The position numbers and the translations under genes are program-made. Positions 1-64,000 of a stretch of 64,000 nt of DNA are shown here, piece by piece. Origin of the DNA: a virus; IMG/VR virus record IMGVR_UViG_3300032397_000010, positions 1 through 64,000 of that record, one strand, 5' to 3'. The notes under the pieces were generated by a model that did not search any database, had not been told where the DNA came from, and saw nothing but the letters and a program-made list of their open reading frames with translations. Position 1 is the stretch's first letter, and each line of letters begins with the position of its first letter.

Positions 1-68
1 TTGTCGAACACGAGTCCGCCGCCGTACTCGAACGCGTTGACGTCGCCCGTCGTGCCGTACTTCTTCAT
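1..68 (-). CDS. 5' part of an unrecognised gene running off the left edge
   Basis: The reading frame opens with ATG at 66-68 on the minus strand and encodes MKKYGTTGDVNAFEYGGG... with no stop before base 1, so only about 22 residues are visible. It starts 2 bases after the stop of the upstream gene (71-391), so it is the next cistron of the same minus-strand unit. Too little is present to suggest a function. Confidence 0.6.
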   Translation of the reverse strand, partial: MKKYGTTGDVNAFEYGGGLVFD

Positions 69-70
69 GG

Positions 71-391
71 CTACTTGTACTCCCGGTAGACGCCTTCGTG
101 AACCATCACCCCGAGCGCCTTCAGACGCGTCAGGAATCCCAGCCTCTCGGCCAGCCCGTAGATCCGCTTCAGATCGGCCTTCCTGATCAGGACCATCCCC
201 TTCGGGATCAGGTTCTTGCTGCCGTCCATCAGGCCCTCGTGAACCAGCACGCCGAGCCCGCGCAGTTCCGTCAAGAACCCGAGCTTCTTCGCCAACGAGA
301 ATATTCTCTTGATGTCTCGGCGGCGGATCAGAACCATCCCCCGAGGCAGGAGGTTCTGGGCGCTGCTCGCAGACGGAATGTGCTTCTTCAT
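71..391 (-). CDS. Small basic protein made of two tandem repeats
   Basis: The 106-residue product consists of two ~42-residue repeats, residues 13-54 and 60-101. They share the pattern NL(L/I)P(R/K)GMVLIR, then a basic helix (D(I/L)KRI(F/Y)), then LGFLT.L..LGV(L/M)VHEG. The copies are joined by a five-residue linker and followed by a short YREYK tail. The pattern suggests an internal gene duplication of a strand-helix-strand unit. It lies between the fibre-like gene 394-1539 and the truncated gene at the edge, with gaps of only 2 bases, so it is probably co-transcribed with them. Function is unknown; the DNA repeats have diverged, so the duplication is not recent. Confidence 0.85.
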   Translation of the reverse strand: MKKHIPSASSAQNLLPRGMVLIRRRDIKRIFSLAKKLGFLTELRGLGVLVHEGLMDGSKNLIPKGMVLIRKADLKRIYGLAERLGFLTRLKALGVMVHEGVYREYK

Positions 392-393
392 GG

Positions 394-1539
394 CTACGCC
401 GCGACCGAGTCGTCGGAGGTGCGCCGCCAGAATCCCGCCGCGAAGTAGACAGGCGCTTCTGTCGCGGTGGTACTCGGACCGCCGGGGAGCATGCCGAAGA
501 AGTAGGCCGTGACACCCTGCATGATGTTCGCGGACGGCGGCACCGGTCGGCTGGAGAATTTAAGCTCTCCGAGATCGACGCCCATCCCGATCTGAAGCGT
601 GCCCAGCAGCGGATCGAGGATCATTCCAGCCGCCGCAAGGCCCTGCTGAACGAACGTGCCGTTGATCGATACCGTGCTGCCCGCGAAGCCATCGATCACG
701 TACGAAGGGCTTCCCAGAAGCTCGAAAATCGTGTTGGTGAAGTTCAGGCTCGCAGCGACGTTGCTGATGCGATTCGCGGGTCCACGGAAGAAGCAGTTCT
801 CGAACCTCGCCGACCCGCCGTTCCCGAGTTCGACAGGAGGACGATCCACCGATCCGAAGTTGCTCCGAGAAGCGTCGATGCTCACCGATCCGTTCGCGTC
901 GATGTCCCTGCTTCCGGCGGGGACGTTGATATCCGCCTCCTTCAGCACAAACGTCCAGCCGTCGTTGAGCGTGCGGATTCCGTGGCCCGCAGGCGAAGAA
1001 ATCTGCATGTCGGTCAGCGTGACGATCGCGTTCGTCGCGGGCCCAGCGAGAGGGCCACAGGTGATCGTACCCTGGAGCACGAACCCGCGCAGAGCCTGGA
1101 CGCTTCGCGTGAGGCTGAACGGGGCGTTCGTGACGATGTCGGCGATGATGATCGCGGTGAACTCTTCTGCGCCAAACGGCTGCAACGAGATACCAGCGGG
1201 GAGGTTGATCACTGGTTCGGCGGCGTACCGACCCGACAGGAACATCACCGTGCTGATACCAGCGAGCAGCGCGGCTGCGATGGCCGACGCGAACGTCGTG
1301 AACTGCGCGCCGGATCCCGCAGGACCGACCACGAACCCGACCGGGCTTCCGCCTCCGCCGCCCGCGCCCAGGACTTCCTTCCAGACGTGAACGCCGATCC
1401 CGTTCCTGGTCACGAAGAACGTCCGGCCATCCAACTCCGAGACGAAATACTCGCCGAGTGGAAGCAGTCTCGGATCAGGTCTGTCCGCGACGGTCGAACC
1501 GATGATTCCGACCGGGCCGAAGTTGTGCTGCGTGGTCAT
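394..1539 (-). CDS. Fibre-like structural protein with QHNFGP anchor module
   Basis: The 381-residue protein starts with the ~55-residue module found in seven proteins of this window: TTQHNFGPVGII near the N terminus, LLPLGEYFVSE around residues 26-36, then FFVTR and H.WK. A glycine-rich linker follows (about residues 58-64). The long, Thr/Ser/Asn-rich C-terminal part has alternating hydrophobic residues, as expected for a beta-helix or fibre shaft. Closest relatives in the window are 45641-46702 and 43764-45644. It overlaps the upstream gene by 4 bases (ATGA). Inference: virion appendage or receptor-binding protein whose N-terminal module docks it to the particle. There is no enzymatic motif. 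Confidence 0.75.
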   Translation of the reverse strand: MTTQHNFGPVGIIGSTVADRPDPRLLPLGEYFVSELDGRTFFVTRNGIGVHVWKEVLGAGGGGGSPVGFVVGPAGSGAQFTTFASAIAAALLAGISTVMFLSGRYAAEPVINLPAGISLQPFGAEEFTAIIIADIVTNAPFSLTRSVQALRGFVLQGTITCGPLAGPATNAIVTLTDMQISSPAGHGIRTLNDGWTFVLKEADINVPAGSRDIDANGSVSIDASRSNFGSVDRPPVELGNGGSARFENCFFRGPANRISNVAASLNFTNTIFELLGSPSYVIDGFAGSTVSINGTFVQQGLAAAGMILDPLLGTLQIGMGVDLGELKFSSRPVPPSANIMQGVTAYFFGMLPGGPSTTATEAPVYFAAGFWRRTSDDSVAA

Positions 1540-2099
1540 GCTCCTGTCGCTCCTAGCGGCGTCGGCGCAACGGCCGACGGAAGGTTGAAGGCCGCCCGGT
1601 AGATGTCGTCGAGGATCACCAACACGACCCAGTCGTCGTGGCTGTGGACCCGTGCGGCTTCAGCGTCTACCGCAGCGCGATGGTCCGCGTAGAACTGCTG
1701 CGCCGCAGCCGTTGTCGCATCGCTCTGGATGCCGTCGATCCGATCGATGTTGTAGCCGAGCGCGCGAAGCTGTCCTTGCACGGTTGCCAGGATCTTCGCA
1801 GCCTCGAAGGGCGTGACGGTGGATGGATCGATCGGGACCGGGCGCGACTGCACGACGACCCCTCCACCGGCACCGGTCAGGCCGACCGCGCCTGTCGTGC
1901 CCGTCACACCAACGAGCCACGTACCCGTCACGCCGGTCGTACCCGTCGGACCGGACGTCGGCACACCGGTCGCGCCTGTCGGGCCGGGCCTCGGCGCGCG
2001 TGCGGCCTGCGGCATCGGCGCTGCTGAGATATTTCTCGCAACGACGAAGATCGCGGCAGCACCCGCCAGAATCCAGCCCCAAGGCGTCTTGCTACTCAT
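1536..2099 (-). CDS. Membrane-anchored collagen-like protein with peptidoglycan-binding-like domain
   Basis: The 187-residue product has a hydrophobic segment at residues ~9-24 (WGWILAGAAAIFVVA), then a collagen-like stretch of Gly-Xaa-Thr triplets (residues ~38-78). The C-terminal domain, about residues 95-170, has QLRALGYNIDRIDGI...T.AAAQQFYADHR. This matches the PG_binding_1 pattern (short helices around a Gly-Tyr and Asp-Gly pair). The tail has LDDIYRAAF. The same C-terminal domain, with DD(V/I)YR, occurs in 58903-59334 and 63359-63775, so the three are paralogs. Inference: a membrane- or virion-anchored cell-wall-binding protein. It overlaps the flanking genes by 4 and 8 bases. Confidence 0.75.
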   Translation of the reverse strand: MSSKTPWGWILAGAAAIFVVARNISAAPMPQAARAPRPGPTGATGVPTSGPTGTTGVTGTWLVGVTGTTGAVGLTGAGGGVVVQSRPVPIDPSTVTPFEAAKILATVQGQLRALGYNIDRIDGIQSDATTAAAQQFYADHRAAVDAEAARVHSHDDWVVLVILDDIYRAAFNLPSAVAPTPLGATGA

Positions 2100-2742
2100 C
2101 GTACTTGTACTCCTCGGGGTATCGCTGAATCGTGTCGAGTTCGCCGAGCAGGCGACGCAGGTGCGTGCGCTCCTTGGTCCTCGGCTTGAGCCTCTTGTAC
2201 ACGCGCTCGAGTTCTTCTTCGGCCGCCTTGATCATGTCGAGGCTGACCGTGTGGCCCTGGCCGGTGCTCGCGAGCGAGTAGGTCGGCGTGGACTGCCCGC
2301 CGTGCCACTCGAACAGCGCCGTCACCACCTCGGGCGGCAGCGCGATGTTCCTCTTCGAGGTCGGGTTGCCGCGCACGACGGTCCCCGGCTTGCTGCGCAC
2401 GGCGCGCATGAAGAATTTCGTCATCCTGTCCGACTCACGGCGCGAGACGGTGCGGCAGACCTTCATGCCGCCGCTGCGCGTCTTGGTCGCCGTGATCGGT
2501 TCCGACGGGTTGCGTCGTCGAGGGTGCGCAGCGGTGAACTTCACCGTCCCGCTGGCTCCGACGTGCGCGACGACCACGTTCATCTCGGTGTCCCACACGA
2601 GAACGGGATGGCGATGCCGCATCGCCAGGAGGGACGCGCGATTCTCTGCCGTCGCCAACGACGAGGAGTATTCTGCGTTGTCGCTGGCGACGCCCTCGGA
2701 GCCAGGATCTTCCATCAGCGCGTAGCCGTATCGCTTCTTCAT
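2092..2742 (-). CDS. Unrecognised protein with two R-x-NP motifs
   Basis: The 216-residue product matches no family I know. It carries RRRNPSE (residues ~74-80) and RGNPTSK (residues ~126-132), two copies of an R-x-N-P motif that recurs in at least eight otherwise unrelated proteins here. Its C-terminal 50 residues are charged and helical (AAEEELERVYKRLKPR...). The start lacks a Shine-Dalgarno sequence. Instead an extended -10 box (TGATACCGT at 2750-2758) ends seven bases before the ATG, so the mRNA may be leaderless. The gene heads the unit that continues through 1536-2099 to the left edge. Confidence 0.8.
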   Translation of the reverse strand: MKKRYGYALMEDPGSEGVASDNAEYSSSLATAENRASLLAMRHRHPVLVWDTEMNVVVAHVGASGTVKFTAAHPRRRNPSEPITATKTRSGGMKVCRTVSRRESDRMTKFFMRAVRSKPGTVVRGNPTSKRNIALPPEVVTALFEWHGGQSTPTYSLASTGQGHTVSLDMIKAAEEELERVYKRLKPRTKERTHLRRLLGELDTIQRYPEEYKYDE

Positions 2743-2749
2743 GCACGCG

Positions 2750-2758
2750 ACGGTATCA
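2750..2758 (-). promoter_or_regulatory. Extended -10 promoter box, leaderless type
   Basis: TG-A-TACCGT on the minus strand, seven bases before the ATG at 2742. It fits the TGn-TANNNT pattern repeated before many unit-leading genes here. There is no clear -35 and no ribosome-binding site. Confidence 0.55.
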
Positions 2759-2781
2759 CGGCAGGCTCGATGGCCGCCACG

Positions 2782-3375
2782 TTAGCGGCGCTGAAACTGG
2801 GCCGGACGCTGGAACCCGACGGACTTCTTGTCGCGCACCGGCTTGTTCGCCGGAGCGAGTCCGAGCGTCGTGGCACCGAGAGATCCCGTGGCACCGATGA
2901 CGAGCCCGCCGGTCGCGCCGGTCGGACCTATCGTGCCGAGCTTCGCAGCAACCCATGCGGTGCAGTCTGGGTAGACCGACGCAAACGCGTTGAGCATGTC
3001 CGCCGAGCCCGACGGATACGCTCCGGCCTTGTCTGCCTGGAACGTGGCGAACATCGCCGCGCAGTCGCCGGGCGTCGGCGTCGCCGTGACGGTGCCCGTA
3101 GCGCCCGTGGCACCTGCCGTCGCTCCCGTCGTCCCCGTCGCGCCTGCAGTCGCGCCCGTGGCACCAGTGACGCCCGCTGTCACGCCAGTGGCCCCCGTGG
3201 CCTCTGCGGTGGCACCAGTGACGCCGGTCGGAGCAGGGCCCGAGAGTGTTCTCGCTGGGCCGGTCGCGCCGCCCGGCAACGCCGGAGCAGGAGCGGGAGC
3301 GGGCGTCATCTGCTTGGCGATGACGTACCCGAGAACGAAGCCGCCTGCGAGCCAGAGAAGATTCTTCGTGGGCAT
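2782..3375 (-). CDS. Membrane-anchored collagen-like protein with a paired-cysteine domain
   Basis: The 197-residue product has an N-terminal membrane segment (NLLWLAGGFVLGYVIAKQM, residues 5-23) and a proline-rich spacer. A Gly-(Ala/Val)-Thr triplet stretch covers about residues 50-100. The C-terminal domain has DC..MF..F and AFASVYPDC, two Asp-Cys pairs that may form a disulfide. The membrane segment is nearly the same as in 3385-4326 and 4366-5205, and the Cys domain is shared with the latter (AFAALMPDC). Inference: a surface- or virion-exposed stalk anchored in a membrane. The start is preceded by TGGTAGGAT rather than a Shine-Dalgarno sequence. Confidence 0.78.
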   Translation of the reverse strand: MPTKNLLWLAGGFVLGYVIAKQMTPAPAPAPALPGGATGPARTLSGPAPTGVTGATAEATGATGVTAGVTGATGATAGATGTTGATAGATGATGTVTATPTPGDCAAMFATFQADKAGAYPSGSADMLNAFASVYPDCTAWVAAKLGTIGPTGATGGLVIGATGSLGATTLGLAPANKPVRDKKSVGFQRPAQFQRR

Positions 3376-3381
3376 GGCGTG

Positions 3382-3390
3382 ATCCTACCA
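3382..3390 (-). promoter_or_regulatory. Extended -10 promoter box, leaderless type
   Basis: TG-G-TAGGAT on the minus strand, six bases before the ATG at 3375. It overlaps the TAG stop codon of the upstream gene, so part of the match could be coincidence. Confidence 0.45.
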
Positions 3391-4326
3391 GCGAGAGGGC
3401 AGGTGTTGCGAGGGGATCGGACGCGAGATGACGGTCTGCTGTCCGGGGGCGGGCCGGGACACGATGCCCTGGGCAGCCGGGGCGACGGGACGAGGACGAG
3501 GAAGACCGCGAGGAGCTTGCTTGGCGAGGTTCTGCCGATCGATCAGATCGACCCCCTCACGAAGGCACCACTGATCGAGGATGTTCACGACGTTCGAGGC
3601 GGCGTGATTCAGTTCTGTCTCAGTCCGAGCCCGAGCCTGAGCATCGGTTTCGCCTACGCGCCGACCAAGCCAGACCACGCCGACACGAATGTCTCCGTTG
3701 GAATTGAGCGTGATGCTCGTTCCTGTGACTCGCAGCGCGGAGATCACCATCTGGAGCTTCTCGAGACGGGTCCGAGGACGCGGCAAAGGGATGGCTTCAT
3801 CAACCGTGTTCCACGAATGACACTCGAGTTGTCCAGGGAACCCTGACCCTGGTCCGCGTACGATCGCGAACAACTGCTGAAGCCGACGCGGCGAGTAATC
3901 GGCTACGCCGAGGATGTGGATTGCTGCCTGTCTCGCTTCGTCGTCTCCGCCGAGCATGTCTCCGCCCTGCGGAACCTGGGGCTGGGGATAGGACGGGGGT
4001 GCGGGGCGTCCCTTCCCGTACGCCTGCCAGCCCACCGCACCCGCCGGGAGCGTGTACGAATGGCGCTTCGCCAGTTCGGCGTAGACGTATACTTCCCTCG
4101 GCGACATGGCGCGGAAGGGCCACGCCGCGTTCGCAGGGTAGTAGGACGCGTTCGCCGGGTTGGCCGTCGCACCCGTCTGACCGGTCATGCCGGTCGCACC
4201 GGTCGCACCGCCGATGAGCCCACGCACCGCGCCCTCGCCCGCAGCGAGACCCTGTGCCGGAGTCATGCGCTTCGCGACCATGTACCCAGCGACGAAACCG
4301 CCCGCCAACCACAGCATGTTGCTCAT
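3385..4326 (-). CDS. Membrane-anchored protein with short collagen-like stretch
   Basis: The 313-residue product begins with MLWLAGGFVAGYMVAKRM (residues 4-21), the same membrane segment as its two neighbours. Next come a short Gly-Ala-Thr/Gly-Met-Thr run (residues ~40-54) and an Asn-Pro-Ala-Asn linker. The remaining ~240 residues form a mixed domain unrelated to the neighbours, containing LQQLFAIVRGPGSGFPGQ and one Cys each in ECHSW and QWCLR. The C terminus is rich in Pro/Arg/Gln. No family was recognised. The shared N terminus suggests a family whose members keep one anchor and swap the exposed domain. Confidence 0.75.
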   Translation of the reverse strand: MSNMLWLAGGFVAGYMVAKRMTPAQGLAAGEGAVRGLIGGATGATGMTGQTGATANPANASYYPANAAWPFRAMSPREVYVYAELAKRHSYTLPAGAVGWQAYGKGRPAPPSYPQPQVPQGGDMLGGDDEARQAAIHILGVADYSPRRLQQLFAIVRGPGSGFPGQLECHSWNTVDEAIPLPRPRTRLEKLQMVISALRVTGTSITLNSNGDIRVGVVWLGRRVGETDAQARARTETELNHAASNVVNILDQWCLREGVDLIDRQNLAKQAPRGLPRPRPVAPAAQGIVSRPAPGQQTVISRPIPSQHLPSRW

Positions 4327-4334
4327 GGGGCGAG

Positions 4335-4340
4335 ATCGTA
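4335..4340 (-). promoter_or_regulatory. Possible -10 box (TACGAT), leaderless type
   Basis: TACGAT on the minus strand, eight bases before the ATG at 4326, fits TANNNT but lacks the upstream TG. Confidence 0.35.
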
Positions 4341-4365
4341 TCGTGCTCGCTGATGAACTACAAGC

Positions 4366-5205
4366 TCAGTACCCGATGCGACGACGGTACGCGGCAGCCC
4401 ATCCCTGACTCTGTCTCGCGCGCTCGATCAGCGTCGCGTTCGCAGGGTTCGCGGTCGGACCAGGAGGTGCGCCGAGAACTCCTTCGCGCCGATTGGTGCG
4501 AGCTTCCGCCGGAGCGAAGCTTCCCACGTCAGACGCGCTCGAGGTCTTGCTGTAGCCCATCGGAGCGACCACGGCTGTCGGCGGGCTCGAGCGGTTCGTG
4601 CGCGCCGTTTCCGTCCTCGGATAGGCCATCGGCGCGGGGCCAGGACGGAAGCCTACGGCTGGCCGCATGGGGCCGTTCGATGCGGCGTAGATCGGAGTCA
4701 GCGTGCGTGGCACAAGAGTCGATTCTGGGCGGGCATCGTAGAGAACCGGAGTCAGTGTTCGCGGCGCAACGGTTGATTCCGGCTGCGAAGCCCCGGTGCC
4801 GCTTGGGATGCGCGGAGTCATCCCGCTGCTTCCTGTTGATCCTGGAGGCGGCAAGCGCGAGAGACGGGCGTTCGCCATCCCGGCGCAGTCCGGCATGAGC
4901 GCGGCGAACGCGGTCAGCTTCTCTCGCGCGGTCGGGTACTCGGGATGCGCGGGCCAGAAGCTGTCGTACGCCGCCGAGCAGTCGGCGTCGGACATCGGCG
5001 TCGGTGCCGCGCCAGTCGTGCCCGTTGCGCCCGTCGTCCCTGTCGCACCGGCAGTCGCGCCCGTTGTGCCTGTCGCGCCCGTTGCACCGGCAGTCGCGCC
5101 GGGTCCAAGAGCAGCGACGGGGGCGGCGCTCATGCTCCGGTAGATCACGTAGCCGAGGCCGAGTCCGCCTGCGATCCAGAGCAAGTTCCGCGTCTGCTTC
5201 TTCAT
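4366..5205 (-). CDS. Membrane-anchored collagen-like protein with a paired-cysteine domain
   Basis: I place the start at the ATG at 5203-5205, which overlaps the stop of gene 5202-5435 as ATGA; a longer frame upstream is that gene's shadow. The 279-residue product has a membrane segment (NLLWIAGGLGLGYVIYRSM, residues 7-25), then Gly-Ala-Thr/Gly-Thr-Thr triplets (about residues 35-70). A domain with ADC.AAY..F and AFAALMPDC is shared with 2782-3375. Two similar segments follow (PESTVAPRTLTPVLYDARPE and PESTLVPRTLTPIYA), a short internal repeat. Probably an exposed stalk protein anchored in a membrane. Confidence 0.78.
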   Translation of the reverse strand: MKKQTRNLLWIAGGLGLGYVIYRSMSAAPVAALGPGATAGATGATGTTGATAGATGTTGATGTTGAAPTPMSDADCSAAYDSFWPAHPEYPTAREKLTAFAALMPDCAGMANARLSRLPPPGSTGSSGMTPRIPSGTGASQPESTVAPRTLTPVLYDARPESTLVPRTLTPIYAASNGPMRPAVGFRPGPAPMAYPRTETARTNRSSPPTAVVAPMGYSKTSSASDVGSFAPAEARTNRREGVLGAPPGPTANPANATLIERARQSQGWAAAYRRRIGY

Positions 5206-5435
5206 GGCTGACGCGAGAGTACTCTGCGAGCGCGGCGGCCGTCCATGGGTCGGGCGGCCCTGACGCGTTGCCGACGGTACGCGCGGTCGAACTCGCGCTC
5301 CTTGGCAGTGCTCGTGTCGTAGCACTCGACGCAGACGTACCGACGCCGCACCTGCCCGTCGGGGCAGCGGTAGAACTGGTCGATCACCGCGCCGGAAGCA
5401 CGACAGATCGGACAGATGTCGGTGGCGGTACACAT
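5202..5435 (-). CDS. Small zinc-ribbon-like protein
   Basis: The product has two CxxC knuckles, CPIC near residue 8 and CVEC near residue 36, 26 residues apart, followed by an Arg-rich C terminus (YRRQRVRAARPMDGRRARR). This suits a small nucleic-acid-binding zinc ribbon. An in-frame ATG exists at 5453. I prefer 5435 (77 residues) because the 5453 ATG sits inside a good -10 hexamer (TATGAT, 5449-5454). The stop overlaps the next start as ATGA. First gene of the leftmost minus-strand block. Confidence 0.7.
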   Translation of the reverse strand: MCTATDICPICRASGAVIDQFYRCPDGQVRRRYVCVECYDTSTAKEREFDRAYRRQRVRAARPMDGRRARRVLSRQP

Positions 5436-5448
5436 GACGTCACGGGTT

Positions 5449-5454
5449 ATCATA
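5449..5454 (-). promoter_or_regulatory. Candidate -10 box TATGAT for the 5.4-1 kb minus-strand unit
   Basis: TATGAT on the minus strand (5 of 6 matches to TATAAT) lies 13 bases before the ATG at 5435. No convincing -35 was found. The gene-free repeat region lies immediately upstream. Confidence 0.45.
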
Positions 5455-5551
5455 ACACGTCACGAGGGTGGATGCACGGGGAACGTACCCTCAGATCCCC
5501 TGGTGCCCACCTGATCGGATGGCACCCGGCGCACCGATGGTCGCCTCGTGC

Positions 5552-5576
5552 GCGCGCACGAGAAATCATTGGACTT
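5552..5576 (+). repeat. Direct repeat copy 1 (25 bases)
   Basis: A 25-base unit (GCGCGCACGAGAAATC followed by ATTGGACTT) is repeated exactly at 5615-5639. Start-to-start spacing is 63 bases, about six helical turns, so proteins bound at both copies would lie on one face of the DNA. Confidence 0.85.
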
Positions 5577-5602
5577 GTCCTGATCGAGACAGAAAAGCCA
5601 AC

Positions 5603-5630
5603 GATTTCTCGTGTGCGCGCACGAGAAATC
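5603..5630. repeat. 28-base palindrome with perfect 11-base arms
   Basis: Arms GATTTCTCGTG (5603-5613) and CACGAGAAATC (5620-5630) flank TGCGCG. The right arm is part of direct repeat copy 2, and the left arm belongs to an imperfect inverted third copy reaching back to about 5594. This is typical of a dimeric protein-binding site such as an operator or initiator site. Confidence 0.8.
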
Positions 5631-5639
5631 ATTGGACTT
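5615..5639 (+). repeat. Direct repeat copy 2 (25 bases)
   Basis: Exact second copy of the unit at 5552-5576; its first half is the right arm of the palindrome at 5603-5630. Confidence 0.85.
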
Positions 5640-5998
5640 ACCCGCTCCTCCCCGCACCAGGACGACCCGCACGACTGGAGCGTAATGGTACAGTTCATCG
5701 GACGCCATAGTCCGACTGTGGAATACTGTCCATTCTTTCCGTCACTTCAGTCACCAGAACAGTCACGTTTAACTACTTGAAACTACTCAAGAATGACAGT
5801 AGTGACTCTTATGACACTTTCTGCGATTAAAATAAGTAGGATAGATATTCGTATAGGTACATGTGGTATGAGTAGGATAACAGAGTACAGATTTCTCCGT
5901 ACGAATGGCGGGAAAGAGTCACAAGTGTCTCAAGTGTCATTCCGCTTAGTTCTCGCGAACTTGGCGGTGACACTTCGATGACAGAAGTGACGCTTGTA

Positions 5999-8362
5999 TC
6001 AGGGGTGGGAGGAGAGCAGATACACGGGATACCAACGACGAGAGGACTCTCGCCGCTGCCCGATGATTCGCTTCAGTCCGATGAGGAAAGTGCGCTTCTG
6101 CATGAGAGGAGTACCAGACTCCTTACACCACTCTCGGAACGATGTGTAGGCCGGATCGGCGTTCACCGAGCAGTTCGATGAATACCGCTCCTTGCACAGC
6201 AATCCGCAGTTGCCCGAGCAGGTCTTCGTCTTCTCGACGAGCCACATGCGGATCGGGTCGCTCTCGCCCTTCCACCGCTGCTTCGAGATGATGCTCATCT
6301 TCGGGAGCGTGTACTCGCCCTGCCTGCGCAGGCGGCCTGCCGCTTTGATCGCCGCGACCGTGATGGCCCCGAGTTCCGAGGCGATGATCCTGTCGGCGAG
6401 GTTCTTGTCCTGCTCGCTGGGCGCGAAGGTGCGGTCGAACGGCACGACCACGAACCGCCGCCAGAATCCCTCCGTCTGATCCAAGGTCGCGGGAAGCTCG
6501 TTGCACGCGAAGATGTGCCCCGCCTGTGGGCGCATGTTGAACGGGTCTTTGAACTTCTTCGCGACCATCACCTCGTCGCCCGAGATCACCGACTTGAACA
6601 GGTCGTTTGCTGCGATCTCTTTCGTCGGCATCTCGGAGACGGCGTTCAGGCGAGCGAGCGCGAGTTCCGCGAGGTAGAAGCGGTTGCCCCATTCCGACGG
6701 CGAGATGCTGGTCACCGACTGCAACGGGAACAGCGACTTCACGATCTTGATCAGCGTGCTCTTGCCGTTCGCGGCCGTCTCACCGAAGAGCACGAGCGCG
6801 ATGGCGTGCTTCGTCGCCTCGCCGAGCAGGCATGCGCCGATGAACTCCATCACGAGATCGATCGTCCTCTGCCGGTCTTCCAGGATCATGGCGCGCTCGT
6901 TGTCGGGCATCTGGACGTCGTCCAGGCCTTCGACGGTGAACACGTCAAGCAGGAAGCGAGCGAACCTCGGGGCTCGCAAGCTCGTATTCCAGTCCGACTC
7001 GAGACCGTGCCGTGCGCGGTACTCGGGTGAGTGCTCGTTGAGTTGTACTTCCGCGTTGCCACCGACGGACACGAAGCCGTTGCGGAACGCGATGCCCGGC
7101 GGCGCGTTGTCGAAGAAGCCAGGACGATCGCTCAGCCGCATCGCGACGTTTACGGCACCGCCCATCATCCCGTCGGATACCTTCAGCGCCTTGTCGCCGC
7201 ACGGTGCTCCTGCGTATCGCGTGACGTGTCGCTCCATCAGCATTCGCCGCAAGGGCTGCCACAGGCCCAGGTGTGCCTCGTAGCGCCAGAACTCCCCGCG
7301 ATCATGGACGATGGCGACGGGCGATTCGCCCCGAGCATCGACCAGTAGGCGTGTCGCGAGTTCGGTAGCATCTCCGCGCGCGAACACGACCGGTCCGTCT
7401 GGGCTCTTCTTGATCTCGTCCGCGCCGGACTCCTGCACGATGCGCTCGGTCGCCTCGACCGCAGCCTTCGCGTGCTTCGAGTTCGACGTTCCAGCGGGCT
7501 TGCTCGCGGCCGACTTCGCGATCGTCACGACCTCGCTGTCGTCGAGGGGTGGCTCGCACTTCGTCTGGTTGTACAGCCGGAGCCCGTTGAGAATCGCCTC
7601 CTCGTCGAGTCCCTTCGCGCGATACGACCGGCCGATCTTGAAGAGCGTCTCGTTGCGACTTCCTTCGGTGACGACTCCTGGAGCAGTTGGTGGAATATTC
7701 TGCGAAGTCTGAGAAGAAGCCGTGGGGGTGGGGTCGCTCACGGCCGCCTCGAGAAGCCAGCCGGGCATCTCCGCGAGCGGTATCACGCGCGGATCCGACG
7801 ACAACTCGTCCTGGTAGTATCGGCCCGATGCGTGTTCGCTTGGTGGCGCGACGACGTACCCGCCCTCGCCGCGCACATCCACGCCGCGCGTGATCTTGGA
7901 GGCGCTGTTCTTCACGACGCCGCCGGGCGGGCCTCGGAAGAAGTAGTGCATCCCGCCGCCCCCAGTGATGACCATGGGCGTGTCCGGGATCTCTCCCAGC
8001 GGCTTCTTCTCTTCGCGTAGGTCGGACCAGTTCTTGAGGCCGTTGTGCTTGACGTCCACATCGACGACGACGAGGTCGTCGGAGACGGACCCGGTGCAGA
8101 CGCCGACGTTCGCATCGGGCCACATGTCCCACCACTTGCGGATCTGGTCCGGGTCGCACGAGGCGTCCTTGAGCCCGTGCATCAGGCGCGGATGCTTGCC
8201 GATCGACTTGCAATCGGGCTTGCGGCACGAGCAAGCGAGGATGCCGTCCTCGTCGTGTACCGGCGTGTGCAGCGGGATGACCTTCCATCCCTTGCTGGCG
8301 TAGAACAACGCGTGTTCGAGCAGGTCCGTTTGACGCTGCGTCTTCGGCTTGCTATCTTCCAT
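5999..8362 (-). CDS. Primase-helicase: prim-pol domain fused to D5/P4-type SF3 helicase
   Basis: The 787-residue product has three parts. An N-terminal bifunctional primase/polymerase domain covers about residues 15-200: GWKVIPLH, then IGKHPR, a VVVDVDVKHNG metal-binding strand near residue 100, and GGGGMHYFFRGP near 132. A primase C-terminal-like helical region (RNETLFKIGRSYRAKGLDEE) lies near 237. The last part is a D5/P4-type helicase with Walker A GETAANGKST near residue 530 and a C-terminal ACNELP...GFWRRFVVVPFDR segment near 627. Such fusions prime and unwind phage or plasmid origins. GAGGG precedes the ATG at a usable distance. The repeat region 5455-5998 lies just downstream, which supports a replication role. 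Confidence 0.92.
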   Translation of the reverse strand: MEDSKPKTQRQTDLLEHALFYASKGWKVIPLHTPVHDEDGILACSCRKPDCKSIGKHPRLMHGLKDASCDPDQIRKWWDMWPDANVGVCTGSVSDDLVVVDVDVKHNGLKNWSDLREEKKPLGEIPDTPMVITGGGGMHYFFRGPPGGVVKNSASKITRGVDVRGEGGYVVAPPSEHASGRYYQDELSSDPRVIPLAEMPGWLLEAAVSDPTPTASSQTSQNIPPTAPGVVTEGSRNETLFKIGRSYRAKGLDEEAILNGLRLYNQTKCEPPLDDSEVVTIAKSAASKPAGTSNSKHAKAAVEATERIVQESGADEIKKSPDGPVVFARGDATELATRLLVDARGESPVAIVHDRGEFWRYEAHLGLWQPLRRMLMERHVTRYAGAPCGDKALKVSDGMMGGAVNVAMRLSDRPGFFDNAPPGIAFRNGFVSVGGNAEVQLNEHSPEYRARHGLESDWNTSLRAPRFARFLLDVFTVEGLDDVQMPDNERAMILEDRQRTIDLVMEFIGACLLGEATKHAIALVLFGETAANGKSTLIKIVKSLFPLQSVTSISPSEWGNRFYLAELALARLNAVSEMPTKEIAANDLFKSVISGDEVMVAKKFKDPFNMRPQAGHIFACNELPATLDQTEGFWRRFVVVPFDRTFAPSEQDKNLADRIIASELGAITVAAIKAAGRLRRQGEYTLPKMSIISKQRWKGESDPIRMWLVEKTKTCSGNCGLLCKERYSSNCSVNADPAYTSFREWCKESGTPLMQKRTFLIGLKRIIGQRRESSRRWYPVYLLSSHP

Positions 8363-8387
8363 GTACCCTCAGTTCCATCAGACCCCG

Positions 8388-8419
8388 CCGCCGCCGACCT
8401 ATGCCTGGGTCGGCGGCGG
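8388..8419. terminator. GC-rich hairpin, 12-bp stem
   Basis: Stem CCGCCGCCGACC (8388-8399) pairs exactly with GGTCGGCGGCGG (8408-8419) around an 8-base loop. It sits between two minus-strand genes. The T-rich run (TTCTGTTTCTC) follows on the plus strand only, so minus-strand termination is uncertain; it could instead pause or process the polycistronic mRNA. Confidence 0.5.
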
Positions 8420-8477
8420 TTCTGTTTCTCCTACGCCAAGAAGACACCTCGTGGCGAGCCCCTGCCCGTGGTGTGGA

Positions 8478-8846
8478 TCACAGGATGGCACCCCATCGCC
8501 TTGCGATCTCGATGCCCTCCTCGACGGTTCGCGCGACCTCGATGAGGCCGTTGTACTTCCTGACCATGGCGTGGAACGCCTTCTGGTCGTCGTTGAGCCT
8601 GCCCACGTCGGTCTTCGTCTCGATGCCTGCCCAGCGACCCACGGGCGCGGGAACGTGCCCGCATGAGGCGCATGGGGCGCTCAGCGAGATGAGTCCGCCG
8701 AGGTCCGGGTAGCCGGACACGCCGAAGACGATCTTGCGGCCGTCGGGCGTCTTCGCGGCCCCGTTGTTCATGCGCAAGATGCGGCCGTTCTTCATGCGGC
8801 CGAGCGCGTTGCGAAGCGGCTGCGTGACGTCGTCTGTCTCACTCAC
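8478..8846 (-). CDS. VRR-NUC domain nuclease
   Basis: The 122-residue product matches the VRR-NUC fold of the PD-(D/E)XK superfamily. It has GYPDLGGL with Asp48, then GIETKTDVGRLNDDQKAFH with Glu76, Lys78 and Gln88. Known VRR-NUC proteins cut branched DNA, and single-domain phage versions are common next to replication helicases, as here. The length is typical of stand-alone phage members. The gene overlaps 8839-9033 by 8 bases and precedes the primase-helicase. Expected role: processing of replication or recombination intermediates. Confidence 0.88.
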   Translation of the reverse strand: MSETDDVTQPLRNALGRMKNGRILRMNNGAAKTPDGRKIVFGVSGYPDLGGLISLSAPCASCGHVPAPVGRWAGIETKTDVGRLNDDQKAFHAMVRKYNGLIEVARTVEEGIEIARRWGAIL

Positions 8847-9033
8847 GGCTGATCTTCATGGCACCTGCCACGACCTCGTCGCGCATCTTCCTCATCCCCT
8901 CCCAGAAGGCATCGTTGCCTTGGACGTCCGCGAGCGCGGCCCTGATCGTCTCGATGGAAGCGAGGTTCGACATGGATCCGGCGAGGCCTCCGATGATCAT
9001 CGAAACCTGCTTGACGGTGAGTTCTTCGTTCAT
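8839..9033 (-). CDS. Small helical protein of unknown function
   Basis: The 64-residue product starts at the ATG at 9031-9033 (MNEELTVKQVSMIIGGLAGS...) and is predicted to be all helix, with no Cys and no clear domain. ATGA overlaps with both neighbours place it inside the translationally coupled chain. A longer upstream frame is a shadow. Confidence 0.75.
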   Translation of the reverse strand: MNEELTVKQVSMIIGGLAGSMSNLASIETIRAALADVQGNDAFWEGMRKMRDEVVAGAMKISRE

Positions 9034-9386
9034 CGTGCCCACTCCGGTACTGAGGTGACGACCTCGTTGATGACGTACGCGCCGACCTGATCGTCGGCGT
9101 CGTGTCTGCCTGGGCGAGGAATCAGCATCTGGTGGATCTGAACCTGCCCGTAACCTGCCCCTGCCACGACGTGGCACCTCGCGGAGATGACGTACGTGTT
9201 GCTGACCCAGACTTCGAGGTATCCGACGTTGCACCGGAGGGTCTCGGGGGCCGGAGCGGAGACGGCAGCAACGGGGCGACGCGAGGTGTCCTCCGAATGC
9301 TTCGTCATCAGGGCGGTCACGAGACACATCGCCACGACGAAGGTCCAGAATGCGATGATCCCTGCTGGCGTGTCCTTGAACGTCAT
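9030..9386 (-). CDS. Membrane-anchored protein, paralog of the next gene
   Basis: The 118-residue product has one N-terminal membrane segment (IIAFWTFVVAMCLVTALM, residues ~10-27). A small soluble domain contains VGYLEVWVSNTYVISARC and ends TSVPEWAR. The upstream gene product shares the anchor design, the LEVWVSNT.VI(S/T)ARC core and the TSVPxWAR ending, so the pair arose by tandem duplication. The domain looks like a small beta-rich fold facing one side of the membrane. Function unknown. Start codon overlap with the previous stop is ATGA. Confidence 0.78.
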   Translation of the reverse strand: MTFKDTPAGIIAFWTFVVAMCLVTALMTKHSEDTSRRPVAAVSAPAPETLRCNVGYLEVWVSNTYVISARCHVVAGAGYGQVQIHQMLIPRPGRHDADDQVGAYVINEVVTSVPEWAR

Positions 9387-9799
9387 CGCGCCCACGCGGG
9401 GACCGACGTGACGGTCTCCTGCATGATGTCCGCGCCGATCGACGCGTGGATCGTCGGGTCCAGTCCGCTCTGCGGAGGCAGCGGGATCTCCATCTCGTGA
9501 ACCACGATGCGCCCGTAGTTGTTCAGGGGCGGCGAGAGATCCGGGTAGCCGGGATGCGCGTCGGCAGCGGCCTCGTTGCATCTCGCCGTGATGACGCCCG
9601 TGTTGCTCACCCAGACCTCAAGGAAGCCGCGATCCGTCCGGCACCGCATCAGGCGCATCACCGTGTAGTCCGGCGTCCTGGTGGCGGCTTGCTGCTCTGC
9701 GGCGTACCTGTCCATGGCCTTCGCGACCTGGAAGATGGCCCACGGGCCCACGACGGTGGTGATGCACAGGAAGAGGATCGCCCAGCGTTCTGTTTTCAC
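9383..9799 (-). CDS. Membrane-anchored protein, paralog of 9030-9386
   Basis: I choose the GTG at 9797-9799. It overlaps the upstream stop as GTGA and has GGAG five to six bases before it. An ATG at 9814 would add five residues. The 138-residue product has a membrane segment (WAILFLCITTVVGPWAIF), a linker, then GFLEVWVSNTGVITARC, a central insertion richer in Pro, and the ending VTSVPAWAR. It is the longer member of a tandem duplicate pair. Function unknown. Confidence 0.76.
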   Translation of the reverse strand: MKTERWAILFLCITTVVGPWAIFQVAKAMDRYAAEQQAATRTPDYTVMRLMRCRTDRGFLEVWVSNTGVITARCNEAAADAHPGYPDLSPPLNNYGRIVVHEMEIPLPPQSGLDPTIHASIGADIMQETVTSVPAWAR

Positions 9800-10275
9800 G
9801 TTGTCTCCATCCATCGGTCCCACACGTTCTGAATCGGCTTGTGCTTCACGAGGCGCGCGTACTTCACGCAGTTCGCGGTGCCTCCATCTTCGTCGCCGTT
9901 CCACAGCGCCAGCAGCAGGTCGCAGTGATCGACCATGTACGCGTTGCGGCGCATCATCTTCCAGGCGCTGTACGGCGGCTGCGACACGTAGACCACGCTC
10001 TTGGCCCGGCTTAGCAGGTCGTTGTAGCGATGCTGCGACGCGACCGGCCACGCGCGCTCCTGGCCCCGGAACGGCACGGCGGACGTGAACGGCACCCCGA
10101 GTTCGACGGCAGCCTCGGCGAGCGCCATGTCCCAGCCGAGGGCCATGCCGGAGATCACATGCGTCGGGTGCAGCGGTGCCAGGGCGGCGAGGGCCACGCG
10201 GCGCAGGCGCTGATCGGTCGCGAGGCTGTAGCCACCGAGCTTGTCGGGTCGATGGCCGGTGCCAGCGATGATCAT
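9796..10275 (-). CDS. SLOG-superfamily protein (YpsA/DUF1273-like)
   Basis: The 159-residue product opens with MIIAGTGHRPDKLGGY, the GxGHRP signature of the YpsA-like branch of the SLOG superfamily. It continues with VISGMALGWDMALAEAAVELG, RNAYMVDHCDLLLALWNG and the GGTANCVKYAR phosphate-binding-like loop. SLOG domains are Rossmann-like and bind nucleotides or ADP-ribose derivatives. In phages the exact role is unresolved; sensing or modifying nucleotide pools is an inference. The length is normal for a single domain. Overlaps: ATGA upstream, GTGA downstream. Confidence 0.85.
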   Translation of the reverse strand: MIIAGTGHRPDKLGGYSLATDQRLRRVALAALAPLHPTHVISGMALGWDMALAEAAVELGVPFTSAVPFRGQERAWPVASQHRYNDLLSRAKSVVYVSQPPYSAWKMMRRNAYMVDHCDLLLALWNGDEDGGTANCVKYARLVKHKPIQNVWDRWMETT

Positions 10276-10451
10276 TGCGGATCACACGAGTCGCACAGGC
10301 AGTGGAGAGCGTGCGTTTTGCCGCGCCCTCGGCAGTCGGCGCACGCTCCGTCGTGGGATTCGTACTTGCCGTCGTCCGGCGGATCCGACGGTTCGCAGCC
10401 ACTCCCGTCGCATCGCTCGCACTTCTCTGTGACCGGTTCGCGATATCTCAT
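10272..10451 (-). CDS. Small zinc-binding protein, DnaJ-type CxxCxGxG knuckles
   Basis: The 59-residue product has CERCDGSGC near residue 11 and CADCRGRGK near residue 37. These two DnaJ-like knuckles would bind one zinc, and CLCDSC follows at the C terminus. Such mini-proteins are common in phage early regions and may bind RNA, DNA or partner proteins. ATGA overlaps on both sides. Confidence 0.75.
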   Translation of the reverse strand: MRYREPVTEKCERCDGSGCEPSDPPDDGKYESHDGACADCRGRGKTHALHCLCDSCDPQ

Positions 10452-10654
10452 CGCGGCACCGTCGGCGGCGGAACCGCATGCGCCGGGCACCCGCACCCCT
10501 CGTGCCGACACGCGCACGCAACGCCGTCTTCCGTCTCGTGCTCCGCGCGTGCGTGGCCGCAGATGCACGGACCGTTGCAACGATCGATGACGTCGTCGAG
10601 GTTGATGCCCAGCGCGACGCACAGCATCTCGAGGCGAAAGCGAGGATTCATCAT
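10448..10654 (-). CDS. Small Cys/His-rich protein with CxCGHxxxxH motif
   Basis: The 68-residue product has a short helical N terminus and then CICGHARAEH, followed by CACRHEGCGC. The C-x-C-G-H-x4-H ... C ... CxC arrangement is a likely zinc site. It recurs in 21673-22101 and, more loosely, in 13145-13657. I use the first of two adjacent ATGs (10652-10654) because it gives the usual ATGA overlap with the helicase stop. Function unknown. Confidence 0.75.
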   Translation of the reverse strand: MMNPRFRLEMLCVALGINLDDVIDRCNGPCICGHARAEHETEDGVACACRHEGCGCPAHAVPPPTVPR

Positions 10655-12117
10655 CGTCCTACCATCTCCTTCAGCTTCTTCTCGACCCACCACGACCCCA
10701 GCCCCTTCGCCTGCGCGACCCGTTCGAGCTTCTCTCGCTCCAGGGCGATGTTCACCGGCAGCGCGGGCGGCCACTTCACGCCGCGCGGCCAGTGGTCGAA
10801 CTTCTCGTAGAACTTCCGCTTGACGAAGTCTCGTGATAGCCGCAAGCGGATCGCTTGCTCGCACAGGCTCAGGAACTCCGAGAGCTTCTGCTCCGGCGTG
10901 AACGCCTTCGTCACCTCGACCAGTTGGCCTTCACGCGCGATCACGCGTAGATCCGCGACGGGTCTGATGTACCCGCACTCGGGGCATGCGCTCGTGCCGG
11001 AGAGGAAGCACGCGAAGCACTGCTTGCAGGTCGTCAGCGCCATCGAGGTCTGGCCCTGGCGCTTCTTCTCGCGCTCGAGCGTCCAGGCGCGGCTGACGTG
11101 CGCGAAGCCGAGGCGCATCGTGTTGCCCGCGTGGTCGAGCACGAGCGCGTGGGTCTTGCCGGGATGACGTCGCATTGCGCGGCCGACCATCTGCATCCAC
11201 AACGCGACGCTCTTCGTCGGCCGCGCGATGATCACGCACGACAGGCCAGGATGATCGAAGCCGGTGGTGAGCACCTCGACGTTGCAGATCACGTCGATCC
11301 GCCCTGCCTTGAATTCCGCGATGATCCGATCGCGCTCGCGGTCCGGCGTCTCGCCGTCGAGATGCACGGCGTTCACCCCGGCCTTGCACAGGGCCTCGGC
11401 GCAGTCTCGCGAGTGCTTGCGCGAGACGGCGTACAGGATAGCCTGTCCCTTCGCTAGCCCGAGGAAAGAGTCCACAACGCTGCCGACGATCTGCGGTTTG
11501 TCGCAGGCGACCTCGAGGCCGGACTTCTCGTAGTCGCCGCCGACGGTCGCGACGCCCGTCAGGTCGGGCTCCGAGGGCGCGTAGTACGTCGGCTGCACCA
11601 GGATGCCCTGCTGGATGAGTTCCTCCGGCGAAGCGATCGTGACGAGGTCGGTGTACTGCGGCGCGAAGGAACGGCCGTCCAGACGCCAGGGCGAGGCCGA
11701 CAGGCCGATGAACCACGCCTTCGGGTAGGCGTCGATCACGCGTTGCGAGGACGCGGTGCCGACGTGCAGGTGGGCCTCGTCGAAGACCACGAGGTCGGCG
11801 GGCGGCATCTCGCGCCGGACCAGCGTCTGGATCGTCGCCACCTGGACGAGCGCGTCGGGCGAGGGCGTGATGCCGGACTGGATGATGCCGGGTGCAAGAC
11901 CAAGGAGCTTGAACTGCTCGAACGGCTGCGCGACGAGTTCCTTCGTGTGCGCGATCCAGAGCACGCGGTAGCCCTTCGCCATGCTCTGGCGGGCCATCCA
12001 GCCGCCCAGAACGGTCTTTCCAGCCCCTGTCGGGGCGACGCCGAGAACGCTGCGGTGCGTCCGCAGGGATACCCGCAGGGCCTCGATCCCGCGCTCCTGG
12101 TGAGGCCAGAGCTTCAC
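10651..12117 (-). CDS. SF2 DEAH-box helicase with C-terminal zinc ribbon
   Basis: The start is a GTG at 12115-12117, overlapping the upstream stop as GTGA, giving 488 residues. Motif I is APTGAGKT (28-35) and motif II is DEAH (113-116). GLSASPWR near 140 is motif III-like, and the second RecA domain has VGRAMRRHPGK. A CxxC-x10-CxxC ribbon (Cys364, 367, 378, 381) follows, then a basic helical tail. This is the ResIII/UvsW-like organisation of phage DNA-repair or recombination helicases; UvsW-type enzymes remodel branched DNA and R-loops. Neighbouring VRR-NUC and primase genes agree. ATP-dependent unwinding is near certain; the exact substrate is inferred. Confidence 0.9.
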   Translation of the reverse strand: MKLWPHQERGIEALRVSLRTHRSVLGVAPTGAGKTVLGGWMARQSMAKGYRVLWIAHTKELVAQPFEQFKLLGLAPGIIQSGITPSPDALVQVATIQTLVRREMPPADLVVFDEAHLHVGTASSQRVIDAYPKAWFIGLSASPWRLDGRSFAPQYTDLVTIASPEELIQQGILVQPTYYAPSEPDLTGVATVGGDYEKSGLEVACDKPQIVGSVVDSFLGLAKGQAILYAVSRKHSRDCAEALCKAGVNAVHLDGETPDRERDRIIAEFKAGRIDVICNVEVLTTGFDHPGLSCVIIARPTKSVALWMQMVGRAMRRHPGKTHALVLDHAGNTMRLGFAHVSRAWTLEREKKRQGQTSMALTTCKQCFACFLSGTSACPECGYIRPVADLRVIAREGQLVEVTKAFTPEQKLSEFLSLCEQAIRLRLSRDFVKRKFYEKFDHWPRGVKWPPALPVNIALEREKLERVAQAKGLGSWWVEKKLKEMVGR

Positions 12118-12479
12118 GGGCGCACCGTTGCTATGGCAGCGGCCACGGCTTCGATCTCGTCGCGGTACACCACCATCGACGACTGCCCTCCGCCGCGAGC
12201 CCCGTACCAGTCGGTGATCACGACGTGGAACGGTTCCAGCGCCTCGGTGAGCATCTTCACCTGCCTGCGCATCCGCTCGATCTCGTCGAGCAGAGCGGCG
12301 GCTGCGTTGCGCAGCGCGCACATGCCGTCGGCGTCAGCCTCGTGGCGTTCGTAGTCCACGAACGTCGCGGCCATCGAGTCGTCGGCGGAGCGTACCGTGG
12401 ACACGCCGGACACGCTCCACGGTGCGGCCGACATGCGCTCTATCGTTGCCCGCAACACAGGCAGATCGGCTGGTATCAT
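12114..12479 (-). CDS. Small hypothetical protein, Ead/Ea22-like helical segment
   Basis: The 121-residue product has MCALRNAAAALLDEIERMRRQVKML in the middle, a helical stretch seen in many phage early proteins of the loosely defined Ead/Ea22 kind. Before it is a small alpha/beta segment with PWSVSGVSTVRSADD, and DYERHEADA lies close to the helix. No catalytic motif is visible. It is coupled to the helicase gene by GTGA and to 12476-12739 by ATGA. Confidence 0.7.
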   Translation of the reverse strand: MIPADLPVLRATIERMSAAPWSVSGVSTVRSADDSMAATFVDYERHEADADGMCALRNAAAALLDEIERMRRQVKMLTEALEPFHVVITDWYGARGGGQSSMVVYRDEIEAVAAAIATVRP

Positions 12480-12739
12480 GGGAACCTCACCGTACGCACG
12501 ACGGCTGTCAGCGCCACGAACGGCGCGGCCATCGCTGGCGTGCCGGGCTGCACCGTGACGCCATCGAGATACGCGAACACGCCGTGTTCGTTCAACCAAG
12601 CCCTATCCGCGCGCGGGTTGAAGTCCTCGGCAATCTGTTTCGCTGCTGCCTGTTGCGCCCGCACGGCAGCGTTGTAGAGGTTGCACGACGGGCACTCGTC
12701 GCTGCTGTTCAGTTCGCAGTTGCACATCTCGCATCTCAT
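12476..12739 (-). CDS. Small zinc-finger protein
   Basis: The 87-residue product begins RCEMCNCELNSSDECPSC, a CxxC-x9-CxxC zinc knuckle. It is followed by an Ala/Gln-rich helix and a C-terminal segment with GVTVQPGTPAMAAPFVAL. ATGA overlaps both neighbours. Function unknown; nucleic-acid or protein binding is plausible. Confidence 0.72.
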   Translation of the reverse strand: MRCEMCNCELNSSDECPSCNLYNAAVRAQQAAAKQIAEDFNPRADRAWLNEHGVFAYLDGVTVQPGTPAMAAPFVALTAVVRTVRFP

Positions 12740-12789
12740 CGCTTCGTCTCCCGTGCCGCGAGGGCGGCGCGAACGTCGCAGAGCTTCAT
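12736..12789 (-). CDS. 17-residue mini-ORF in the coupled chain
   Basis: This ORF (MKLCDVRAALAARETKR) starts with an ATG whose last two bases form the upstream stop codon (ATGA at 12786-12789). It ends in a TGA that overlaps the next ATG in the same way. It fills exactly the gap between two coupled genes, so it may be translated as a bridge that carries ribosomes along. Its Shine-Dalgarno sequence is weak, so the peptide may have no function of its own. Confidence 0.45.
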   Translation of the reverse strand: MKLCDVRAALAARETKR

Positions 12790-13148
12790 CGCGGCACCGT
12801 CGCGAGGGCGGCGGCGATCCAGCAATCGCACGGGTCGCCGGGGTCGCGCCCGAAGGAGCACACGGACGAGTGGTGTCCGTGCTCGCGTAGCGCGCTCTCG
12901 AGCACCGCCACGCGGCTGCGCAGGGCTGCGATGGTGACGTCTTTGGGGTCTGGAGGGCACGTTGCCGACGGTCCCAGCGCGTAACGGTGCATGAACCCGT
13001 TGAGCGAGTCGCAGCCCTTGCTGGTCTTGAGCGTGCCGTTGCGCGAGACGCTTTGATACTCCACCCGATCAACCGGACGCGAGAGTATCCGTGCCCCGCC
13101 GCCCTGCTTGTTCCACCATGTCTCGCCGATCTCCGGCCACCGCATCAT
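12786..13148 (-). CDS. Hypothetical protein with coiled-coil and Cys-rich tail
   Basis: The 120-residue product has an N-terminal beta-rich part (GETWWNKQGGGARILSRPVD, then VEYQSVSRNG), as in phage proteins that recognise short ligands. A short leucine-zipper-like helix (TIAALRSRVAVLESALREHG) follows. The tail has CSFGRDPGDPCDCW. No family was recognised. Two adjacent ATGs exist; the one at 13148 gives the ATGA overlap. Confidence 0.7.
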   Translation of the reverse strand: MMRWPEIGETWWNKQGGGARILSRPVDRVEYQSVSRNGTLKTSKGCDSLNGFMHRYALGPSATCPPDPKDVTIAALRSRVAVLESALREHGHHSSVCSFGRDPGDPCDCWIAAALATVPR

Positions 13149-13657
13149 CGGATCACCATGTCGATGGCGTTCGAGAGCGCGAGCGCGCTGCCGTCACCAC
13201 GCAGCCACGCCCTCGCTGCGGCCTCGATGGCGCGCAACCTTGGCAGTGTCGCCTCCAGCGTTGCCAACCGCTCGCGCAGCCGTTCCACTTCGTCGCACAG
13301 GACAGGTAGCGCCTCCGTCATCTCATGCGCGGTCCATGCTGTCGCATGCCTGATGCCGCGTGCGGAAAGCGACCGCAGCGCAGTCAGGTCGCTGGTGGAT
13401 GCGGGCTCTTCCCACCCGCCGCACTCGCACTGGCCGCACCGATGTCTCGGCGACGCGTCGTGATCGCTCTGTGCGTGGCTGCAGCGCGCGCATCGATCCG
13501 CAACGCTACATGCCACCTTGCTAGCCTCGGCGTGTGTCGCCGCGAGATCCCTGCGCAGGGAGTCGCGCTCCAGCACTAGGGCATCGCGCTCCGCAACGAC
13601 CTTCTGCGCGAACACCGACCACGTCCCTTCGCCGGGACCATCGAGCACGCTACTCAT
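13145..13657 (-). CDS. Coiled-coil protein with a central Cys/His cluster
   Basis: The 170-residue product has a helical N-terminal part (VVAERDALVLERDSLRRDLA) and a Cys/His segment, CARCSHAQSDH...HRCGQCECGGW. The latter resembles the CxCGHxxxxH...CxC pattern of 10448-10654 and 21673-22101. A second coiled coil (EVERLRERLATLEATLPRL) follows. A zinc-stabilised rod or adaptor is the simplest reading. It overlaps 13650-13853 by 8 bases. Confidence 0.72.
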   Translation of the reverse strand: MSSVLDGPGEGTWSVFAQKVVAERDALVLERDSLRRDLAATHAEASKVACSVADRCARCSHAQSDHDASPRHRCGQCECGGWEEPASTSDLTALRSLSARGIRHATAWTAHEMTEALPVLCDEVERLRERLATLEATLPRLRAIEAAARAWLRGDGSALALSNAIDMVIR

Positions 13658-13853
13658 CGCGAACCCTCTTCGGCAGTTCGTTCTCGTCGGTCAGTTTCCC
13701 GGTCTCCCGGTAGCGAGCCATCGCCGCCGACACGTTGCCGTGCCGTGGGCACACGTCGTCGTTGCCGACGTGGAAGCAGCAGCGCCCGACCGACACGCCG
13801 TCACCTGTTCGTTCGCGCACCGCGCACGCCTTCGGCGAGAACACATCCATCAC
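13650..13853 (-). CDS. Small Cys/His-rich protein
   Basis: The 67-residue product has GRCCFHVGNDDVCPRHGN, four potential zinc ligands in a short loop. A basic helix (AAMARYRETGKL) follows. Part of the chain of tiny zinc-binding proteins; no assigned function. Confidence 0.7.
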   Translation of the reverse strand: MMDVFSPKACAVRERTGDGVSVGRCCFHVGNDDVCPRHGNVSAAMARYRETGKLTDENELPKRVRDE

Positions 13854-14053
13854 GCGCTCCTACGCGATGCGCGCATCGATCGTCTCACCATGTTCACCCA
13901 TGCAGCCGTCGGTTCGCCGTCGTGCCCCGCGAGCCACCACCGCACCGCAGCCCAGCAGGCGCTGTGAAACGTGTGAGGTTCGTCCGCAGCGTCGCGGTTA
14001 TGGATCGCGTCATCCGGCGGTACAGACTCGCCGCATTCGGTGCAGCACAGCAT
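13850..14053 (-). CDS. Small Cys/His protein
   Basis: The 67-residue product starts MLCCTECGESVPPDD and continues with HTFHSACWAAVRWWLAG. CxxC followed by HxxHxxxC is a RING-like set of ligands. It ends with a basic helix (NMVRRSMRASRRSA). Unassigned; probably a small zinc-dependent binding protein. Confidence 0.7.
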   Translation of the reverse strand: MLCCTECGESVPPDDAIHNRDAADEPHTFHSACWAAVRWWLAGHDGEPTAAWVNMVRRSMRASRRSA

Positions 14054-14427
14054 CACGCGTTGCCGCCGCGCGAGTTCACACGAAGCACTGGCTGAACCTG
14101 GGCCTCGCGCAGCCGCACCTCTTCGAGATCGGCCTGCACCTGATGGGGCCTCGGTTCGTCCCAGTGGATCGTCCTGATGTGGACGACGTCGCCGTCCTCG
14201 TCGATGACGACGACCGGCAACGACGTCTCGGTGCGGTCCCTGCGCAGCCTCCCGAGTTGCTTCGGCGCGCCGCTCAGCGGCATGTAGCTGACGATGCCAG
14301 CCGGTCCGTGACACTGACAGATCACGATCCTGATGAGCATGTAGTGATCGAGCGGGCATGGACCGATGATTCGGTCGTCCTTCACTCCGCTGATGATGGA
14401 CTCGATAACGCCAGGATCGATGGTCAT
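14053..14427 (-). CDS. Unrecognised protein with Cys-x-Cys-His segment
   Basis: The 124-residue product has DHYMLIRIVICQCHGPAGIV in the first half. A beta-rich region follows (SLPVVVIDEDGDVVHIRTIHW) and the C-terminal helix is Glu/Arg-rich. A metal site (CQCH) is possible. A TGATG overlap couples it to 13850-14053. Confidence 0.7.
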   Translation of the reverse strand: MTIDPGVIESIISGVKDDRIIGPCPLDHYMLIRIVICQCHGPAGIVSYMPLSGAPKQLGRLRRDRTETSLPVVVIDEDGDVVHIRTIHWDEPRPHQVQADLEEVRLREAQVQPVLRVNSRGGNA

Positions 14428-14498
14428 TGTGCGTCTCCGTGACAGAGTATGTCCATGCTGCCGTTGCGGCCCGTGCCGATGGGATGTACGAGATTCAT
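14424..14498 (-). CDS. 24-residue mini-ORF between the HTH gene and the minus-strand chain
   Basis: ATG at 14496-14498 follows the stop of the HTH gene by one base. The frame encodes a 24-residue peptide (MNLVHPIGTGRNGSMDILCH...) and ends in a TGA that overlaps the next ATG (ATGA at 14424-14427). AAGG lies upstream at a plausible distance. It fits the coupling pattern of the region; whether the peptide matters is unknown. Confidence 0.45.
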   Translation of the reverse strand: MNLVHPIGTGRNGSMDILCHGDAQ

Positions 14499-14499
14499 G

Positions 14500-14721
14500 T
14501 CAGCCAGCCTTCCTTGTTTCTTCGCGCCACGTCCGCACTGGAATTCTTGCTGCTTCTGCGAGATCGAGCGCGAGATCGACGCTGATCTGCTGCACTTCAC
14601 CAAGCATGGCGCGCCGGGCGAGCCAGTAGTTCACGCCGGTACTCCGGCAGAAAGAAGCCAGCGTTTCGCCTCGTTTCGTGAGCTTGCGCTCGAGCATTCT
14701 CGCCCCGTCCGACCTCACCAT
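14500..14721 (-). CDS. Small HTH DNA-binding protein, candidate regulator of the divergent promoter region
   Basis: The 73-residue product has ETLASFCRSTGVNYWLARRAMLGE, a helix-turn-helix of the Cro/CI-XRE type, then a short helical tail (VDLALDLAEAARIPV). AAGGGAGG gives a strong Shine-Dalgarno site for the ATG at 14719-14721. It is the first gene of the long minus-strand block and faces the plus-strand block across ~110 bases holding a TTGACA promoter. That is the usual place for a repressor controlling both directions. Its operator might be the CCGCAAGCG motif at 14766-14774; this is inference. Confidence 0.75.
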   Translation of the reverse strand: MVRSDGARMLERKLTKRGETLASFCRSTGVNYWLARRAMLGEVQQISVDLALDLAEAARIPVRTWREETRKAG

Positions 14722-14753
14722 GGAACCTCCCTTGCTGAATCGTCAATACCCGG

Positions 14754-14782
14754 TTGACAGTACAACCGCAAGCGCATACCGT
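14754..14782 (+). promoter_or_regulatory. Sigma70-like promoter TTGACA-N17-TACCGT with CCGCAAGCG in the spacer
   Basis: TTGACA (14754-14759) is 17 bases from TACCGT (14777-14782), upstream of the plus-strand DNA-metabolism block. The spacer contains CCGCAAGCG (14766-14774), also found in the promoter spacers at 43349, 58302 and 63289. Confidence 0.6.
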
Positions 14783-14832
14783 CCGTGCTGTCACCGTCGG
14801 ATCAGGCAACACCGGCAGTGACGAGGGTCGAG

Positions 14833-16008
14833 ATGGAATTGTTCACAAGCTCTCGGGCTCGCTCGTTCAGAGCGTGCCAGCGGCAGCACTACCTTCACTA
14901 CGTGATGGGGTACTGCACGGTCGCCTCGCGCGCGCCGCTTCGCTTCGGCACGGCGTTCCATGCCTGCATCGAGCAGTACTGGCTCTGCGGCACCGAGGCT
15001 GCGGTCGCGAGGTCCAGGCAGGCCTTCGACGAGAGCCTCGATCCGTACGATGCCGCGAAGCTTCGGGCGATGGTGTACGCGTACTGCCTCGGCTGGGACG
15101 TCCGGCGCGTCGGCTACGTCGAACGCGTGCTGGGCGTCGAGCGCGAGTACAAGCTCCCAATGATCAACCCGCTCACGGGCCGCGCGTCGCGGACCTGGGA
15201 GCGTGCGGGCAAGGTCGACGTGATCGTGCTGTTGTGCGACGGCCGCCTCGCGGTGATCGAGCACAAGACCTCCGCAGAGCCCGCAGCGCCCGGTTCTGCA
15301 TACCGGCATCGCCTGTTGCTGGACCCGCAGGTGAGCGAGTACCACGACGGGATCTTCCGCGCCGAGGGCCATACCACGCGCGGCGCTGACGTGATCCTGT
15401 ATGACGTGGCGGTGAAGCCGGGGTACGAGCCCTACAGCGCGACGCCTGACGATCAGCGGAAGTACACGCAGGCGAAGTCGCGCGTGTGCCCCGAGTGCAA
15501 GAAGAAGAAACAGGCGACGCCGCCGCCTCACACCGTCGCGGTGCTCGACGAGGAGTCGGGCTACGAGACACGGCACGAATGTTCCGAAGGGCGCATCGTG
15601 ACGGACCCTGGTGGCAGGCTCTACGCCAACCAGCGCGAGCGCGACGAGACGCCCGAGGAGTACGAGGTTCGGTGCCTCGAGATCATCCAGGCGGACTACG
15701 ACAGGTTCTTCCAGGTTGTCGATGTAGTGCGCCTCGAAGACGAACGCAGAGAATATTTACTCGACGTTTGGAATATTGCTCAGCAAGCCCACGTCTCTGC
15801 CCGCACGGGTGTCGCTCCGCGCAACCCGGACGCGTGCTTCCGGTACGGGTCGCCGTGTGACTTCTGGGACGTCTGCACGAAGGTCGCATCGATCGACGAC
15901 ACGTCTCGCTTCGTGCAGAAGCTGAAGACGAACCCGGAACTCTCGATGGAGGCAACTGCCCATGGTGTACAGGACGATGCGAACGGAGAGGCCGATCATG
16001 CCGAGTAA
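14833..16008 (+). CDS. Cas4/AddB-like PD-(D/E)XK nuclease with iron-sulfur cysteines
   Basis: I start at the ATG at 14833 because GAGGG lies before it and the family N-terminal pattern (LFTSSRARSFRACQRQ) begins there; a GTG at 14785 would add 16 residues. The 391-residue product has catalytic residues in GKVDVIVLLCDGRLAVIEHKT (Asp near 127, Glu/Lys near 142). Four cysteines are placed as in Cas4 and AddB: Cys15, then Cys335, Cys342 and Cys348 in CFRYGSPCDFWDVC. These would hold a [4Fe-4S] cluster. Expected role: processing of DNA ends for recombination, next to a Sak4-like ATPase and an SSB-like protein. Confidence 0.88.
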   Translation: MELFTSSRARSFRACQRQHYLHYVMGYCTVASRAPLRFGTAFHACIEQYWLCGTEAAVARSRQAFDESLDPYDAAKLRAMVYAYCLGWDVRRVGYVERVLGVEREYKLPMINPLTGRASRTWERAGKVDVIVLLCDGRLAVIEHKTSAEPAAPGSAYRHRLLLDPQVSEYHDGIFRAEGHTTRGADVILYDVAVKPGYEPYSATPDDQRKYTQAKSRVCPECKKKKQATPPPHTVAVLDEESGYETRHECSEGRIVTDPGGRLYANQRERDETPEEYEVRCLEIIQADYDRFFQVVDVVRLEDERREYLLDVWNIAQQAHVSARTGVAPRNPDACFRYGSPCDFWDVCTKVASIDDTSRFVQKLKTNPELSMEATAHGVQDDANGEADHAE

Positions 16009-16282
16009 CGTGTGGGCAAAGTCGATGTGGACGCTGGTCATCCTGTCGGTGCTTGCGATGACGGGATTCGGGTTCGTCTCGCTGGTGCGATCGTGCGACC
16101 GGCCGGAGCGATGCCAGGAGACGTCGGCGGTGCTGGAGAGCGGAACGGCGTTCCGGAACGGCACGCAGTATACCTGTACGCCCGGAACGCGCTCCGTCGT
16201 GGAGTGGAACAACAGCCGTGTGCTCGTGCGGTGCGTATGTCCAGCACCTGTGAGCGAGCAGAGCGATGGAGGTCATCGATGA
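15998..16282 (+). CDS. Small single-pass membrane protein
   Basis: ATG at 15998 has GGAGAGG upstream and the frame overlaps the nuclease stop. The 94-residue product has one membrane segment (WTLVILSVLAMTGFGFVSLV, residues ~8-27). An exposed domain has cysteines in SCDRPERC, YTCTPG and RCVCP, compatible with disulfides outside the cytoplasm. It lies oddly within a DNA-metabolism cluster. Function unknown. Confidence 0.72.
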   Translation: MPSNVWAKSMWTLVILSVLAMTGFGFVSLVRSCDRPERCQETSAVLESGTAFRNGTQYTCTPGTRSVVEWNNSRVLVRCVCPAPVSEQSDGGHR

Positions 16283-17190
16283 GCAGGATGAGTCTGGCGA
16301 ACGTCACGAAGGGTCGCATCAAGAGCCCAGCGAAGGTGATGGTCTACGGACCAGACGGGGTCGGGAAATCGTCCTTTGGCGCGGCTGCGCCGAAGCCCGT
16401 CTTCCTGGGCCCGGAGGTTGGCACGGAGGAACTCGACGTCTCGCGCATGCCGCATCCGACGCAGTGGCCGGAGGCGCTCGAAGGGCTGTCGGTGCTTTTC
16501 CTGGAGAATCACGACTACCAGTCCGTCGTGATCGACACGGTCGATTGGCTCGAGCCCATGCTTTACGAGTTCATTCTCACAAAGGTCACGAAGATGACCG
16601 ATGACTTCTCGGCTGGCTACGCGCTCGCCCGAGAGCAGTGGCGGCTGTTCATGGCCGGGCTAGAGAAGCTACGGGCCGAGAAGCACATGAACGTGATCGT
16701 CCTGGCGCACGCCGAGATCAAGGAGTTCAAGAACCCGACGGGACCGGACTACGACCAGTGGCGCATCGCGCTGCAAGAGAAGTCCGCAGGCCTGTTCCGG
16801 CAGTGGGCCTCCGACGTGCTCTTCGCGACGTTCGAGACGTTCGCTGCGAAGACGAAGGGCGACACGAAGGCGAAGGGCGTGAGCACGGGCAAGCGCATCG
16901 CGTACACGGAGTTCCGTGCCGGGTGGTACGCGAAGAACCGTCACGGGATGCCGTCGGAGATCCCGTTCTCGTGGGACACATTCGCGGAGTACCTGAACCG
17001 CGACGTCGAGAAGGACTCGGCGGCGCTGCGCGAGTGGATCACGAAGACTGCCGAGCAGATTCTGGACAAGGCAGTGCGCGAGAAGGTGCAGACGTTCCTG
17101 ACGCGCAAGAACGTATCGATCGACGAACTCAGGTCCGCGCTCTCGCGTGCCGAGACGCTGGTGTACGAACAGACCGTAACGAAGGAGTGA
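16279..17190 (+). CDS. Sak4-like RecA-fold ATPase (AAA_24 type)
   Basis: The 303-residue product has Walker A GPDGVGKS (24-31) and a Walker B-like strand QSVVIDTVDW ending at Asp86. A motif-III-like stretch MNVIVLAHAEIKEF is followed by a long C-terminal helical region. This layout matches phage AAA_24/Sak4 proteins, RecA-fold single-strand annealing or recombination ATPases usually encoded beside an SSB, as here (17197-17670). GGAGG precedes the ATG, and the start overlaps the previous stop as ATGA. Confidence 0.85.
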   Translation: MSRMSLANVTKGRIKSPAKVMVYGPDGVGKSSFGAAAPKPVFLGPEVGTEELDVSRMPHPTQWPEALEGLSVLFLENHDYQSVVIDTVDWLEPMLYEFILTKVTKMTDDFSAGYALAREQWRLFMAGLEKLRAEKHMNVIVLAHAEIKEFKNPTGPDYDQWRIALQEKSAGLFRQWASDVLFATFETFAAKTKGDTKAKGVSTGKRIAYTEFRAGWYAKNRHGMPSEIPFSWDTFAEYLNRDVEKDSAALREWITKTAEQILDKAVREKVQTFLTRKNVSIDELRSALSRAETLVYEQTVTKE

Positions 17191-17196
17191 TGAACG

Positions 17197-17670
17197 ATGG
17201 GTAATCTGAAGGAAGGCATGTACGACGCGGGGCCTCTGACGGCGAAGCTGGTCGTGTCCTCGAAGAAGGGGACCGAGATGATGGCGTTCGCCGTCATCGT
17301 CGATGACGGCGACGGCGGCAAGCACGAGTTGATCAAGAACGGCGGCCTGACCGAGGCGTCGCTCGCGTACACCGTGCAGGACGCCGAAAACCTCGGCTGC
17401 GACACCTCGCTGCCGATGAGCGAGTGGAAGGTGGACCCGAGTCGCAAGCTGCGCGTGCGGATCGAGATCGACGAGTACGGGCCGAAGGTGAAGAGCATCT
17501 TCGACGCCAACAAGGGCGTCCCGGCCGAGGCGATCCTGAAGAAGCAGGAGATGCCGATCGCGCGGCAGAAGGAGATCAGCGCGCTGCTCGCGGACCGCAT
17601 CAAGGCGCTGAAGGCGCTGTCGCCCGGCGGCGGCGGCACGGGCGGAGACAGCGGAGGCCTGCCGTTCTGA
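17197..17670 (+). CDS. Probable phage single-strand DNA-binding protein
   Basis: The 157-residue product starts with a compact beta-rich domain (MYDAGPLTAKLVVSSKKG, FAVIVDDGDGGKHEL...RVRIEIDEYGPK). A charged helix follows, then a Gly-rich linker and a short C terminus ending GGLPF. That ending mirrors the xxIPF/LPF tip by which SSBs recruit partners. Position right after the Sak4-like gene (6-base gap) strengthens the reading. Similar Sak4 partners are annotated as DUF669/SSB-like. No OB-fold motif can be proven by eye. Confidence 0.68.
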   Translation: MGNLKEGMYDAGPLTAKLVVSSKKGTEMMAFAVIVDDGDGGKHELIKNGGLTEASLAYTVQDAENLGCDTSLPMSEWKVDPSRKLRVRIEIDEYGPKVKSIFDANKGVPAEAILKKQEMPIARQKEISALLADRIKALKALSPGGGGTGGDSGGLPF

Positions 17671-17682
17671 TGTCCGGGTGAA

Positions 17683-17705
17683 GCCGGGGGGCCTCGCCCC
17701 TCGGC
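17683..17705 (+). terminator. Intergenic hairpin, 10-bp stem
   Basis: GCCGGGGGGC (17683-17692) pairs with GCCCCTCGGC (17696-17705), one G-T wobble, loop of three. No T-run follows, so it is a weak terminator candidate or an mRNA structure separating 17670 from 17722. Confidence 0.4.
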
Positions 17706-17721
17706 CGGTGGGAGATGCGCG

Positions 17722-18318
17722 ATGGCGAGCAGGACGAAGTACCCGACGGTCACCCTGGACGAGAACGAGATGGCGTTCGCTGGGAGCATCGGTGTGGCTC
17801 GTCAGACGCGCAACATGTTGCTGGGCAAGAAGGACGCTCATGGCACGAGTCCCGATCAGCAATGGGAGATGCATGTTCGCGGTGCTCTTGGCGAGATTGT
17901 TCTCGCAAAGCATCTTGGGGTTCTGTGGAACGGAGATCCGGGTGACCCGGATGCCCATGACGTGGCCGGGTACTATCAGGTTCGCGCCGCCTACAACGAG
18001 AAAGACAGCCTGTTGCTGCATCGTAAGGACGAGAAGAAAGGGGATGCTCCGTTCGTCCTGGTGACCGGGAAGGGTCCATCTTTCGGACTGCGCGGGTGGT
18101 TCCTGTACCGCGAAGCCAAGGGCGTTGATCGTTACAGAGATGACCCTTCCAAGAGGGGCGGTGGGCCATCGCGACCGTGTCTGTCCGTGCCGATCGACGA
18201 TCTACACGAGATGTCTACTTTGGAAGAAAAGCCATGGGGACCATGTCGCTCCTACTCGATCCACGAGGAATGGCTACGCGTTATGCCTTTTCTGTACAGG
18301 AAGTCGCTACCGTTCTGA
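17722..18318 (+). CDS. Unrecognised protein, possible restriction-endonuclease-like fold
   Basis: The 198-residue product contains MHVRGALGEIVLAKHLG, then DAHDVAGYYQVRAAYNE, LLLHRKDEKKGDAPFVLV and GLRGWFLYREAK. The order GE..LAK.LG, D.AGYYQVR and a hydrophobic strand resembles PD-(D/E)XK phage proteins (Glu in helix 1, Asp and Gln-Val-Arg near the core), but the canonical E-x-K is absent. Treated as unknown with a hint of a nuclease fold. Placement after SSB and Sak4 agrees with a DNA-related role. Confidence 0.65.
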   Translation: MASRTKYPTVTLDENEMAFAGSIGVARQTRNMLLGKKDAHGTSPDQQWEMHVRGALGEIVLAKHLGVLWNGDPGDPDAHDVAGYYQVRAAYNEKDSLLLHRKDEKKGDAPFVLVTGKGPSFGLRGWFLYREAKGVDRYRDDPSKRGGGPSRPCLSVPIDDLHEMSTLEEKPWGPCRSYSIHEEWLRVMPFLYRKSLPF

Positions 18319-18325
18319 GGGGACC

Positions 18326-18718
18326 ATGGACTACGAGTACGAGCGCAAGTGGGTCAGCTACAACAAGAAGTTCGTGGACGTGACGGTCGCGCAGTTGCGC
18401 TGCCTCCATCTCGCGAGCGACTGGCTGCACGGTCTGCACCACGCGCCCGACACGGTGCGTCCGTTCTGTGACGACGCCATCGAGTTGGTGTTCCATCGCG
18501 GCAAGACGTTCGCCACGTTCGACTTCGACGAACTCACGCGACTCGTGTTCCTGGCGCATGACCAGTGCATCCGCGCTGAGATCGCGTCGGCCGGGATGCA
18601 CCTCGCCGTGAGGCTCTTCGCTCGACACACCCGTGAGGGCAGCACGTCGTCTCGGCACCCGACGCTGCCGGAGGTCGCCATGCGGTGGACCGAGCGGCAG
18701 GGCACGGTGTTCCCGTGA
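18326..18718 (+). CDS. Hypothetical protein
   Basis: The 130-residue product starts at ATG 18326 with GAGGGGA upstream. It is mostly helical (VAQLRCLHLASDWLHGLHHA, ELTRLVFLAHDQCIRAEIAS) with several His residues. No motif was recognised. Its stop overlaps the next start as GTGA. Confidence 0.7.
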   Translation: MDYEYERKWVSYNKKFVDVTVAQLRCLHLASDWLHGLHHAPDTVRPFCDDAIELVFHRGKTFATFDFDELTRLVFLAHDQCIRAEIASAGMHLAVRLFARHTREGSTSSRHPTLPEVAMRWTERQGTVFP

Positions 18719-18927
18719 GGACGGTGCGGTTCACCGACGAGCAATTGCGCGACGTGACCGAGGTCTACGAGGGCGTCGCCAACGAGCCCGGCGTGGACCG
18801 CAGGGCCCGCATTATTGCGTACGGCATCTACATCGCGTGTCTGCGGGCGGCGTGCGACGTGGCGTTCCCTGGGCGCGTCTCAAGGATCGCCAGGATTCCG
18901 ATTCAGCGGATAGGAGCAAGACGATGA
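18715..18927 (+). CDS. Hypothetical protein with GTG start
   Basis: The 70-residue product begins with a GTG in a GTGA overlap (VRTVRFTDEQLRDVTEVYEG...). It has one helix-rich domain (ARIIAYGIYIACLRAACDVA) and a basic C terminus (RISRIARIPIQRIGARR-like). Unknown function. Confidence 0.68.
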   Translation: MRTVRFTDEQLRDVTEVYEGVANEPGVDRRARIIAYGIYIACLRAACDVAFPGRVSRIARIPIQRIGARR

Positions 18928-19352
18928 AGGTCCACAGCGTCGAGAAGCGAGACGGCTACGAGATCCGCATGATGACCGATGGGTACATCACCACGACGCC
19001 CGTGCCGATGGCGTACACGCTCGACGGGCACTATATCGGCAACGAGAAGGACGCCAAGCTCCTCGAAGAGATGGGCATCAAGCCGGAGCTTGCGTCGCGC
19101 GACAGCAACATCTGCTCCGTCGGGTTCTGCGAGCGCGAGCAGAAGTGGTACGGCTGGTCGCACCGGGCCATCGCCGGGTACGGCATCGGCGACGTCGCGA
19201 AGGAGGACGACGGCTGCACGCAGTCAGGGTTCACGCCGGAGTACGAGAAGGCTCACCCGGAACTCGTGATCGCGGTGCCGGTGGGATTCGAGGCGAAGAC
19301 CTTGGACGACGCGAGGCGGATGGCGATGGCGTTCGCCGAGAGCGTGTCGTGA
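18924..19352 (+). CDS. Hypothetical alpha/beta protein
   Basis: The 142-residue product (MKVHSVEKRDGYEIRMMTDG...) has YGWSHRAIAGYGIGDVAKEDD in the middle. A C-terminal strand-helix segment follows (ELVIAVPVGFEAKTLDDARRMAMAFAE). The Tyr-Gly-Trp-Ser-His-Arg-Ala motif is distinctive of a widespread phage protein family without known function. ATGA and GTGA overlaps with neighbours. Confidence 0.72.
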   Translation: MKVHSVEKRDGYEIRMMTDGYITTTPVPMAYTLDGHYIGNEKDAKLLEEMGIKPELASRDSNICSVGFCEREQKWYGWSHRAIAGYGIGDVAKEDDGCTQSGFTPEYEKAHPELVIAVPVGFEAKTLDDARRMAMAFAESVS

Positions 19353-19591
19353 TCACCACGCTGCGGTTCAGGCTGCCAAAGGAACGCGCCGACCTGCAGG
19401 CTGCGCTGAAGGCTCAGGCCCTGGCGAGCGCGTTGCGGGCACTCGAGGACCGGCTGCGGTCGTTGCGCAAGTACGGGCTGCCGGACGACGTGAAGAAGAA
19501 GAACCATGCCCAGTGGGTGATCGAGTCGCTGTCGGACCTGCTGCACGATGAGATCAGCGATGCTGGTCTTCGGGAGGTGCTCGATGAGTGA
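19349..19591 (+). CDS. Small helical protein, GTG start
   Basis: The 80-residue product begins at a GTG in a GTGA overlap. It is helical (ASALRALEDRLRSLRKYG, HAQWVIESLSDLLHDEISDA). No motif. Overlaps 19584-19796 by 8 bases. Confidence 0.68.
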   Translation: MITTLRFRLPKERADLQAALKAQALASALRALEDRLRSLRKYGLPDDVKKKNHAQWVIESLSDLLHDEISDAGLREVLDE

Positions 19592-19796
19592 AAGCACGTC
19601 GATACTGGTCAGCGAGATCGCGCTCCCGCGAAAGCGGGTGCAGGTGCTCAGGATCGCGCTCGAACCGTTCGCGCGGCTTGGCGTGGAGTACGGTGAGAAG
19701 AACTGCGCCGATGCGGTAATCACGCTGGTCACGCTGGACGGCAACGACCTGTTGAGGGCCCGTGCGGTCCTGGAGCAGTCCGATGACGAAGGATGA
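19584..19796 (+). CDS. Small hypothetical protein
   Basis: The 70-residue alpha/beta product (MSESTSILVSEIALPRKRVQ...) has CADAVITLVTLDGNDLLRA. It overlaps both neighbours. Unknown function. Confidence 0.65.
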   Translation: MSESTSILVSEIALPRKRVQVLRIALEPFARLGVEYGEKNCADAVITLVTLDGNDLLRARAVLEQSDDEG

Positions 19797-20916
19797 GGCG
19801 GGAACGCTGGTGCTCAGGATCGAGGATCTGATGAAGGCCATCGTGAAGGACGCCAAGGTCAACAACTTCTACACGGCGAAGGCCGTCGGCGAGGCTGGAG
19901 ACGCGCTCGAGAAGGTGCTGACGACCGACCAGTGCGATACGCCGGAGGAGCGCGACCACGACTGCGCCCGCGAGGACTGCGCGTGCGAGGCCGAGCGGGC
20001 CAGGATGGAGCGGGACGCTGCGCTGGTTCGCCTCGAAGAGCGCGAGCACGACATGCACCTCCGTGTCCGTGCGGGCTACGACAAGACCATCGCGGATACG
20101 TGGCGCGCGGAGGTCGCGAAGGTCACCGCTCGTGCCGAGAAGGCCGAGCGGGATCTGGCCTACGTGAACTCGCTGAACGAGGCCACGCGCGACCAGATCG
20201 CAGCGGTCATCATCAGTGAGGCTGACCGTGCCGAGAAGGCCGAGCGGGAGCGTGATGAAGCGCGGGCCGAGTTGGTTGCCGACTCGAAGCGGGCCCTCGA
20301 GATCGCGAAGAAGCTCACGTTGGAGAGGAATGAGGCGCAGGCCGACGCGGCCGACGCTCGTGAGATCCTCGACACGGATCGGCGCAAGGCGTTGAAGGAG
20401 ATCGCGTGCCTTCGCGAAGAGCGTGACGCGGCCAGTGTCGAGGTGGATAGGTTGACGCGGGAGATCGCGGAGGTGGACGAGGGGCGCTGCCGCGCGATCG
20501 ACGAGCGAGCAACGACCGAGCGCGAACTCGCAGCGCGCACGCGGCAGCGGGACGAGGCACGCGCGCTGTTCGGGCGCGAGTCGGACGCGTGCGAGCAGGC
20601 GATCAGAGAACGCGACGCCGCTCGCGCCGAGATGGCAGCGCCGCAACCCGCGTCCGCGACGAGCGCCGGGTGGCCGCACGCGATTGCCAGCGATGCCGCT
20701 GCGCTCATGGCGGCACTGGCGTGCCCGCACAACAACTCCGCCGAGTGCGACTGCGACACGCTGCGGTCGCTCAGCAAGGCGTTGGCAGAGGCGACTCCTG
20801 GAACAGGCATCGGCATTCACGTTCACACTCTCGAGCGCGTCGCGGAGCTACGTCGGACGTCGGTGTGGCCGAGGGTCGTTCGTTGGGTATGCGGTCTAAG
20901 CGCGGAGGTGCAGTGA
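19783..20916 (+). CDS. Long coiled-coil protein
   Basis: The 377-residue product starts at the ATG at 19783, inside the end of the previous gene. After a short domain with a Cys/His/Asp cluster (ERDHDCAREDCACEAE), residues ~65-285 form a nearly uninterrupted Ala/Glu/Arg heptad coiled coil. The C-terminal part has ACPHNNSAECDCDTLRSL and a hydrophobic end. Two Cys clusters flanking a rod suggest a zinc-stabilised dimer acting as a scaffold or spacer. The enzymatic role, if any, is unknown. TGATG overlap with the next gene. Confidence 0.75.
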   Translation: MTKDEAGTLVLRIEDLMKAIVKDAKVNNFYTAKAVGEAGDALEKVLTTDQCDTPEERDHDCAREDCACEAERARMERDAALVRLEEREHDMHLRVRAGYDKTIADTWRAEVAKVTARAEKAERDLAYVNSLNEATRDQIAAVIISEADRAEKAERERDEARAELVADSKRALEIAKKLTLERNEAQADAADAREILDTDRRKALKEIACLREERDAASVEVDRLTREIAEVDEGRCRAIDERATTERELAARTRQRDEARALFGRESDACEQAIRERDAARAEMAAPQPASATSAGWPHAIASDAAALMAALACPHNNSAECDCDTLRSLSKALAEATPGTGIGIHVHTLERVAELRRTSVWPRVVRWVCGLSAEVQ

Positions 20917-21122
20917 TGACGACCGAGGAGAACGGTTGCTTGTCGTGCCAGCGGCTTCGACACAGCGTACTGGACATGGTGCATCAGATCAGCGTGCTGA
21001 AGGGACAGAACCTGCGGCTGCGGCGCAAGTTGACGGCTGACGATCTCGCGGTGTCGGCAGAGAGAGCTACCGCCCTGCGGTTGCTCGAGGATGTGTCCAG
21101 GTACGGACGGAGGGAAGCCTGA
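20916..21122 (+). CDS. Small helical protein
   Basis: The 68-residue product has CLSCQRLRHSVLDMVHQISV and a short basic coiled coil (KGQNLRLRRKLTADD). TGATG overlaps at both ends indicate strict coupling. Unknown function. Confidence 0.68.
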   Translation: MTTEENGCLSCQRLRHSVLDMVHQISVLKGQNLRLRRKLTADDLAVSAERATALRLLEDVSRYGRREA

Positions 21123-21346
21123 TGAGTGATGTGTTGCCGGATCTTCTCGCCGACTTGAATCGCGTTCGCGCGATCGTCGAGGCGGCCAGGAACTACACCA
21201 TCGCGTACGACGCGCTGGTCGCCGCGAAGGCGGCGTACAACGGCCGAGGTGCGTCACGCGACGAGCGCCTGCTCGACGCGCTATGCGAGGCCGAGACGCA
21301 TCACTCGAGCGTCCTGTCGGATCTCAGGAAGGCTCTGAGAGAATAA
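21122..21346 (+). CDS. Small helical protein, last gene of the coupled run
   Basis: The 74-residue all-helical product (LLADLNRVRAIVEAARNY...) is the last gene before a 150-base regulatory gap. Its final codons overlap the promoter-like GAGAATA element at 21339. Unknown function. Confidence 0.68.
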   Translation: MSDVLPDLLADLNRVRAIVEAARNYTIAYDALVAAKAAYNGRGASRDERLLDALCEAETHHSSVLSDLRKALRE

Positions 21347-21368
21347 TATCGCACGATCCGCGTACAAC
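21339..21368 (+). promoter_or_regulatory. Putative phage promoter GAGAATA-N16-GTACAAC
   Basis: GAGAATA (21339-21345), 16 bases, GTACAAC (21362-21368). The same pair with the same spacing occurs at 24543-24572, with diverged versions at 25157 and 27405, all before plus-strand genes. TACAAC would act as the -10. A TATGAT at 21370 is an alternative -10. Confidence 0.55.
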
Positions 21369-21381
21369 GTATGATCTGCCA

Positions 21382-21480
21382 CGAAACGACCGCTCCGGCG
21401 GCGGTCTGGATGTTCCGGGCCGCTGATCCTCTCGTTGTAGTTTGGGGCGCGGGGGTCGTGACGTCGGAACGGTCGTTTCG
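21382..21480. repeat. Inverted repeat flanking 77 bases in the 21.35-21.5 kb gap
   Basis: CGAAACGACCG (21382-21392) and its exact reverse complement CGGTCGTTTCG (21470-21480) flank the middle of the intergenic region before 21498. Possible paired operator (looping) or part of a long RNA stem. The gap holds no ORF. Confidence 0.6.
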
Positions 21481-21497
21481 CGGCAGAAGGCAGGAAG

Positions 21498-21698
21498 ATG
21501 GACGAGGCGCTCGAGTTGGAATCGGTTCGCGGCACTCAGACGGACGATCCTCGGTGGCGCTGGCGTCACCCGCTCGTCCGGCAGGGCGCATGGTCGCGGA
21601 TCTACATCTCGAAGGGCGCGGCCCTGGCTGGGGCTGCGATGGCGCTGAAGCACGCGCGGAAGGAGGCGAAGGATGGACTGGGAAAAGAAGGCGGTTGA
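21498..21698 (+). CDS. Small hypothetical protein
   Basis: The 66-residue product (MDEALELESVRGTQTDD...) has AGGAAG upstream as Shine-Dalgarno. It contains RWRWRHPLVRQGAW and a helical Ala-rich C terminus. It overlaps 21673-22101 by 26 bases. Unknown function. Confidence 0.65.
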   Translation: MDEALELESVRGTQTDDPRWRWRHPLVRQGAWSRIYISKGAALAGAAMALKHARKEAKDGLGKEGG

Positions 21699-22101
21699 TC
21701 TGGCCGAGGCGCTATCTCTGACGGACGACATTGATGTGTTCAGGGCCTCGTTGGTCGAGGTGCATGGACTCGGCGTGTCGGAAGGGCTGGAGACGTGCGC
21801 GAAGATGTGCGACGCGAACGCGCTTCGACTCTCCGGGAAGGCGGATGGATTCGGACCCCATGACCATCCTGACAGCGCGCACGTCTACCGATTCGCGGCA
21901 GATTGCATGCATCAGCTTGCTGTGACGATCCGCAATCACCGATCTCCGCCCGTAGATGCGCCGGTTCCTGCCGAGATGGAGGTATGCAGGTGCGGTCACT
22001 TCCGTCGGTCCCACAACGGAGTGGGTTTCTGCGACGGCTACGAGGACGAGTGTACGTGCAAGGCGTTCGAGTTGTGGACGCTCAAGGAGCAGGGGCCGTG
22101 A
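21673..22101 (+). CDS. Hypothetical protein with C-terminal CxCGHxxxxH zinc motif
   Basis: The 142-residue product has a helical N-terminal part with CAKMCDANALRL and HVYRFAADCMHQLAV. The C terminus carries CRCGHFRRSHNGVGFC and then CTCKAF. This C-x-C-G-H-x4-H ... C ... C-x-C-x2-F arrangement is the clearest of three such sites in the window. It likely binds zinc; partner unknown. GTGA overlap with the next gene. Confidence 0.72.
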   Translation: MDWEKKAVDLAEALSLTDDIDVFRASLVEVHGLGVSEGLETCAKMCDANALRLSGKADGFGPHDHPDSAHVYRFAADCMHQLAVTIRNHRSPPVDAPVPAEMEVCRCGHFRRSHNGVGFCDGYEDECTCKAFELWTLKEQGP

Positions 22102-22343
22102 GCGACATGATCGGTGACGCCTACGAGGCCGGACGGCGCAGCGCGCTCGACCTGCTCGATGAGGTGATCTCGGCGCTGCCGAAGTGCGAGACCGCAGGGT
22201 GCGACGCCATCGCGCTGTGGCACTGCTTCGGGGACTACCGTCGGTGCGACGGACATCGCGGAGTCCATGCGTGCGCGCTCGGGTGCGAGACGGAGTACGG
22301 GTGGGCCGACGCGGTGCGCAAGCACCTGAAGGAACCACGCTGA
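22098..22343 (+). CDS. Small Cys/His-rich protein, GTG start
   Basis: The 81-residue product begins at the GTG of a GTGA overlap. A helical start (YEAGRRSALDLLDEVISALP) leads to CETAGCDAIALWHC, then CDGHRGVHACALGC. This set of cysteines and histidines may bind two metals. Unknown function. Confidence 0.68.
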   Translation: MSDMIGDAYEAGRRSALDLLDEVISALPKCETAGCDAIALWHCFGDYRRCDGHRGVHACALGCETEYGWADAVRKHLKEPR

Positions 22344-22672
22344 TGTGCTTCGACGCGGAGCCCCCGGAAGCGTTCTGGCAGTGCGTCCGGCGGGCGCGCA
22401 AGGAGCACCGTTGCTGCGAGTGTCGCATCACGATCGAGCCAGGAACTCGGTACGAGTACGTGAGCGGCATCTGGGATGGCTACGCGAACTCGTACAAGAC
22501 GTGCCTCGGGTGCGTATCGCTGCGTGATGCGGTGGTCGAGCACGAGCGCGCGGCAGGATGCTTTGGCAACGAGGCGTACCCGCCCCTCGGTGACCTGTAC
22601 ACATCCGCCCATGATATCGGGATCGTCTGCTACGTGCCGTGGCGGGATCAATACATCGAGGAGGCATCGTGA
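22343..22672 (+). CDS. Phage zinc-finger-like protein
   Basis: The 109-residue product has ARKEHRCCECRITIEPGTRY, then YVSGIWDGYANSYKTCLGC. This is a CxxC...CxxC pair in the arrangement of a common phage family (A.K.H.C..C...I..G..Y....G.WDG). A zinc-binding fold is likely; the role is unknown. TGATG and GTGA overlaps with neighbours. Confidence 0.72.
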   Translation: MCFDAEPPEAFWQCVRRARKEHRCCECRITIEPGTRYEYVSGIWDGYANSYKTCLGCVSLRDAVVEHERAAGCFGNEAYPPLGDLYTSAHDIGIVCYVPWRDQYIEEAS

Positions 22673-23544
22673 TCGACGCTGGACCGTTTCCGTGGCTGGG
22701 TCTCTGTTACGGCGACGTGCTTGACGTGCGCCCGTACGATGGCGCTCTGCCAGAACTGCTGATCAACATTCCACAGTCAGAGATTCGCGTGGGCCTCTCG
22801 CTCGACACCGAGACGACCGGGATCGATCCGAAGACGTGCAAGGTGCTCGAGATCGGCATCAGAGCGTTCGCCTACTCGTGCGTGGACGGTTCGATCCTGA
22901 GGATCGTTGACACGTATGACGCGTTCCAGGATCCAGGCGAACCGATCAGCGAGGAGATCACGGGCATCAACGGGATCACCAACGAGATGGTCGCTGGCAA
23001 GTCCATCGACCTGGATCGCGTCAGGTCGATGCTCGACGTAGCCAGCATCGTCATCGCGCACAACGCAGGCTTCGACCGTCCGTTCGTGGAGGCCATGGGG
23101 CCGATGCCGTCGAAGGTGTGGGCCTGCTCGGACAAGCAAATCGAGTGGAAGGCGACGCACGGACTGCCGAGCGCGCAACTGCAGACGCTGTGCTGGTTGC
23201 ACGGGTTCTACTCGCTCGCGCATCGAGCAGGCTCTGATGCGGCATCGCTCGTGCGCCTGCTCGCGACGCGCAACGCGAGGACGGGGAACACGTACCTGCT
23301 CGAGCTTCTCGAGATGTCGCGGCTGCCGTGGATCCGAGTCTCGGCATACCGGTCTCCGTACGAGACCAAGGACGTCCTGAAGCGGCGTCGCTACCAGTGG
23401 GACTCTGACAACAAGGTCTGGCACCGGACGATCGTCGAGCCACGACTCGAGGAGGAGATGGCGTGGCTGCGTACGAACGTGTACGGCGGCGGCGTCTGCA
23501 AGGCGGGTACGAAGGCGATCGAGATGACGGAGAGATTCCGATGA
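22669..23544 (+). CDS. DnaQ-type 3'-5' exonuclease (DEDDh)
   Basis: The start is the GTG at 22669, with GAGGAGG upstream and a GTGA overlap, giving 291 residues. The DEDDh residues are all present: Asp46 and Glu48 in SLDTETTG, Asp136 in AHNAGFD, and His186 with Asp191 in LAHRAGSD. Such proteins remove nucleotides from 3' ends (DNA proofreading, repair, or RNA trimming). The C-terminal ~90 residues after the exonuclease domain (KDVLKRRRYQWDSDNKVWHR) look like an extra module typical of phage DnaQ homologs that reports on bound substrate. No polymerase gene lies nearby. Confidence 0.9.
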   Translation: MIDAGPFPWLGLCYGDVLDVRPYDGALPELLINIPQSEIRVGLSLDTETTGIDPKTCKVLEIGIRAFAYSCVDGSILRIVDTYDAFQDPGEPISEEITGINGITNEMVAGKSIDLDRVRSMLDVASIVIAHNAGFDRPFVEAMGPMPSKVWACSDKQIEWKATHGLPSAQLQTLCWLHGFYSLAHRAGSDAASLVRLLATRNARTGNTYLLELLEMSRLPWIRVSAYRSPYETKDVLKRRRYQWDSDNKVWHRTIVEPRLEEEMAWLRTNVYGGGVCKAGTKAIEMTERFR

Positions 23545-23819
23545 GCTTGGAAGCAAGGTTCTGGTCGTTCCACCACGAGAATCCTCGCGTCTACGAACGA
23601 CTGACAAAGCTCGCGCGACAGGCGAAGCGTGCTGGTCGAGACCGGATCGGGGTCAGCATGCTGTGGGAAGTGCTCCGCTGGGAGTACGCCATGAAGACGA
23701 CGGCCGGTGACGGGTTCAAGTTGAACAACAGCTATCGGTCGCGGTACGCGCGGCTGATCATGCTACAAGAGAAGGATCTCGACGGTCTGTTCTTCGTGCG
23801 GGAGTTGAAGACATGGTGA
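23541..23819 (+). CDS. Hypothetical helical phage protein
   Basis: The 92-residue product (FWSFHHENPRVYERLTKLAR..., VSMLWEVLRWEYAMKTT, NNSYRSRYARLI) matches a small phage protein type often found in replication regions. The FHxxNPxVYxxL and NNxYxSRYAR patterns are characteristic, but the function is unknown. ATGA overlap with the exonuclease stop. Confidence 0.75.
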   Translation: MSLEARFWSFHHENPRVYERLTKLARQAKRAGRDRIGVSMLWEVLRWEYAMKTTAGDGFKLNNSYRSRYARLIMLQEKDLDGLFFVRELKTW

Positions 23820-24292
23820 GCGAGATGCGAACGATGGGCGACGCGGCTGCGCGCGATCTGCTGCGGCTGGCGATGTACGCTCGTGAGACCGGCGTGCGAC
23901 TCGAGTGGCTCGCGGAGTACGCCGAGAGCGGGAAGCTGCCGAGGGTCACGGGAAACGGCAAGCCTCCGAGGGGCACGTCCGCTCTCGAGGCTGCGCTGAC
24001 GGCGTGGAACGTGAACTACACGCTGTCTCTCGTGACGCCGGAGCACGCGTTCCGGCCGATGCTCGAACGGGTCCATGCTCGGTGGCGCATGGATGCTGGG
24101 CTGCCGCTGTCGCTGGCGCAGTTCTGTGTGCTCGCCGGGAGGAGCGATTCGCTCGTGCGTTGGTGGATCAAGACCGAGAAGCTCAAGGCCTACAGGGACG
24201 ACGACCACGGGTTGCGCCCGGCGGCGGGACGACCTCCAGGCGTCTGGATCAAGGCAGCCGACGCCAGGGCGTGGCTCGATGCTGCTCGATGA
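23813..24292 (+). CDS. Protein with C-terminal MerR/excisionase-like helix-turn-helix
   Basis: The 159-residue product ends with LSLAQFCVLAGRSDSLVRWW, then IKTEKLKAYRDD and a Gly/Pro loop before WIKAADARAWLDAAR. This is the winged-HTH pattern of HTH_17/excisionase proteins. The first 90 residues are helical with no motif. Its stop lies inside the (GAC)9 tract of the next gene's N terminus. A DNA-binding regulator or architectural protein is likely; no integrase is visible, so a recombination role is doubtful. Confidence 0.72.
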   Translation: MVSEMRTMGDAAARDLLRLAMYARETGVRLEWLAEYAESGKLPRVTGNGKPPRGTSALEAALTAWNVNYTLSLVTPEHAFRPMLERVHARWRMDAGLPLSLAQFCVLAGRSDSLVRWWIKTEKLKAYRDDDHGLRPAAGRPPGVWIKAADARAWLDAAR

Positions 24293-24542
24293 CGACGACG
24301 ACGACGACGACGACGACCCCGAGACGACGCCGAGGACACTCGCCGAGGCGCTGAGAGGCACGGTCGTGGCAGCCTACCGCACGGCGTATCTGGCGCGGCG
24401 AGGAGCGGGGGAGGCCCTGCCGCCCTCGCCGGGCGACGTCCTGGCGGTGATCCGACGCTGGTGCGAGACGGGTCTGGGTCTGGATGACGTGGAGCGGTTG
24501 TGCCTGGAATTCTCGCTGCCGACGCAGAATCGGTCTGACTGA
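24279..24542 (+). CDS. Small protein with poly-aspartate N terminus
   Basis: The 87-residue product starts MLL followed by ten consecutive Asp residues, encoded by GAT and nine GAC codons. A helical domain follows (LAEALRGTVVAAYRTAYLAR, VLAVIRRWCETGLGLDDVER). The trinucleotide run could change length by slippage. It overlaps the 3' end of the previous gene by 14 bases, so slippage would lengthen both products differently. Function unknown. Confidence 0.68.
   Translation: MLLDDDDDDDDDDPETTPRTLAEALRGTVVAAYRTAYLARRGAGEALPPSPGDVLAVIRRWCETGLGLDDVERLCLEFSLPTQNRSD
24291..24317 (+). repeat. (GAC)9 microsatellite
   Basis: Nine perfect GAC units encode most of a ten-aspartate run at the N terminus of gene 24279-24542. 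The first unit is also read in the last codons of gene 23813-24292. Confidence 0.9.
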
Positions 24543-24572
24543 GAGAATATTCTCAAAACCGTGGCGTACAAC
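24543..24572 (+). promoter_or_regulatory. Putative phage promoter GAGAATA-N16-GTACAAC, leaderless position
   Basis: GAGAATA (24543-24549) and GTACAAC (24566-24572) are separated by 16 bases, exactly as at 21339. GAGAATATTCTC is also a perfect 12-base palindrome. TACAAC ends five bases before the ATG at 24578, so transcription would start at or next to the start codon. Confidence 0.6.
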
Positions 24573-24577
24573 CCACC

Positions 24578-25123
24578 ATGAGCACGTTCATCACGATCCC
24601 GGCGGCAGCGATCGACGAATACCTCACCAGCAAGGCATTTCGGCGCTGCGACGACGGTCGCACCGAGCGCACCTACGAACGCGTGGGCAAGGCCTGCCCG
24701 TCGTTGCGGATCGTGGTCTGGTCGAGCGTGCCCCCCGAGGGCGGCGTGACCCGCGCGGTCGGCGAGGACGCGATCCGTGTCGCCCTGGTCGCCGCGCTGC
24801 CCGACGGGAAGCGCCGGTTCGCGCTGCACAAGGCCCGCCGGATCCACCGCACGGGCTCGGTCGAGAAGGTGCTGGCCCGTGTGCTGGCCCGTGTCCTGGA
24901 GGCCGCCGAGGCCGCCAAAGCGTACGGGGCCCCCTGCCCCCGCTGTGCCGCGCCCACGTACGCCGACAGCGGCCGGTGCATCGTGCGGGAGTGCCGGGAG
25001 GCCGTCCCGGCCCCGGCGGCCCGTCCTGTGCCCATGACGGCCCCCTGCGCTCACTGCGGCGCGGCGACGTATGCGGATTCCGGCCGTTGCACGGTCCGGG
25101 CGTGCCGCGAGGCGCACCGGTAG
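24578..25123 (+). CDS. Protein with two tandem zinc-ribbon repeats
   Basis: The 181-residue product has an alpha/beta N-terminal part (SLRIVVWSSVPPEGG...). Two ~25-residue repeats sit at the C terminus: CPRCAAPTYADSGRC and CAHCGAATYADSGRC, each followed by VR.CREA. Each repeat offers four cysteines for one zinc. There is no Shine-Dalgarno sequence; the start appears leaderless. Probably nucleic-acid-binding; function unknown. Confidence 0.75.
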   Translation: MSTFITIPAAAIDEYLTSKAFRRCDDGRTERTYERVGKACPSLRIVVWSSVPPEGGVTRAVGEDAIRVALVAALPDGKRRFALHKARRIHRTGSVEKVLARVLARVLEAAEAAKAYGAPCPRCAAPTYADSGRCIVRECREAVPAPAARPVPMTAPCAHCGAATYADSGRCTVRACREAHR

Positions 25124-25156
25124 AAAACGACGGTATTCCGATGGGTTACGATTTCC

Positions 25157-25186
25157 GAGAATAATCACGCGGGGCAGCCGTCCAAG
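25157..25186 (+). promoter_or_regulatory. Diverged copy of the GAGAATA-N16-GTACAAC promoter
   Basis: GAGAATA (25157-25163), 16 bases, GTCCAAG (25180-25186; 5 of 7 matches), upstream of the SF1 helicase ATG at 25203. Confidence 0.5.
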
Positions 25187-25202
25187 ACTCAGGAGCACGA
25201 AA

Positions 25203-26675
25203 ATGACAACGACGAACAGCACCGCGTTTCCCCCGTCCCCCGCGCAGGCCGCGATCCTCCACGAGGTGACCGAGGGCGCAGGCAATCTCATCGTCCAGGC
25301 CCGCGCGGGCTCGGGCAAGACCGCCCTCCTGGCGATGGTCTGCAACGCGATCCCGCGCGGCACCCGCGTCGTGGCGCTCGCGTTCAACACGAAGAACGCG
25401 AACGAGTTCTCCACCCGCCTCCGCGCTGGCGTGGACTCCTGCACGCTGAACAGCCTTGGCTACCGTGCCGTCCGCGCCCAGTGGCCCGGCGCGCGCCCCG
25501 AGAACAACGCCGAGCGCGACCGCGCGATCCGCGTGCTCCCCGAGAGCATCGCCCGCTACGCCGCCTCGTCGCTGGCAAAGCTCGTGGGCCTCTGCAAGGG
25601 CTGGCTGGTCAGCGAGCCCCAGCAGATCCTCGCCGTCGCCAAGCAGTACGACGTGCTGCCCGAGACGTACTGGCGCATCTCGCCGTCGCAGTGGGCGGGC
25701 TACGTCCAGGGGTGCCTCGCGCTCTCGACTGAGCGGTCGTCCAGCATCTCGTTCGACGACCAGCTTTGGCTGCCGGTCGTCATGGGCTGGTCGATCCCCG
25801 AGTTCGACTGGGTGCTTGTCGATGAGACCCAGGATCTCAACCCGTGTCAGGTCCAGATCGTGCTCCGCGTGATGGCCCCCGGCGCACGCTGCCTCGCGGT
25901 TGGCGACCAGCGTCAGTCGATCTACGCGTTCCGGGGCGCGGACGTCCGCAGCATGTCGCGCCTCCAGGCCGCCCTCGGCGCGAAGGAGTTCCCGCTCTCC
26001 GTGAGCTACCGCTGCGACCGCGCGATCGTCGCCGAGGCGCAGCGTCTCGTGCCGGATCTCGAGGCCTGCGAGACCGCTGGCGAGGGCCTCGTGCGTGAGG
26101 GCCGCGTGTCCGACCTGCTCGCGCAGGCCGTCGGCGGCGACTGGATCATCAGCCGGAAGAACGCGCCGCTCGCGAGCCTGTGCCTCCAGCTTGTGCGTCT
26201 CGGCAAGACGGCCCGCATCCTCGGCCGCAAGGACTCGTCGGCGGAGTTTATGACCCTGATCCGCCGCTCGAAGGCGGCCACGGTCCCCTCGCTGACCGCG
26301 TGGCTTGTGGGCTTCGAGAAGAAGGAGCGCGAGCGCCTGATGGTCGGCGGCAAGGAGGATCTGATCGAGGCCGTGATCGACCGCGTTGAGACCCTCTCCG
26401 CGCTCTGCGAGGGCCTGGATACCGTCACCGAGGTCCAGGGACGCATCGAGACCCTGTTCTCGGACGAGGCGCTCTCCGGCGCGATCGTGCTGTCCAGCAC
26501 GCACCGGGCGAAGGGCATGGAGGCCGACCGCGTGTTCCTCCTGATCGACACCTACCGCCCCGGCGCGAGCGCCGAGGAGGACAACCTGCTCTACGTGGGC
26601 ATCACGCGCGCCCGCCACGAACTGGTCTACATCGAGGGCGCGGACAAGCGCGGGAAGAAGCCCGCGAAGCGGTAG
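25203..26675 (+). CDS. UvrD/Rep-type superfamily 1 helicase
   Basis: The 490-residue product has motif I ARAGSGKT (33-40), motif Ia-like VVALAFNTKNANEF, motif II VLVDETQDLNP near residue 206 and motif III GDQRQSIYAFRGAD near 240. Motif V is STHRAKGMEADRVFL and motif VI is LLYVGITRARHEL near 466. At 490 residues it lacks most of the accessory 1B/2B subdomains of bacterial UvrD, like other short phage SF1 helicases. Role: ATP-driven 3'-5' unwinding in replication restart or recombination. AGGAG precedes the ATG. The gene has its own promoter-like element, so it may be expressed separately from the upstream chain. Confidence 0.92.
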   Translation: MTTTNSTAFPPSPAQAAILHEVTEGAGNLIVQARAGSGKTALLAMVCNAIPRGTRVVALAFNTKNANEFSTRLRAGVDSCTLNSLGYRAVRAQWPGARPENNAERDRAIRVLPESIARYAASSLAKLVGLCKGWLVSEPQQILAVAKQYDVLPETYWRISPSQWAGYVQGCLALSTERSSSISFDDQLWLPVVMGWSIPEFDWVLVDETQDLNPCQVQIVLRVMAPGARCLAVGDQRQSIYAFRGADVRSMSRLQAALGAKEFPLSVSYRCDRAIVAEAQRLVPDLEACETAGEGLVREGRVSDLLAQAVGGDWIISRKNAPLASLCLQLVRLGKTARILGRKDSSAEFMTLIRRSKAATVPSLTAWLVGFEKKERERLMVGGKEDLIEAVIDRVETLSALCEGLDTVTEVQGRIETLFSDEALSGAIVLSSTHRAKGMEADRVFLLIDTYRPGASAEEDNLLYVGITRARHELVYIEGADKRGKKPAKR

Positions 26676-26690
26676 CGCGGGCGGGACACG

Positions 26691-26707
26691 GCCCCCGATC
26701 CGGGGGC
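26691..26707 (+). terminator. Short GC hairpin after the SF1 helicase gene
   Basis: GCCCCCG (26691-26697) and CGGGGGC (26701-26707) with a three-base loop lie 16 bases after the helicase stop. No T-run follows; a weak or factor-assisted terminator is possible. Confidence 0.45.
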
Positions 26708-26720
26708 TCAAGGAGAGACC

Positions 26721-27407
26721 ATGAGGGATACCAGTATTGATGCCTTCCATGAGATGGAAGAGGTTCTCAGTCTCATGCGGCTGGAGGCCTACAACATGCT
26801 GCATGACCACGGTCCTTTGACCGGCAGGGAGATGAATGCTCGGGCGGATAACCCAAGCTTTCATAAGCGGCTGTCAGAGCTTGAAGACATGGGTGTGATC
26901 TACACTCCAGGGAAGCGTGTCTGCACCGTCACCGGACTACTCGTTCACGAATGGTTGGTGACGAGCGGGTCTCCGAAGAAGCTGATCAAGCAGGCTCCGC
27001 CGAGACCGAAGGCAGAGCAGATTCTCGTTGCGGTGAACTTCATGCGCTGGCTTTACGTGCTTGCTTCCTACCGGAAGAAAGCGGTTCCAGACGAGTTTGT
27101 TGTTGTAGTGCGATGGCTTCGGTGGCTCTCGAGAAAAGCTAAGAAAGGTCACATCAGGACTGTTCCCGTAGGCCCATGGCTCATGGATGGTCATTGCGCT
27201 ATGCGGTGCCTGTACGGGACCGACGCATCTCGCGTCGAAAACCGGGTGGCGTTCATCGAAAAGACGCCGCGCGTACGGGTTGCTCTGGGAGAGGAACAGG
27301 GCTCGTGGGAGCAGGGGCCGAAAGGCAGTGCCCCGGAGTGCGGACGGCACCAGCCGTCCAGAGAATGGTGCGACCTGCGTCTGGTAGAACTAGGGTACGT
27401 TTGGTAG
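26721..27407 (+). CDS. Winged-helix DNA-binding protein of visibly different base composition
   Basis: The 228-residue product has a winged helix at residues ~20-75 (AYNMLHDHGPLTGREMNARA..., FHKRLSELEDMGVIY, then the wing RVCTVTGLLVHEWLVT). A basic region (PPRPKAEQILVAVNFMRWLY, RWLSRKAKKGH) and a Trp/Cys-bearing C terminus follow. AAGGAGAG gives a clear ribosome-binding site. Its codons use noticeably more A/T at third positions than neighbours, suggesting acquisition from elsewhere. A transcription regulator is the natural inference; the target is unknown. Confidence 0.75.
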   Translation: MRDTSIDAFHEMEEVLSLMRLEAYNMLHDHGPLTGREMNARADNPSFHKRLSELEDMGVIYTPGKRVCTVTGLLVHEWLVTSGSPKKLIKQAPPRPKAEQILVAVNFMRWLYVLASYRKKAVPDEFVVVVRWLRWLSRKAKKGHIRTVPVGPWLMDGHCAMRCLYGTDASRVENRVAFIEKTPRVRVALGEEQGSWEQGPKGSAPECGRHQPSREWCDLRLVELGYVW

Positions 27408-27434
27408 AATATTAACCAAGACGGTGCGTCTCAG
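27405..27434 (+). promoter_or_regulatory. Weak copy of the GAGAATA-type promoter
   Basis: TAGAATA (27405-27411), 16 bases, GTCTCAG (27428-27434), upstream of ATG 27452. The first half matches 6 of 7; the second half resembles the copy at 25180 more than GTACAAC. Confidence 0.35.
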
Positions 27435-27451
27435 GACTGCGGGAGGAATTC

Positions 27452-27721
27452 ATGGTCACGACGAAGCCGACGGTGCATCTCAACGGCACGAGCCCCACGT
27501 CCCTCTCCGAGGGCTACGAGGCGGCTGTGGAGGCCATCCGGGCGGCCGAGCGCACGCTCGCCGATGCGTCGCCCAACGCGCGGGACTACTACCCGCAGGG
27601 GCCCGGCGCGTTCGATGTGGCAGACGACGAGCACCGCGCCCGTCGCCTCGCCCTGGCGGCGGTCCGGGAGGATCTCGAGGCGCTCTGGGAGCACGTCCAG
27701 GCCACGCGGGGGCGGCGATGA
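27452..27721 (+). CDS. Small hypothetical protein
   Basis: The 89-residue product (MVTTKPTVHLNGTSPTSL...) is helical after residue 18 and acidic/Ala-rich, with GGGAGGA as Shine-Dalgarno. ATGA overlap with the next gene. Unknown function. Confidence 0.7.
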   Translation: MVTTKPTVHLNGTSPTSLSEGYEAAVEAIRAAERTLADASPNARDYYPQGPGAFDVADDEHRARRLALAAVREDLEALWEHVQATRGRR

Positions 27722-28032
27722 GCGGGCACTCTGAGTGGGCGCTGCGCGTGTTCCAGCAGATCAACCGCTGGCCTCGTACGATGGCCCGGCGGCTGTTCCC
27801 GACGCAGCCGCACGGGCACGTCCGGGCGACCCGGACGCTTGCCGAGATGGCGCGCAGCACGGCGCTCGCGATGGACCTGCGTGTCCGAGGGGCGATCTCG
27901 CAGGCCCTGGCTCACGAGGACGCGGCCGATGCCGCGTACGGCCGCCTGCCCGCGTGGGCGAAGGACCATGGCGACGCGATCAGTGTGTACGCCGAGGAAC
28001 CGTTCTCGGTGCTGTGGACGAGAGGGAGGTAG
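27718..28032 (+). CDS. Small hypothetical protein
   Basis: The 104-residue product (MSGHSEWALRVFQQINRWPR...) is basic at the N terminus and helical, with AAYGRLPAWAKDHGDAISVY near the end. No motif recognised. ATGA overlap upstream, 2-base gap downstream. Confidence 0.68.
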   Translation: MSGHSEWALRVFQQINRWPRTMARRLFPTQPHGHVRATRTLAEMARSTALAMDLRVRGAISQALAHEDAADAAYGRLPAWAKDHGDAISVYAEEPFSVLWTRGR

Positions 28033-28034
28033 CC

Positions 28035-28373
28035 GTGGCGATGAAGGAAGAGAACCTGCGGATGCAGCGCGTGAGGTGGTATCGGACCCGCCCGATGCAC
28101 GTCGCCGAGTGCGACTTCGTCGGCTGCGGAGGCTGCGCACCGAAGCCGCCGACGGAGGCCGACGTGAAGCCCGGTACGCTGTGGAAGCACTACCTGAACG
28201 ACCGCGTAGTTCGCGTGATGACGCACTACCCGGACACGACGCTGGTGCTGATCCGTGCGCTGACGCCCCCGAATAAGTCCAAGTCACGGGGCGTCATGGG
28301 CCCCCCTCGTGTGAACACCGCGCCGATCAACATCAACTCGTTCCTGGCCCAGTACTTCCCCGAGAAGGCGTGA
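28035..28373 (+). CDS. Hypothetical protein, GTG start
   Basis: GGGAGG lies at optimal spacing from the GTG at 28035; the ATG six bases later would be too far. The 112-residue product has CDFVGCGGCAP near residue 26 and a beta-rich second half (VVRVMTHYPDTTLVLIRALT). The Cys cluster may bind metal. Unknown function. Confidence 0.68.
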   Translation: MAMKEENLRMQRVRWYRTRPMHVAECDFVGCGGCAPKPPTEADVKPGTLWKHYLNDRVVRVMTHYPDTTLVLIRALTPPNKSKSRGVMGPPRVNTAPININSFLAQYFPEKA

Positions 28374-28377
28374 CGTC

Positions 28378-28842
28378 ATGGTGACCCGCAACACCGAAGC
28401 CGCGATGGACCTGCTCGAGGAGAGTCGCGCGAAGCTGATCGCCGACGCGCGCCGGATCGCCGCGATGCTCATCAGGAAGTGCGGCTACACGCACTCGCGC
28501 GACGTGCGTCACGAGATGCACCGCATCGGCCTGCTCGACGGGTACGACGGCGCGGACTACTGGCTGGGCTGCGTGTTCCGCTCGCCGGAGTTCGTGTTCA
28601 CCGGGGACTGGTACACGTACAGCGACCCGTACCGCAACGTCCACGAGCGGCGCGTGCGGGTGTGGGCGCTTGCGGGCGAGGAGAGCAAGAAGAGGCCAGC
28701 GAAGAAGAAGCGCGGTCGCCCGGCGAAGCGGGTGGACACGCGGCAGACGTCGCTCCCGCTCCCGCTGCCCGCGCTGAAGAAGACGCCGGGGACGAAGCGC
28801 GCGAAGGTGAACGAGAGGCAACTCGGGCTTCCGGGGGTGTGA
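28378..28842 (+). CDS. Probable DNA-associated protein with AT-hook-like and clamp-binding-like motifs
   Basis: The 154-residue product has a folded N-terminal domain (LLEESRAKLIADARRIAAML, SRDVRHEM, YWLGCVFRSPEFVFTGDWY) of a type common in phages. A disordered basic tail follows, with KKKRGRPAKR, an AT-hook-like GRP core. Two peptides resemble the bacterial sliding-clamp motif QLxLF/P: QTSLPL and, at the extreme C terminus, QLGLPGV. Inference: it tethers to DNA and to the host beta clamp, perhaps linking phage replication to the host replisome. The folded domain has no assigned function. Confidence 0.68.
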   Translation: MVTRNTEAAMDLLEESRAKLIADARRIAAMLIRKCGYTHSRDVRHEMHRIGLLDGYDGADYWLGCVFRSPEFVFTGDWYTYSDPYRNVHERRVRVWALAGEESKKRPAKKKRGRPAKRVDTRQTSLPLPLPALKKTPGTKRAKVNERQLGLPGV

Positions 28843-28844
28843 CG

Positions 28845-29870
28845 ATGATGCTCGGTCTGTACACGAAGCTGTCCGAGAACGTCGCTCGCGTGTGGGACGC
28901 CCTCGCGGTGGGCACGCCAGCGATTCGCGGCATCGAGGACCGTCCCTTCGTGGGCTCGATCCTGAACCGGTACTACGCCGACGTCTCCTCCTTCCAGTTC
29001 GCGCTGGAGGACGACATCATGCACCACTTCGTCTCGTGGAGACGCTGCGGGGCCCCCACGTTCCGGCTGACGCATGGGCTCGCTTCGGGCCTGTTGCTGA
29101 CCGATCCGGCCCGCTTGCCGTGGTCAGAAGTTCGCTTGCCGTTCCCGTCGTTCGTCATCTCGCTGCCGCCGGGCGTGATCTTCTTCGACGACTTCGACGG
29201 ATCGATGATCGAGGCGACGTTCGTCACGATCAACGTGTTCAGCGTGCCGATGACCCGTGAGGAAGGCGAGGCTGTGTTCGATGCGATCGATGACAGCAGG
29301 ACGCTGCCTGTGGTGATCGAGCGCATCCGCTCGATGCGCTCTGGGCCGCAACTGATGATTCGCGTCTTCAGCGACGGCGACAAGGCGAAGCTTTACTACA
29401 TGGCCCCGGTCCCGACCGACCCCGCAACGACGGTGCAGGAGGTCTTCGGGTTCGAGAACGACGACGGCATGCTCACCTCGCGCGACCACGCGGCGAACCG
29501 TGCCGTGGGACGGATCATCGTCGGCCTGTCGCAGTACCTGACGACCCACGACGAGGGCGGGGATCCCACCTGGACGCCCCGCGCGAAGCCGCAGGGACGG
29601 GCACACGGAGGCCACGCCTGGGACGTGGGCCGCGCTGTGAAGCTCTCTAGAGAGGTCCGCGAGGCGGCTGCGTCGTACACGCGGGAGCCCGGCAGCGAGG
29701 CCTGGAAGGTGTCGTCTCGGCACGTCGTGCGGGGGCACATGCATGGGTACTGGCACGGGCCGAGGAATGACCCGTCGAGGCGCGAGAAGCGCCTGCAGTG
29801 GATTGCTCCGTTCTGGCGGGGCCCGACGGACGGTCCGGTGGTGCAACGTCTCTACGACGCGGAGGAGTGA
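28845..29870 (+). CDS. AcrVA2-like protein (tentative)
   Basis: The 341-residue product has an N-terminal half with LPWSEVRLPFPSFVISLPPG. The C-terminal block has SSRHVVRGHMHGYWHGP, then LQWIAPFWRG. The V-x-G-H-x(2)-x-W and W-(I/V)-x-P-(F/Y)-x-x-G order resembles the AcrVA2 family, first known as an anti-Cas12a protein that triggers loss of cas12a mRNA; homologs are widespread in phages and plasmids with no tested activity. The start is the first of two adjacent ATGs. No other anti-defence gene is recognisable nearby. Family assignment rests on memory of the motif only. Confidence 0.4.
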   Translation: MMLGLYTKLSENVARVWDALAVGTPAIRGIEDRPFVGSILNRYYADVSSFQFALEDDIMHHFVSWRRCGAPTFRLTHGLASGLLLTDPARLPWSEVRLPFPSFVISLPPGVIFFDDFDGSMIEATFVTINVFSVPMTREEGEAVFDAIDDSRTLPVVIERIRSMRSGPQLMIRVFSDGDKAKLYYMAPVPTDPATTVQEVFGFENDDGMLTSRDHAANRAVGRIIVGLSQYLTTHDEGGDPTWTPRAKPQGRAHGGHAWDVGRAVKLSREVREAAASYTREPGSEAWKVSSRHVVRGHMHGYWHGPRNDPSRREKRLQWIAPFWRGPTDGPVVQRLYDAEE

Positions 29871-29873
29871 ACG

Positions 29874-30212
29874 ATGAGCTACGACATCACGATCGCGCAG
29901 CAATGCCCGCACTGCGGGCACACGGACTCGTTCGAGTGGGATCCGACGTACAACCTCCGGGAGATGTTCGTCGAGGCCTTCGGCGGCAACGGCGTGCGCG
30001 ACTTCGACGGCAAGAAAGGTAGCGAGGTGCTGCCGGTGCTCGAGCGCGCGCTCGTTGACATGCGCGCTCGCCCGGACCACTACCGCAAGCTCGACTCGCC
30101 CAACGGCTGGGGGACGTTCGACAGCGACATCCCGGAGGTCAGCGTCCCCGCGTGCGTCGAGCGGTTCGCGGAGGCGTGTCGCCGGATGCCCGATGCGCTC
30201 GTGAAGGTGTAG
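29874..30212 (+). CDS. Conserved phage hypothetical protein with N-terminal CxxC
   Basis: The 112-residue product begins MSYDITIAQQCPHCGHTDSF and has TYNLREMFVEAF, then SPNGWGTFD near residue 80. It fits a widespread small phage family (MSYDI start, TYN...M...AL motif) of unknown role. The CPHCGH knuckle could bind metal, though only one pair is visible. Confidence 0.75.
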   Translation: MSYDITIAQQCPHCGHTDSFEWDPTYNLREMFVEAFGGNGVRDFDGKKGSEVLPVLERALVDMRARPDHYRKLDSPNGWGTFDSDIPEVSVPACVERFAEACRRMPDALVKV

Positions 30213-30221
30213 AGGAGGTCG

Positions 30222-30632
30222 ATGACGATGGAAAATCAGGCTGTACGAATGAACCGCGCCACCCGGCGTTGGCAGGAACGGAAGATCGCGGCGCTCGAGG
30301 CGCAGGCCCGCGTGGCTGCGTTGGGTCGGGCGGCGCGTGATCGGGCTCGAGAAGCCCAGAGCGCCTCCGAGGTAGCCTTGGACGCGGCTGCCCAGGCGGA
30401 TCGGCATGCCGAGAACGTGAGGAAGCGTCTCGCCGAGGCGGAGGCAGCGGAGCAGGTACGCGTCGAGGCTGTCCTGGCGATCCAGGTCGCGCATGCTGCG
30501 GCTGCGCAAGAGGCTGAGTCGGCGCGCAGGTGCGTCGAGGAGGCACAGGAGGCCGCCAAGCTGGCATTCGAGGCGGTACAGCGGGCGCTTGCAGCGGCAC
30601 ATCGTGCCGAGAGCGAGGCCAGGGGTATCTGA
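30222..30632 (+). CDS. Alanine-rich coiled-coil protein
   Basis: The 136-residue product is almost entirely Ala/Glu/Arg heptads (ALEAQARVAALGRAARDRAR, AENVRKRLAEAEAAEQVRVE). It is basic at the N terminus (MNRATRRWQERK). Probably a rod-like dimer; function unknown. GGAGG upstream and TGATG overlap downstream. Confidence 0.72.
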   Translation: MTMENQAVRMNRATRRWQERKIAALEAQARVAALGRAARDRAREAQSASEVALDAAAQADRHAENVRKRLAEAEAAEQVRVEAVLAIQVAHAAAAQEAESARRCVEEAQEAAKLAFEAVQRALAAAHRAESEARGI

Positions 30633-31030
30633 TGTACCCGACTAACGACGGCTTGTACCTGACCGACGACCGGTACTTCGTCGCGCTGAAGCGTCTGCGC
30701 GCCCGGATCGCGGGCGGGCTGGCGCTGACCTTCCACGATGACGACACGGTCGGCAGCAAGAGCACCGAGTGCTCGTGGGGGCTGTGCTCGCACGAGAAGG
30801 AGGCGTGGCCGGACGCCGAGGACCAACTGTTCGAGGACGACTTCAGGAAGCACGGTCGCATCGCGCCGAAGTACCAGCGGCAGGGGCAGACATGCCCGTT
30901 CGATGCGAACCCATCCCGACTCGGAAGTCCCAACGGGTGCTTCTACGACTGCATGGTGTTCCAGCGAAGCAAGCCGACGCCGACGCGGGAGCAGGCACTG
31001 GCTCTGTACGACGAAAGGATCCGACGATGA
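30632..31030 (+). CDS. Hypothetical protein with several cysteines
   Basis: The 132-residue product has TECSWGLCSHEKEAWPDAED in the middle and CPFDANPSRLGSPNGCFYDC near the C terminus. Five cysteines in Cys-x(n)-Cys pairs may bind metal. No family recognised. Confidence 0.7.
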   Translation: MYPTNDGLYLTDDRYFVALKRLRARIAGGLALTFHDDDTVGSKSTECSWGLCSHEKEAWPDAEDQLFEDDFRKHGRIAPKYQRQGQTCPFDANPSRLGSPNGCFYDCMVFQRSKPTPTREQALALYDERIRR

Positions 31031-31359
31031 AGAAGCTCTTGCTCGTGGTGTTGTTCCTGACCGCGTGCGGTCCGACCGCGCCGGACCGAGGCCAGTTCAC
31101 GCCCAGCGAACTCGCGGAAGGATGGCGGTGCGAAGACTACGTGCCCAACACCTTCACCGGTCTCGGAAACTGCGACTACGCATGCCCAGGCCTCGCCGGA
31201 GCGTGCTACGCGCGCGCCGAGGCATGGTGCTTCACGTCGCCGGAGTTGCTCCGGTTCCCTCATCGCCAGTGCTGGACGACGGAGGCGCTGTGCGTGAACG
31301 CGAGAGACGTCACGAGCGCGGCGATCCAGGACAAGAGCCTGTGCGGGCTCGTGCCGTGA
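31027..31359 (+). CDS. Phage lipoprotein, Cys-rich
   Basis: The 110-residue product has a typical lipoprotein signal: MKKLLLVVLFLTACGP with lipobox LTAC and acceptor Cys14. The mature part carries about eight cysteines (CEDYV, CDYACPG, CYARAEAWC, CWTTEALC, CGL), likely disulfide-bonded outside the cytoplasm. Phage lipoproteins often act in superinfection exclusion or lysis control; which applies here is unknown. ATGA overlap upstream and TGATG downstream. Confidence 0.82.
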   Translation: MKKLLLVVLFLTACGPTAPDRGQFTPSELAEGWRCEDYVPNTFTGLGNCDYACPGLAGACYARAEAWCFTSPELLRFPHRQCWTTEALCVNARDVTSAAIQDKSLCGLVP

Positions 31360-31484
31360 TGGTCTGGCTGTGGCTGTGCGTGAAGTGCGGATCGATCCTG
31401 TTGTCGCTGCATGACGCGCGGCACCACGAGCATGCCGCGCGCGTGATCAAGTGGCAGGTCGATGACGCGTACCTGTCGGACTAG
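31359..31484 (+). CDS. 41-residue protein with Cys/His cluster
   Basis: The small product MVWLWLCVKCGSILLSLH... continues DARHHEHAARVIKWQVDD. CxxC followed by His-rich segments could form a single zinc finger. TGATG start overlap with the lipoprotein stop. Its end overlaps the stop of the convergent gene 31481-32164 by 4 bases, leaving no space for a terminator. Confidence 0.6.
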   Translation: MVWLWLCVKCGSILLSLHDARHHEHAARVIKWQVDDAYLSD

Positions 31485-32164
31485 AAGGTTCCCTTCTTGA
31501 AGCGTGGATCGCGCATCGCTCGGTTGAATTCTGCGTTGAACTCCCGGATCTGCTTCGGGGTCATCTTCTTCCAGTCACCGCTCTTGGTCTGTCGCGTGCC
31601 GCGCGGCTTCTTGCGGGCCGGAGGCTCCACGCACGCCAGCAACTTCGCGTAGTAGTCCGGCACCTCGCGCAGGTGCGCGAATACGATACGGGACGTGGTG
31701 ACCTCGTTGCCGCCGGTCACGTCCCGATGCTCGAGTTCGACGGGGTAGCCGAGGCGGAACTCCGTGAGGTCCAGCGACTTCGGGAGGTACTTCGCCGGAA
31801 CCTTCGCGAGGATCCGTCGGGCCTGTGCGAGCGTGAGCTTCTTCATCGGGTTCTTCCTCGGCGATTCTTCCTTCAGACACTTCTTGCACAGGTAGTCGCC
31901 ATGCCACGGGCTACTCTCGGCCACCTCTCCGCCTTCCTCGACGGAGTGCGCCGGAAAGATCGCCGCGCGCCGACCGCACCGTGGGCACGGCTTCATCTCC
32001 ACGTACCTCCCGCCCTGGCGCGCCTGTTCCCGCTGCTGCTCTTCCAGCGACAGGTCTTGCACGATCTTGGCGCGGCGTCCGAGACGGTAGGCTGCCGCCG
32101 ATGCGGCGCGGTAGCTGCGGTGGCGGCCGACCTCCAGGTCGTCGATCTTGATCACCCAGGCCAT
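31481..32164 (-). CDS. Hypothetical protein with zinc knuckles, R-x-NP motif and DUF5661-like segment
   Basis: I start at ATG 32164 (227 residues). Order: a small N-terminal domain; a CPRCGRR...CKKC zinc ribbon near residues 60-98; PRKNPMKK (R-x-NP motif); a helix-rich part. ELEHRDVTGGNEVTTSRIVF followed by AHLREVPDYYAKL resembles the phage DUF5661-like pattern (EHT...A..IA.DHL.E.P.YY..L). The basic C terminus is typical of nucleic-acid or virion contact. Function unknown. It overlaps the 3D-domain gene by 13 bases. Confidence 0.7.
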   Translation of the reverse strand: MAWVIKIDDLEVGRHRSYRAASAAAYRLGRRAKIVQDLSLEEQQREQARQGGRYVEMKPCPRCGRRAAIFPAHSVEEGGEVAESSPWHGDYLCKKCLKEESPRKNPMKKLTLAQARRILAKVPAKYLPKSLDLTEFRLGYPVELEHRDVTGGNEVTTSRIVFAHLREVPDYYAKLLACVEPPARKKPRGTRQTKSGDWKKMTPKQIREFNAEFNRAMRDPRFKKGTF

Positions 32165-32844
32165 GTCTTCTTGCCCTTCATCGTCCGGTACAAGTACCAC
32201 GCCCCGGCCCCGGCGATGCCCAGCAGGGCGATCGTCTCGAGCGCGCCGAGGCTACCGCTGCTGCCGCTGCCGACCACAAGCAGGTCCATGCGGCTGCGAG
32301 TCGGATAGATCCTGGAGAGGGCCTCGTACATCGCCTGCGTGCCTGCGAAGATGTCGACGTGGCCGTACGACCCTGGTCGGTTCGTGAAGCCCCCGGTGTC
32401 GCCCGCGACGAACCAGCCGTCATGGACGAACCCGCCTAGCGTCCCGACGCGCGGGATGGCGACGCCGTCCCACTGCCGGATGTAGACCCGCGATCCGTAC
32501 GGGATGACGTGGCGATCAACGGCGAGGGTCCGTAGTGGCTCGAGGGGGCGTCCTTGGACGCCGACGCCCCACAGGTTGCTCGGTGGCAGGACCGTGTAGC
32601 AAGGCGACCCCTGGTAGCCCGCCACGTCGTAGTGCGTGGTGCCGCAGTCGTTCCCGGCGACGTTGATCACGCGGCCGTCCCTGAGCCTGCCGGACCCCTC
32701 GATGAACAGGGCGTCCGCATACGCCTGGGGAACCGTCGCGATGACGCCTCCGGCCCGGTCGGTAAGCTGGACGGTCGCACCGCCGCTGTAGTGGGCTTCG
32801 TCCGGCGTGAGGTAGTACGTGTTCCAGCCGACGATCGCGGGCAT
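32152..32844 (-). CDS. 3D-domain cell-wall protein with C-terminal membrane anchor
   Basis: The 230-residue product contains a 3D (three-aspartate) double-psi barrel, as in MltA-type lytic transglycosylases and resuscitation factors. Asp110 lies in LAVDRHVIPYGSRVYI, Asp149 in VAGDTGG and Asp164 in GHVDIF. There is no signal peptide. A C-terminal membrane segment (residues ~202-219, LETIALLGIAGAGAWYLY) is followed by a basic tail. Known 3D proteins cleave peptidoglycan glycan strands. Inference: a wall-cleaving enzyme for entry or lysis, tethered by its tail. The start is leaderless-type (TGGTAGCAT six bases upstream), divergent from 32891. Confidence 0.85.
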   Translation of the reverse strand: MPAIVGWNTYYLTPDEAHYSGGATVQLTDRAGGVIATVPQAYADALFIEGSGRLRDGRVINVAGNDCGTTHYDVAGYQGSPCYTVLPPSNLWGVGVQGRPLEPLRTLAVDRHVIPYGSRVYIRQWDGVAIPRVGTLGGFVHDGWFVAGDTGGFTNRPGSYGHVDIFAGTQAMYEALSRIYPTRSRMDLLVVGSGSSGSLGALETIALLGIAGAGAWYLYRTMKGKKTWPG

Positions 32845-32850
32845 GGCGCG

Positions 32851-32859
32851 ATGCTACCA
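32851..32859 (-). promoter_or_regulatory. Extended -10 promoter box, leaderless type
   Basis: TG-G-TAGCAT on the minus strand, six bases before the ATG at 32844; faces the promoter at 32875. Confidence 0.6.
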
Positions 32860-32874
32860 TCGCTGCGGCGGCCG

Positions 32875-32883
32875 TAGTACCCT
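32875..32883 (+). promoter_or_regulatory. -10 promoter box (TAG-TACCCT), leaderless type
   Basis: TACCCT (32878-32883) ends seven bases before the ATG at 32891. The two divergent starts lie only 46 bases apart. Confidence 0.55.
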
Positions 32884-32890
32884 CGTGCCG

Positions 32891-33658
32891 ATGTCTACCC
32901 AGCACAACTTCGGCCCCGTCGGGATCATCGCCCCGAGCACGGCCGAATTGCCTGACGCCAGACTCCTGCCTCTCGGCAACTACTTCGTATCCGAATCCGA
33001 CGGCAAGACCTACTTCGTGGTGCGGGGCGTTGGCGGAGTCCACACCTGGAAGCTCGTCTCTGGCGGCGGCGGGGCCCCCCTCTCGAACCTTGCTCCCCTG
33101 CCCGTCGGCACGACGTCTCCGGGCACGGGGGTCGAGGCGTCGCGCAACGACCACGTCCATGCTCACGGCAACCAGCCCGGAGGCTCGCTCCACGATCTGG
33201 TGATAGCCGATCCGGGTGGTGTGGCCGGGTTCATGTCGGGCCTGCAGGCTGCTCAGCTTGCGGCGCTGGTTGCCGCGCTCACTCCGCCGCCGCTCTTCCT
33301 GTACGTGCCCGGAGTGGTTCTCGGCGATCTGGTCACCATCGTCTCGCCCGATACGGTCGGGAAAGCCGACGCCACGTTAACGGCGACGATGCCAGCGATC
33401 GGATTCGTCACGTCGTTCCCCGACGCAACACACCTCACGATCGTCATGGTGGGTTCTCTTTCCGGGTTCGTCGGTCTCGTACCAGGAACGAGCTACTACG
33501 TCGACAACGCGGTGCCGGGCGGCGTCACAAGCAACGTCGGCAACGGATACCTCGGCGCTCCGTTCGTCACCGGCAACGTGATTCAGAAGATCGGTGTTGC
33601 GATAAACCCCACGACGATGCTCGTCGCGATGGGAAGCGAAGATACGCTCGGCGTGTAA
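32891..33658 (+). CDS. Structural protein with QHNFGP anchor module
   Basis: The 255-residue product begins with the shared module: STQHNFGPVGII, LLPLGNYFVSE, TYFVVRGVGG, HTWK. A Gly-rich linker and a second segment follow (ASRNDHVHAHGNQPGG...LHDLV). That ASRNDHxHAHGxQ...LH motif is frequent in phage fibre and virion proteins just before a trimerisation or shaft region. The C-terminal ~130 residues are a Val/Thr/Gly-rich beta domain. It starts at ATG 32891 behind TACCCT with no Shine-Dalgarno sequence. Likely a virion protein encoded at the head of the 33-42 kb structural block. Confidence 0.78.
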   Translation: MSTQHNFGPVGIIAPSTAELPDARLLPLGNYFVSESDGKTYFVVRGVGGVHTWKLVSGGGGAPLSNLAPLPVGTTSPGTGVEASRNDHVHAHGNQPGGSLHDLVIADPGGVAGFMSGLQAAQLAALVAALTPPPLFLYVPGVVLGDLVTIVSPDTVGKADATLTATMPAIGFVTSFPDATHLTIVMVGSLSGFVGLVPGTSYYVDNAVPGGVTSNVGNGYLGAPFVTGNVIQKIGVAINPTTMLVAMGSEDTLGV

Positions 33659-33668
33659 GGAGAGTCAG

Positions 33669-33887
33669 ATGGCGCGATTCAAGTATCTGGGCGAGGTTCC
33701 ACGACCGACAGTAGTCATCACCTATGGACCTTGCACGACGATCAACATTCCCAAGAAGGACGGAACCACACAGGCAGTGGTTGGTCCTCCTGGCGGATTC
33801 GTGATCGGGGCTGATATCGGTGTCGATATCACAGATGAGCGATCGTTGCGTGTGATGGAAGCAGATCCAAGGTTCGCGAAAATCTAA
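33669..33887 (+). CDS. Small beta-rich protein, probably structural
   Basis: The 72-residue product (MARFKYLGEVPRPTVVITYG...) has GPPGGFVIGADIGVDITDER and a short C-terminal helix with EADPRF. This pattern is seen in small phage structural proteins that decorate or plug the particle. AAGGAGAG precedes the ATG. It sits between two virion-like genes. Confidence 0.65.
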   Translation: MARFKYLGEVPRPTVVITYGPCTTINIPKKDGTTQAVVGPPGGFVIGADIGVDITDERSLRVMEADPRFAKI

Positions 33888-33939
33888 GCATCGCTTCGAT
33901 CACGGCCTGCAAACAGTTTTTACTCGGAGATAAATCGTC

Positions 33940-36900
33940 ATGGCAAATCGCGCATTGATCAATATTGCTGGGATTACCCAGCAGATCCAAAACGGTAACT
34001 CGCTCTACGTCGGTGACGCCGTCGAGCGTGCACCGACGACACCCGGATCACTCGGTGTCGGAACAACGACATCTACCACGATCCTGAACCTCGGTACCGG
34101 AACAGCCGTTACACAGGTCGATATCGGCACCGGGGCGTTGGTCGCCAGCATCAACATCGGCACCGGCATGGCTCTGGGTGACACCATCACGCTCGGTGGC
34201 GGAGGTGTCGGCGGGTCGCTGACGCGAGTCGCTGGTGACTTCGAGGTCGTCGGCGCAGAGACGATTCTAGGTCCTTCTACTTTCGCAGATACGATCATCA
34301 TCGGTGACGGAACAGGGACCGACACGCTGTCGTTCTTCACTGGACCATACCCGAATGGCGGCTATCTCGGATCGGTCGCCAATCCGAATGTCAGCTTCCT
34401 GCCTGAGGTTGCTCACGTACTCAACGTCGGGCAGAGCACGACAGCAGCAACCCCTGGTTATGCCCTCACCATCCAAGGCGGCAAGGGTGTAAACAGCGCA
34501 ACTCTCGCTCGGGAAGGTGGCACGTTGGCACTGACCGGCGGAGCGGGCGGCGACTACTCTGGCCTCGCTGGCAGTTCTGGCTTCGGCGCGGACCTGCAAC
34601 TTCACGGCGGAAACGCTGGGTTGGCTGGCACTGGTGCCGGTAACTACGGCGGGCAGGTGGAAATCCTGGGTGGCGCGGCTACCGGAACGGGCCTTTACCC
34701 TGGTGGCAACGTATCGATCCAGGGTGGTCTGTCCGCCTCGGGACCGACCGGCCAGATTCACATCGGTGACGCGACCGCATCGCTGCTTTACATCGGTAAC
34801 GCCTCTGCCACGACGGACTTCCAAGGCAACCTGACCTCCGGCAACGGGACGATCAACTTCGCTGCGAACGGCACGTCGTCGATTTCGACGACTGCTAGCT
34901 CGATGACGCTCGACGGCTTCACGGGCGTCTCGCTCAGGAAGAACGGGGTGCAGCTTCTCGACGCCGGGATCTCGGCTGTAAGCACAGTCACAGTGACTGG
35001 CGCGCTGTCGCAGTCAGGTGGAGCGATCAACCTCACCGGCAACGCCGCTTCGGAGATCAAGACGTCTCTGGGTGCCGGAAGGACTCTGATAATCTCTGGC
35101 GGAGCGAGCGGGCCAGGAATCGCGATGACCGTCACGACTGCTGACGCAGCGCCGGAAACACCAGCAAGAGACACACAGGTGACTGCTGGTGTCGGTGGTG
35201 CTACTGCCGGTGCGCTGGCGGGCGGTCTCGGCGGATCCGTGTACATCAACGGATCGACCGGAGGTGCCGGATCTGTAACCAAGGCGGCTGGTGATGGTGG
35301 TTCTGCCAACTTCAACGCTGGCGATGCTGGCGCTGCGAATACTGGTGCTGGAGCAGTCGGCGGCACGGTGTGGGTGGACGCTGGTCTCAGCACGAACGGC
35401 GGAGCGAACGGTGTCATCAACATCGGCACGTCGAAAGCCGAGAAGGTCACGATCGGTCGCACTGGCAAGACCGTCGAGATCGGTGGCAACCTGTCGATCC
35501 TCGGGACGTTCTACACGAACTCTGTTGATCGGCTGACAGCGGGCACGCTGACGCTCGGACCGGCGACCGCCACGCTGGTCGAGATCGGAAGCTCCGGCGC
35601 TCCTACATCAGTGCTCGGAGAACTGGACTTCAGTGCTGACATCGTCGGCAAGAAGGAGATCAATCACTCGATCTATGTTGCCGCGTCAACAACGGCGGAC
35701 GAGGATGGCGGGTCGCTGTCGGCGTACGGCGGAAACAGCAGCAGCGGTGGCGTTTCCGCGAACGGCGGCAGCATCACCATCGCTGGCGGTAACTCGCTTG
35801 CGACGGATGGTAACGGCGGAGGCGTCGGCATCGACGGTGGAGCAAAGGCTGGTACTGGTGTCGGCGGCAGCGTCACAATCGGCAAGACAAACGCTCCGGT
35901 AGTCCAGTTGGGGCATGCGTCCATCGGTGTTCTCACGGTCCAGAGTCTCGCAGGCGGATGGAATTCAGCGAACGCTGGCGCTTCGTCGCTGACGTTCAAC
36001 GGAGCGGGCAGCGCGTCTTCGTATCTTGAGTTTCAGATCCTGGGCAACCAACTGCTCAAGATCGGCGGACCAGACGCGTCCGCATCCGTGATGACCGGCG
36101 GCTTCACACTTCAGCCCGGCGTAGGAGGCGGCACTGGAGGCTTCTTCAATCTCACGGGAGGTACCACGCTCGCTTCGTTCCTCAAGACGCAGCAACCTAT
36201 CGCTGGCACAGCATCGGCCAGCAAGGGCATCACCGTCGCGGTTGGTCAGGGTGCCAATTCGACCGGTGGCGCATCCGGTGCTGGTGGCGTTCTCGCTTTG
36301 GCGGGCGGCAAGGGCGGCAGTGCGTTCGGTCCTGCTGGAACCTCCAGCCTCGGCGGATCTGCGTCGCTGACGGGCGGTGCCGGTGGTGACGGAACCGCAG
36401 CTCAGACGGCGAAGGACGGAGGAACTGTCACCGTGGCCGGTGGTGACGCTGGCGCGGCACCCAGCGTGGGCGCTGACGGAGGCCTCGCGACGCTGCGCGG
36501 CGGAGCGGCTACCGGCAACGGTCTCGGTGGCAACGTGTCCATCCAGGGCGGTCTCGGCGCGGGTCTCGGTGCTCCCGGCAGCATCAGCATCGGCACCACG
36601 GCATCGAAGAACATCACGATCGGCAACACCGGGACGACCGACCAGTTGGCGATTGACGGCGACGGTGTTCGCATCAACGGCGTCACGCAGCTCACGCTTC
36701 AGGCCAACAACGCCGATCTCCTGATCGGCACTGCTGCCACGATGACGATCCAGAACGGCGTGACGCTGACATGCACCCCTGGTGTTGGCGGCGGTATGAT
36801 CGACCTACCGAAGAACTTCCAGGTCTTCGGGGTATCGACAGCATACGCCAACCCCGGAACTGGCGCTGGCTTCGGTCAGGTCACGGCCGACAACCTGAAC

Positions 36901-37371
36901 ACGCTCACGGCGGGTTCCGGTTCGCTCGCTGACTCGCTGCACTATCATACGACCGGTGGCGCGTCGTCGATGGCAGTCACTCTCAACACCAGCACGAACA
37001 GCGTCACGGCGGGTCAGTGCGTGTACGTTGATCCGGCAGCAACTGCCACCGCGAAGCAGGCGAAGGGTGTCATCACCGGCAACATGTGCCGTGTCGTCGG
37101 CATCAGGGAGGGCACTGCGAACAAGGTGACGGTCGCCGGTATCGTGACGGACGCTCTGTTCGTCGGATCTCTGACGCCTGCTCTTGGTGATGTCGCGTAC
37201 GTGTCGAACGTCGTCCCCGGCAGTCTCGTCAACACCACGGCTGGTTTCACAACTGTTGGTGTTGACGTGATTCAGCAGATGGGTTTCATCACCGATCTGA
37301 GGACGTACAACGGGACATCTGACCTCAAGATGTCGGTTCTGGTTCAGCCGCAGTTCGTCATGCAGGTCTGA
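33940..37371 (+). CDS. Giant repetitive fibre-like protein
   Basis: The 1143-residue product is rich in Gly, Thr, Ala and Ser, with dozens of imperfect repeats such as GG.ASG.G(G)N(V)SIQGG, (T)GGAGGDG and INIGT.KAEKVTIGRTGKT. This is typical of a long beta-helical or beta-solenoid fibre. Its N terminus (IAGITQQIQNGNSLYVGDAVE) is shared with the next gene, 37434-37988, so the two may dock at the same site. The C-terminal ~150 residues switch to a mixed domain (QCVYVDPAATATAKQAKGVI...) of a kind found at phage fibre tips. The 52-base upstream gap holds no clear promoter. Interpretation: host-contact fibre or virion surface protein. Confidence 0.78.
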   Translation: MANRALINIAGITQQIQNGNSLYVGDAVERAPTTPGSLGVGTTTSTTILNLGTGTAVTQVDIGTGALVASINIGTGMALGDTITLGGGGVGGSLTRVAGDFEVVGAETILGPSTFADTIIIGDGTGTDTLSFFTGPYPNGGYLGSVANPNVSFLPEVAHVLNVGQSTTAATPGYALTIQGGKGVNSATLAREGGTLALTGGAGGDYSGLAGSSGFGADLQLHGGNAGLAGTGAGNYGGQVEILGGAATGTGLYPGGNVSIQGGLSASGPTGQIHIGDATASLLYIGNASATTDFQGNLTSGNGTINFAANGTSSISTTASSMTLDGFTGVSLRKNGVQLLDAGISAVSTVTVTGALSQSGGAINLTGNAASEIKTSLGAGRTLIISGGASGPGIAMTVTTADAAPETPARDTQVTAGVGGATAGALAGGLGGSVYINGSTGGAGSVTKAAGDGGSANFNAGDAGAANTGAGAVGGTVWVDAGLSTNGGANGVINIGTSKAEKVTIGRTGKTVEIGGNLSILGTFYTNSVDRLTAGTLTLGPATATLVEIGSSGAPTSVLGELDFSADIVGKKEINHSIYVAASTTADEDGGSLSAYGGNSSSGGVSANGGSITIAGGNSLATDGNGGGVGIDGGAKAGTGVGGSVTIGKTNAPVVQLGHASIGVLTVQSLAGGWNSANAGASSLTFNGAGSASSYLEFQILGNQLLKIGGPDASASVMTGGFTLQPGVGGGTGGFFNLTGGTTLASFLKTQQPIAGTASASKGITVAVGQGANSTGGASGAGGVLALAGGKGGSAFGPAGTSSLGGSASLTGGAGGDGTAAQTAKDGGTVTVAGGDAGAAPSVGADGGLATLRGGAATGNGLGGNVSIQGGLGAGLGAPGSISIGTTASKNITIGNTGTTDQLAIDGDGVRINGVTQLTLQANNADLLIGTAATMTIQNGVTLTCTPGVGGGMIDLPKNFQVFGVSTAYANPGTGAGFGQVTADNLNTLTAGSGSLADSLHYHTTGGASSMAVTLNTSTNSVTAGQCVYVDPAATATAKQAKGVITGNMCRVVGIREGTANKVTVAGIVTDALFVGSLTPALGDVAYVSNVVPGSLVNTTAGFTTVGVDVIQQMGFITDLRTYNGTSDLKMSVLVQPQFVMQV

Positions 37372-37385
37372 TAGAGTAGGCTCCG

Positions 37386-37411
37386 GCCGGGCGGCGCTGA
37401 TGCCGCCCGGC
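37386..37411 (+). terminator. Strong GC hairpin after the 3.4-kb fibre gene
   Basis: GCCGGGCGGC (37386-37395) pairs perfectly with GCCGCCCGGC (37402-37411) around a 6-base loop. ATCTATTCT follows, a short pyrimidine-rich run. It lies 14 bases after the stop at 37371. The best intrinsic-terminator candidate in the window. Confidence 0.7.
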
Positions 37412-37433
37412 ATCTATTCTCAGGAGCAACGCG

Positions 37434-37988
37434 ATGAGCAGCTACAGAGCAGTCACACTTTTCGACGGGCACACGAGACTGATCCAGAACGCCGACACGC
37501 TCATCGTGGGTGCTGGTATCGAGACGTCTACTGGTGCTGCTGGCTACGTGTCGTTCGGTTCCGCCGTTTCGTTCCTGTCGCGCACCACGGTTCAGAGAGA
37601 CGCCCTCGTCACTCCCGTCGTGTCCTCGACGATCTGGAACAGCACAACGCTCGGCCTCGACGTCTACTACACGCTGCAAGACGCCTCGTCGGCATGGCTG
37701 TCGCTCGCAACGCTGCAAGATGTAGAGCTTGGCAACGATCCGGTCTACCCCGGCACGACCTACGCCAACATCCGCACGTTCGGCTTGCTCACGCAAGAGA
37801 CGTGGACACGCACGGCAGGTAGTACGCTTCTGAAGTCAATCGACTACACTTTCTCAGGCAGCAGGATCACCCAGCAGGTGACGAAGCTGTTCGCGGCGAA
37901 CGGAACCACCGTCGTGGCCCAGACGACGCAGACGTTCACCTACACAGGCAGTCTGCTGACGGGCGGAACAATCGTGAGGAACGTCTGA
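37434..37988 (+). CDS. Small fibre-associated protein sharing an N terminus with the giant fibre
   Basis: The 184-residue product begins with FDGHTRLIQNADTLIVGAG, parallel to the start of 33940-37371 (IQN.(D/S).L.VG..(I/V)E). The rest is Thr/Ser-rich beta (TLGLDVYYTLQDASSAWLSL..., TQTFTYTGSLLTGG). GGAG lies upstream at usable spacing, after the terminator hairpin. Probably a short fibre, chaperone or adaptor bound to the same virion site. TGATG-type junction with the next gene. Confidence 0.72.
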   Translation: MSSYRAVTLFDGHTRLIQNADTLIVGAGIETSTGAAGYVSFGSAVSFLSRTTVQRDALVTPVVSSTIWNSTTLGLDVYYTLQDASSAWLSLATLQDVELGNDPVYPGTTYANIRTFGLLTQETWTRTAGSTLLKSIDYTFSGSRITQQVTKLFAANGTTVVAQTTQTFTYTGSLLTGGTIVRNV

Positions 37989-40408
37989 TGGCTACCACCG
38001 TGAATCCAGGCTCTCCGTTCCCGTTCTTTCCAGGCACAGGACTTGTGCCGATCCACAGTGGCGGCGCGGTGTCCTCGAGCGGTTCTGTTGTCGTGTACCC
38101 TGGCGCAAACAAGACGTCGTTGTTCGTCAACGTGCTGTCCGCGCCGACGGGCACGCTGCCAACGCTGTCGTACACAGTGCAAGAAGTCGATCCTGGCGAC
38201 AACACAACGCCAGTCGGAACGCCCGTCACAGCAGGACCGATCAACGGAGTCGTGAACGGTCGTGTCGAACTGCCGATGGTCTTTGGCGGGGCCGTGAAGG
38301 TCTCGTGGACTGTGACCGGTACGTTGCCGAATTTCCCGTCGGTCTACGCGACGCTCGTGTCTGTTGTCGGGGCGACCGCTCTTGTGGACTCGTCCGGCGC
38401 GGACGTTGCCGCTTCGGTTGGCGGGACAACAGCCAGCGCGATCACTGTTCAAGGGAACGCGAGTGGAACTCCGGTTCGCGTCTCGGGGAACAGGAGCAAC
38501 AACAATGCTGCTCCTGGCTCAACGAACACCGGATCGTTGACAGTAGTCGCGAACGCAGCAGCGCCGTCGTGGACCGAGGGCAACCTCGTCACGTTGTCGT
38601 CTGATCTGAACGGATGGCTTCGCACCACTTCGTTGCAGGCTGGAATTCCTACGGCCGCCGCTCCAAACACTGCCGTCCAGGTGGCCGGTAGCGATGGCAC
38701 GAACCTTCGTGTTCCGTTCATTGACCCCAACGGCAGGGTGCTGATCAACGGAGCGGGCTCCGCTGGCTCTGCCGTCGGCGGCGTGCTGACTGTACAGGGC
38801 GTCGCCAGCATGACGCCCATCGTCGTGAATGGCGACAGGACGAACAACAGCGCCGCTCCCAACGCTACGAACATCGGCGCGCTGACGGTTCGCGCGAACG
38901 CAGCAGCGCCGTCGTGGACCGAAGGCAATCTGGTCACGCTGTCGTCCGACCTGAACGGAAATCTGCGGATCACCGGGGCGGTCACCGGAACGAAGACCAA
39001 CAACAACGCTGCGCCCGGCGCGATCAACCTGGGTGTACTGCCAGCCGTAGCGAATGCTGTGGCTCCGGCATGGACCGAGGGCAATCAGGTCGCGCTGTCA
39101 ACTGACCTCGCGGGTAGCCAGCGCGTCACAGTTCCGCAGTACATCACCGGGGCGTCGAGTTCGCTTGCTTTCGGTGCCTCGCAACGACTGAGCGTGTCCA
39201 GCGACTCGATGCTGTTCTTTGACCCTATCCAGAACGGGGGCATCAATACGGCGCTGTGGTCAACGTCGGCTACCACCATGACCAGTGCCGTGAGCAACGG
39301 CATGATGACGCTAAACAGCGGCAGCGTCACCGCGATCAACACCAACATCGGAATCTCTTCGCTGCGCCAGATCCCGTGCGGTGTAGGATACGCAACACAG
39401 ATCCAGCATCGCGCAAAGCTGTTGTACGGAACGAATCCGACGAACTGCCAGCATGAACTAGGCGTCGCGAACGGCACGGGCGGAGCGGCCATCACGGACG
39501 GCATCATCTTCCGCCTGGACAGCAACAACCAATTCCGTGGAGTCGTCAGCCAGGGAGGCAGCGAGACGACAACGAGCGTCTTGACGACGCCAGTCAGCAA
39601 CGCCTTCTACACGTTCCAGATCACGATCTACGAGGACCGCGCTACGTTCGCGGTGATCAACTCGGACGGCACTATCTACGTTCAAGCGACGATCAATACC
39701 CCTCTCGCGAATCAGTGGCTTACCAACCAGTCGTATCTCCCCGTGTTCGCTCGCGTGCTCATCGGTGGCACGGTCGCGCCGTCCGCGCCGCAGATCGGTC
39801 TCGTTTACGTCTCGGCGAGTCAGAAAGATGTCCAGGCTACCGATCCGTACGCCGTTCAACTCTGCGTCGCTGGGGCGCGCAACGGCAACATCGACCCGAC
39901 TACGTACGCTCAGACCGCGAACTGCTCGCTGACGGCAAACCCGACGACGGTTACGCTTTCGACCACAGGAATCCCTGCTGGCGGCACCGGGCTAGGAGGA
40001 TGCTTCGCGTTCACCAGTATCGCAACGACGGCGAACATGCAGGTATTCATGGGTCGTCAGAACCCAAGCCCGTACACCCTGGTGATCACTGGCTTCGCCA
40101 TGCCTCCGCCTGTTGTTACGACGATCATGGGAGCAACGATATCAATCTTCGAGTTCAGCCTTATGGTTGCCAATACCAGCAACCCAAGCACCGCGACTCA
40201 GATGTTCTGCTATCCGCTTGGAATGTTCAGCGCGACAGCGAGCGCGGCAGTAGGAACGGTGTTCAACGGGCAGTCGATCATCAAGCAGTTCACGTCTCCG
40301 GTTGTTGTTCCAGGCGGATGGTACGTGTACCTCATGGTCCGTCCGGTGAGCGCGCCAGCAAGCGGTGTTGTGCGCGGTACGATCGATATTCAGGCCCACA
40401 ACAGGTGA
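37988..40408 (+). CDS. Virion/fibre protein with repeated modules
   Basis: The 806-residue product has an N-terminal domain (about 1-150) followed by at least three modules of about 60-70 residues. Their pattern is NASGTPV.V.G.R.NN.AAP, then N.G.LTV.ANAAAPSWTEGN, (Q/L)V.LS(S/T)DL.G. The module spacing and Asn/Gly turns fit stacked beta-sandwiches in a tail or surface fibre. The C-terminal 400 residues form a larger Thr/Asn-rich domain with scattered Cys. Start ATG 37988 overlaps the previous stop by one base. No catalytic motif. Confidence 0.78.
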   Translation: MATTVNPGSPFPFFPGTGLVPIHSGGAVSSSGSVVVYPGANKTSLFVNVLSAPTGTLPTLSYTVQEVDPGDNTTPVGTPVTAGPINGVVNGRVELPMVFGGAVKVSWTVTGTLPNFPSVYATLVSVVGATALVDSSGADVAASVGGTTASAITVQGNASGTPVRVSGNRSNNNAAPGSTNTGSLTVVANAAAPSWTEGNLVTLSSDLNGWLRTTSLQAGIPTAAAPNTAVQVAGSDGTNLRVPFIDPNGRVLINGAGSAGSAVGGVLTVQGVASMTPIVVNGDRTNNSAAPNATNIGALTVRANAAAPSWTEGNLVTLSSDLNGNLRITGAVTGTKTNNNAAPGAINLGVLPAVANAVAPAWTEGNQVALSTDLAGSQRVTVPQYITGASSSLAFGASQRLSVSSDSMLFFDPIQNGGINTALWSTSATTMTSAVSNGMMTLNSGSVTAINTNIGISSLRQIPCGVGYATQIQHRAKLLYGTNPTNCQHELGVANGTGGAAITDGIIFRLDSNNQFRGVVSQGGSETTTSVLTTPVSNAFYTFQITIYEDRATFAVINSDGTIYVQATINTPLANQWLTNQSYLPVFARVLIGGTVAPSAPQIGLVYVSASQKDVQATDPYAVQLCVAGARNGNIDPTTYAQTANCSLTANPTTVTLSTTGIPAGGTGLGGCFAFTSIATTANMQVFMGRQNPSPYTLVITGFAMPPPVVTTIMGATISIFEFSLMVANTSNPSTATQMFCYPLGMFSATASAAVGTVFNGQSIIKQFTSPVVVPGGWYVYLMVRPVSAPASGVVRGTIDIQAHNR

Positions 40409-40411
40409 TGC

Positions 40412-41689
40412 ATGTTCCGTCAGACGATCAGTTTTCAGGGTCTCGGCGTCGTCGATCTTCGTTGGCCCGACTTCAAGGCTACCGTGGGGTCCGACTCGCT
40501 ATCGATGCGGTTCATCGAGCGCGATGACAGCTACACGATCTTCGCTCTCGAAGAGAGCATTGCGTTCACGACGCTGTTGCTCAAGCAGAATGCGTCGGAC
40601 CAGTTCGCGTGGGACGAGTACTCGCCAGACTACACGAAAGCTCAGAACGATGCGGACCGCGTCGAGTTCGAGACGACGTATAAGGCTACCGCGAACGCGC
40701 CGATCCAACTGAAATCAGCCAGCCGCGTACAGGGCGTTGCGGCTGCGAAGGGTCTCGGTGGATATCTGCCGAATCCATCGAACAACCCGTACATGCCAGC
40801 CAGCGACGAACTGGTGTCGCTGTACGTGGACGGCGAAGGATCTCTTGTCACGCGCGGCGTCGTGATGACCGACGAGGGAAGCTTCCGTGACGACTTCAGC
40901 GGTATAGACCTTGCGACTCCGATGACTGGATCGGTGACGGTCACGAACGGCAGTCAATTGGTCGTTGGAGAAGGCACGCTGTTCATGTCCGAGATCAGCA
41001 GGACCGGCTACGTCCGAGCGTACTCGGCTGATGACACGTTGTGGGTCAAGACAGCCCGCATCATCGACGACACCCACATGCTGATCGACTCGCCGTACGC
41101 CGGAGCAACGGTCACGGGTGACATGTTGATCCAGGCCGAGGCGGTCCCGCAGAGCATCGGCGCTACACCCGGAACGATCTCGCTCGATGGCGCGGGAAAG
41201 CTCCTGCTTGCCTCTGGCACGGCCGCCGACTGCGGGGTCGGTATGTGGCGGATGGCTGACTACGGCCCCATGTCGATCACCGGCTGGATCTCCCTGCCGT
41301 CTCGGCAGGCGGAGCAGAAGGTGTGGTTTGGCTTTCGAGACGATCCGGCGGCACCAGACATCTACGTCGAACTGGAGTTCACCGGCATCGACGACACCAA
41401 GGCGACGTTCGTCTCCAGCTTCCATGGCGAGACCGAGACGACCGAGATCACGCTGCCCGCGTCATCGTCTACTCAACTGAAGTACCGGATTTCGGTGATG
41501 CCTGAGTACTGTGAGATCCAGGTGGGCGACAGCGCGCCTGTGCGACACGAACTGCACATCCCTGATCCGTACTCGGAGATGGTGATCTCGGGCGGCATCG
41601 TGAACACCGCGACCGCTGTAGAGACGGTCATCGAGGTAGACTGCGTCTTCTTCCAGAACTTCGACCGCATCGCAGTGAAGCAGTACTGA
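40412..41689 (+). CDS. Structural protein of the fibre block
   Basis: The 425-residue product begins MFRQTISFQGLGVVDLRWPD and is beta-rich throughout, with NPSNNPYMPASDELVSLYVD near residue 125. The C-terminal half (GMWRMADYGPMSITGWISLP..., FGFRDDPAAPDIYVELEF) reads like a lectin/concanavalin-type jelly roll. Gap to the previous gene is 3 bases. A surface or carbohydrate-contact role is possible; unproven. Confidence 0.7.
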   Translation: MFRQTISFQGLGVVDLRWPDFKATVGSDSLSMRFIERDDSYTIFALEESIAFTTLLLKQNASDQFAWDEYSPDYTKAQNDADRVEFETTYKATANAPIQLKSASRVQGVAAAKGLGGYLPNPSNNPYMPASDELVSLYVDGEGSLVTRGVVMTDEGSFRDDFSGIDLATPMTGSVTVTNGSQLVVGEGTLFMSEISRTGYVRAYSADDTLWVKTARIIDDTHMLIDSPYAGATVTGDMLIQAEAVPQSIGATPGTISLDGAGKLLLASGTAADCGVGMWRMADYGPMSITGWISLPSRQAEQKVWFGFRDDPAAPDIYVELEFTGIDDTKATFVSSFHGETETTEITLPASSSTQLKYRISVMPEYCEIQVGDSAPVRHELHIPDPYSEMVISGGIVNTATAVETVIEVDCVFFQNFDRIAVKQY

Positions 41690-41925
41690 TGAAACTCTTG
41701 TACATAGCAATCGCTCTTGCCGTCGCTGGCTGCCCGCCTCCTGCCGACAACTGTACGCCGCGAGTCACTCGCTGCGTCGGGAACACGTCTCAGATTTGCA
41801 GTACGAGCCAGCGGTGGGAGACCGTGGCGAACTGCTCCTCCGTCACACCGGTCGACCGCCAATGGACATGCTGTGCGGTCGGCAACGATCATGTCTGCCT
41901 ACCAGCGAGTAACTGCCATGATTGA
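41689..41925 (+). CDS. Cys-rich phage lipoprotein
   Basis: The 78-residue product has a lipoprotein signal (MKLLYIAIALAVAGCPPP; lipobox VAGC, acceptor Cys15). A short mature part has many cysteines (CTPRVTRCVG, QICSTS, CCAVGNDHVCLPASNC). It resembles 31027-31359 in design but not sequence. Exported, disulfide-rich; function unknown (superinfection exclusion or virion decoration are options). ATG overlaps the previous stop. Confidence 0.8.
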   Translation: MKLLYIAIALAVAGCPPPADNCTPRVTRCVGNTSQICSTSQRWETVANCSSVTPVDRQWTCCAVGNDHVCLPASNCHD

Positions 41926-42511
41926 ACCATCGGACGGTGAAGTGCAAGACCTGTGGGCGCACATGACAACAAAGTACAAGTCTGTCGTCGTTCAGAAGTC
42001 TGATTCAGAGTTCATGCAGATAGTCGCGCAGTTCCTTGACAGGATGCAGATATCCGACCGTGACATGTTCATGTCCTCATACACGACGACGATCGGAAAC
42101 CGCATCTACGTGCCGTTCGACATCGGTGTCGAGAACGACATCTGGTCGCTGTGGGACCAGATCGTCGTGTGCGCCCACGAGCACCATCACATCGAGCAGG
42201 AACAGCGGGTTGGCATGGCGCTGTTCAGTTGGCAGTACCTGAGCGACGCGGACTCGAGAGCCCGCTTCGAGGCCGAGGCGTACATCTGTCAGGCAGAGTT
42301 GGACTTCTGGCGCTTCGGCGAGTTGTCGTACGCGCCGGAGGACATGGCCGAGAAGCTCAGGGGCTACGGATGCAACGATGATCAGGTGAACATTGCTGCC
42401 GACGTGATGAGACTGCTGGGCAAGACCGTGCTTGCCGGGGGCGTCGTCAACCAGTCGTCTCGTGACGTGATCGTGTGGCTCGAGCAGTTCGCGCCCGAGA
42501 TTCGTGGCTAG
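41918..42511 (+). CDS. Possible zinc metallopeptidase (HExxH)
   Basis: The 197-residue product (start at ATG 41918; 41891 is an alternative) contains VVCAHEHHHIEQE with His87-Glu88-x-x-His91. A third acidic ligand is possible at Glu118/Glu120 (RARFEAEAY), ~27 residues on, as in gluzincins. The rest is helical with a Cys-bearing stretch (EAYICQAELDFW). No signal peptide is visible. Candidate proteolytic or domain-shared fold; activity is unproven. It converges on and overlaps the minus-strand gene 42508-42789. Confidence 0.6.
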   Translation: MIEPSDGEVQDLWAHMTTKYKSVVVQKSDSEFMQIVAQFLDRMQISDRDMFMSSYTTTIGNRIYVPFDIGVENDIWSLWDQIVVCAHEHHHIEQEQRVGMALFSWQYLSDADSRARFEAEAYICQAELDFWRFGELSYAPEDMAEKLRGYGCNDDQVNIAADVMRLLGKTVLAGGVVNQSSRDVIVWLEQFAPEIRG

Positions 42512-42789
42512 GCACCGGTCCGCGATCTGAGTTCGATCTTCGTCCCTGGCACTACTCGGCAGTTCCGCACCATCGTCAACGCGCACAGCGCCGACTGCTC
42601 GTACGTCCCTAGCTCGATCACGAACCGTTCGATCGTTACCGTCAGCGTTGGGCCGCCCGTCGTGATCGTTGGGCCGTTGTCTCCGGGCTCGCGGTAGCTG
42701 CCCTCTACGTGTCGAACCGTGCAGCATCGAGTGCCCCGCTCGCAGGTGCGACTCGATGCTCGGTTGGTCACGCAGCCTCCTGTCGTCAT
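42508..42789 (-). CDS. Small Cys-bearing hypothetical protein
   Basis: The 93-residue product has an N-terminal Cys-rich part (GGCVTN, TCERGTRCC). A beta-rich region follows (NGPTITTGGPTLTVTIERFV) and a Cys/basic end. No family recognised. The ATGA junction with 42786-42992 shows coupling. Its stop overlaps the convergent gene by 4 bases. Confidence 0.65.
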   Translation of the reverse strand: MTTGGCVTNRASSRTCERGTRCCTVRHVEGSYREPGDNGPTITTGGPTLTVTIERFVIELGTYEQSALCALTMVRNCRVVPGTKIELRSRTGA

Positions 42790-42992
42790 CTCGCCCCGGC
42801 CGCGTACTTCGTGACGGCGTCCCAGAACACCTTCGCAGCCTCGTCGATGGTCACACCTTCGGCGATCTTCACGCGCGCACCGCCGTCGTAGAGTGTCACG
42901 ACGACCTTCTTGCCATCACCGAAGCTGATGCTGCTGGGCGTTGTCGGGCCCAGCGTGAGCGAGGACGCGAGCGGTTCCTGCTCCTCGTTCAT
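42786..42992 (-). CDS. Small hypothetical protein
   Basis: The 68-residue product starts MNEEQEPLASSLTLGP and has a beta-hairpin-rich core (DGKKVVVTLYDGGARVKIAE). A helix follows (IDEAAKVFWDAVTKYA). ATGA overlaps on both sides. Unknown function. Confidence 0.65.
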   Translation of the reverse strand: MNEEQEPLASSLTLGPTTPSSISFGDGKKVVVTLYDGGARVKIAEGVTIDEAAKVFWDAVTKYAAGAR

Positions 42993-43303
42993 CGAACGCG
43001 CTCGATCGTCCCCGTGTCGACCTGGATCGTCCACGTCTCGTTCTTGGTGTCGACGCCGACGGACTTCGACGCGGCGTCCGCTGCTTGGGTGAGGGCGTCG
43101 TTGGCGGCGATGATCCTTGTCATCGCGGCGTCCCTCGCGGCAACGATCTGGGTGAGTTGCACGTTCGCGTGCTGCTCCTGTACGCACAGGTTGGCGTACT
43201 CGATCTTGGCGTTGCCCGCCTCCGTATTTGCCTTTCGGATGGCTTCGATCGCCTCCTTCGGCAGGGTCTTCTTGGTCAGGGCGAGTGGTGCTTTCTTGCT
43301 CAT
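42989..43303 (-). CDS. Helical coiled-coil protein
   Basis: The 104-residue product has a basic start (MSKKAPLALTKKTLPKE) and a long amphipathic helix (AIRKANTEAGNAKIEYANLC..., TRIIAANDALTQAADAASK). The C-terminal strand segment is ETWTIQVDTGT. AGGAGAA is the Shine-Dalgarno. The gene diverges from 43377; the gap holds one promoter of the TTGCAT-CCGCAAGCG type for the plus strand. Unknown function. Confidence 0.68.
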   Translation of the reverse strand: MSKKAPLALTKKTLPKEAIEAIRKANTEAGNAKIEYANLCVQEQHANVQLTQIVAARDAAMTRIIAANDALTQAADAASKSVGVDTKNETWTIQVDTGTIERVR

Positions 43304-43341
43304 CGTTTTCTCCTGGTGATCGCCGACCGTAGCCGACAAGA

Positions 43342-43370
43342 TTGCATTCCGCAAGCGGTTAGCGTACGGT
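43342..43370 (+). promoter_or_regulatory. TTGCAT-N1-CCGCAAGCG-N7-TACGGT promoter, leaderless
   Basis: TTGCAT (43342-43347), CCGCAAGCG (43349-43357) in the 17-base spacer, TACGGT (43365-43370) ending six bases before ATG 43377. Same architecture as 58289-58317 (minus strand). Confidence 0.7.
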
Positions 43371-43376
43371 CGGTTG

Positions 43377-43673
43377 ATGAAATTCGAGTTCGGCAACAAG
43401 CTCACGAGTCCGCTGTGCTGCGATCAGGTGCTGGTCCGCGTGCAGGGCGGCACGTTCTACGTCGGCCTCGGCATGTGCCAGCCTACCTTCGACGATGCCA
43501 AGCCGCCCGAGACGTGCGACATCCACTCGTTCGTGAGCATGAGCCCTCTCATGGTGAAGAAACTTCGTGATCTGCTGACCCAGTCGGTGGCGCAGTACGA
43601 GGAGGCGTTCGGAGAGATCAGGACAGAAGCCATGCCTCGCGGCCGGTGGCAATCCGGCGGCGACTCGAACTGA
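43377..43673 (+). CDS. Hypothetical protein with leaderless start
   Basis: The 98-residue product starts at ATG 43377 directly behind TACGGT and has no Shine-Dalgarno. It has cysteines in LCCDQVLV, GMCQP and ETCDIH and helices (MVKKLRDLLTQSVAQYEEAF). No motif recognised. It ends with a Gly/Ser-rich tail 90 bases before the next gene. Confidence 0.7.
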   Translation: MKFEFGNKLTSPLCCDQVLVRVQGGTFYVGLGMCQPTFDDAKPPETCDIHSFVSMSPLMVKKLRDLLTQSVAQYEEAFGEIRTEAMPRGRWQSGGDSN

Positions 43674-43747
43674 TCAGGCTCGGCTATGGGTCCGTGATCA
43701 CATGAGAACGGGTCCACGCGGCGGCGCTACCTGCGGTTCATCCGTTG

Positions 43748-43756
43748 TAGTAACCT
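43748..43756 (+). promoter_or_regulatory. -10 box (TAG-TAACCT), leaderless type
   Basis: TAACCT (43751-43756) ends seven bases before ATG 43764. No ribosome-binding site is visible and no other gene occupies the ~75 bases upstream. Confidence 0.55.
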
Positions 43757-43763
43757 CCGTTCC

Positions 43764-45644
43764 ATGACCACACAGCACAACTTCGGGCCCGTCGGGATCC
43801 TTGCTCCGACGACGGCAGACCTTCCCGATCCGAGACTGCTGCCTCTCGGCAACTACTTCTTCTCGGAGACGGACGGCAAGACGTACTTCGTCGCGCGTGA
43901 CGGTACGGGCCAGCACATCTGGAAACAGGTGATGGGTGCGGGCGCAGGCGGCAGTGCCATCGTCTGGCCGCTCGGTGTGCCGTGGTCCTCGATTGCCGCG
44001 CTCCTTGCTGCCGCTGGGGACGCCGCGCTTCTGCTCGTCGAGGGCGATCCGACTGGTGCGCCGCGCCTGATGACCGGCGCGGTTGGAGTCCCGTACGACT
44101 TCTCGTTCGTCATCTTCATCGGCGCTGCCAGCGATCGAACGAACAACGTCACGGTGCAGATGGACGTGAACGTCAAGGTAGACCCGCCCGTCCTGCGCTC
44201 GCGCGACATCATGTGGGCTCCGACGGCACCAGACCTCTTCGACGGTCCTGCCGATCCAGCGTTCGAGGTCGACCTCGACGGCGGCGGTGTCACGCCACCT
44301 GGACCGATCGGGGGCCGCTCCGTCTTCTTCGCCCCGAGCGGGTACTCGCCGCACAACTTCCGTCTCCGCAACGGAGCTATCCTCGACGGAACGAATCTGG
44401 CAGCTACCGACGAAGGAATCTGCCGTCTTCGCCCAAGCGTCAGCGACGAAGTGTTGGTCACGGTCGAGAGCTACGGTGGAATCTTCGGCCCGAAGAGCTT
44501 CATCAACTTCGTTCCCCCGGTGATCCCACCATTTCCTCCCTTCCCGGTTCCCACCACCGCTGTCGTCGAGGCGAACATGGACGCCAAGACACGCATCGAC
44601 CCTGGCTACAATGCAGTAGCGGTGGGAGGCAGCAACGTTGCGGTCCGGTATCAGGACGGCAGTTCTGTTCCTCTGAACCTGCCAGATCCGGCGAAGCGCG
44701 ATGTTTCCTCGTACGTGGCGTACGACGATGCGCTCGTGATGCCACCGCTCGGTGTAGGCAACGTCCAGGACGCGATCGATGTGCTCAAGAACAGCGCGCC
44801 GGATCTGGAGGCAGTGCTTGCTGTTGGCAACAAGTCGGGCCCTCACGACGTCCTGATGCAGGCCGGTCAAGCGGTCGACACGGACGGGGCGGCCCAGCTA
44901 TCGCTTGGCACCGGCAATGCCACGAGCATTGCGATGGGTCGCCCTCTGGGCGGCGCAGCAGACCTTCAGGTGTTCATCAACCAAGGTGGCGCTGCGTTCA
45001 TCTCGAACGCCGGAATCCAGTACTCTTCGACGTTCGCGAACCGAGCGCAGATTCGCCTGAACGCCTTCGGCGACCACGGTGGCGTGGCCGGAGTGACGGC
45101 GTTCAAGAGTCGCGGTGCGACGGTCACTGCCAAAGCGAGCGTGCTCGCTGGTGACCCGATCTACCGTGTCACGGTCATCGGTGTGACAGGCGACAACGAC
45201 AAGACTCCGGTCGCCGGGTACATCGACTTGAGCGTCGCTCCGGCAGGGGTCCAGCCGCTCTACGTCGCTTCGCAGTACGCCGTGTCGCTGGTGCCTCTCG
45301 AAGGTCCGATCAACTCCATCCAAGAGATGTGGAAGATCACCTCGCAGGGCGTTCCATGTCTCCGCGAGGAGTTCCATCAAGGCCCCAACGGTGACAGCGT
45401 CACCGTGGTCGCGGGCGTCATCGCTCTCGGACTCGGCGGAGTCGTCAATGTTCTGAATCCCAATATCAAGGCGAACACGCGCTTCACCCTCACCATTCAA
45501 GACGGAGGCGCGGTGCCGCTCGGCAGCGTCTACGTGGCTAGCCGAGTCGTCGGTCCTGGCGGAAGCTTCAACATCCAGTCCACCAACGCTGCCGATGTCG
45601 ACGTCCTGGTTTACTGGCAACTCTGGGAGCAGGTAGTACGGTGA
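43764..45644 (+). CDS. Large fibre-like protein with QHNFGP anchor module
   Basis: The 626-residue product starts with the module (TTQHNFGPVGIL, LLPLGNYFFSE, TYFVARDGTG, HIWKQ). A Gly/Ala-rich linker and two beta-rich domains follow. About residues 60-260 have Leu/Ala/Gly strands, and a DVSSYVAYDDALVMPPLGVG-like segment near 310 resembles fibre-core motifs. The C-terminal part (NIKANTRFTLTIQDGGAVPL...) is a tip-like beta domain. Its last codons overlap the next GTG start (GTGA). Likely a virion appendage; the module may dock it. No enzyme motif. Confidence 0.78.
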   Translation: MTTQHNFGPVGILAPTTADLPDPRLLPLGNYFFSETDGKTYFVARDGTGQHIWKQVMGAGAGGSAIVWPLGVPWSSIAALLAAAGDAALLLVEGDPTGAPRLMTGAVGVPYDFSFVIFIGAASDRTNNVTVQMDVNVKVDPPVLRSRDIMWAPTAPDLFDGPADPAFEVDLDGGGVTPPGPIGGRSVFFAPSGYSPHNFRLRNGAILDGTNLAATDEGICRLRPSVSDEVLVTVESYGGIFGPKSFINFVPPVIPPFPPFPVPTTAVVEANMDAKTRIDPGYNAVAVGGSNVAVRYQDGSSVPLNLPDPAKRDVSSYVAYDDALVMPPLGVGNVQDAIDVLKNSAPDLEAVLAVGNKSGPHDVLMQAGQAVDTDGAAQLSLGTGNATSIAMGRPLGGAADLQVFINQGGAAFISNAGIQYSSTFANRAQIRLNAFGDHGGVAGVTAFKSRGATVTAKASVLAGDPIYRVTVIGVTGDNDKTPVAGYIDLSVAPAGVQPLYVASQYAVSLVPLEGPINSIQEMWKITSQGVPCLREEFHQGPNGDSVTVVAGVIALGLGGVVNVLNPNIKANTRFTLTIQDGGAVPLGSVYVASRVVGPGGSFNIQSTNAADVDVLVYWQLWEQVVR

Positions 45645-46702
45645 CAACGCAACACAACTTCGGTCCCGTCGGCATCATCGGTTCGACCATCGCTGATCTG
45701 CCAGATCCGAAACTGCTTCCCCTCGGTGAGTACTTCATCTCCGGGGCCGACGGCCGGACGTTCTTCGTCGTGCGCAACGGAGCGGGGCAGCACGTCTGGG
45801 CGGAGGTCGCCGGAGCGGGCGTGGGATCATCGCCCAACTTCGTCCTCGCGGACTTCGGCACGCAGGATCCGTCGCAGGGGCGCTACACATCGTGGGTCGA
45901 CCTCATGGCCGCGCTCCAGCAGGTCCAGTATGGCGCGGCCCCTATGGTGCGCTGTGCCTTCGAGACCGGCCCGTTCACTGTCCCTCTCGTTGGAATGCCT
46001 GCGAGCGGATGGGATCTTCGAGGAGGACGGTTCACCAGCTTCTACGCTGCGTCTGGCACAGTGATTCTCGATCTTCCTGCGGGCGTGAAGATCGACAACT
46101 GCTTCGGCATCGGGTCTGGCGCAGACCCTGCGGCCGGTTCCCTCTTCCTCAAGATCGCCCCGCCTGCCGGGACCGGCGTGCTGGAGTGGACGGCGCTTCC
46201 TCCGGGGGCACCGAGCATCTTCTCTATCGGTGGTGGCTGCGCTGTGGATCACTCAACCAGCACGGGTGCGCTCATCCGCACGAACGGCGTCAACGGTTTT
46301 GCCGTGATCGCATGTGTCGGCGCGAATCAGAACGTGGGACTCGTTCCTCCACTCTCGGGTCCGCTCGTGCAGCTTCAGGGCAATGACGGTGCGGTCGGAG
46401 TTCAGCAACTTGCGCCCAACGGGTTGCCGGATGGCTGGATCGTTGGAGGCGGACTCACCAGCGGACTTCTGAGCATCTACGACATCTCGGCGAACCCGAA
46501 TACACCCAACCCGGCGGTGTGGATTCCCGGCTTCAGCGGAGGCGCGGGCGTGACGACGCCGTTCCCGCTCCAGAGATCGAGCCTGCTCAGCTACTCGCCT
46601 GTGGCTCCAGCGAACTGGGCGGGCTCGCCTGCGGATGTTGCCGCAGCGATCGATCGCCTCGCCGCTGCGGTCGTCGGGCTTCTTGGCGGACCGATCCCGT
46701 AA
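45641..46702 (+). CDS. Fibre-like protein with QHNFGP anchor module
   Basis: The start is the GTG at 45641 in a GTGA overlap with the previous stop. The 353-residue product has the module (VTTQHNFGPVGIIG..., LLPLGEYFISG, FFVVRNGAG, HVWAE), then a beta-rich body with a long Thr/Gly/Pro-rich middle (GPFTVPLVGMPASGWDL). It is the closest paralog of 394-1539 at the N terminus, with a different C-terminal half. GTG start and coupling suggest co-expression with 43764-45644. Confidence 0.75.
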   Translation: MTTQHNFGPVGIIGSTIADLPDPKLLPLGEYFISGADGRTFFVVRNGAGQHVWAEVAGAGVGSSPNFVLADFGTQDPSQGRYTSWVDLMAALQQVQYGAAPMVRCAFETGPFTVPLVGMPASGWDLRGGRFTSFYAASGTVILDLPAGVKIDNCFGIGSGADPAAGSLFLKIAPPAGTGVLEWTALPPGAPSIFSIGGGCAVDHSTSTGALIRTNGVNGFAVIACVGANQNVGLVPPLSGPLVQLQGNDGAVGVQQLAPNGLPDGWIVGGGLTSGLLSIYDISANPNTPNPAVWIPGFSGGAGVTTPFPLQRSSLLSYSPVAPANWAGSPADVAAAIDRLAAAVVGLLGGPIP

Positions 46703-46726
46703 CTCACGAACAGAGAGACAGAGACC

Positions 46727-47743
46727 ATGACCACGACGCAGCACAACTTCGCAACGACCGAGATCATCACCGACGGCCTGAGCCTGCCCGACGCGAGGTC
46801 GCTCCCGCTCGGAACCATCCTGATCCAGGAGACCACCGGCAGGAGCTACTACGTCGTCCGTGGCGGCGGCGGCATGCACATCTGGATGCTGTCCGGTTCC
46901 GGCGCGGCTGGTCCTCCCTTCCCGGCCACGGAGATTGTATTCGGGTCGGGAACTGGTCTCGCGAGTGATCCGCACTTCGTGTGGAACTCTGCCTCCGCCG
47001 CGCTCGTCGTTTACGACATGGCGGGCGTCCCGCTGTTCTCGACCAACGGCACCGCCCTGAATCGTTCGGCGTTCTTCAGGGACGCGGCGAACGTCGCGAT
47101 GGTCGAGATGTTCAGCAGGAACGATGGAACGCGGAAGTTCGACCTGCTCGACGAGAACGCGACAGCGATGCTGCACGTCAGCCTGTGGAGTTCCACCAGG
47201 ATCCTCGACGCGCTGAACCCCTTCGGCATTTCCGCCATGAGGATCGATACCTCTCCGGGCGTGCAGAACGTGCATTTTCGCGATGACTCTGGACGTGACC
47301 TATTCGTGATCGACGAGCTTGGTACGGCGCGAAGCGTGGCCGTGTCGGACGACACAGGTGCCCCGTTCGTCATCGCGAGCGCGCTGGCGGCGACGCGGAC
47401 GTTCGCGGTGGTCTTCCCGACGACCTCGTTCGGTGCCTTCAGCGTGAACACTCGGCCCGCAACGGCGGGCGTGACCTGCAACGACGTCGCCGACAACATG
47501 GTCTTCTACGTGGACGAGCGCGTCGCGTCGCGACACGCCGAGTTCGGCGCTCCCGCGCAGTTCGCGCCGTACACGCTGGCAACGCTGCCGCCCGTCGTTG
47601 ACAGTCAGCAAATCTGGGTGAGCGACGGGCACAAGCTCATCGATCCTCCGGGACCAGGGACCGGCACGGGCGTCATGGCGTACGGGTCGCTGCTGCCCGT
47701 TCCGGCGTGGCGCGTGTTCTCGACTGACCTGCCCGTCGCGTAG
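46727..47743 (+). CDS. Fibre-like protein with QHNFGP-type module
   Basis: The 338-residue product begins TTTQHNFATTEII and continues with SLPLGTILIQE, RSYYVVRGGGG, HIWML, a slightly diverged copy of the anchor module. The remainder has asparagine/phenylalanine-rich strands (NDGTRKFDLLDENATAMLHV) and an Asp-rich tail, another fibre-like shaft. Weak Shine-Dalgarno (AGAGAC). Followed by a promoter-bearing gap. Confidence 0.75.
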   Translation: MTTTQHNFATTEIITDGLSLPDARSLPLGTILIQETTGRSYYVVRGGGGMHIWMLSGSGAAGPPFPATEIVFGSGTGLASDPHFVWNSASAALVVYDMAGVPLFSTNGTALNRSAFFRDAANVAMVEMFSRNDGTRKFDLLDENATAMLHVSLWSSTRILDALNPFGISAMRIDTSPGVQNVHFRDDSGRDLFVIDELGTARSVAVSDDTGAPFVIASALAATRTFAVVFPTTSFGAFSVNTRPATAGVTCNDVADNMVFYVDERVASRHAEFGAPAQFAPYTLATLPPVVDSQQIWVSDGHKLIDPPGPGTGTGVMAYGSLLPVPAWRVFSTDLPVA

Positions 47744-47744
47744 T

Positions 47745-47773
47745 TGCAACGCACGTCCTGTGTCGGGTATGCT
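47745..47773 (+). promoter_or_regulatory. Promoter TTGCAA-N17-TATGCT
   Basis: TTGCAA (47745-47750), 17 bases, TATGCT (47768-47773), with a ~50-base leader to ATG 47827 that contains a small hairpin and GGAGGAG. A leadered promoter, unlike most neighbours. Confidence 0.5.
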
Positions 47774-47787
47774 ATCGGCCTCAGAAG

Positions 47788-47802
47788 CCGTCGTAGCGAC
47801 GG
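47788..47802 (+). other. Small hairpin in a 5' leader
   Basis: CCGTCG (47788-47793) pairs with CGACGG (47797-47802), loop TAG. It lies just upstream of the Shine-Dalgarno for 47827; possible mRNA stability or translation element. Confidence 0.35.
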
Positions 47803-47826
47803 ATCCATTCACGGAGGAGAATCGCC

Positions 47827-48030
47827 ATGGCCGGTCCCGCTGACATCCAGAACAACTTCGGTCCCATCACCATCGTCGGCAAGGACTGCACGCTCATGCC
47901 CGACCCGCGTGAGCTTCGTCTCGGCACCTGCTTCGTCGAAGAGGTGAGCGGCGCGGCACACTTCGTCGTGCGTGTTGTGACGCCCGGACCGACGTTCGGG
48001 CATCACATCTGGATGCCTCCCTGCATCTGA
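47827..48030 (+). CDS. Free-standing QHNFGP-type module, copy 1
   Basis: The 67-residue product is only the module: DIQNNFGPITIVG, LMPDPRELRLGTCFVEE, HFVVR, HHIWMPPC. Two Cys (CTLM, PPC) could form a disulfide. GGAGGAG precedes the ATG. It is followed 15 bases later by a second such gene. A stand-alone version of a docking domain could cap unused docking sites or join other proteins. Inference only. Confidence 0.72.
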   Translation: MAGPADIQNNFGPITIVGKDCTLMPDPRELRLGTCFVEEVSGAAHFVVRVVTPGPTFGHHIWMPPCI

Positions 48031-48045
48031 TCGAGGAGGAACAAC

Positions 48046-48240
48046 ATGGCCGGGACCATCGACATCCAGATCAACTACGAGCCTCGCACCGTTCTCGGTG
48101 CGACATGCTTGCTTCTGCCGGATCCTCGTCAGCTTCCCCTTGGTACGCGCTGGGTGGACGAGGAGACGGGGCAGTCTCGCTACGTCGTCCGCACGCCTGT
48201 GACCCTTGTTCACAGGTGGATGCCCGCCTGCCTCAGGTAG
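48046..48240 (+). CDS. Free-standing QHNFGP-type module, copy 2
   Basis: The 64-residue product matches the previous one (MAGTIDIQINYEP..., LLLPDPRQLPLGTRWVDEE, RYVVR, HRWMPAC). It has two Cys in similar places (TC near residue 19 and PAC at the end). GAGGA upstream. Tandem duplicate of 47827-48030. Confidence 0.72.
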   Translation: MAGTIDIQINYEPRTVLGATCLLLPDPRQLPLGTRWVDEETGQSRYVVRTPVTLVHRWMPACLR

Positions 48241-48243
48241 CCT
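48238..48243 (+). promoter_or_regulatory. Weak -10 box (TAGCCT) overlapping a stop codon
   Basis: TAGCCT ends six bases before ATG 48250, but its TAG is also the stop of the previous gene and TG is missing, so this is the least reliable box. Confidence 0.3.
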
Positions 48244-48249
48244 TGCCGC

Positions 48250-49326
48250 ATGGGCATCGTTTGCCTCACGCTGCTCGTGAAGAACGAGTCTCGGTCCATG
48301 AGGCAGACGATCGAGTCTGCCTGCGAGGCCGTTGATTGCTGCGTCGTTCTGGACACGGGATCGACGGACGGAACCCAGCAGATCGCACGCGACGCGTGCG
48401 ACGCCTGCGGGATCCCGCTGTTCCTGTACGAGGAACCCTTCGTGGACTTCGCCACGTCTCGGAACCGGTCGATCGACCTGTCCCGAGGCAAGGCGACCTT
48501 CGCGCTGCAGTTGTCCGGCGATGAGTTCCTTTTCGGCGGCCCTGCGCTACGGGACTTCTGCAAGAGCGCCACGAATGGCGTCTACTCCGTCACGATCAGA
48601 TCGGGCGGCCTCGAGTTCCCTTCGACCCGTCTCGTGCGCCCGGATGACTCCTGGCGATGGATCGGCGTCGTCCACGAGTACATGGCGAAGAACGGATCGC
48701 CGCCTCCTGCAGGCATCGTCCCCGGCGCGTACATCACGCATGAGGGGTTCGATCCGGCGCGCAAGGTCGCCCGGTTCAAGCAGGACGAGGTGCTGCTGCG
48801 GGCAGAGCGCGCTCGAGACCCGTCGAACGCTAGGGCGGCCTTCTACCTCGCCCAGACGCTCGAGGATCTCGGTCGCCTTCCCGAGGCATTCGTCGCGTAC
48901 CACGAGCGCATCGCGCTGGGAGGGTGGGACGAGGAAATCTTCGAGGCGAAGTTCCGTCTCGGCCGCATCTCCGAGCGCATCGGACGTCCGTGGTTCGAGA
49001 CGGAGGCGCTGTACCTTCGCGCGTTCAAGTATCACCCGTGGAGGGCTGAGTCGCTGTTTGCCATCGCACAGCATTGGTCCGGCGCGGGGCGACACGACGT
49101 CGCGGTGCTCTTCGCCGAGAGAGCGTACCGTCTACCGCATCCCGGACGCGGCCTGTTCATCGATAGGGACGTGTACACCTGGAAGGCTGCCGACGCTCTG
49201 GCGACCTCGGCGTACTACACGGGCAAGCGGGCCCTCGGTTCCGAAGCCCTTCGGAAGGCTCTCGCCGAAGCTCCGCCGGAACAGCAGGCGAGGCTCGAGA
49301 AGAACCTCTCGTTCTACGCCCGGTAG
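48250..49326 (+). CDS. Family 2 glycosyltransferase with TPR-like C-terminal half
   Basis: The 358-residue product has a GT-A/GT2 start (VCLTLLVKNESRSMRQTIES) with DTGSTDG (35-41), a segment FVDFATSRNRSID, and LQLSGDEFLFGGP, where the Asp/Glu replace the DxD motif. A helical C-terminal half (about 180-340) of TPR-like repeats follows (NARAAFYLAQTLEDLGRLPE..., YHERIALGGWDEE). GT2-TPR proteins in phages modify virion or host surface glycans, or DNA bases. Neighbouring fibre genes favour glycosylation of virion or host-surface structures. It overlaps the convergent gene 49314-49535 by 13 bases. Confidence 0.85.
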   Translation: MGIVCLTLLVKNESRSMRQTIESACEAVDCCVVLDTGSTDGTQQIARDACDACGIPLFLYEEPFVDFATSRNRSIDLSRGKATFALQLSGDEFLFGGPALRDFCKSATNGVYSVTIRSGGLEFPSTRLVRPDDSWRWIGVVHEYMAKNGSPPPAGIVPGAYITHEGFDPARKVARFKQDEVLLRAERARDPSNARAAFYLAQTLEDLGRLPEAFVAYHERIALGGWDEEIFEAKFRLGRISERIGRPWFETEALYLRAFKYHPWRAESLFAIAQHWSGAGRHDVAVLFAERAYRLPHPGRGLFIDRDVYTWKAADALATSAYYTGKRALGSEALRKALAEAPPEQQARLEKNLSFYAR

Positions 49327-49535
49327 GCCGCGAAGCGATTGGTCAGATCGCCCGTCTTGATGTCCACGACGTTGTCGCCGCGCTGGGCTGTCCTAGCAAG
49401 CTCGAGCGAAGCATCGACCGACGTCTTGCTCGATGCCGCGAAGCGATCCGCAGCCTTCTTGACGGCACCGTTGTTGGCGCAAGCGGTGCGCAAGTTGTCT
49501 TCCGTCTGCGCAACCAGCAGTGGCGTCGGGGGCAT
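49314..49535 (-). CDS. Small helical protein
   Basis: The 73-residue product (MPPTPLLVAQTEDNLRTACA...) is helical with an Ala/Thr-rich core (KKAADRFAASSKTSVDASLE) and one Cys. Start ATG 49535 is two bases after the previous stop. Last gene of the membrane/wall cassette. Unknown function. Confidence 0.6.
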   Translation of the reverse strand: MPPTPLLVAQTEDNLRTACANNGAVKKAADRFAASSKTSVDASLELARTAQRGDNVVDIKTGDLTNRFAAYRA

Positions 49536-49537
49536 GG

Positions 49538-49879
49538 CTATCCTCGTCGGTGTGTGGAGTTCAGGTTGAGCAGGGCCTGGGTTACTTGGCCCAGCGCGGC
49601 GACTTGGGCCATCGTGGCGTTTGCACCAGCGTTCAACGCAGTGACACACTCTTCGGTGTTCTTCATCAACTGTGCCGTCACCGCTTGCGCATCCAGCACT
49701 CGCTGGTTCTGCAGGGTCTGGATCAGGGTATCCCGCTTGTCGCGCTCGACCTTCATGTCCCTCCAAAGGTAGACCACCACCCCCGCGAGAGCAACGATCG
49801 CTGCCCCCAGGAGTCCGGCCTTCAGGAAGGCGTTGCCCGGCGTCTCGACTTGCTGGGCCAGGGTGACGAGAAGACGCAT
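49538..49879 (-). CDS. Single-pass membrane protein with coiled coil
   Basis: The 113-residue product has a membrane segment at residues ~20-39 (KAGLLGAAIVALAGVVVYLW). A basic/charged coiled coil follows (DMKVERDKRDTLIQTLQNQR...). One membrane segment plus coiled coil is the design of phage i-spanins and of many small structural membrane proteins. A spanin or holin-related role in lysis is possible next to the cell-wall enzymes, but a partner o-spanin is not evident. Confidence 0.65.
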   Translation of the reverse strand: MRLLVTLAQQVETPGNAFLKAGLLGAAIVALAGVVVYLWRDMKVERDKRDTLIQTLQNQRVLDAQAVTAQLMKNTEECVTALNAGANATMAQVAALGQVTQALLNLNSTHRRG

Positions 49880-49891
49880 GATCCTGCGACA

Positions 49892-50437
49892 TTACTTGAG
49901 AATAACCACTGGATCAACTGATGCGACGTAGAGCGCATACGCTCCGACGGCGATGACAGCGAACAGCCCGAGGCTTGTGCCGGGCGATCCTGTTCCAAGA
50001 CGCACGGAAGCCTCGGCGCTTGCGACGTACTGGTCGTCCGCCTGCGGCCTCGCTCGAGTGACCATGTTCCAGGCTTCCTGCGGAGACTGACCGAGCGATC
50101 GGAGGTACGCGTAGGCCATCGACGGCGAACGGGAGACTCCAGCCGCGCAGTGGACGAGGATCTTCCGTCCGGGCTGCGCGAGGACGGCCCGGATCAGCGC
50201 GACGCCCTTCTGGTACGCCGACGGCGGCTGTGGGCCTCCGCGATCGAGCATCGGCAGGTAGAAGTACCGGATGCCCGTGCCGCCGTAGACCTCGGGCATG
50301 GGCCGCTCGTGCGCAGCGGGCTCGCCCCGCAGGTCCAGGACGTCCGTGATCCCGGCGCGGCGCATCGCGGGCAGCCACGAAGCGTCCGGGACGGATCCGA
50401 TCGCGAGGCGCGGGGTGATCCAGACGAAGTCAGCCAC
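49892..50437 (-). CDS. Dual-specificity protein phosphatase with C-terminal membrane segment
   Basis: The 181-residue product has the protein tyrosine/dual-specificity phosphatase signature HCAAGVSRS (His96, catalytic Cys97, Arg103, Ser104) and the upstream general acid Asp65 (LPMLDRGG). The usual DSP domain covers about residues 5-135. A C-terminal membrane segment (about 156-174, LGLFAVIAVGAYALYV) is unusual for phage proteins. Known DSPs remove phosphate from Ser/Thr/Tyr; targets could be host signalling or cell-envelope proteins. It overlaps the RlpA-like gene by 8 bases. Confidence 0.87.
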   Translation of the reverse strand: MADFVWITPRLAIGSVPDASWLPAMRRAGITDVLDLRGEPAAHERPMPEVYGGTGIRYFYLPMLDRGGPQPPSAYQKGVALIRAVLAQPGRKILVHCAAGVSRSPSMAYAYLRSLGQSPQEAWNMVTRARPQADDQYVASAEASVRLGTGSPGTSLGLFAVIAVGAYALYVASVDPVVILK

Positions 50438-50918
50438 GGTGTCTCCTTGACCACAGGAACGCTATGCCTGCTCCCGCGAGGACAGCGACGATCCACGGAA
50501 GATTCGACTCGGTCTCTCGGAAGGGTCCGAGCGGCACGTTGTTGCCGACGCGCCACGCCTTGACGATCCAGCGATCCGACCAGCCGACGTGACGTACGCC
50601 GAAGAGATGCTGCACCACCATGGGCGATGCGTCGATGATGGGCCCACCCGCGCGGTCTTCGACCCAGCATGCCGGTCCGTCGTCCACAACCTCGGCGATA
50701 CAGCTTGCTCCCGTTCGAGGGTTCACGACACGAACGTGGGTGCCGCATCCGAAGCGATGCGAGCCCGCGATGTAGAACCAACTTCCGTCCACGACGGGAC
50801 CGCAGGCTGTGTGCTGAGCATCTGCGCCGCCTCCGAAAGTCGTGAGGTAGTAGAGGTCGTCAGCAGGCAGGTTTCGGCCCGTGTTCTCACCCTGCCGAGA
50901 GCATCGGTAGTCAGCCAC
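50430..50918 (-). CDS. RlpA-like double-psi beta-barrel protein, C-terminally anchored
   Basis: The 162-residue product fits the RlpA/DPBB pattern (rare lipoprotein A, expansin-like). It has TTFGGGADAQHTACG, FGCGTHVRVVNPRTGASC, VVDDGPACW and IIDASPMVVQHLFG with the Asp before Ala-Ser. The catalytic-type Asp and His are present; bacterial RlpA cleaves naked glycan strands of peptidoglycan. There is no signal peptide or lipobox. A C-terminal membrane segment (LPWIVAVLAGAGIAFLW, ~138-155) and a basic tail RRHRG follow. A wall-active entry or lysis enzyme is likely. Confidence 0.82.
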   Translation of the reverse strand: MADYRCSRQGENTGRNLPADDLYYLTTFGGGADAQHTACGPVVDGSWFYIAGSHRFGCGTHVRVVNPRTGASCIAEVVDDGPACWVEDRAGGPIIDASPMVVQHLFGVRHVGWSDRWIVKAWRVGNNVPLGPFRETESNLPWIVAVLAGAGIAFLWSRRHRG

Positions 50919-51534
50919 GACGACCGTACTTCCTCCAGGCGTAGTACCCGCCCCCGGCGAGGGCCGCCGCGACGAGCAGTGCTGGCGGGACGAACGATCC
51001 TCTGACGACGAGCCAGGACGGCACGTCGCGAGGCGCAGGATGGCCGTAGCGCCCCGCCTGCGTCCAGAGAGAGGCGCTGCTCCCTCCGTCGGTGTACATC
51101 GCCTCGTCGGCCCCTGCGCGAGCGAACTCCTCCGCGAACTGCCACATGCTCATCTGGCCGACGGCGAAGGCCAGCGTGCCGTCCCGCATGATCGCCATCC
51201 CGGCCCGCCACTCAGCACTCGTATCGACGGATGGCGAAGCCACGTTCCGGCCGTTCACCACGAGCGTGGGGTATCCCTGCACGGCGACCCGAGCCCCAGG
51301 AACGACGCTGGCTCCGTCGGTCGCGAAAGGAAGGTTCCCGACGACGGAGATTGTCATTCCGTCGTCAGGGTGACGACTCGGCACGGACGTCCCGTTGACG
51401 CGGTCGTACAGCAGGTACTCGGACCCCGACCCATCGAACATGGGTCCGTCGAGCGCGAGCACGGCGCGATCCATGTCCGGTGGGTCGAGCAGCACCGCGA
51501 GGTCGCGCGCCGAGAACGACCTGACCGTGATCAC
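50911..51534 (-). CDS. Phosphodiester glycosidase-like (NAGPA/DUF2233) protein, C-terminally anchored
   Basis: The start is the GTG at 51532-51534 (207 residues). The NAGPA/DUF2233 pattern is present: ARVAVQGYPTLVVNGR, SAEWRAGMAIMRDGT, AFAVGQMSMWQFAEEF and the signature GADEAMYTDGGSSASLW. Known members hydrolyse phosphodiester-linked sugars; in phages the role is open. A C-terminal membrane segment (~180-198, VPPALLVAAALAGGGYYAW) and a basic tail RKYGRRG mirror the two neighbours. It overlaps the RlpA-like gene by 8 bases. Confidence 0.8.
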   Translation of the reverse strand: MITVRSFSARDLAVLLDPPDMDRAVLALDGPMFDGSGSEYLLYDRVNGTSVPSRHPDDGMTISVVGNLPFATDGASVVPGARVAVQGYPTLVVNGRNVASPSVDTSAEWRAGMAIMRDGTLAFAVGQMSMWQFAEEFARAGADEAMYTDGGSSASLWTQAGRYGHPAPRDVPSWLVVRGSFVPPALLVAAALAGGGYYAWRKYGRRG

Positions 51535-51535
51535 G

Positions 51536-52126
51536 CTACACGCCGTAGGTCGGTAGCAGCGTCGCGTTCCCGTAGGCCTGCCGCGCTTCGGTGTTGATCA
51601 GGGCCACGATGCCGAGAGGAAGCGTGTACGGGGCCGACTGGAGCGACGTGCCCGAGATCGTGAGGAAGCCGTCCACGAACCGCGAGGCGTCCTGGAACAC
51701 CGAGGTCGGCAACGCTGCGGGCGCGCTGCCAGCGGGCAGGTTCATCATCAGTTCGTAGTACCGCTTCGTGCGCGGTCCGTACTCGCCGTCCGGCGGATCG
51801 ATGATCTGCCCGGTGAGCGGCGAATCTCCGCTCGTGAGCGCCTGGGTGGCGCTGTACAGCAGGTTCTGGAACCAGTAGGTGCGTCGCGCGGCCTTCGATG
51901 CGCTCAGGCGGGTGACCATGGCGGTCACGGCGGGTGGCCGAGGAGCGCCGAGAGGAGGCGTCGGTACAGGTCCGGTCGGCGTCGTTCCGCCTCCCGTGCG
52001 CGGACGTGGCGGCGGAAGGGAAGCCGCGTTGGCATCGCTCGAGCGCGTGAGGATGTACACAGGGATCCCAACCACGGCTGCGCCGATGAGAACCTTCGTC
52101 CAGGGGAATGCTTTCCTGCTTGCCAT
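51536..52126 (-). CDS. Membrane-anchored protein, first gene of the wall cassette
   Basis: The 196-residue product has an N-terminal membrane segment (WTKVLIGAAVVGIPVYILT, residues 9-27) and a Pro/Thr-rich stalk (LPPPRPRTGGGTTPTGPVPT). A helical domain with DGEYGPRTKRYYELMM faintly resembles peptidoglycan-binding helices (Gly-Pro-x-Thr). Function unknown; likely part of the same envelope/virion set. Start behind TGATATCCT with no Shine-Dalgarno. Confidence 0.7.
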   Translation of the reverse strand: MASRKAFPWTKVLIGAAVVGIPVYILTRSSDANAASLPPPRPRTGGGTTPTGPVPTPPLGAPRPPAVTAMVTRLSASKAARRTYWFQNLLYSATQALTSGDSPLTGQIIDPPDGEYGPRTKRYYELMMNLPAGSAPAALPTSVFQDASRFVDGFLTISGTSLQSAPYTLPLGIVALINTEARQAYGNATLLPTYGV

Positions 52127-52132
52127 GCGCGG

Positions 52133-52141
52133 AGGATATCA
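52133..52141 (-). promoter_or_regulatory. Extended -10 box, leaderless type
   Basis: TG-A-TATCCT on the minus strand, six bases before ATG 52126; divergent to 52149. Confidence 0.6.
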
Positions 52142-52148
52142 CGGGTTG

Positions 52149-52157
52149 TGGTAGTTT
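52149..52157 (+). promoter_or_regulatory. Extended -10 box, leaderless type (GTG start)
   Basis: TG-G-TAGTTT, six bases before the GTG at 52164; the two divergent boxes are seven bases apart. Confidence 0.6.
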
Positions 52158-52163
52158 CGGCGA

Positions 52164-53474
52164 GTGGCAATTCAATTCCTCGGCGAACGAACCCTGCAGG
52201 CCGTCACGTCCGGCCCGCCCCGCCCCCGCGTCTACCTGGACTCGGCAGCGACCACGCTGATGGCCGAGCCTGTCAACCGGGTCATGCAGCGGTATCTGGC
52301 GTCAGGCTGGTACTCGAACCCGCACTCGGAACTCACGACGCCGTCGCGCGTCACGGCCGAGGTGATCGCCGAGGCGCGAGGACTTCTGGCCCGCCTCGTG
52401 GATGCCCCCGAAGGACACGTCGTGGTCTTCGGTGGATCCGGGGCAACGGAGCCCCTGAACATCCTGAGCGTGGCGCTGTTCTGTGAGGGCAGCGTCCGAG
52501 ACACGGTCGTCGTGACGCCGCAGGAGCACCACAGCAACCTCTTGCCGTGGATGCGTGCCGCATCACGCCTGATCGTGTCCCCGCTGAACAACGACGGATC
52601 TCTGGATCTCGAGGTGTTCGAGAAGATCCTGCTTGCCGAAGGGAAACGAATCCGTCTCGTGGCCGTGACGGCAATCTCGAACGTCACGGGCGTGCGCAAC
52701 CCGATCAGCGAGATCGCGAGGATCGCTCATCGTGTCGGCGCGGAAGTTGTCGTCGATGCGACGCAGGCTGTCGCTCACGTCCCGCTCTCGATGCGAACCC
52801 TCGGGATCGACTACCTCGTCGCGTCGGGACACAAGATGTACGCGCCTGGGACTCCGGGCTGGATGGTGATCCCGTCCACGATGCCATGCGATCGGTGGGA
52901 ACCGGGCAACGTCGGCGGCGGAACGGTCGATGCGGTCTGGATGGACAAGGCATCGGTGAAGTTCAAGTCGAGCATCATCGACCGACTCGAGGGCGGCACC
53001 GTGAACATCCCCGGCATCGTGGGTCTCGGCGCGGCAGCCCAGATGCTGATGCAGCAAGGGCTTCGGCAGATTCAGGATCACGAGCAGGTCTTGATGACGC
53101 GGATGCGTGACGGTCTCGAGGCGATCGGCGGCGTCGCAACGTACGGCCCCGGCGACCGCGTGGGCATCCTGGCGTTCAACATCGAAGGGTTCACCTTCGA
53201 TCAGGTCGCGTCCGCCCTGAACGACTACTTCGCGATCTCGGTGCGCGCCGGAGCGTTCTGCGCCCACCCGTACGTGCGCGATCTGCTCGATGGGCAGACG
53301 GGCCGACTCGGCATGGTGCGAGCTTCGCTGGGCATGTACACGACGATCGAGGATATCGACGCGTTCCTGGCTGCGGTACGATGGATCGTCGCGAACCGCG
53401 AGAAGGTCGTCACGCCGCGCGAGCCTCCCGCCGGAGAATTCTCGATCACGAAGGAGATGAGTGATGGCTCGTAA
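52164..53474 (+). CDS. Cysteine-desulfurase-like aminotransferase class V enzyme
   Basis: The start is GTG 52164 (436 residues). The class V/SufS-type fold is clear: VYLDSAATTLM, then VVFGGSGATEPLNIL, TPQEHHSNLLPW, VVVDATQAVAHVPLSM, and the PLP lysine Lys224 in SGHKMYAPGTPG. The active-site Cys lies in AGAFCAHP (Cys366). SufS/NifS enzymes take sulfur from cysteine for Fe-S clusters or tRNA/DNA thiolation. A phage copy beside a GP88-type Cys-rich gene hints at supply for that protein, or nucleotide/DNA sulfur modification. No Dnd genes are visible. The end overlaps the next start by 11 bases. Confidence 0.87.
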   Translation: MAIQFLGERTLQAVTSGPPRPRVYLDSAATTLMAEPVNRVMQRYLASGWYSNPHSELTTPSRVTAEVIAEARGLLARLVDAPEGHVVVFGGSGATEPLNILSVALFCEGSVRDTVVVTPQEHHSNLLPWMRAASRLIVSPLNNDGSLDLEVFEKILLAEGKRIRLVAVTAISNVTGVRNPISEIARIAHRVGAEVVVDATQAVAHVPLSMRTLGIDYLVASGHKMYAPGTPGWMVIPSTMPCDRWEPGNVGGGTVDAVWMDKASVKFKSSIIDRLEGGTVNIPGIVGLGAAAQMLMQQGLRQIQDHEQVLMTRMRDGLEAIGGVATYGPGDRVGILAFNIEGFTFDQVASALNDYFAISVRAGAFCAHPYVRDLLDGQTGRLGMVRASLGMYTTIEDIDAFLAAVRWIVANREKVVTPREPPAGEFSITKEMSDGS

Positions 53475-54402
53475 GAATCCGTCCGTGTTGCTCGGCAACG
53501 AGATCGGGAAGCTTCAGCAGGATGTCGCTGCGACGCTCAACAAGCACGACGCGGTCTACGGCAAGACCCGGTTCAGCCACATGCCGCTGTACGGCCTGCA
53601 TGTGACGAATCTCGCTCCGTCATGGCTCACGAAGCAGACGAGAGATGCTGTCGTGAGAGAGGCGTGGCGTCACGGGTTCTACATCTCGGACGAGGCGCGC
53701 GGACTCGACATGCCCATCGACGAGCGGCTGCGGTACGGGTTCATCCTGTGGGCGACTCCCGAGACCATCGAGAAGTTCAGGCGACACGGAATCACATGGG
53801 CCCGCGAGAATCCGTGCGCCTCGCGAGCGCAGCAGCGCCTGTTCCACGCGCTGGCCGCGCGCGGTGAGATGGACCCGCGCACCGTGCGCGAGTTCGATGT
53901 CGCGTCGCGAGGGATGAAGCTGCCGGAGCGCGTGCGTCGAAACCCAGCGACGACACGACGACGCCCACTTTCCCGTAACCGCCTACTCCTCGCTCGTCGC
54001 ACTCGCTTCATGCGTGAACTGCGGACCGCTGCCGAGATCCGCGCGCTGCACAACCGTTGCGACGCACGCACCGGGGCATGGCTCAGCGGCGAGTGCTACT
54101 ACGGCGAGCCTGCCCGCAAAGGGCTCGTGCGCGTCTCCCGCAGGAACCCCAGCAACGATCCGGTCGATGCGTTCCTCGCGCATGCGTACGCCGACTCGTT
54201 CATCCGCCGGACGCTGACGCCGGAGATCAAGAAGAAGCTGAGTCGCGACATCGCGCTCGGTCAGTACGATCGCGCCGAGGCGCTCGAGAACTGGAAATGG
54301 TGGGCACAAGCTGCCGCTGGCATGTATCCTACCCGCGTCAGCAGTTCGCTGATCGATCAGGTAGCCCGCGAGATGCGGATCAAGTTCGAGGCAGCAACAT
54401 GA
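53464..54402 (+). CDS. Unrecognised protein with four R-x-NP motifs
   Basis: ATG 53464 has AAGGAG upstream. The 312-residue product is basic and contains four R-x-NP motifs: RKNPS (residue ~3), RENPC (~120), RRNPA (~159) and RRNPS (~237). The second is followed by a SRAQQRLFHALAARG helix known in small phage proteins. The C terminus is helical (YADSFIRRTLTPEIKKKLSR). Motifs at fairly regular distances look like linkers between units or processing sites. Function unknown. Confidence 0.72.
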   Translation: MARKNPSVLLGNEIGKLQQDVAATLNKHDAVYGKTRFSHMPLYGLHVTNLAPSWLTKQTRDAVVREAWRHGFYISDEARGLDMPIDERLRYGFILWATPETIEKFRRHGITWARENPCASRAQQRLFHALAARGEMDPRTVREFDVASRGMKLPERVRRNPATTRRRPLSRNRLLLARRTRFMRELRTAAEIRALHNRCDARTGAWLSGECYYGEPARKGLVRVSRRNPSNDPVDAFLAHAYADSFIRRTLTPEIKKKLSRDIALGQYDRAEALENWKWWAQAAAGMYPTRVSSSLIDQVAREMRIKFEAAT

Positions 54403-54662
54403 ACGCCAGCGAAATGGTTGTCGTGGCACGGCTTGCAGACCACTACGAGGACCGAGGCATCGAAAATCCGCTGGACACAGCGGATCACGACTTGCGCAAG
54501 TTCAAGCACGAGGCTCCGGCGCTGTGGCGGCGACTAAGAGACTCTGGTCTGTCGGACCGAAAGACCGGAGATTGGCTGTATAAGTTCATCGTTCGATGGT
54601 CCCGATCGGGCGTATCGTTCAAGAACTTCGCTGCTGATGAGCTAGAGCGATCGGAGCTATGA
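54399..54662 (+). CDS. Small helical hypothetical protein
   Basis: The 87-residue product (MNASEMVVVARLADHYEDRG...) is helical, basic and without Cys. It overlaps the previous stop as ATGA; the next gene starts one base after its stop. Unknown function. Confidence 0.65.
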   Translation: MNASEMVVVARLADHYEDRGIENPLDTADHDLRKFKHEAPALWRRLRDSGLSDRKTGDWLYKFIVRWSRSGVSFKNFAADELERSEL

Positions 54663-54663
54663 C

Positions 54664-56790
54664 ATGAGTTACGTGAACCCGGATCATCCTCTATTCCACG
54701 GCTGGCCGTCGGCTAGCGGCCCAGGCATCCATGCGGACGAAGCCGACTCGGCACTGCCGTCGATCGGCGACAAGCTCCCGCCTGCCGTGGCTCGTGATCT
54801 CGAGAAGCAGAGCGAGGCGGCATGGGGTGTGCGCCGCAACCCGAAGGGTGATGAAGAGCTTCCGATCGCGACGCAGCAGGCCGTCTCCGAGGCGGCCATG
54901 TGGATCACCGGGATGTGGGGCCCCGAAGAGAAGGCCGAGGAACGTCGTCGCGCGTTTCTTCCGACCGTTCGCGAGAACCCGATCGCCACGAAGATTCCGT
55001 TCGGCCAGAGACCTGAGACGTTCTTCGATCGCATGAGGATCTGCTTCGACACCCTCACCTCACTTCGCGATTCCGCGAAGGCTGCGTACGACAAGCGCGG
55101 CGCGGGGAAGAGGCGCGACTGGCAGACCTCGATCGAGGACTGCGTTCGCGCGGTGGAGTTCGTCCTGTCCCAGGAGCACAACAACGAACGGTCGATCCTG
55201 AGTTCTTCAGCCGGAGTGAAGATCAAGAGCGGATCGGCGTCGGGCCTGCTCGGGATAGGCAAGTGGGGCATCATCGCGGTGAAGGGCAACGACAAGCTTC
55301 CGTTCGCCGCGTACAGCGAGTTCCCGCTCACGACGTGCATCGGCGCGGGCGGGTGCAGGAACTACTGCTACTCGTTCAAGGCCCTGCGCTACCCGGCCGC
55401 GTTCCGTCGTTTCTTCCTGAACACGCTCGCGAACTACGCGGATCGCGAGTTCGCGATCCTGAAGGCTTCCGGCGGTGAGATCGTCCCGCCGAGCAAGTAC
55501 GAGGAGCGAGTGCGACTCGCGCTCGCTGGTTCGCAGGAACCTGGGTATCGCATCTGGCAGGGGATCGTGAAGTCCATCGTGCTGGACTCGACGAAGAACA
55601 CGCGGAAGAAGGGACCGGCGTTCCTGCGCCTGTTCGTCGATGGAGACATCAACTACGAGGACAACATCATCGAGTGGATGTACGTCTGTCACGAGATGGA
55701 TCGGGAAGGCCAGGACATCCGGGACAAGGGTCTCCATCACATCGAGGTGTACGGGTACTCGAAGTGCTGGCAGCAGTTCGTCAACGTGGACACGTTCCTG
55801 CGCAACGATTCGCAGGCGAAATTTCACAAGAACGGCGGCTGGCCGCGCAACTACACCGTGAACATGTCCGACGCTTCGGTGTACGGGAAAGCTGTCCGTA
55901 CGCAGATGCTCGACCTCCCGATCTCGCGCGGGTACTTCCAGGTCGTCGACACGAAGAAGTACATCAAGGAACTGAGCGAGGCGTGCTCTCGATTCGGCGG
56001 ATGCACGAGCCCGAATCTCACCAAGCTGATCGAAAAGGGCACCGGCACGGCTGGCTTCCCGATCGATCAGAGACGCGTGAACACGCTCATCGCCATCAAC
56101 GAGATCAAGTCGGCCGCCGACGTCGCCGCGCTGTTCGGCGGCCTGAAGGATGACGCCTTCGAGATCGAGCGAGCGCACGTCCACGATTCGGAGCCCAGCC
56201 TCCGCGACAAGCTCCGTCCGATCGCGATGCGGTACTACATCAACGCGCTGATCAACGATGAGTCCTGGGGGCTCAGCGACATGATCCGTCGAGAGTTGGT
56301 CGCTGACCAGGGCATGGACCCCGTCAGGATGTCGGCTGCCGCGCCGGACCAGGACACGTTCCTGGAGGCCCTGGTGGACAAGCAGATCAAGTCGCTCGAG
56401 CGGTTCGTCGCGAAAGAGAAGGACACCGAAGAGATCGATGATCAGGCGCTACGCGCGGCCGACGAGATGATCGCGAAGATGGAGCAGTCGAAGGGGAAGG
56501 GCATTCCGGCGAAGCTCGCGAAGCTCCGTGGCGATCGACGGAAGCTCGCGTCCGTGTTGCGGCGCGAGTACTTCGGCGAGAAGGCCCTCGCGGACAAGGC
56601 GGTCGCGCTCGCGCTGCACGAGACCTACTGGGCCCTGGACCTCGGCGGGTCATGCCCGCTGGTCTGCGGCAACTGCTCCGACAACCCTGAGAACCCGGCC
56701 GCCGGAGCGCACCGATGCGCTTCGCGTCTCGGGCGAGAGCACAGCACCGGGCTGTTCTGGGGCAAGACGATCCACATCGGGCTGCATTGA
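54664..56790 (+). CDS. GP88-family Cys-rich phage protein, extended version
   Basis: The 708-residue product contains the phage GP88 pattern: EFPLTTCIGAGGCRNYCYSF (Cys-x5-Cys-x3-Cys-Tyr) near residue 225. Then come FLRLFVDGDINYEDNIIEWM and HHIEVYGYSKCWQQF, and a second Cys-bearing part at the C terminus (GGSCPLVCGNCSDN, HRCASRLG, HIGLH). Two R-x-NP motifs (RRNPKG, RENPIA) lie in the N-terminal 120 residues. The middle is helical. The cysteine layout suggests metal or Fe-S binding; function is unknown. It lies after the desulfurase-like gene. Confidence 0.78.
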   Translation: MSYVNPDHPLFHGWPSASGPGIHADEADSALPSIGDKLPPAVARDLEKQSEAAWGVRRNPKGDEELPIATQQAVSEAAMWITGMWGPEEKAEERRRAFLPTVRENPIATKIPFGQRPETFFDRMRICFDTLTSLRDSAKAAYDKRGAGKRRDWQTSIEDCVRAVEFVLSQEHNNERSILSSSAGVKIKSGSASGLLGIGKWGIIAVKGNDKLPFAAYSEFPLTTCIGAGGCRNYCYSFKALRYPAAFRRFFLNTLANYADREFAILKASGGEIVPPSKYEERVRLALAGSQEPGYRIWQGIVKSIVLDSTKNTRKKGPAFLRLFVDGDINYEDNIIEWMYVCHEMDREGQDIRDKGLHHIEVYGYSKCWQQFVNVDTFLRNDSQAKFHKNGGWPRNYTVNMSDASVYGKAVRTQMLDLPISRGYFQVVDTKKYIKELSEACSRFGGCTSPNLTKLIEKGTGTAGFPIDQRRVNTLIAINEIKSAADVAALFGGLKDDAFEIERAHVHDSEPSLRDKLRPIAMRYYINALINDESWGLSDMIRRELVADQGMDPVRMSAAAPDQDTFLEALVDKQIKSLERFVAKEKDTEEIDDQALRAADEMIAKMEQSKGKGIPAKLAKLRGDRRKLASVLRREYFGEKALADKAVALALHETYWALDLGGSCPLVCGNCSDNPENPAAGAHRCASRLGREHSTGLFWGKTIHIGLH

Positions 56791-57086
56791 ACGGGGCCGA
56801 GGTCAGATCGCTTCGTGAGCGGTACAGGATGAGCGTGGGATGCTTCGGCGAACTCGTCGGCGTCAGCATGTCCACCGTGTACCGCTGGGAGGCGTCGCCG
56901 GGCGATCTGAACATCGAACCGCTGTCGCTTCGGATCATGCGCGTGATGGCCGACACCTTCGACGAGGCGGTCTCGAGGAGGGTCGCCTCGGCCATCGCCG
57001 TTCGCGGGGGCCTGTACGGCTTGTACGTGCTCCTGAAGCGTGTTTACCAGCCGCCGGTCACAGCAAGCTTGTCTGCGCCGCCTTGA
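56787..57086 (+). CDS. XRE-type helix-turn-helix protein, TTG start
   Basis: The 99-residue product begins at a TTG in a TTGA overlap with the upstream stop. The HTH is AEVRSLRERYRMSVGCFGEL, then VGVSMSTVYRWEASPG, a standard Cro/XRE layout. A short helical C terminus with VRGGLYGLYVLLKRVYQ follows. The TTG start is chosen because the HTH's first helix begins there; ATG 56829 would truncate it. Probable DNA-binding regulator; target unknown. The 3' end overlaps the convergent gene. Confidence 0.7.
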   Translation: MNGAEVRSLRERYRMSVGCFGELVGVSMSTVYRWEASPGDLNIEPLSLRIMRVMADTFDEAVSRRVASAIAVRGGLYGLYVLLKRVYQPPVTASLSAPP

Positions 57087-57633
57087 ACCTCGCCTTCGCG
57101 AGCGCCGCCTTGGACTGCGGTCCCTTCTTCGGTGCTGGCGACGCCGCGACCACGGGCTCAGCGTCGCCGCCCTCGAGCATCCTGATCTCCGCGTCGATCC
57201 TCTCGAGTCGCCTGCGTTCGGCCACGGGGCAGTCGCCCTCGTGCTGCCACAGTTTGCCGTGTCTGATCGGGCATCCGCACAGGATGCGTTCGACGACTCT
57301 CTGCGGCGGAGGATCCTCCTGTCGAGGGGTCTCGCTGACGGAGACCATCGAAGCGAACTCCATCGAGCGCCGCCAGAGCGATCCGCACGTTCTGCGGATC
57401 GTGTGCTCGTGGACCTGACCATCACGTCCGATGCCTCTGAAGACGAACGACAGCGTCTCGCGCACGGCGATCTTCATCCGGCCGACTTCGAGCGACAGGT
57501 TCTCGTGCGGGCCCATGTCCAGGATGCTTCGCAGCGTGGAGATGTCCGCGTCCTTCCAGCCGAAAGACCGAGCGACGGTCTCCCAGTTGTCCTGGCGGCA
57601 CATGACCGTGTCCTGCTGCTGCTTCTTCTTCAC
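57058..57633 (-). CDS. Hypothetical protein
   Basis: The GTG at 57631-57633 gives a GTGA overlap with 57630-57860; ATG 57603 would shorten it by 10 residues. The 191-residue product has a basic start (KKKQQQDTVMCRQDNWE) and RMKIAVRETLSFVFRGIGRD. A Cys/His segment (ERILCGCPIRHGKLW, GDCPVAERRRLERID) may bind metal. The tail is Ala/Lys-rich. Unknown. Confidence 0.65.
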   Translation of the reverse strand: MKKKQQQDTVMCRQDNWETVARSFGWKDADISTLRSILDMGPHENLSLEVGRMKIAVRETLSFVFRGIGRDGQVHEHTIRRTCGSLWRRSMEFASMVSVSETPRQEDPPPQRVVERILCGCPIRHGKLWQHEGDCPVAERRRLERIDAEIRMLEGGDAEPVVAASPAPKKGPQSKAALAKARFKAAQTSLL

Positions 57634-57860
57634 TGCTTCTCGCCGAGCAGTTCGTCGCACAGGCCTCGCAACTCGCGCAGTTGTTCAGGCGATACCGACA
57701 TCGTCACGAGGACACCGCGTCCGTTCTTGACCGCACGGAACGACCCGGCGAGCAGAACAAAGCTTCCGTTGGCCTCGGGCGACGGCACGACGTCGAACCC
57801 GGCCTTCTTCCGCGTGACCGCGTCGGCGATCACGGCGAGCGCCTGCTGCATGGTCCTCAT
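57630..57860 (-). CDS. Small hypothetical protein
   Basis: The 76-residue product (MRTMQQALAVIADAVTRKKA...) is alpha/beta with NGSFVLLAGSFRAVKNGRGV and a helical end (PEQLRELRGLCDELLGE). ATGA overlap with 57857. No motif. Confidence 0.65.
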   Translation of the reverse strand: MRTMQQALAVIADAVTRKKAGFDVVPSPEANGSFVLLAGSFRAVKNGRGVLVTMSVSPEQLRELRGLCDELLGEKQ

Positions 57861-58087
57861 CGTCCACCTCGGAAGAGCGAGACCAGCGTCTTCAGCGCGG
57901 CATGCTTCGCGGCGTTCTTCATCTCCTCGACGGACGGCTTCCGCAAGGCCGCGTGCAGGATCACGCGCATGTGCCGAGGCACCTCCGTGACCGCGCCGCC
58001 GATGCGTGGGTAGCACGACAGGTTGCACCAGTCGCAGTACGGCGGCGTGGCCGCCTCGAGACCGCAGACGTCACACGCGCACTTCAT
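57857..58087 (-). CDS. Small zinc-binding protein
   Basis: The 76-residue product starts MKCACDVCGLEAATPPYCDW and has CNLSC next. This is CxCxxC...CxxCxxxC, up to six cysteines in ~25 residues. A helical, basic C terminus follows (HMRVILHAALRKPSVEEMKN). Zinc binding likely. ATGA overlaps with neighbours. Confidence 0.7.
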   Translation of the reverse strand: MKCACDVCGLEAATPPYCDWCNLSCYPRIGGAVTEVPRHMRVILHAALRKPSVEEMKNAAKHAALKTLVSLFRGGR

Positions 58088-58281
58088 TGCCTGCCTACTC
58101 CTCGAAGGATGTCGTTCGTGGCCGCGACGAAGTCGGCGACCTCGAGCACCATGAACGTATCACACGGCGGATCCGTGTGAACGAGCGCCACGGGATCGCC
58201 GCTCGATGCGCGAGCAGGAGCGAAGGTGCCCCTGCAGAACTGGCACTGCAAGTAGTCCTCGGGACGGGTGTGAAGATCCAT
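58084..58281 (-). CDS. Small CxxC protein, first gene of the 58.3-57.1 kb minus unit
   Basis: The 65-residue product (MDLHTRPEDYLQCQFCRGTF...) has one CxxC and a following beta-rich region with DTFMVLEVADFVAA. The start at 58281 follows TACAGT by seven bases with no Shine-Dalgarno; a longer ATG at 58323 would reach into the promoter. Unknown function. Confidence 0.65.
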   Translation of the reverse strand: MDLHTRPEDYLQCQFCRGTFAPARASSGDPVALVHTDPPCDTFMVLEVADFVAATNDILRGVGRQ

Positions 58282-58288
58282 CAGGGCA

Positions 58289-58317
58289 ACTGTACGCGGG
58301 ACGCTTGCGGGATGCAA
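58289..58317 (-). promoter_or_regulatory. TTGCAT-N1-CCGCAAGCG-N7-TACAGT promoter, leaderless
   Basis: On the minus strand TTGCAT (58317-58312), CCGCAAGCG (58310-58302) and TACAGT (58294-58289) are arranged with a 17-base spacer, as at 43342. It ends seven bases before ATG 58281. Confidence 0.7.
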
Positions 58318-58327
58318 TCGCATGGGT

Positions 58328-58333
58328 TACCGT
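58328..58333 (+). promoter_or_regulatory. -10 box TACCGT, leaderless type
   Basis: TACCGT ends seven bases before ATG 58341; the promoter at 58289 is divergent from it. Confidence 0.5.
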
Positions 58334-58340
58334 GCGCGCC

Positions 58341-58883
58341 ATGGAACAAAGATCCCTCCCGCCGGTCGGTCAGAGCCCGATCTCCGCACAAGACTTCGGC
58401 AAGCTCACGGAAGAGCAGAAGCATCAACTGGCCGCAGCGGCACATCATGCCACGGTCAAGGGCTCTGCGAAGAGCATCTTCGATGCCGTCAACGTCGGCA
58501 TGGAAGCCGGGATGAAGATGAACGAGATGATCATCATCCTGCTCTTCATGCACGAGGCGGAGTACGCCACGAAGGTGATCCCGAATCTGATCGGCGAGGA
58601 GAACCTGATCGAACGGTGCAACGCACAGAAGATCAAGGTCGCGATCTTCGTGCGTCCGATGGCCGAGTTCTCTCAGAAGCTGCGCGGCATCAACGGCCCC
58701 GGCGGGGAATGGGGAATCTACGACGGTGCCGCCGACGCGATGGCGCTTCCGCTCGAGGAGGACCGCTTGATGGTGGTCGTGTTCGAGATGAACCGATGCT
58801 CGACGATCGTGCTCCGGTACGACCCGACGAGGGCCGAGGAGATCCTCAAGAAGGCTGCCGAGAAGGAGACTTCCGACGGGTGA
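58341..58883 (+). CDS. Hypothetical protein
   Basis: The 180-residue product (MEQRSLPPVGQSPISAQDFG...) has a helical middle (MKMNEMIIILLFMHEAEYAT) and an alpha/beta C-terminal half (KIKVAIFVRPMAEFSQKLRG, MVVVFEMNRCSTIVLRYD). No motif recognised. The start shows no Shine-Dalgarno but a TANNNT box in front. Divergent from 58084-58281. Confidence 0.68.
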   Translation: MEQRSLPPVGQSPISAQDFGKLTEEQKHQLAAAAHHATVKGSAKSIFDAVNVGMEAGMKMNEMIIILLFMHEAEYATKVIPNLIGEENLIERCNAQKIKVAIFVRPMAEFSQKLRGINGPGGEWGIYDGAADAMALPLEEDRLMVVVFEMNRCSTIVLRYDPTRAEEILKKAAEKETSDG

Positions 58884-58886
58884 CCG

Positions 58887-58895
58887 TGATACGTT
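58887..58895 (+). promoter_or_regulatory. Extended -10 box, leaderless type
   Basis: TG-A-TACGTT, seven bases before ATG 58903. Confidence 0.6.
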
Positions 58896-58902
58896 CGCTG
58901 GC

Positions 58903-59334
58903 ATGAAGAAGTCGTCCACCGGGCTGATCATTCTCGGGGTTGCCGCAGCGGGAGTCGGCTTCCTGGTGTTCTCGGCATCGTCGCCGCGCGTGGCCCATGC
59001 AGCGGTCACCCCGTCGAGCACGCCGCAGCGACCGCTCCAGAACCGTCCCATCTCGGCCTCCGCGACGGGTACGGCGAGGGCTGCCATCATCCGAATCTTC
59101 CAGCAGCAACTCCAGGACATGGGCTACCGCATCACCGCCGTCGATGGCATCACCGGCCCGGAGACACAGTCCGCCGCGCGCGTGTTCTCGGGCGACCATC
59201 GGGCCCAGGTGGAAGCCACCAGGGACACGTACGCGTCCCTGCCGAATGACATCGGACTGATGTACCTCGTGGACGACGTGTACCGATCCAGCTTCGGGTT
59301 GCCGCCCGCGACTGTGGTATCCTCTGCGCCATGA
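58903..59334 (+). CDS. Membrane-anchored protein with peptidoglycan-binding-like domain
   Basis: The 143-residue product has an N-terminal membrane segment (TGLIILGVAAAGVGFLVFSA, residues ~6-25), a short linker and a C-terminal domain. The domain reads QQQLQDMGYRITAVDGITGP, E(T)QSAARVFSGDH, then YLVDDVYRSSFG. The GY..(T).VDGI.GP.T..A pattern matches PG_binding_1 domains that bind cell-wall glycan. Paralogs: 63359-63775 and 1536-2099. Probably a wall-binding anchor of the virion or lysis machinery. Confidence 0.77.
   Translation: MKKSSTGLIILGVAAAGVGFLVFSASSPRVAHAAVTPSSTPQRPLQNRPISASATGTARAAIIRIFQQQLQDMGYRITAVDGITGPETQSAARVFSGDHRAQVEATRDTYASLPNDIGLMYLVDDVYRSSFGLPPATVVSSAP
59315..59323 (+). promoter_or_regulatory. 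Extended -10 box, leaderless type
   Basis: TG-G-TATCCT, seven bases before ATG 59331, inside the end of the upstream gene. Confidence 0.45.
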
Positions 59335-59531
59335 TTCTCTCCCCGACACGCGCTCTCAAGTGGGAGCGTTCACAGGCGCACCGTCCCGCTGGAGATCCGA
59401 TCGCTCCGACGCCCTCGAGCGATCCGCCGACGTGGAAGATCGTCGCGGTCATCTTCGGCGGCCTCGCCGTGTGGGAACTGCTCCAGTACAGCAAGCATCG
59501 GGCGATGACCCGGAGAGGGATCTGGCGATGA
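59331..59531 (+). CDS. Small membrane protein
   Basis: The 66-residue product has an N-terminal soluble part, then a membrane segment near its C terminus (TWKIVAVIFGGLAVWELL) and a basic tail (HRAMTRRGIWR). ATGA overlaps with both neighbours. Similar layout to the tail-anchored enzymes but no enzymatic domain. Confidence 0.65.
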   Translation: MILSPTRALKWERSQAHRPAGDPIAPTPSSDPPTWKIVAVIFGGLAVWELLQYSKHRAMTRRGIWR

Positions 59532-59839
59532 TCGGTCCGAGACGCCTGTGGCCCCCTCCTCCGCGCGAACCGCCCGGCCCGAAGCCGAGCGACATGATCA
59601 TCGTGAACGGCGGCTGCAGCGCCTGTGCGGCCCTCGAGCGGGCCATCCAGGCGGGGGAGGCTCAGGGGCAGCAGTTCCCCGAGATCCCGATCCTCACCAG
59701 GGAGAACGCCGAGGCAGCGAGGGTGTTCCGCGTGAATCACGGGCGCGGGTATCCGGCTGCGGTGATCGGCGGGAACTTCGTGATCGGCGTCGGAGCGATC
59801 CGGCAGGCCCTGGCGCGGCACTACGGCTTCAGGACGTGA
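59528..59839 (+). CDS. Glutaredoxin/thioredoxin-like protein
   Basis: The 103-residue product has a Pro-rich start (PPPPREPPGPKP) and then SDMIIVNGGCSACAALERAI with Cys30 and Cys33. Next come IPILTRENAEAARVFRV and YPAAVIGGNFVIGV, whose cis-Pro loop fits the thioredoxin fold. A small phage glutaredoxin may reduce ribonucleotide reductase or other disulfides; none of these partners is in the window. ATGA overlap with 59331. Confidence 0.8.
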   Translation: MIGPRRLWPPPPREPPGPKPSDMIIVNGGCSACAALERAIQAGEAQGQQFPEIPILTRENAEAARVFRVNHGRGYPAAVIGGNFVIGVGAIRQALARHYGFRT

Positions 59840-59846
59840 GGGGACG

Positions 59847-60149
59847 ATGCGTGCGATCTACGAACTCCTCGTGGACATCACCGAGAACGGCGGCCACTTC
59901 CCGGCGGTGACGCATGCCTTCCGGGGGCTCACCCAACAGGAGGCGCAGGATCGTTACCTCGCCCACCTGCAGGCGGACAGCTTCCTGCGAGAGTGCGTCC
60001 AGGGGGCGGTCGCGAACTACTCTCCTGCCTTCTACTGGCGGCGTGTGATGGTGGACTGGAGCCCGGTCGGGCTGCCATGGAAGTCGCCCTGGAAGCACAT
60101 GTCCTGGCGTCGTCAGGAAGCACGTTCGCCAGCGCCAGGAACGAAGTAG
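59847..60149 (+). CDS. Hypothetical protein
   Basis: The 100-residue product (MRAIYELLVDITENGGHFPA...) has AFRGLTQQEAQDRYLAHLQA and a Trp-rich C terminus (YWRRVMVDWSPVGLPWK). GGGGA precedes the ATG. No family recognised. Confidence 0.65.
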   Translation: MRAIYELLVDITENGGHFPAVTHAFRGLTQQEAQDRYLAHLQADSFLRECVQGAVANYSPAFYWRRVMVDWSPVGLPWKSPWKHMSWRRQEARSPAPGTK

Positions 60150-60176
60150 TGCCTGACCCGCAGCCACCGCAGCGGG

Positions 60177-60182
60177 TAGGAT
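60177..60182 (+). promoter_or_regulatory. -10 box TAGGAT, leaderless type
   Basis: TAGGAT ends seven bases before ATG 60190, the start of a 16-residue ORF that overlaps the next gene. Confidence 0.45.
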
Positions 60183-60189
60183 CGCGGCC

Positions 60190-60240
60190 ATGGCACGCCG
60201 ACACCGTTGCAAGCACCGTGATCGGCTGATCTGGAGATGA
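60190..60240 (+). CDS. 16-residue basic mini-ORF
   Basis: ATG 60190 begins a peptide MARRHRCKHRDRLIWR that ends in a TGA overlapping the ATG of the next gene (ATGA at 60237). TAGGAT in leaderless position precedes it. The peptide may be a leader that lets ribosomes reach the following start, or just an overlapping short frame. Confidence 0.4.
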   Translation: MARRHRCKHRDRLIWR

Positions 60241-60569
60241 AGATGCGTCGAACCAATCCCGTGAAGAAGACCGGCAAGGGCAAGGAGATCCGTCACGATC
60301 TGGCGAGCGATCTCCAGGACGTCTACTGGCGAGGGCGAGCCATCGCCGGGTACAACGACGGCCTGGGTGAGGACGATCTCGGATCTTCTCTCCAGATCCT
60401 CGGGCTGGCCGTACGCAGGAATCGATCGCTCCAGAAGTCTCTTCTGACGGCAGCCGAGCGCGCGACGATCGGGAAGATCCTGGTGCGTGCCGCTGAGCGT
60501 CTTGCCAAGAAGATCGAGGCCAACGCAGCGTACGGTCTCCGTCGCGAGTCGCCCGACTACCCGAGGTGA
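60237..60569 (+). CDS. Hypothetical protein with N-terminal R-x-NP motif
   Basis: The 110-residue product starts MKMRRTNPVKKTGKGKEIRH. A helical rest follows (DVYWRGRAIAGYNDGLGEDD..., LLTAAERATIGKILVRAAER). The R-T-NP motif is very close to the N terminus. No domain assignable. ATGA junction with the mini-ORF. Confidence 0.68.
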   Translation: MKMRRTNPVKKTGKGKEIRHDLASDLQDVYWRGRAIAGYNDGLGEDDLGSSLQILGLAVRRNRSLQKSLLTAAERATIGKILVRAAERLAKKIEANAAYGLRRESPDYPR

Positions 60570-60573
60570 TCTG

Positions 60574-61110
60574 ATGTCACCCGAGCGTCGAGAACGACTC
60601 CTGGAAGACTGGAAGGAGACGGTGAAGGGCATCCGTGGCGGCAAGCGCGTCGGCACGAGCGTGTACCTGCACCAGTCGGCGCTCGATGACCAGACCGAGG
60701 CCTACGAGGCCGCGCGGATCGCGTCGCTGCTGGCGCATGCGAGCGGCCACCACTTCGACCTCGTGAAGTTCTCGGTGCTCTCGCCGGTCGTCTCATTGCT
60801 GTCGTACCCGCGCTTCTTCGAGGACGCGTTCCCGGCGCTCGAGTTCGCCTGGACGGTGGACCTGACGACCGAGAAGGTCACGATGCGCGACTACTCGAAG
60901 TACGCGAACAAGCCGATCCTGCATCGCAAGGAACTGTTCCTCGCGAAGGATCACCCGCGTCGGGCGGAGTTCGCCGCGATGACGAAGAAGGTCGAAGACC
61001 TGGGCCTGTTCTACGGCATGAACGCGATGGGCAGCGAGAAGCCGTGGGGCGAGCGCCTGCGCAAGGCGGGCGTCACGGTATCGGGCAACAGGATCACGGT
61101 GAAGCGATGA
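60574..61110 (+). CDS. Hypothetical protein
   Basis: The 178-residue product (MSPERRERLLEDWKETVKGI...) has VGTSVYLHQSALDDQTEAYE, a mixed alpha/beta middle with FDLVKFSVLSPVVSLLSYPR, and KPILHRKELFLAKDHP. No motif recognised. ATGA overlap with the next gene. Probably part of the 60-62.6 kb operon. Confidence 0.66.
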   Translation: MSPERRERLLEDWKETVKGIRGGKRVGTSVYLHQSALDDQTEAYEAARIASLLAHASGHHFDLVKFSVLSPVVSLLSYPRFFEDAFPALEFAWTVDLTTEKVTMRDYSKYANKPILHRKELFLAKDHPRRAEFAAMTKKVEDLGLFYGMNAMGSEKPWGERLRKAGVTVSGNRITVKR

Positions 61111-61874
61111 GACGAACGCAGCATGTCGTGTCCCCGGACCGCATCATCTATCGAGCGGTGACTGGCGGCTTCATCACCGCCGCCGAGGCAGATTCGCAGG
61201 TGGTTCACGACCACGCGCTCTGGACGGCCGAGAGGCTCGACAGCGAATGGCCCGAAGGTGAGGGCTTCGGGTCGAGCGACATGACGTTCGTGCTCCAGGA
61301 GTTCCTGGAGAGCCTCGGCATCAAGACCGCGTTCGTGAACGGACGCCTGACTGCCGTGCGGAGTAACCCGCACGGCAAGCCAGACCCGTGCCTGCATCCC
61401 GAGAAGACGGCGCGCCCGCAGACTCCGCAGCTTCACAAGAAGCTCGCTGCGAAGGGCGTCTGGCACAGAGGAGATGTCAACGCTGACATCGGCGGCGGCC
61501 CCTTCGAGTTCGCCACGGACTTCCTGAAGAGCGAGGGCGTCACGAACATCGTCTGGGATACGTTCAACCGGTCGAAGGCGCACAACGAGGCTGCGATGCG
61601 CAAGATCACGCGAGGCGTGGACAGCGTGACCATCGCGAACGTCTTGAACGTGATCAGGGATAAGGGCGAGCGAATCAAGCTCTTGCACTTCGCCGCGAGC
61701 GTTCTGAAACCTCACGGCGTCGTCTACGTCTGGATCCACGAAGGCGACGCTGAGAACCGGGGCCACCCGGACAAGTGCCAGAACAACATGCCGACGGCGT
61801 GGTACGTGCCTGAGATTCAGACGGTGTTCCGTGAGGTGGAGCGACGCGGACGGATCATCGCAGCGCGGATGTGA
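61107..61874 (+). CDS. Class I methyltransferase-like protein with R-x-NP motif
   Basis: The 255-residue product has RSNPHGK (~93). A Rossmann-like methyltransferase segment follows: VNADIGGGPFEFATDFL near residue 127 (glycine-rich motif I), SVTIANVLNVIRDKG and LLHFAASVLKPHGVVYVWIH (motifs IV/V-like). It lacks an obvious DNA-methylase catalytic motif (no DPPY/NPPY, no PC), so the substrate is open; tRNA, small molecule or protein are options. ATGA overlaps with the previous gene. Confidence 0.66.
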   Translation: MRRTQHVVSPDRIIYRAVTGGFITAAEADSQVVHDHALWTAERLDSEWPEGEGFGSSDMTFVLQEFLESLGIKTAFVNGRLTAVRSNPHGKPDPCLHPEKTARPQTPQLHKKLAAKGVWHRGDVNADIGGGPFEFATDFLKSEGVTNIVWDTFNRSKAHNEAAMRKITRGVDSVTIANVLNVIRDKGERIKLLHFAASVLKPHGVVYVWIHEGDAENRGHPDKCQNNMPTAWYVPEIQTVFREVERRGRIIAARM

Positions 61875-62605
61875 TGCTGCTGTACCACGGCACAGCAAGG
61901 TCGAATCTCTCCTCGGTGGCGAGAAGCGGTCTTCGCGCGCCGCTGTGGGTAGCGAAGACCTTGGAGGCGGCGGCGAACTGGGCCCAGTTGCGCAGCGCCC
62001 ACTGGGTCGGCAACCAGCGCGTAACGCCGCCCGTATCGATCCTCCGGTTCCACTGGGACGGAGACCTGTACGAAGACACGAACACCCTGGACCCCAACCT
62101 CGGCGTGCTGCGAGACGAAGTTCCGGCAGAGACCATCGACGTGCTGGTGGGTAGCCCATGGACCGCAGCGCGCAAGCGGTGGAGGCGCATGCTCCCTGTG
62201 AGAACGAACCCATCGATCAGCCTCGAGATCGTAGGCGACCCTCGCGGCTTCGACGTCGTGCTCACGCGGCGCGGTCGCAAGGTTGGCAAGCTCACCGCCG
62301 AGCACACCTCCAACACGCTGTGCCAGGACGACCTGGAAGAGATGCGACACATCGTCGGCGACGCCTTCCTGGACACGTACGTCGTCACCGGAGCGAGGAT
62401 CGACGCGGTCCTGTTCAACCAGGGCGCAGGTCTGAAGATGTACCTCGAAGCGATCCATGAGGCCGCAAGACGAGGCGGCGTGCTCGCCCCTCACGTCTGC
62501 ATCGGGGTCGGCGGGACGTCTACGGCTGCGATGCGCGTGTGGAACAGCAAGCGCCTGTCCGAGCACGTCCTGCGGGTCGGTAGGCTGGTCTACTGGGCAG
62601 GCTGA
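61874..62605 (+). CDS. ADP-ribosyltransferase-like protein with a second, acyltransferase-like domain
   Basis: ATG 61874 follows the upstream stop as TGATG (a GTG at 61871 would overlap as GTGA). The 243-residue product begins MLLYHGTARSNLSSVARSGL and continues PLWVAKTLEAAANWAQ. This is the H-G-T...GL...A pattern of ART-fold enzymes (RNA phosphotransferase/PARP-like). After an RTNPS motif (~102) the second half reads like a GNAT-type fold (FNQGAGLKMYLEAIHEAARR, GVGGTSTAAMRVWNSKRL). If both are active it could transfer ADP-ribose and acyl groups, as host-takeover enzymes of T4 do. Assignment by pattern only. Confidence 0.55.
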   Translation: MLLYHGTARSNLSSVARSGLRAPLWVAKTLEAAANWAQLRSAHWVGNQRVTPPVSILRFHWDGDLYEDTNTLDPNLGVLRDEVPAETIDVLVGSPWTAARKRWRRMLPVRTNPSISLEIVGDPRGFDVVLTRRGRKVGKLTAEHTSNTLCQDDLEEMRHIVGDAFLDTYVVTGARIDAVLFNQGAGLKMYLEAIHEAARRGGVLAPHVCIGVGGTSTAAMRVWNSKRLSEHVLRVGRLVYWAG

Positions 62606-62613
62606 CAGCCGAA

Positions 62614-62638
62614 GGGCGGGAGCAGAATGCCCCCGCCC
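62614..62638. terminator. GC hairpin between gene 61874-62605 and the tmRNA 3' end
   Basis: GGGCGGG (62614-62620) pairs with CCCGCCC (62632-62638) with an 11-base loop. It lies in the convergent gap and could stop transcription from both sides; no T-run is visible. Confidence 0.45.
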
Positions 62639-62659
62639 CTCGTCCAGTGCTGCGAACTG

Positions 62660-63009
62660 GGTGGACCCGCCCGGAATCGAACCGGGGTCCGCGAGACCAT
62701 TCTGAAGCAGATCCTACGTGGCCCTGTTCGGTGTGTCTCTTCGCCCTCCGAGCATCCCCACCGACAGGGTCTCGTCCGGTTTCACCGCCTGTTTCTCACT
62801 TCGGATCGACGGTGGTCTTCCGAAGCCAGCCCGGTCTATTTGCACCCCGCCGAGTGACCCAGGCTTACAGCCCGGAGGGATGGCTACGCGGCTTGCCGCG
62901 CAGCAGTGGCGTTGTCGTTCGCGACTCAGTTTGGGGCAGCTTGAAAGGTCCACCCCAGCCTTGGCACGCACTCCTTCGTTCAAGTCCCACGTCGAAGCCT
63001 GTCGGGCCC
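62660..63009 (-). ncRNA. ssrA: Transfer-messenger RNA (tmRNA)
   Basis: A complete one-piece tmRNA of about 350 bases is encoded on the minus strand. The acceptor stem pairs 5' GGGCCCG (63009-63003) with 3' CGGGTCC (62669-62663), with one G3-U wobble, the alanine identity element. The T arm is CCCGG-TTCGATT-CCGGG. The 5' part has GGCTTCGACGTGGGA, as in all tmRNAs. An mRNA-like part encodes a proteolysis tag (62884-62922). The encoded 3' end reads A-CC-C-A, not CCA, so host CCA addition or trimming is needed. It releases stalled ribosomes with SmpB. Phage-encoded tmRNAs exist but are rare. Confidence 0.95.
62884..62922 (-). CDS. tmRNA tag peptide reading frame
   Basis: After AGTC the resume codon GCG (62922-62920) opens a frame encoding ANDNATAARQAA, then stop TAG (62886-62884). 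With the charged Ala the tag is A-ANDNATAARQAA. ANDN at the start and AA at the end fit tmRNA tags recognised by ClpXP; the inner ATAARQ replaces the usual YALA. Confidence 0.93.
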   Translation of the reverse strand, partial: ANDNATAARQAA

Positions 63010-63022
63010 GTCGTGACCGCTG

Positions 63023-63031
63023 ACTCTACCA
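63023..63031 (-). promoter_or_regulatory. Extended -10 box upstream of the tmRNA
   Basis: TG-G-TAGAGT on the minus strand, 13 bases before the mature 5' end, overlapping the end of the upstream gene. The tmRNA may have its own promoter. Confidence 0.5.
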
Positions 63032-63034
63032 GAA

Positions 63035-63259
63035 TCAGCCCTCGTCCGCTCCTTCGTCGGCGGGCTCACCCGTCGGCAGGCGGTCCAGGATCCGGTCGTA
63101 GACGCCGAAGACCGTCTCGGGCGTGACGTCGGGCCCGAAGGCCTTCCTTGCGAGTTGCTGGGCGATCTGCAGGTCGCGGTACACCGCCTGCGTGATCTGA
63201 CCCATGAACGCAAGATACTGCTCCTGCGTGATCTGAACCGGTTGCTGCTGCTCGTCCAT
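63035..63259 (-). CDS. Small helical protein upstream of the tmRNA
   Basis: The 74-residue product (MDEQQQPVQITQEQYLAFMG...) is helical and acidic, with QITQAVYRDLQIAQQLARKA and a Glu/Asp-rich end (GEPADEGADEG). GGAGGC before the ATG. It lies 25 bases upstream of the tmRNA on the same strand, so the two could share a transcript. Function unknown. Confidence 0.65.
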   Translation of the reverse strand: MDEQQQPVQITQEQYLAFMGQITQAVYRDLQIAQQLARKAFGPDVTPETVFGVYDRILDRLPTGEPADEGADEG

Positions 63260-63274
63260 GTTGCCTCCGTGAGC

Positions 63275-63304
63275 GTTGTACTGCATACCGCTTGCGGTAG
63301 TCAA
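63275..63304 (-). promoter_or_regulatory. TTGACT-N18-TACAAC promoter with CCGCAAGCG in the spacer
   Basis: On the minus strand TTGACT (63304-63299) is followed by CCGCAAGCG (63297-63289) and TACAAC (63280-63275). It is leadered: 15 bases and GGAGGC follow before ATG 63259. TACCGC-TT-GCGGTA is an inverted repeat here. Confidence 0.6.
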
Positions 63305-63343
63305 TCGAACCGTACGTCCGTCGTCGCCGTGAGAACCGTCCTG

Positions 63344-63352
63344 TGATACCGT
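63344..63352 (+). promoter_or_regulatory. Extended -10 box, leaderless type
   Basis: TG-A-TACCGT, six bases before ATG 63359. Confidence 0.6.
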
Positions 63353-63358
63353 TCGAGC

Positions 63359-63775
63359 ATGAAAGCCGGATGGATTGTTCTTGGGCTTGCTGCAGGCGTC
63401 GGCGTCCTGGTCCTCACGTCCTCGAGTGCCCCCGCTGCGCGTCCCGCGCCACCATCGCCCCCTGTGCCGACGCCTCCTCCCGCGCCGCTTACGGGGCCGG
63501 TCCAGGAGCGGCCGTTCCCTACGGTGATCTCCGAGACGATGATGAGACAGATCGTGCAGGTGGCGCAGCGGCAACTTCAGGATCTTGGCTTCCACATCAC
63601 GATGATCGACGGGATCTCCGGGCCGGAGACCCAGGCAGCAGTGCGGGCATTCATCGCCGCGCACCCGCAAGAGGTGAGCGTCGCCGAGCGGACGTACCGC
63701 GACTACGCGGACAAGCGGCAGGTCGCCTACCTCATCGACGACGTGTATCGAGCGCACCTCAACGAGGGCGTATGA
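63359..63775 (+). CDS. Membrane-anchored protein with peptidoglycan-binding-like domain
   Basis: The 138-residue product has an N-terminal membrane segment (MKAGWIVLGLAAGVGVLVLT), a Pro-rich stalk (residues ~24-47) and a C-terminal domain. The domain reads QRQLQDLGFHITMIDGISGP, ET(Q)AAVRAFIAAHP, then YLIDDVYRAHL. It is the closest paralog of 58903-59334 and matches the same domain of 1536-2099. The leaderless box TGATACCGT is also shared with the 58903 family. ATGA overlap with the next gene. Confidence 0.77.
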   Translation: MKAGWIVLGLAAGVGVLVLTSSSAPAARPAPPSPPVPTPPPAPLTGPVQERPFPTVISETMMRQIVQVAQRQLQDLGFHITMIDGISGPETQAAVRAFIAAHPQEVSVAERTYRDYADKRQVAYLIDDVYRAHLNEGV

Positions 63776-64000
63776 ACGACAGAGAGAAACTACTCGCAGC
63801 GGGCATCGCTCTCGGAGCGGTAGCTCTCTACGGATTCACGAGAGGCAATCCGGTGACAGGAGCAATGTTCCTCGACGGTCTCGCTTCCGCTCCGTTCCCC
63901 GACCAGAGCGGACCTGGAGCGGCGGTTGTCGTGCCGCCGCAGTTCCCGTCGTCCGGCCCCGTGCGCGTCTGCGTGTACGTCCGAGGGTTCTTGAACTGCG
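63772..64000 (+). CDS. 5' part of a small membrane protein with R-x-NP motif, cut by the window end
   Basis: ATG 63772 (ATGA overlap) opens MNDREKLLAAGIALGAVALY..., a membrane segment followed directly by RGNPVTG and then a Pro/Ser-rich stretch with FPDQSGPGAAVVVPPQFP. A C-terminal Cys-bearing part (RVCVYVRGFLNC) is reached at the window end. The R-x-NP motif comes directly after the membrane segment. Confidence 0.7.
   Translation, partial: MNDREKLLAAGIALGAVALYGFTRGNPVTGAMFLDGLASAPFPDQSGPGAAVVVPPQFPSSGPVRVCVYVRGFLNC

What the first reader, a model, noticed from the sequence alone, without database searches (positions are those of the whole stretch)
62660..63009. Complete phage-encoded tmRNA with an unusual tag
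All tmRNA hallmarks are present: alanine-type acceptor with G3-U, TTCGAC-bearing 5' part, T arm, and a tag frame ANDNATAARQAA. Phage tmRNAs are rare and their purpose is debated. The tag keeps ANDN and terminal AA but replaces the common hydrophobic YALA core, so it may be read less well, or differently, by host ClpXP. It may rescue ribosomes on leaderless or nuclease-cut phage mRNAs, which would suit the promoter style of this genome.
Basis: partly seen in the sequence, partly recalled or inferred. Interest (0 to 1): 0.8.

Follow-up and report, generated by a model that had tools for sequence, protein, structure and literature searches.

The report
Phage tmRNA with a divergent tag
This virus contig carries an intact, probably expressed gene for tmRNA, the RNA that frees stalled ribosomes and labels their unfinished proteins; such genes are already known in a few percent of phages, and the unusual label fits a wider drift of phage labels away from bacterial ones.

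Summary
A complete one-piece tmRNA gene lies at 62659/62660-63009 on the minus strand (ARAGORN; Rfam RF00023, 113 bits, E 1.7e-43), with tag ANDNATAARQAA. Acceptor with G3-U70, T arm and resume-codon context are intact. An extended -10 box (TGGTAGAGT), of the kind this contig places before leaderless genes, lies 13 nt upstream.

It is a new member of a known kind. A published survey puts tmRNAs in 2.3% of phages, and 193 mycobacteriophage records share one with a far stranger tag. No SmpB gene was found here or in 28 other tmRNA-bearing virus contigs (some are fragments), so host SmpB is probably used. The closest tmRNAs found are in other metagenomic virus contigs; the 3' part occurs in none of 84,980 bacterial and archaeal genomes, which speaks against recent capture from a sampled host.

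Most likely it raises tmRNA dosage during infection to recycle ribosomes stalled on broken mRNA. The tag probably weakens ClpXP recognition only modestly: the two critical terminal alanines are kept and only the antepenultimate leucine is replaced (Gln). A Cre-like tyrosine recombinase gene 2.1 kb away leaves tmRNA-linked lysogeny possible but untested.

The parts
62659..63009 (-). tmRNA (ssrA-type) gene, one-piece
   Evidence: ARAGORN, Rfam RF00023 113.3 bits E 1.7e-43
63003..63009 (-). 5' strand of acceptor stem GGGCCCG, including G3 of the G3-U70 alanine identity pair
   Evidence: pairs 7 of 7 with 62663-62669; in 12 aligned tmRNAs all acceptor cells pair, G-U at position 3 in 12 of 12, pairs 4-6 vary with compensatory types
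62663..62669 (-). 3' strand of acceptor stem CGGGUCC, followed by ACC-C (CCA not encoded)
   Evidence: sequence, pairing
62670..62686 (-). T arm CCCGG-UUCGAUU-CCGGG
   Evidence: sequence and alignment
62932..62965 (-). pseudoknot PK1: AAGG/CCUU and UGGGG/CCCCA
   Evidence: read by eye from the sequence against the E. coli layout; no tool scored the pseudoknot; the Rfam alignment covers the second stem
62884..62922 (-). tag reading frame GCG AAC GAC AAC GCC ACT GCT GCG CGG CAA GCC GCG TAG = ANDNATAARQAA*
   Evidence: ARAGORN positions 88-126
62883..62904 (-). hairpin (helix 5) holding the last six tag codons and the stop; the Gln codon CAA supplies the loop
   Evidence: inverted repeat I9, 10-nt arms 90% complementary, 2 nt apart; in the MFE fold
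63023..63031 (-). extended -10 promoter element TGGTAGAGT, 13 nt before the mature 5' end
   Evidence: TANNNT ends 6-7 nt before 12 start codons of the contig (about 0.4 expected); TGNTANNNT occurs 22 times in 140 kb of strand; no sigma-70 consensus promoter found
62610..62642 (.). strong G+C hairpin between the convergent ends of the tmRNA gene and the plus-strand gene; possible two-way terminator without a T run
   Evidence: inverted repeat I1, 15-nt arms 87% complementary
63035..63286 (-). short upstream gene on the same strand (83 aa, no family match)
   Evidence: gene call, Pfam none

Best explanation
It is a working phage tmRNA, transcribed from its own extended -10 promoter, trimmed by host RNases, completed with CCA and charged with alanine by host enzymes, and delivered to stalled ribosomes by host SmpB. 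Its main service is dosage: extra tmRNA during infection, when broken messages strand many ribosomes, keeps ribosomes available for phage protein synthesis. The tag is under weaker selection as a degradation signal than in bacteria, so released fragments are probably still degraded, somewhat less efficiently. Shown: gene, fold motifs, tag, promoter-like element, no SmpB found on the contig. Inferred: expression, charging, SmpB use, benefit.
For: Rfam and ARAGORN hits; acceptor, G3-U70, T arm and resume context intact; promoter element of the contig's own style; no SmpB in this contig or in 28 other tmRNA-bearing virus contigs; the closest tmRNAs found are from other virus contigs, with ANDN tags of varying ends; virus tags end in hydrophobic-A-[AV] in 27 of 45 unique cases against 19 of 20 bacterial ones. 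[quoted passage not shown]
Against: No RNA data for this phage; host unknown; contig probably incomplete, so an SmpB gene could lie outside it. The tag comparison is biased by the patterns used to collect tmRNAs, by relatedness, and by possible ARAGORN frame errors. No close relative was found in which to test selection on the tag.
Confidence: 0.6

Rival explanations
1. Tag swap: the phage tmRNA competes with host tmRNA for SmpB and stalled ribosomes and adds a tag that ClpXP reads poorly, sparing tagged phage fragments or relieving the protease.
For: The antepenultimate Leu is Gln and the YALA-type core is gone; other virus tags also have polar residues there (RAA, HAA) or end quite differently.
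Against: Both terminal alanines, whose mutation raised KM in direct tests, are kept; changing the antepenultimate Leu raises KM only modestly (PMC7652416). The ANDN start, which in E. coli serves the SspB adaptor (own knowledge), is kept. Several related virus tmRNAs keep RLAA or ALAA-like ends.
Confidence: 0.18
2. tmRNA-linked lysogeny: the phage integrates in host ssrA through its tyrosine recombinase, breaks it, and supplies a replacement tmRNA, by analogy with tRNA-dependent lysogeny.
For: A tyrosine recombinase gene (PF00589, 29.9 bits, over cut-off) with R...HxxR...H...Y residues lies at contig 65155-66234, 2.1 kb from the tmRNA. tRNA-dependent lysogeny is shown in mycobacteriophages, and some phages integrate in host tmRNA genes (PMC10865867, PMC3029335).
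Against: The recombinase resembles Cre/Xer enzymes, which may serve circle or dimer resolution. No attP-like copy of tmRNA sequence longer than 10 nt lies near it. Of 28 other tmRNA-bearing virus contigs only 2 have a recombinase over the cut-off.
Confidence: 0.12
3. Passenger: a host ssrA gene carried off by imprecise excision and kept without function.
For: ssrA is a common integration site and a recombinase is nearby; imprecise excision has been proposed for phage ssrA (PMC9004378).
Against: All critical motifs are intact; the 3' part is in none of 84,980 genomes and no near-identical copy turned up in about 1,490 genomes of four phyla; the promoter is of the contig's own style.
Confidence: 0.08

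Closest known systems
Mycobacteriophage tmRNA of the Bxz1/Tonenili group
   Same: Complete one-piece phage tmRNA, GGGCCTGACAGGTTTCGAC start, tag not ending in LAA (ATDTDATVTDAEIEAFFAEEAAALV), no SmpB found in the Tonenili-type IMG/VR contig tested.
   Different: Lies in a large tRNA array and has a long acidic tag; here the tmRNA stands alone with no tRNA on the 70-kb contig.
tmRNAs of virus contigs IMGVR 3300037484_000445 (L137, 452 kb) and 3300009506_000003 (L124, 133 kb)
   Same: Nearest sequences found (71-74% over aligned positions), ANDN tags, same acceptor type; L124 shares 29 nt exactly at the 3' end.
   Different: Tags end ADRLVA and AQRLAA; L137 has tRNAs beside it; the window's primase has no match in either contig.
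Methylophage Melnitz tmRNA
   Same: Phage-borne ssrA thought to support hijacked translation (PMC9004378).
   Different: Two-piece tmRNA under a glutamine riboswitch.
Huge phages with tmRNA and SmpB
   Same: Phage-encoded ribosome rescue (PMC7162821).
   Different: SmpB is reported among those genomes; none was found on this contig.

Membership tests
tmRNA (Rfam RF00023, one-piece) | Covariance-model score over the curated threshold across the full model | tested here: met
   113.3 bits against 47, model 1-374
tmRNA (Rfam RF00023, one-piece) | Alanine-type acceptor with G3-U70 and a T arm | tested here: met
   7 of 7 and 5 of 5 pairs, G3-U70
tmRNA (Rfam RF00023, one-piece) | Tag frame with resume codon and in-frame stop | tested here: met
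   ANDNATAARQAA*, 62884-62922
tmRNA (Rfam RF00023, one-piece) | PK1 before the tag | tested here: inconclusive
   both stems can be drawn by eye; no tool scored the pseudoknot
tmRNA (Rfam RF00023, one-piece) | Alanylation, SmpB binding, tagging of nascent chains | not testable with these tools
   needs biochemistry
Bacterial ssrA degron | Hydrophobic residue followed by terminal Ala-Ala | tested here: not met
   ends Q-A-A; 19 of 20 unique bacterial tags collected end hydrophobic-A-[AV]
tRNA/tmRNA-dependent lysogeny | Integrase with attP core matching the host gene, phage copy of that gene | tested here: inconclusive
   recombinase and tmRNA present; no att-like copy over 10 nt near it; host unknown
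Phage tmRNA-SmpB pair | smpB on the phage | tested here: inconclusive
   no PF01668 match at E 1 on the 70,130-base contig, which is probably incomplete

The most novel reading that the evidence does not exclude
Phages as a group have relaxed or changed the degradation code of tmRNA, keeping ribosome rescue while swapping in tags that host ClpXP reads poorly; this tmRNA would be one intermediate example.
Probability: 0.2. Interest if true: 0.65.

Novelty: new member of a known kind. Interest (0 to 1): 0.35.

Why it matters
Phage tmRNAs are on record, but no test of their benefit turned up in the papers searched here. A natural series of tags, from bacterial-like to fully changed, would let one ask directly whether phages need ribosome rescue, protein degradation, or both.

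Tried and rejected
Prophage edge or host contamination: phage-type small genes lie on both sides, a gene at 22343-22672 has a relative at contig 67964-68302 (87 of 106 aligned positions identical), and no ssrA fragment longer than 14 nt is repeated in the contig. Second tmRNA or SmpB on the contig: none. Circular contig: no end overlap. Close relatives: none for the 1143-aa protein, one 40% relative for a helicase, none for the tmRNA in deposited phages (hits at E up to 10 are short, weak matches, the listed ones inside protein genes). An ANDNAT-tag pattern hit five virus loci; ARAGORN finds no tmRNA there. Finding the host through tmRNA similarity failed; searches matched nothing at all, so their silence is weak. 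Papers: no hit for the phrase 'phage-encoded tmRNA'.

Full report
Observation. ARAGORN reports a single RNA gene in the window, a tmRNA at 62660-63009 on the minus strand with tag ANDNATAARQAA. Rfam RF00023 matches 62659-63009 end to end with 113.3 bits, E 1.7e-43. The acceptor GGGCCCG/CGGGUCC pairs fully with G3-U70, the T arm pairs fully, and in an alignment with 11 other tmRNAs every acceptor cell pairs, G-U at position 3 in all, with compensatory types at positions 4 to 6. PK1 can be drawn by eye (AAGG/CCUU, UGGGG/CCCCA). The resume codon follows GAGUC. After the discriminator A the DNA has CCC, so the CCA end must be made by host enzymes. The MFE is only mildly low (z -1.6).

Anatomy. The last six tag codons and the stop lie in a 10-bp hairpin whose loop is made by the Gln codon; since that codon is in the loop, pairing does not force Gln. 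The gene has its own promoter-like element: TGGTAGAGT ends 13 nt before the mature 5' end. This contig places TANNNT 6-7 nt before 12 start codons where about 0.4 would be expected, often with TGN before it, the mark of leaderless transcripts. With the same spacing the tmRNA start would leave a leader of about 6-7 nt for RNase P (inference). A G+C hairpin lies between the tmRNA and the convergent gene.

Context. The contig is a 70,130-base IMG/VR virus record without end overlap. It has Prim-Pol primase, a phage-type DEAD helicase, a Sak4-like annealing protein, a PD-(D/E)XK exonuclease, and tail-fibre and spike-type domains. No terminase or capsid gene was recognised among the proteins scanned, so it is probably a fragment. 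It has no tRNA gene and no SmpB match. A tyrosine recombinase (PF00589) lies at contig 65155-66234, outside the window, 2.1 kb from the tmRNA; its PDB relatives are Cre and XerD.

Relatives. The exact 29 nt of the 3' end occur in one other virus contig, L124, and a slightly relaxed form in none of 84,980 bacterial and archaeal genomes. Other virus contigs with the same kind of 5' end carry tmRNAs with tags such as ANDNVEQVAQRLAA, ANDNAVRVAA, ANDSSYAQARAA, ANDNVTPLEAAA and ANDNSIADRLVA. Pairwise, L137, L124, L130 and L264 are closest, ahead of Solirubrobacterales tmRNAs; this ranking covers only tmRNAs collected by pattern. BLAST of the whole gene against about 1,490 genomes in four phyla gave at most short matches. 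None of 28 other tmRNA-bearing virus contigs has an SmpB match; several are fragments.

Tag. Of 45 unique virus tags collected, 27 end in a hydrophobic residue or Ala, then A, then A or V; of 20 unique bacterial tags 19 do (Fisher p 0.0035). The samples are pattern-biased and related, and some virus frames may be miscalled, so this is a lead. It agrees with deposited phages: a tmRNA at least 90% identical to that of Mycobacterium phage Tonenili is in 193 records, and the tag noted for one of them (Asterius) is ATDTDATVTDAEIEAFFAEEAAALV. In E. coli, mutating either terminal Ala raises KM for ClpXP; changing the antepenultimate Leu does so modestly (PMC7652416). The window's tag keeps AA and loses the Leu, so a modest effect is the fair prediction, for a host whose ClpX is unknown.

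Function. [quoted passage not shown] Together with intact motifs, an own promoter-like element and no SmpB found, this favours a dosage supplement to host rescue. Tag swapping and tmRNA-linked lysogeny remain possible; the latter rests on the nearby recombinase and on tRNA-dependent lysogeny (PMC10865867), but no att-like core longer than 10 nt was found.

Novelty. Phage tmRNAs: 402 of 18,146 genomes (PMC9004378); early lists in PMC4131195; huge phages with tmRNA and SmpB (PMC7162821); Bradyrhizobium elkanii phages with tmRNA and no tRNA (PMC12656738).

Noticed in passing
whole window, e.g. 3375, 32844, 48250, 51536-52164, 58341, 59331: Leaderless-type promoters: TANNNT, often TGNTANNNT, ends 6-7 nt before 12 predicted start codons (about 0.4 expected); 16 genes with spacing 4-9 nt, including the recombinase gene outside the window.
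   Followed up: partly
L002:10155-11234 (contig 65155-66234, minus): Cre/Xer-like tyrosine recombinase 2.1 kb from the tmRNA, catalytic residues apparently intact.
   Followed up: partly
52164-53474 (+): Cysteine desulfurase-like protein (Aminotran_5; SufS family model 260 bits, below that model's cut-off); unusual phage cargo.
   Followed up: no
394-1539, 43764-45644, 45641-46702, 46727-47743, 47827-48240: Family of proteins sharing the start TTQHNFGPVGI or a variant of it, on both strands; one carries a K1-lyase C-terminal domain, so probably tail spike or virion parts.
   Followed up: partly
2782-5205 (-): Neighbouring genes with alike N-terminal membrane-like segments (LLWLAGGFVxGYxxAKxMTPA or near it).
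   Followed up: no
49892-50437 and 50911-51534 (-): A dual-specificity phosphatase-like protein (PF00782) and a phosphodiester glycosidase-like protein (PF09992) close together.
   Followed up: no
22343-22672 (+) and L002:12964-13302 (contig 67964-68302): Duplicated gene, 87 of 106 aligned positions identical.
   Followed up: partly
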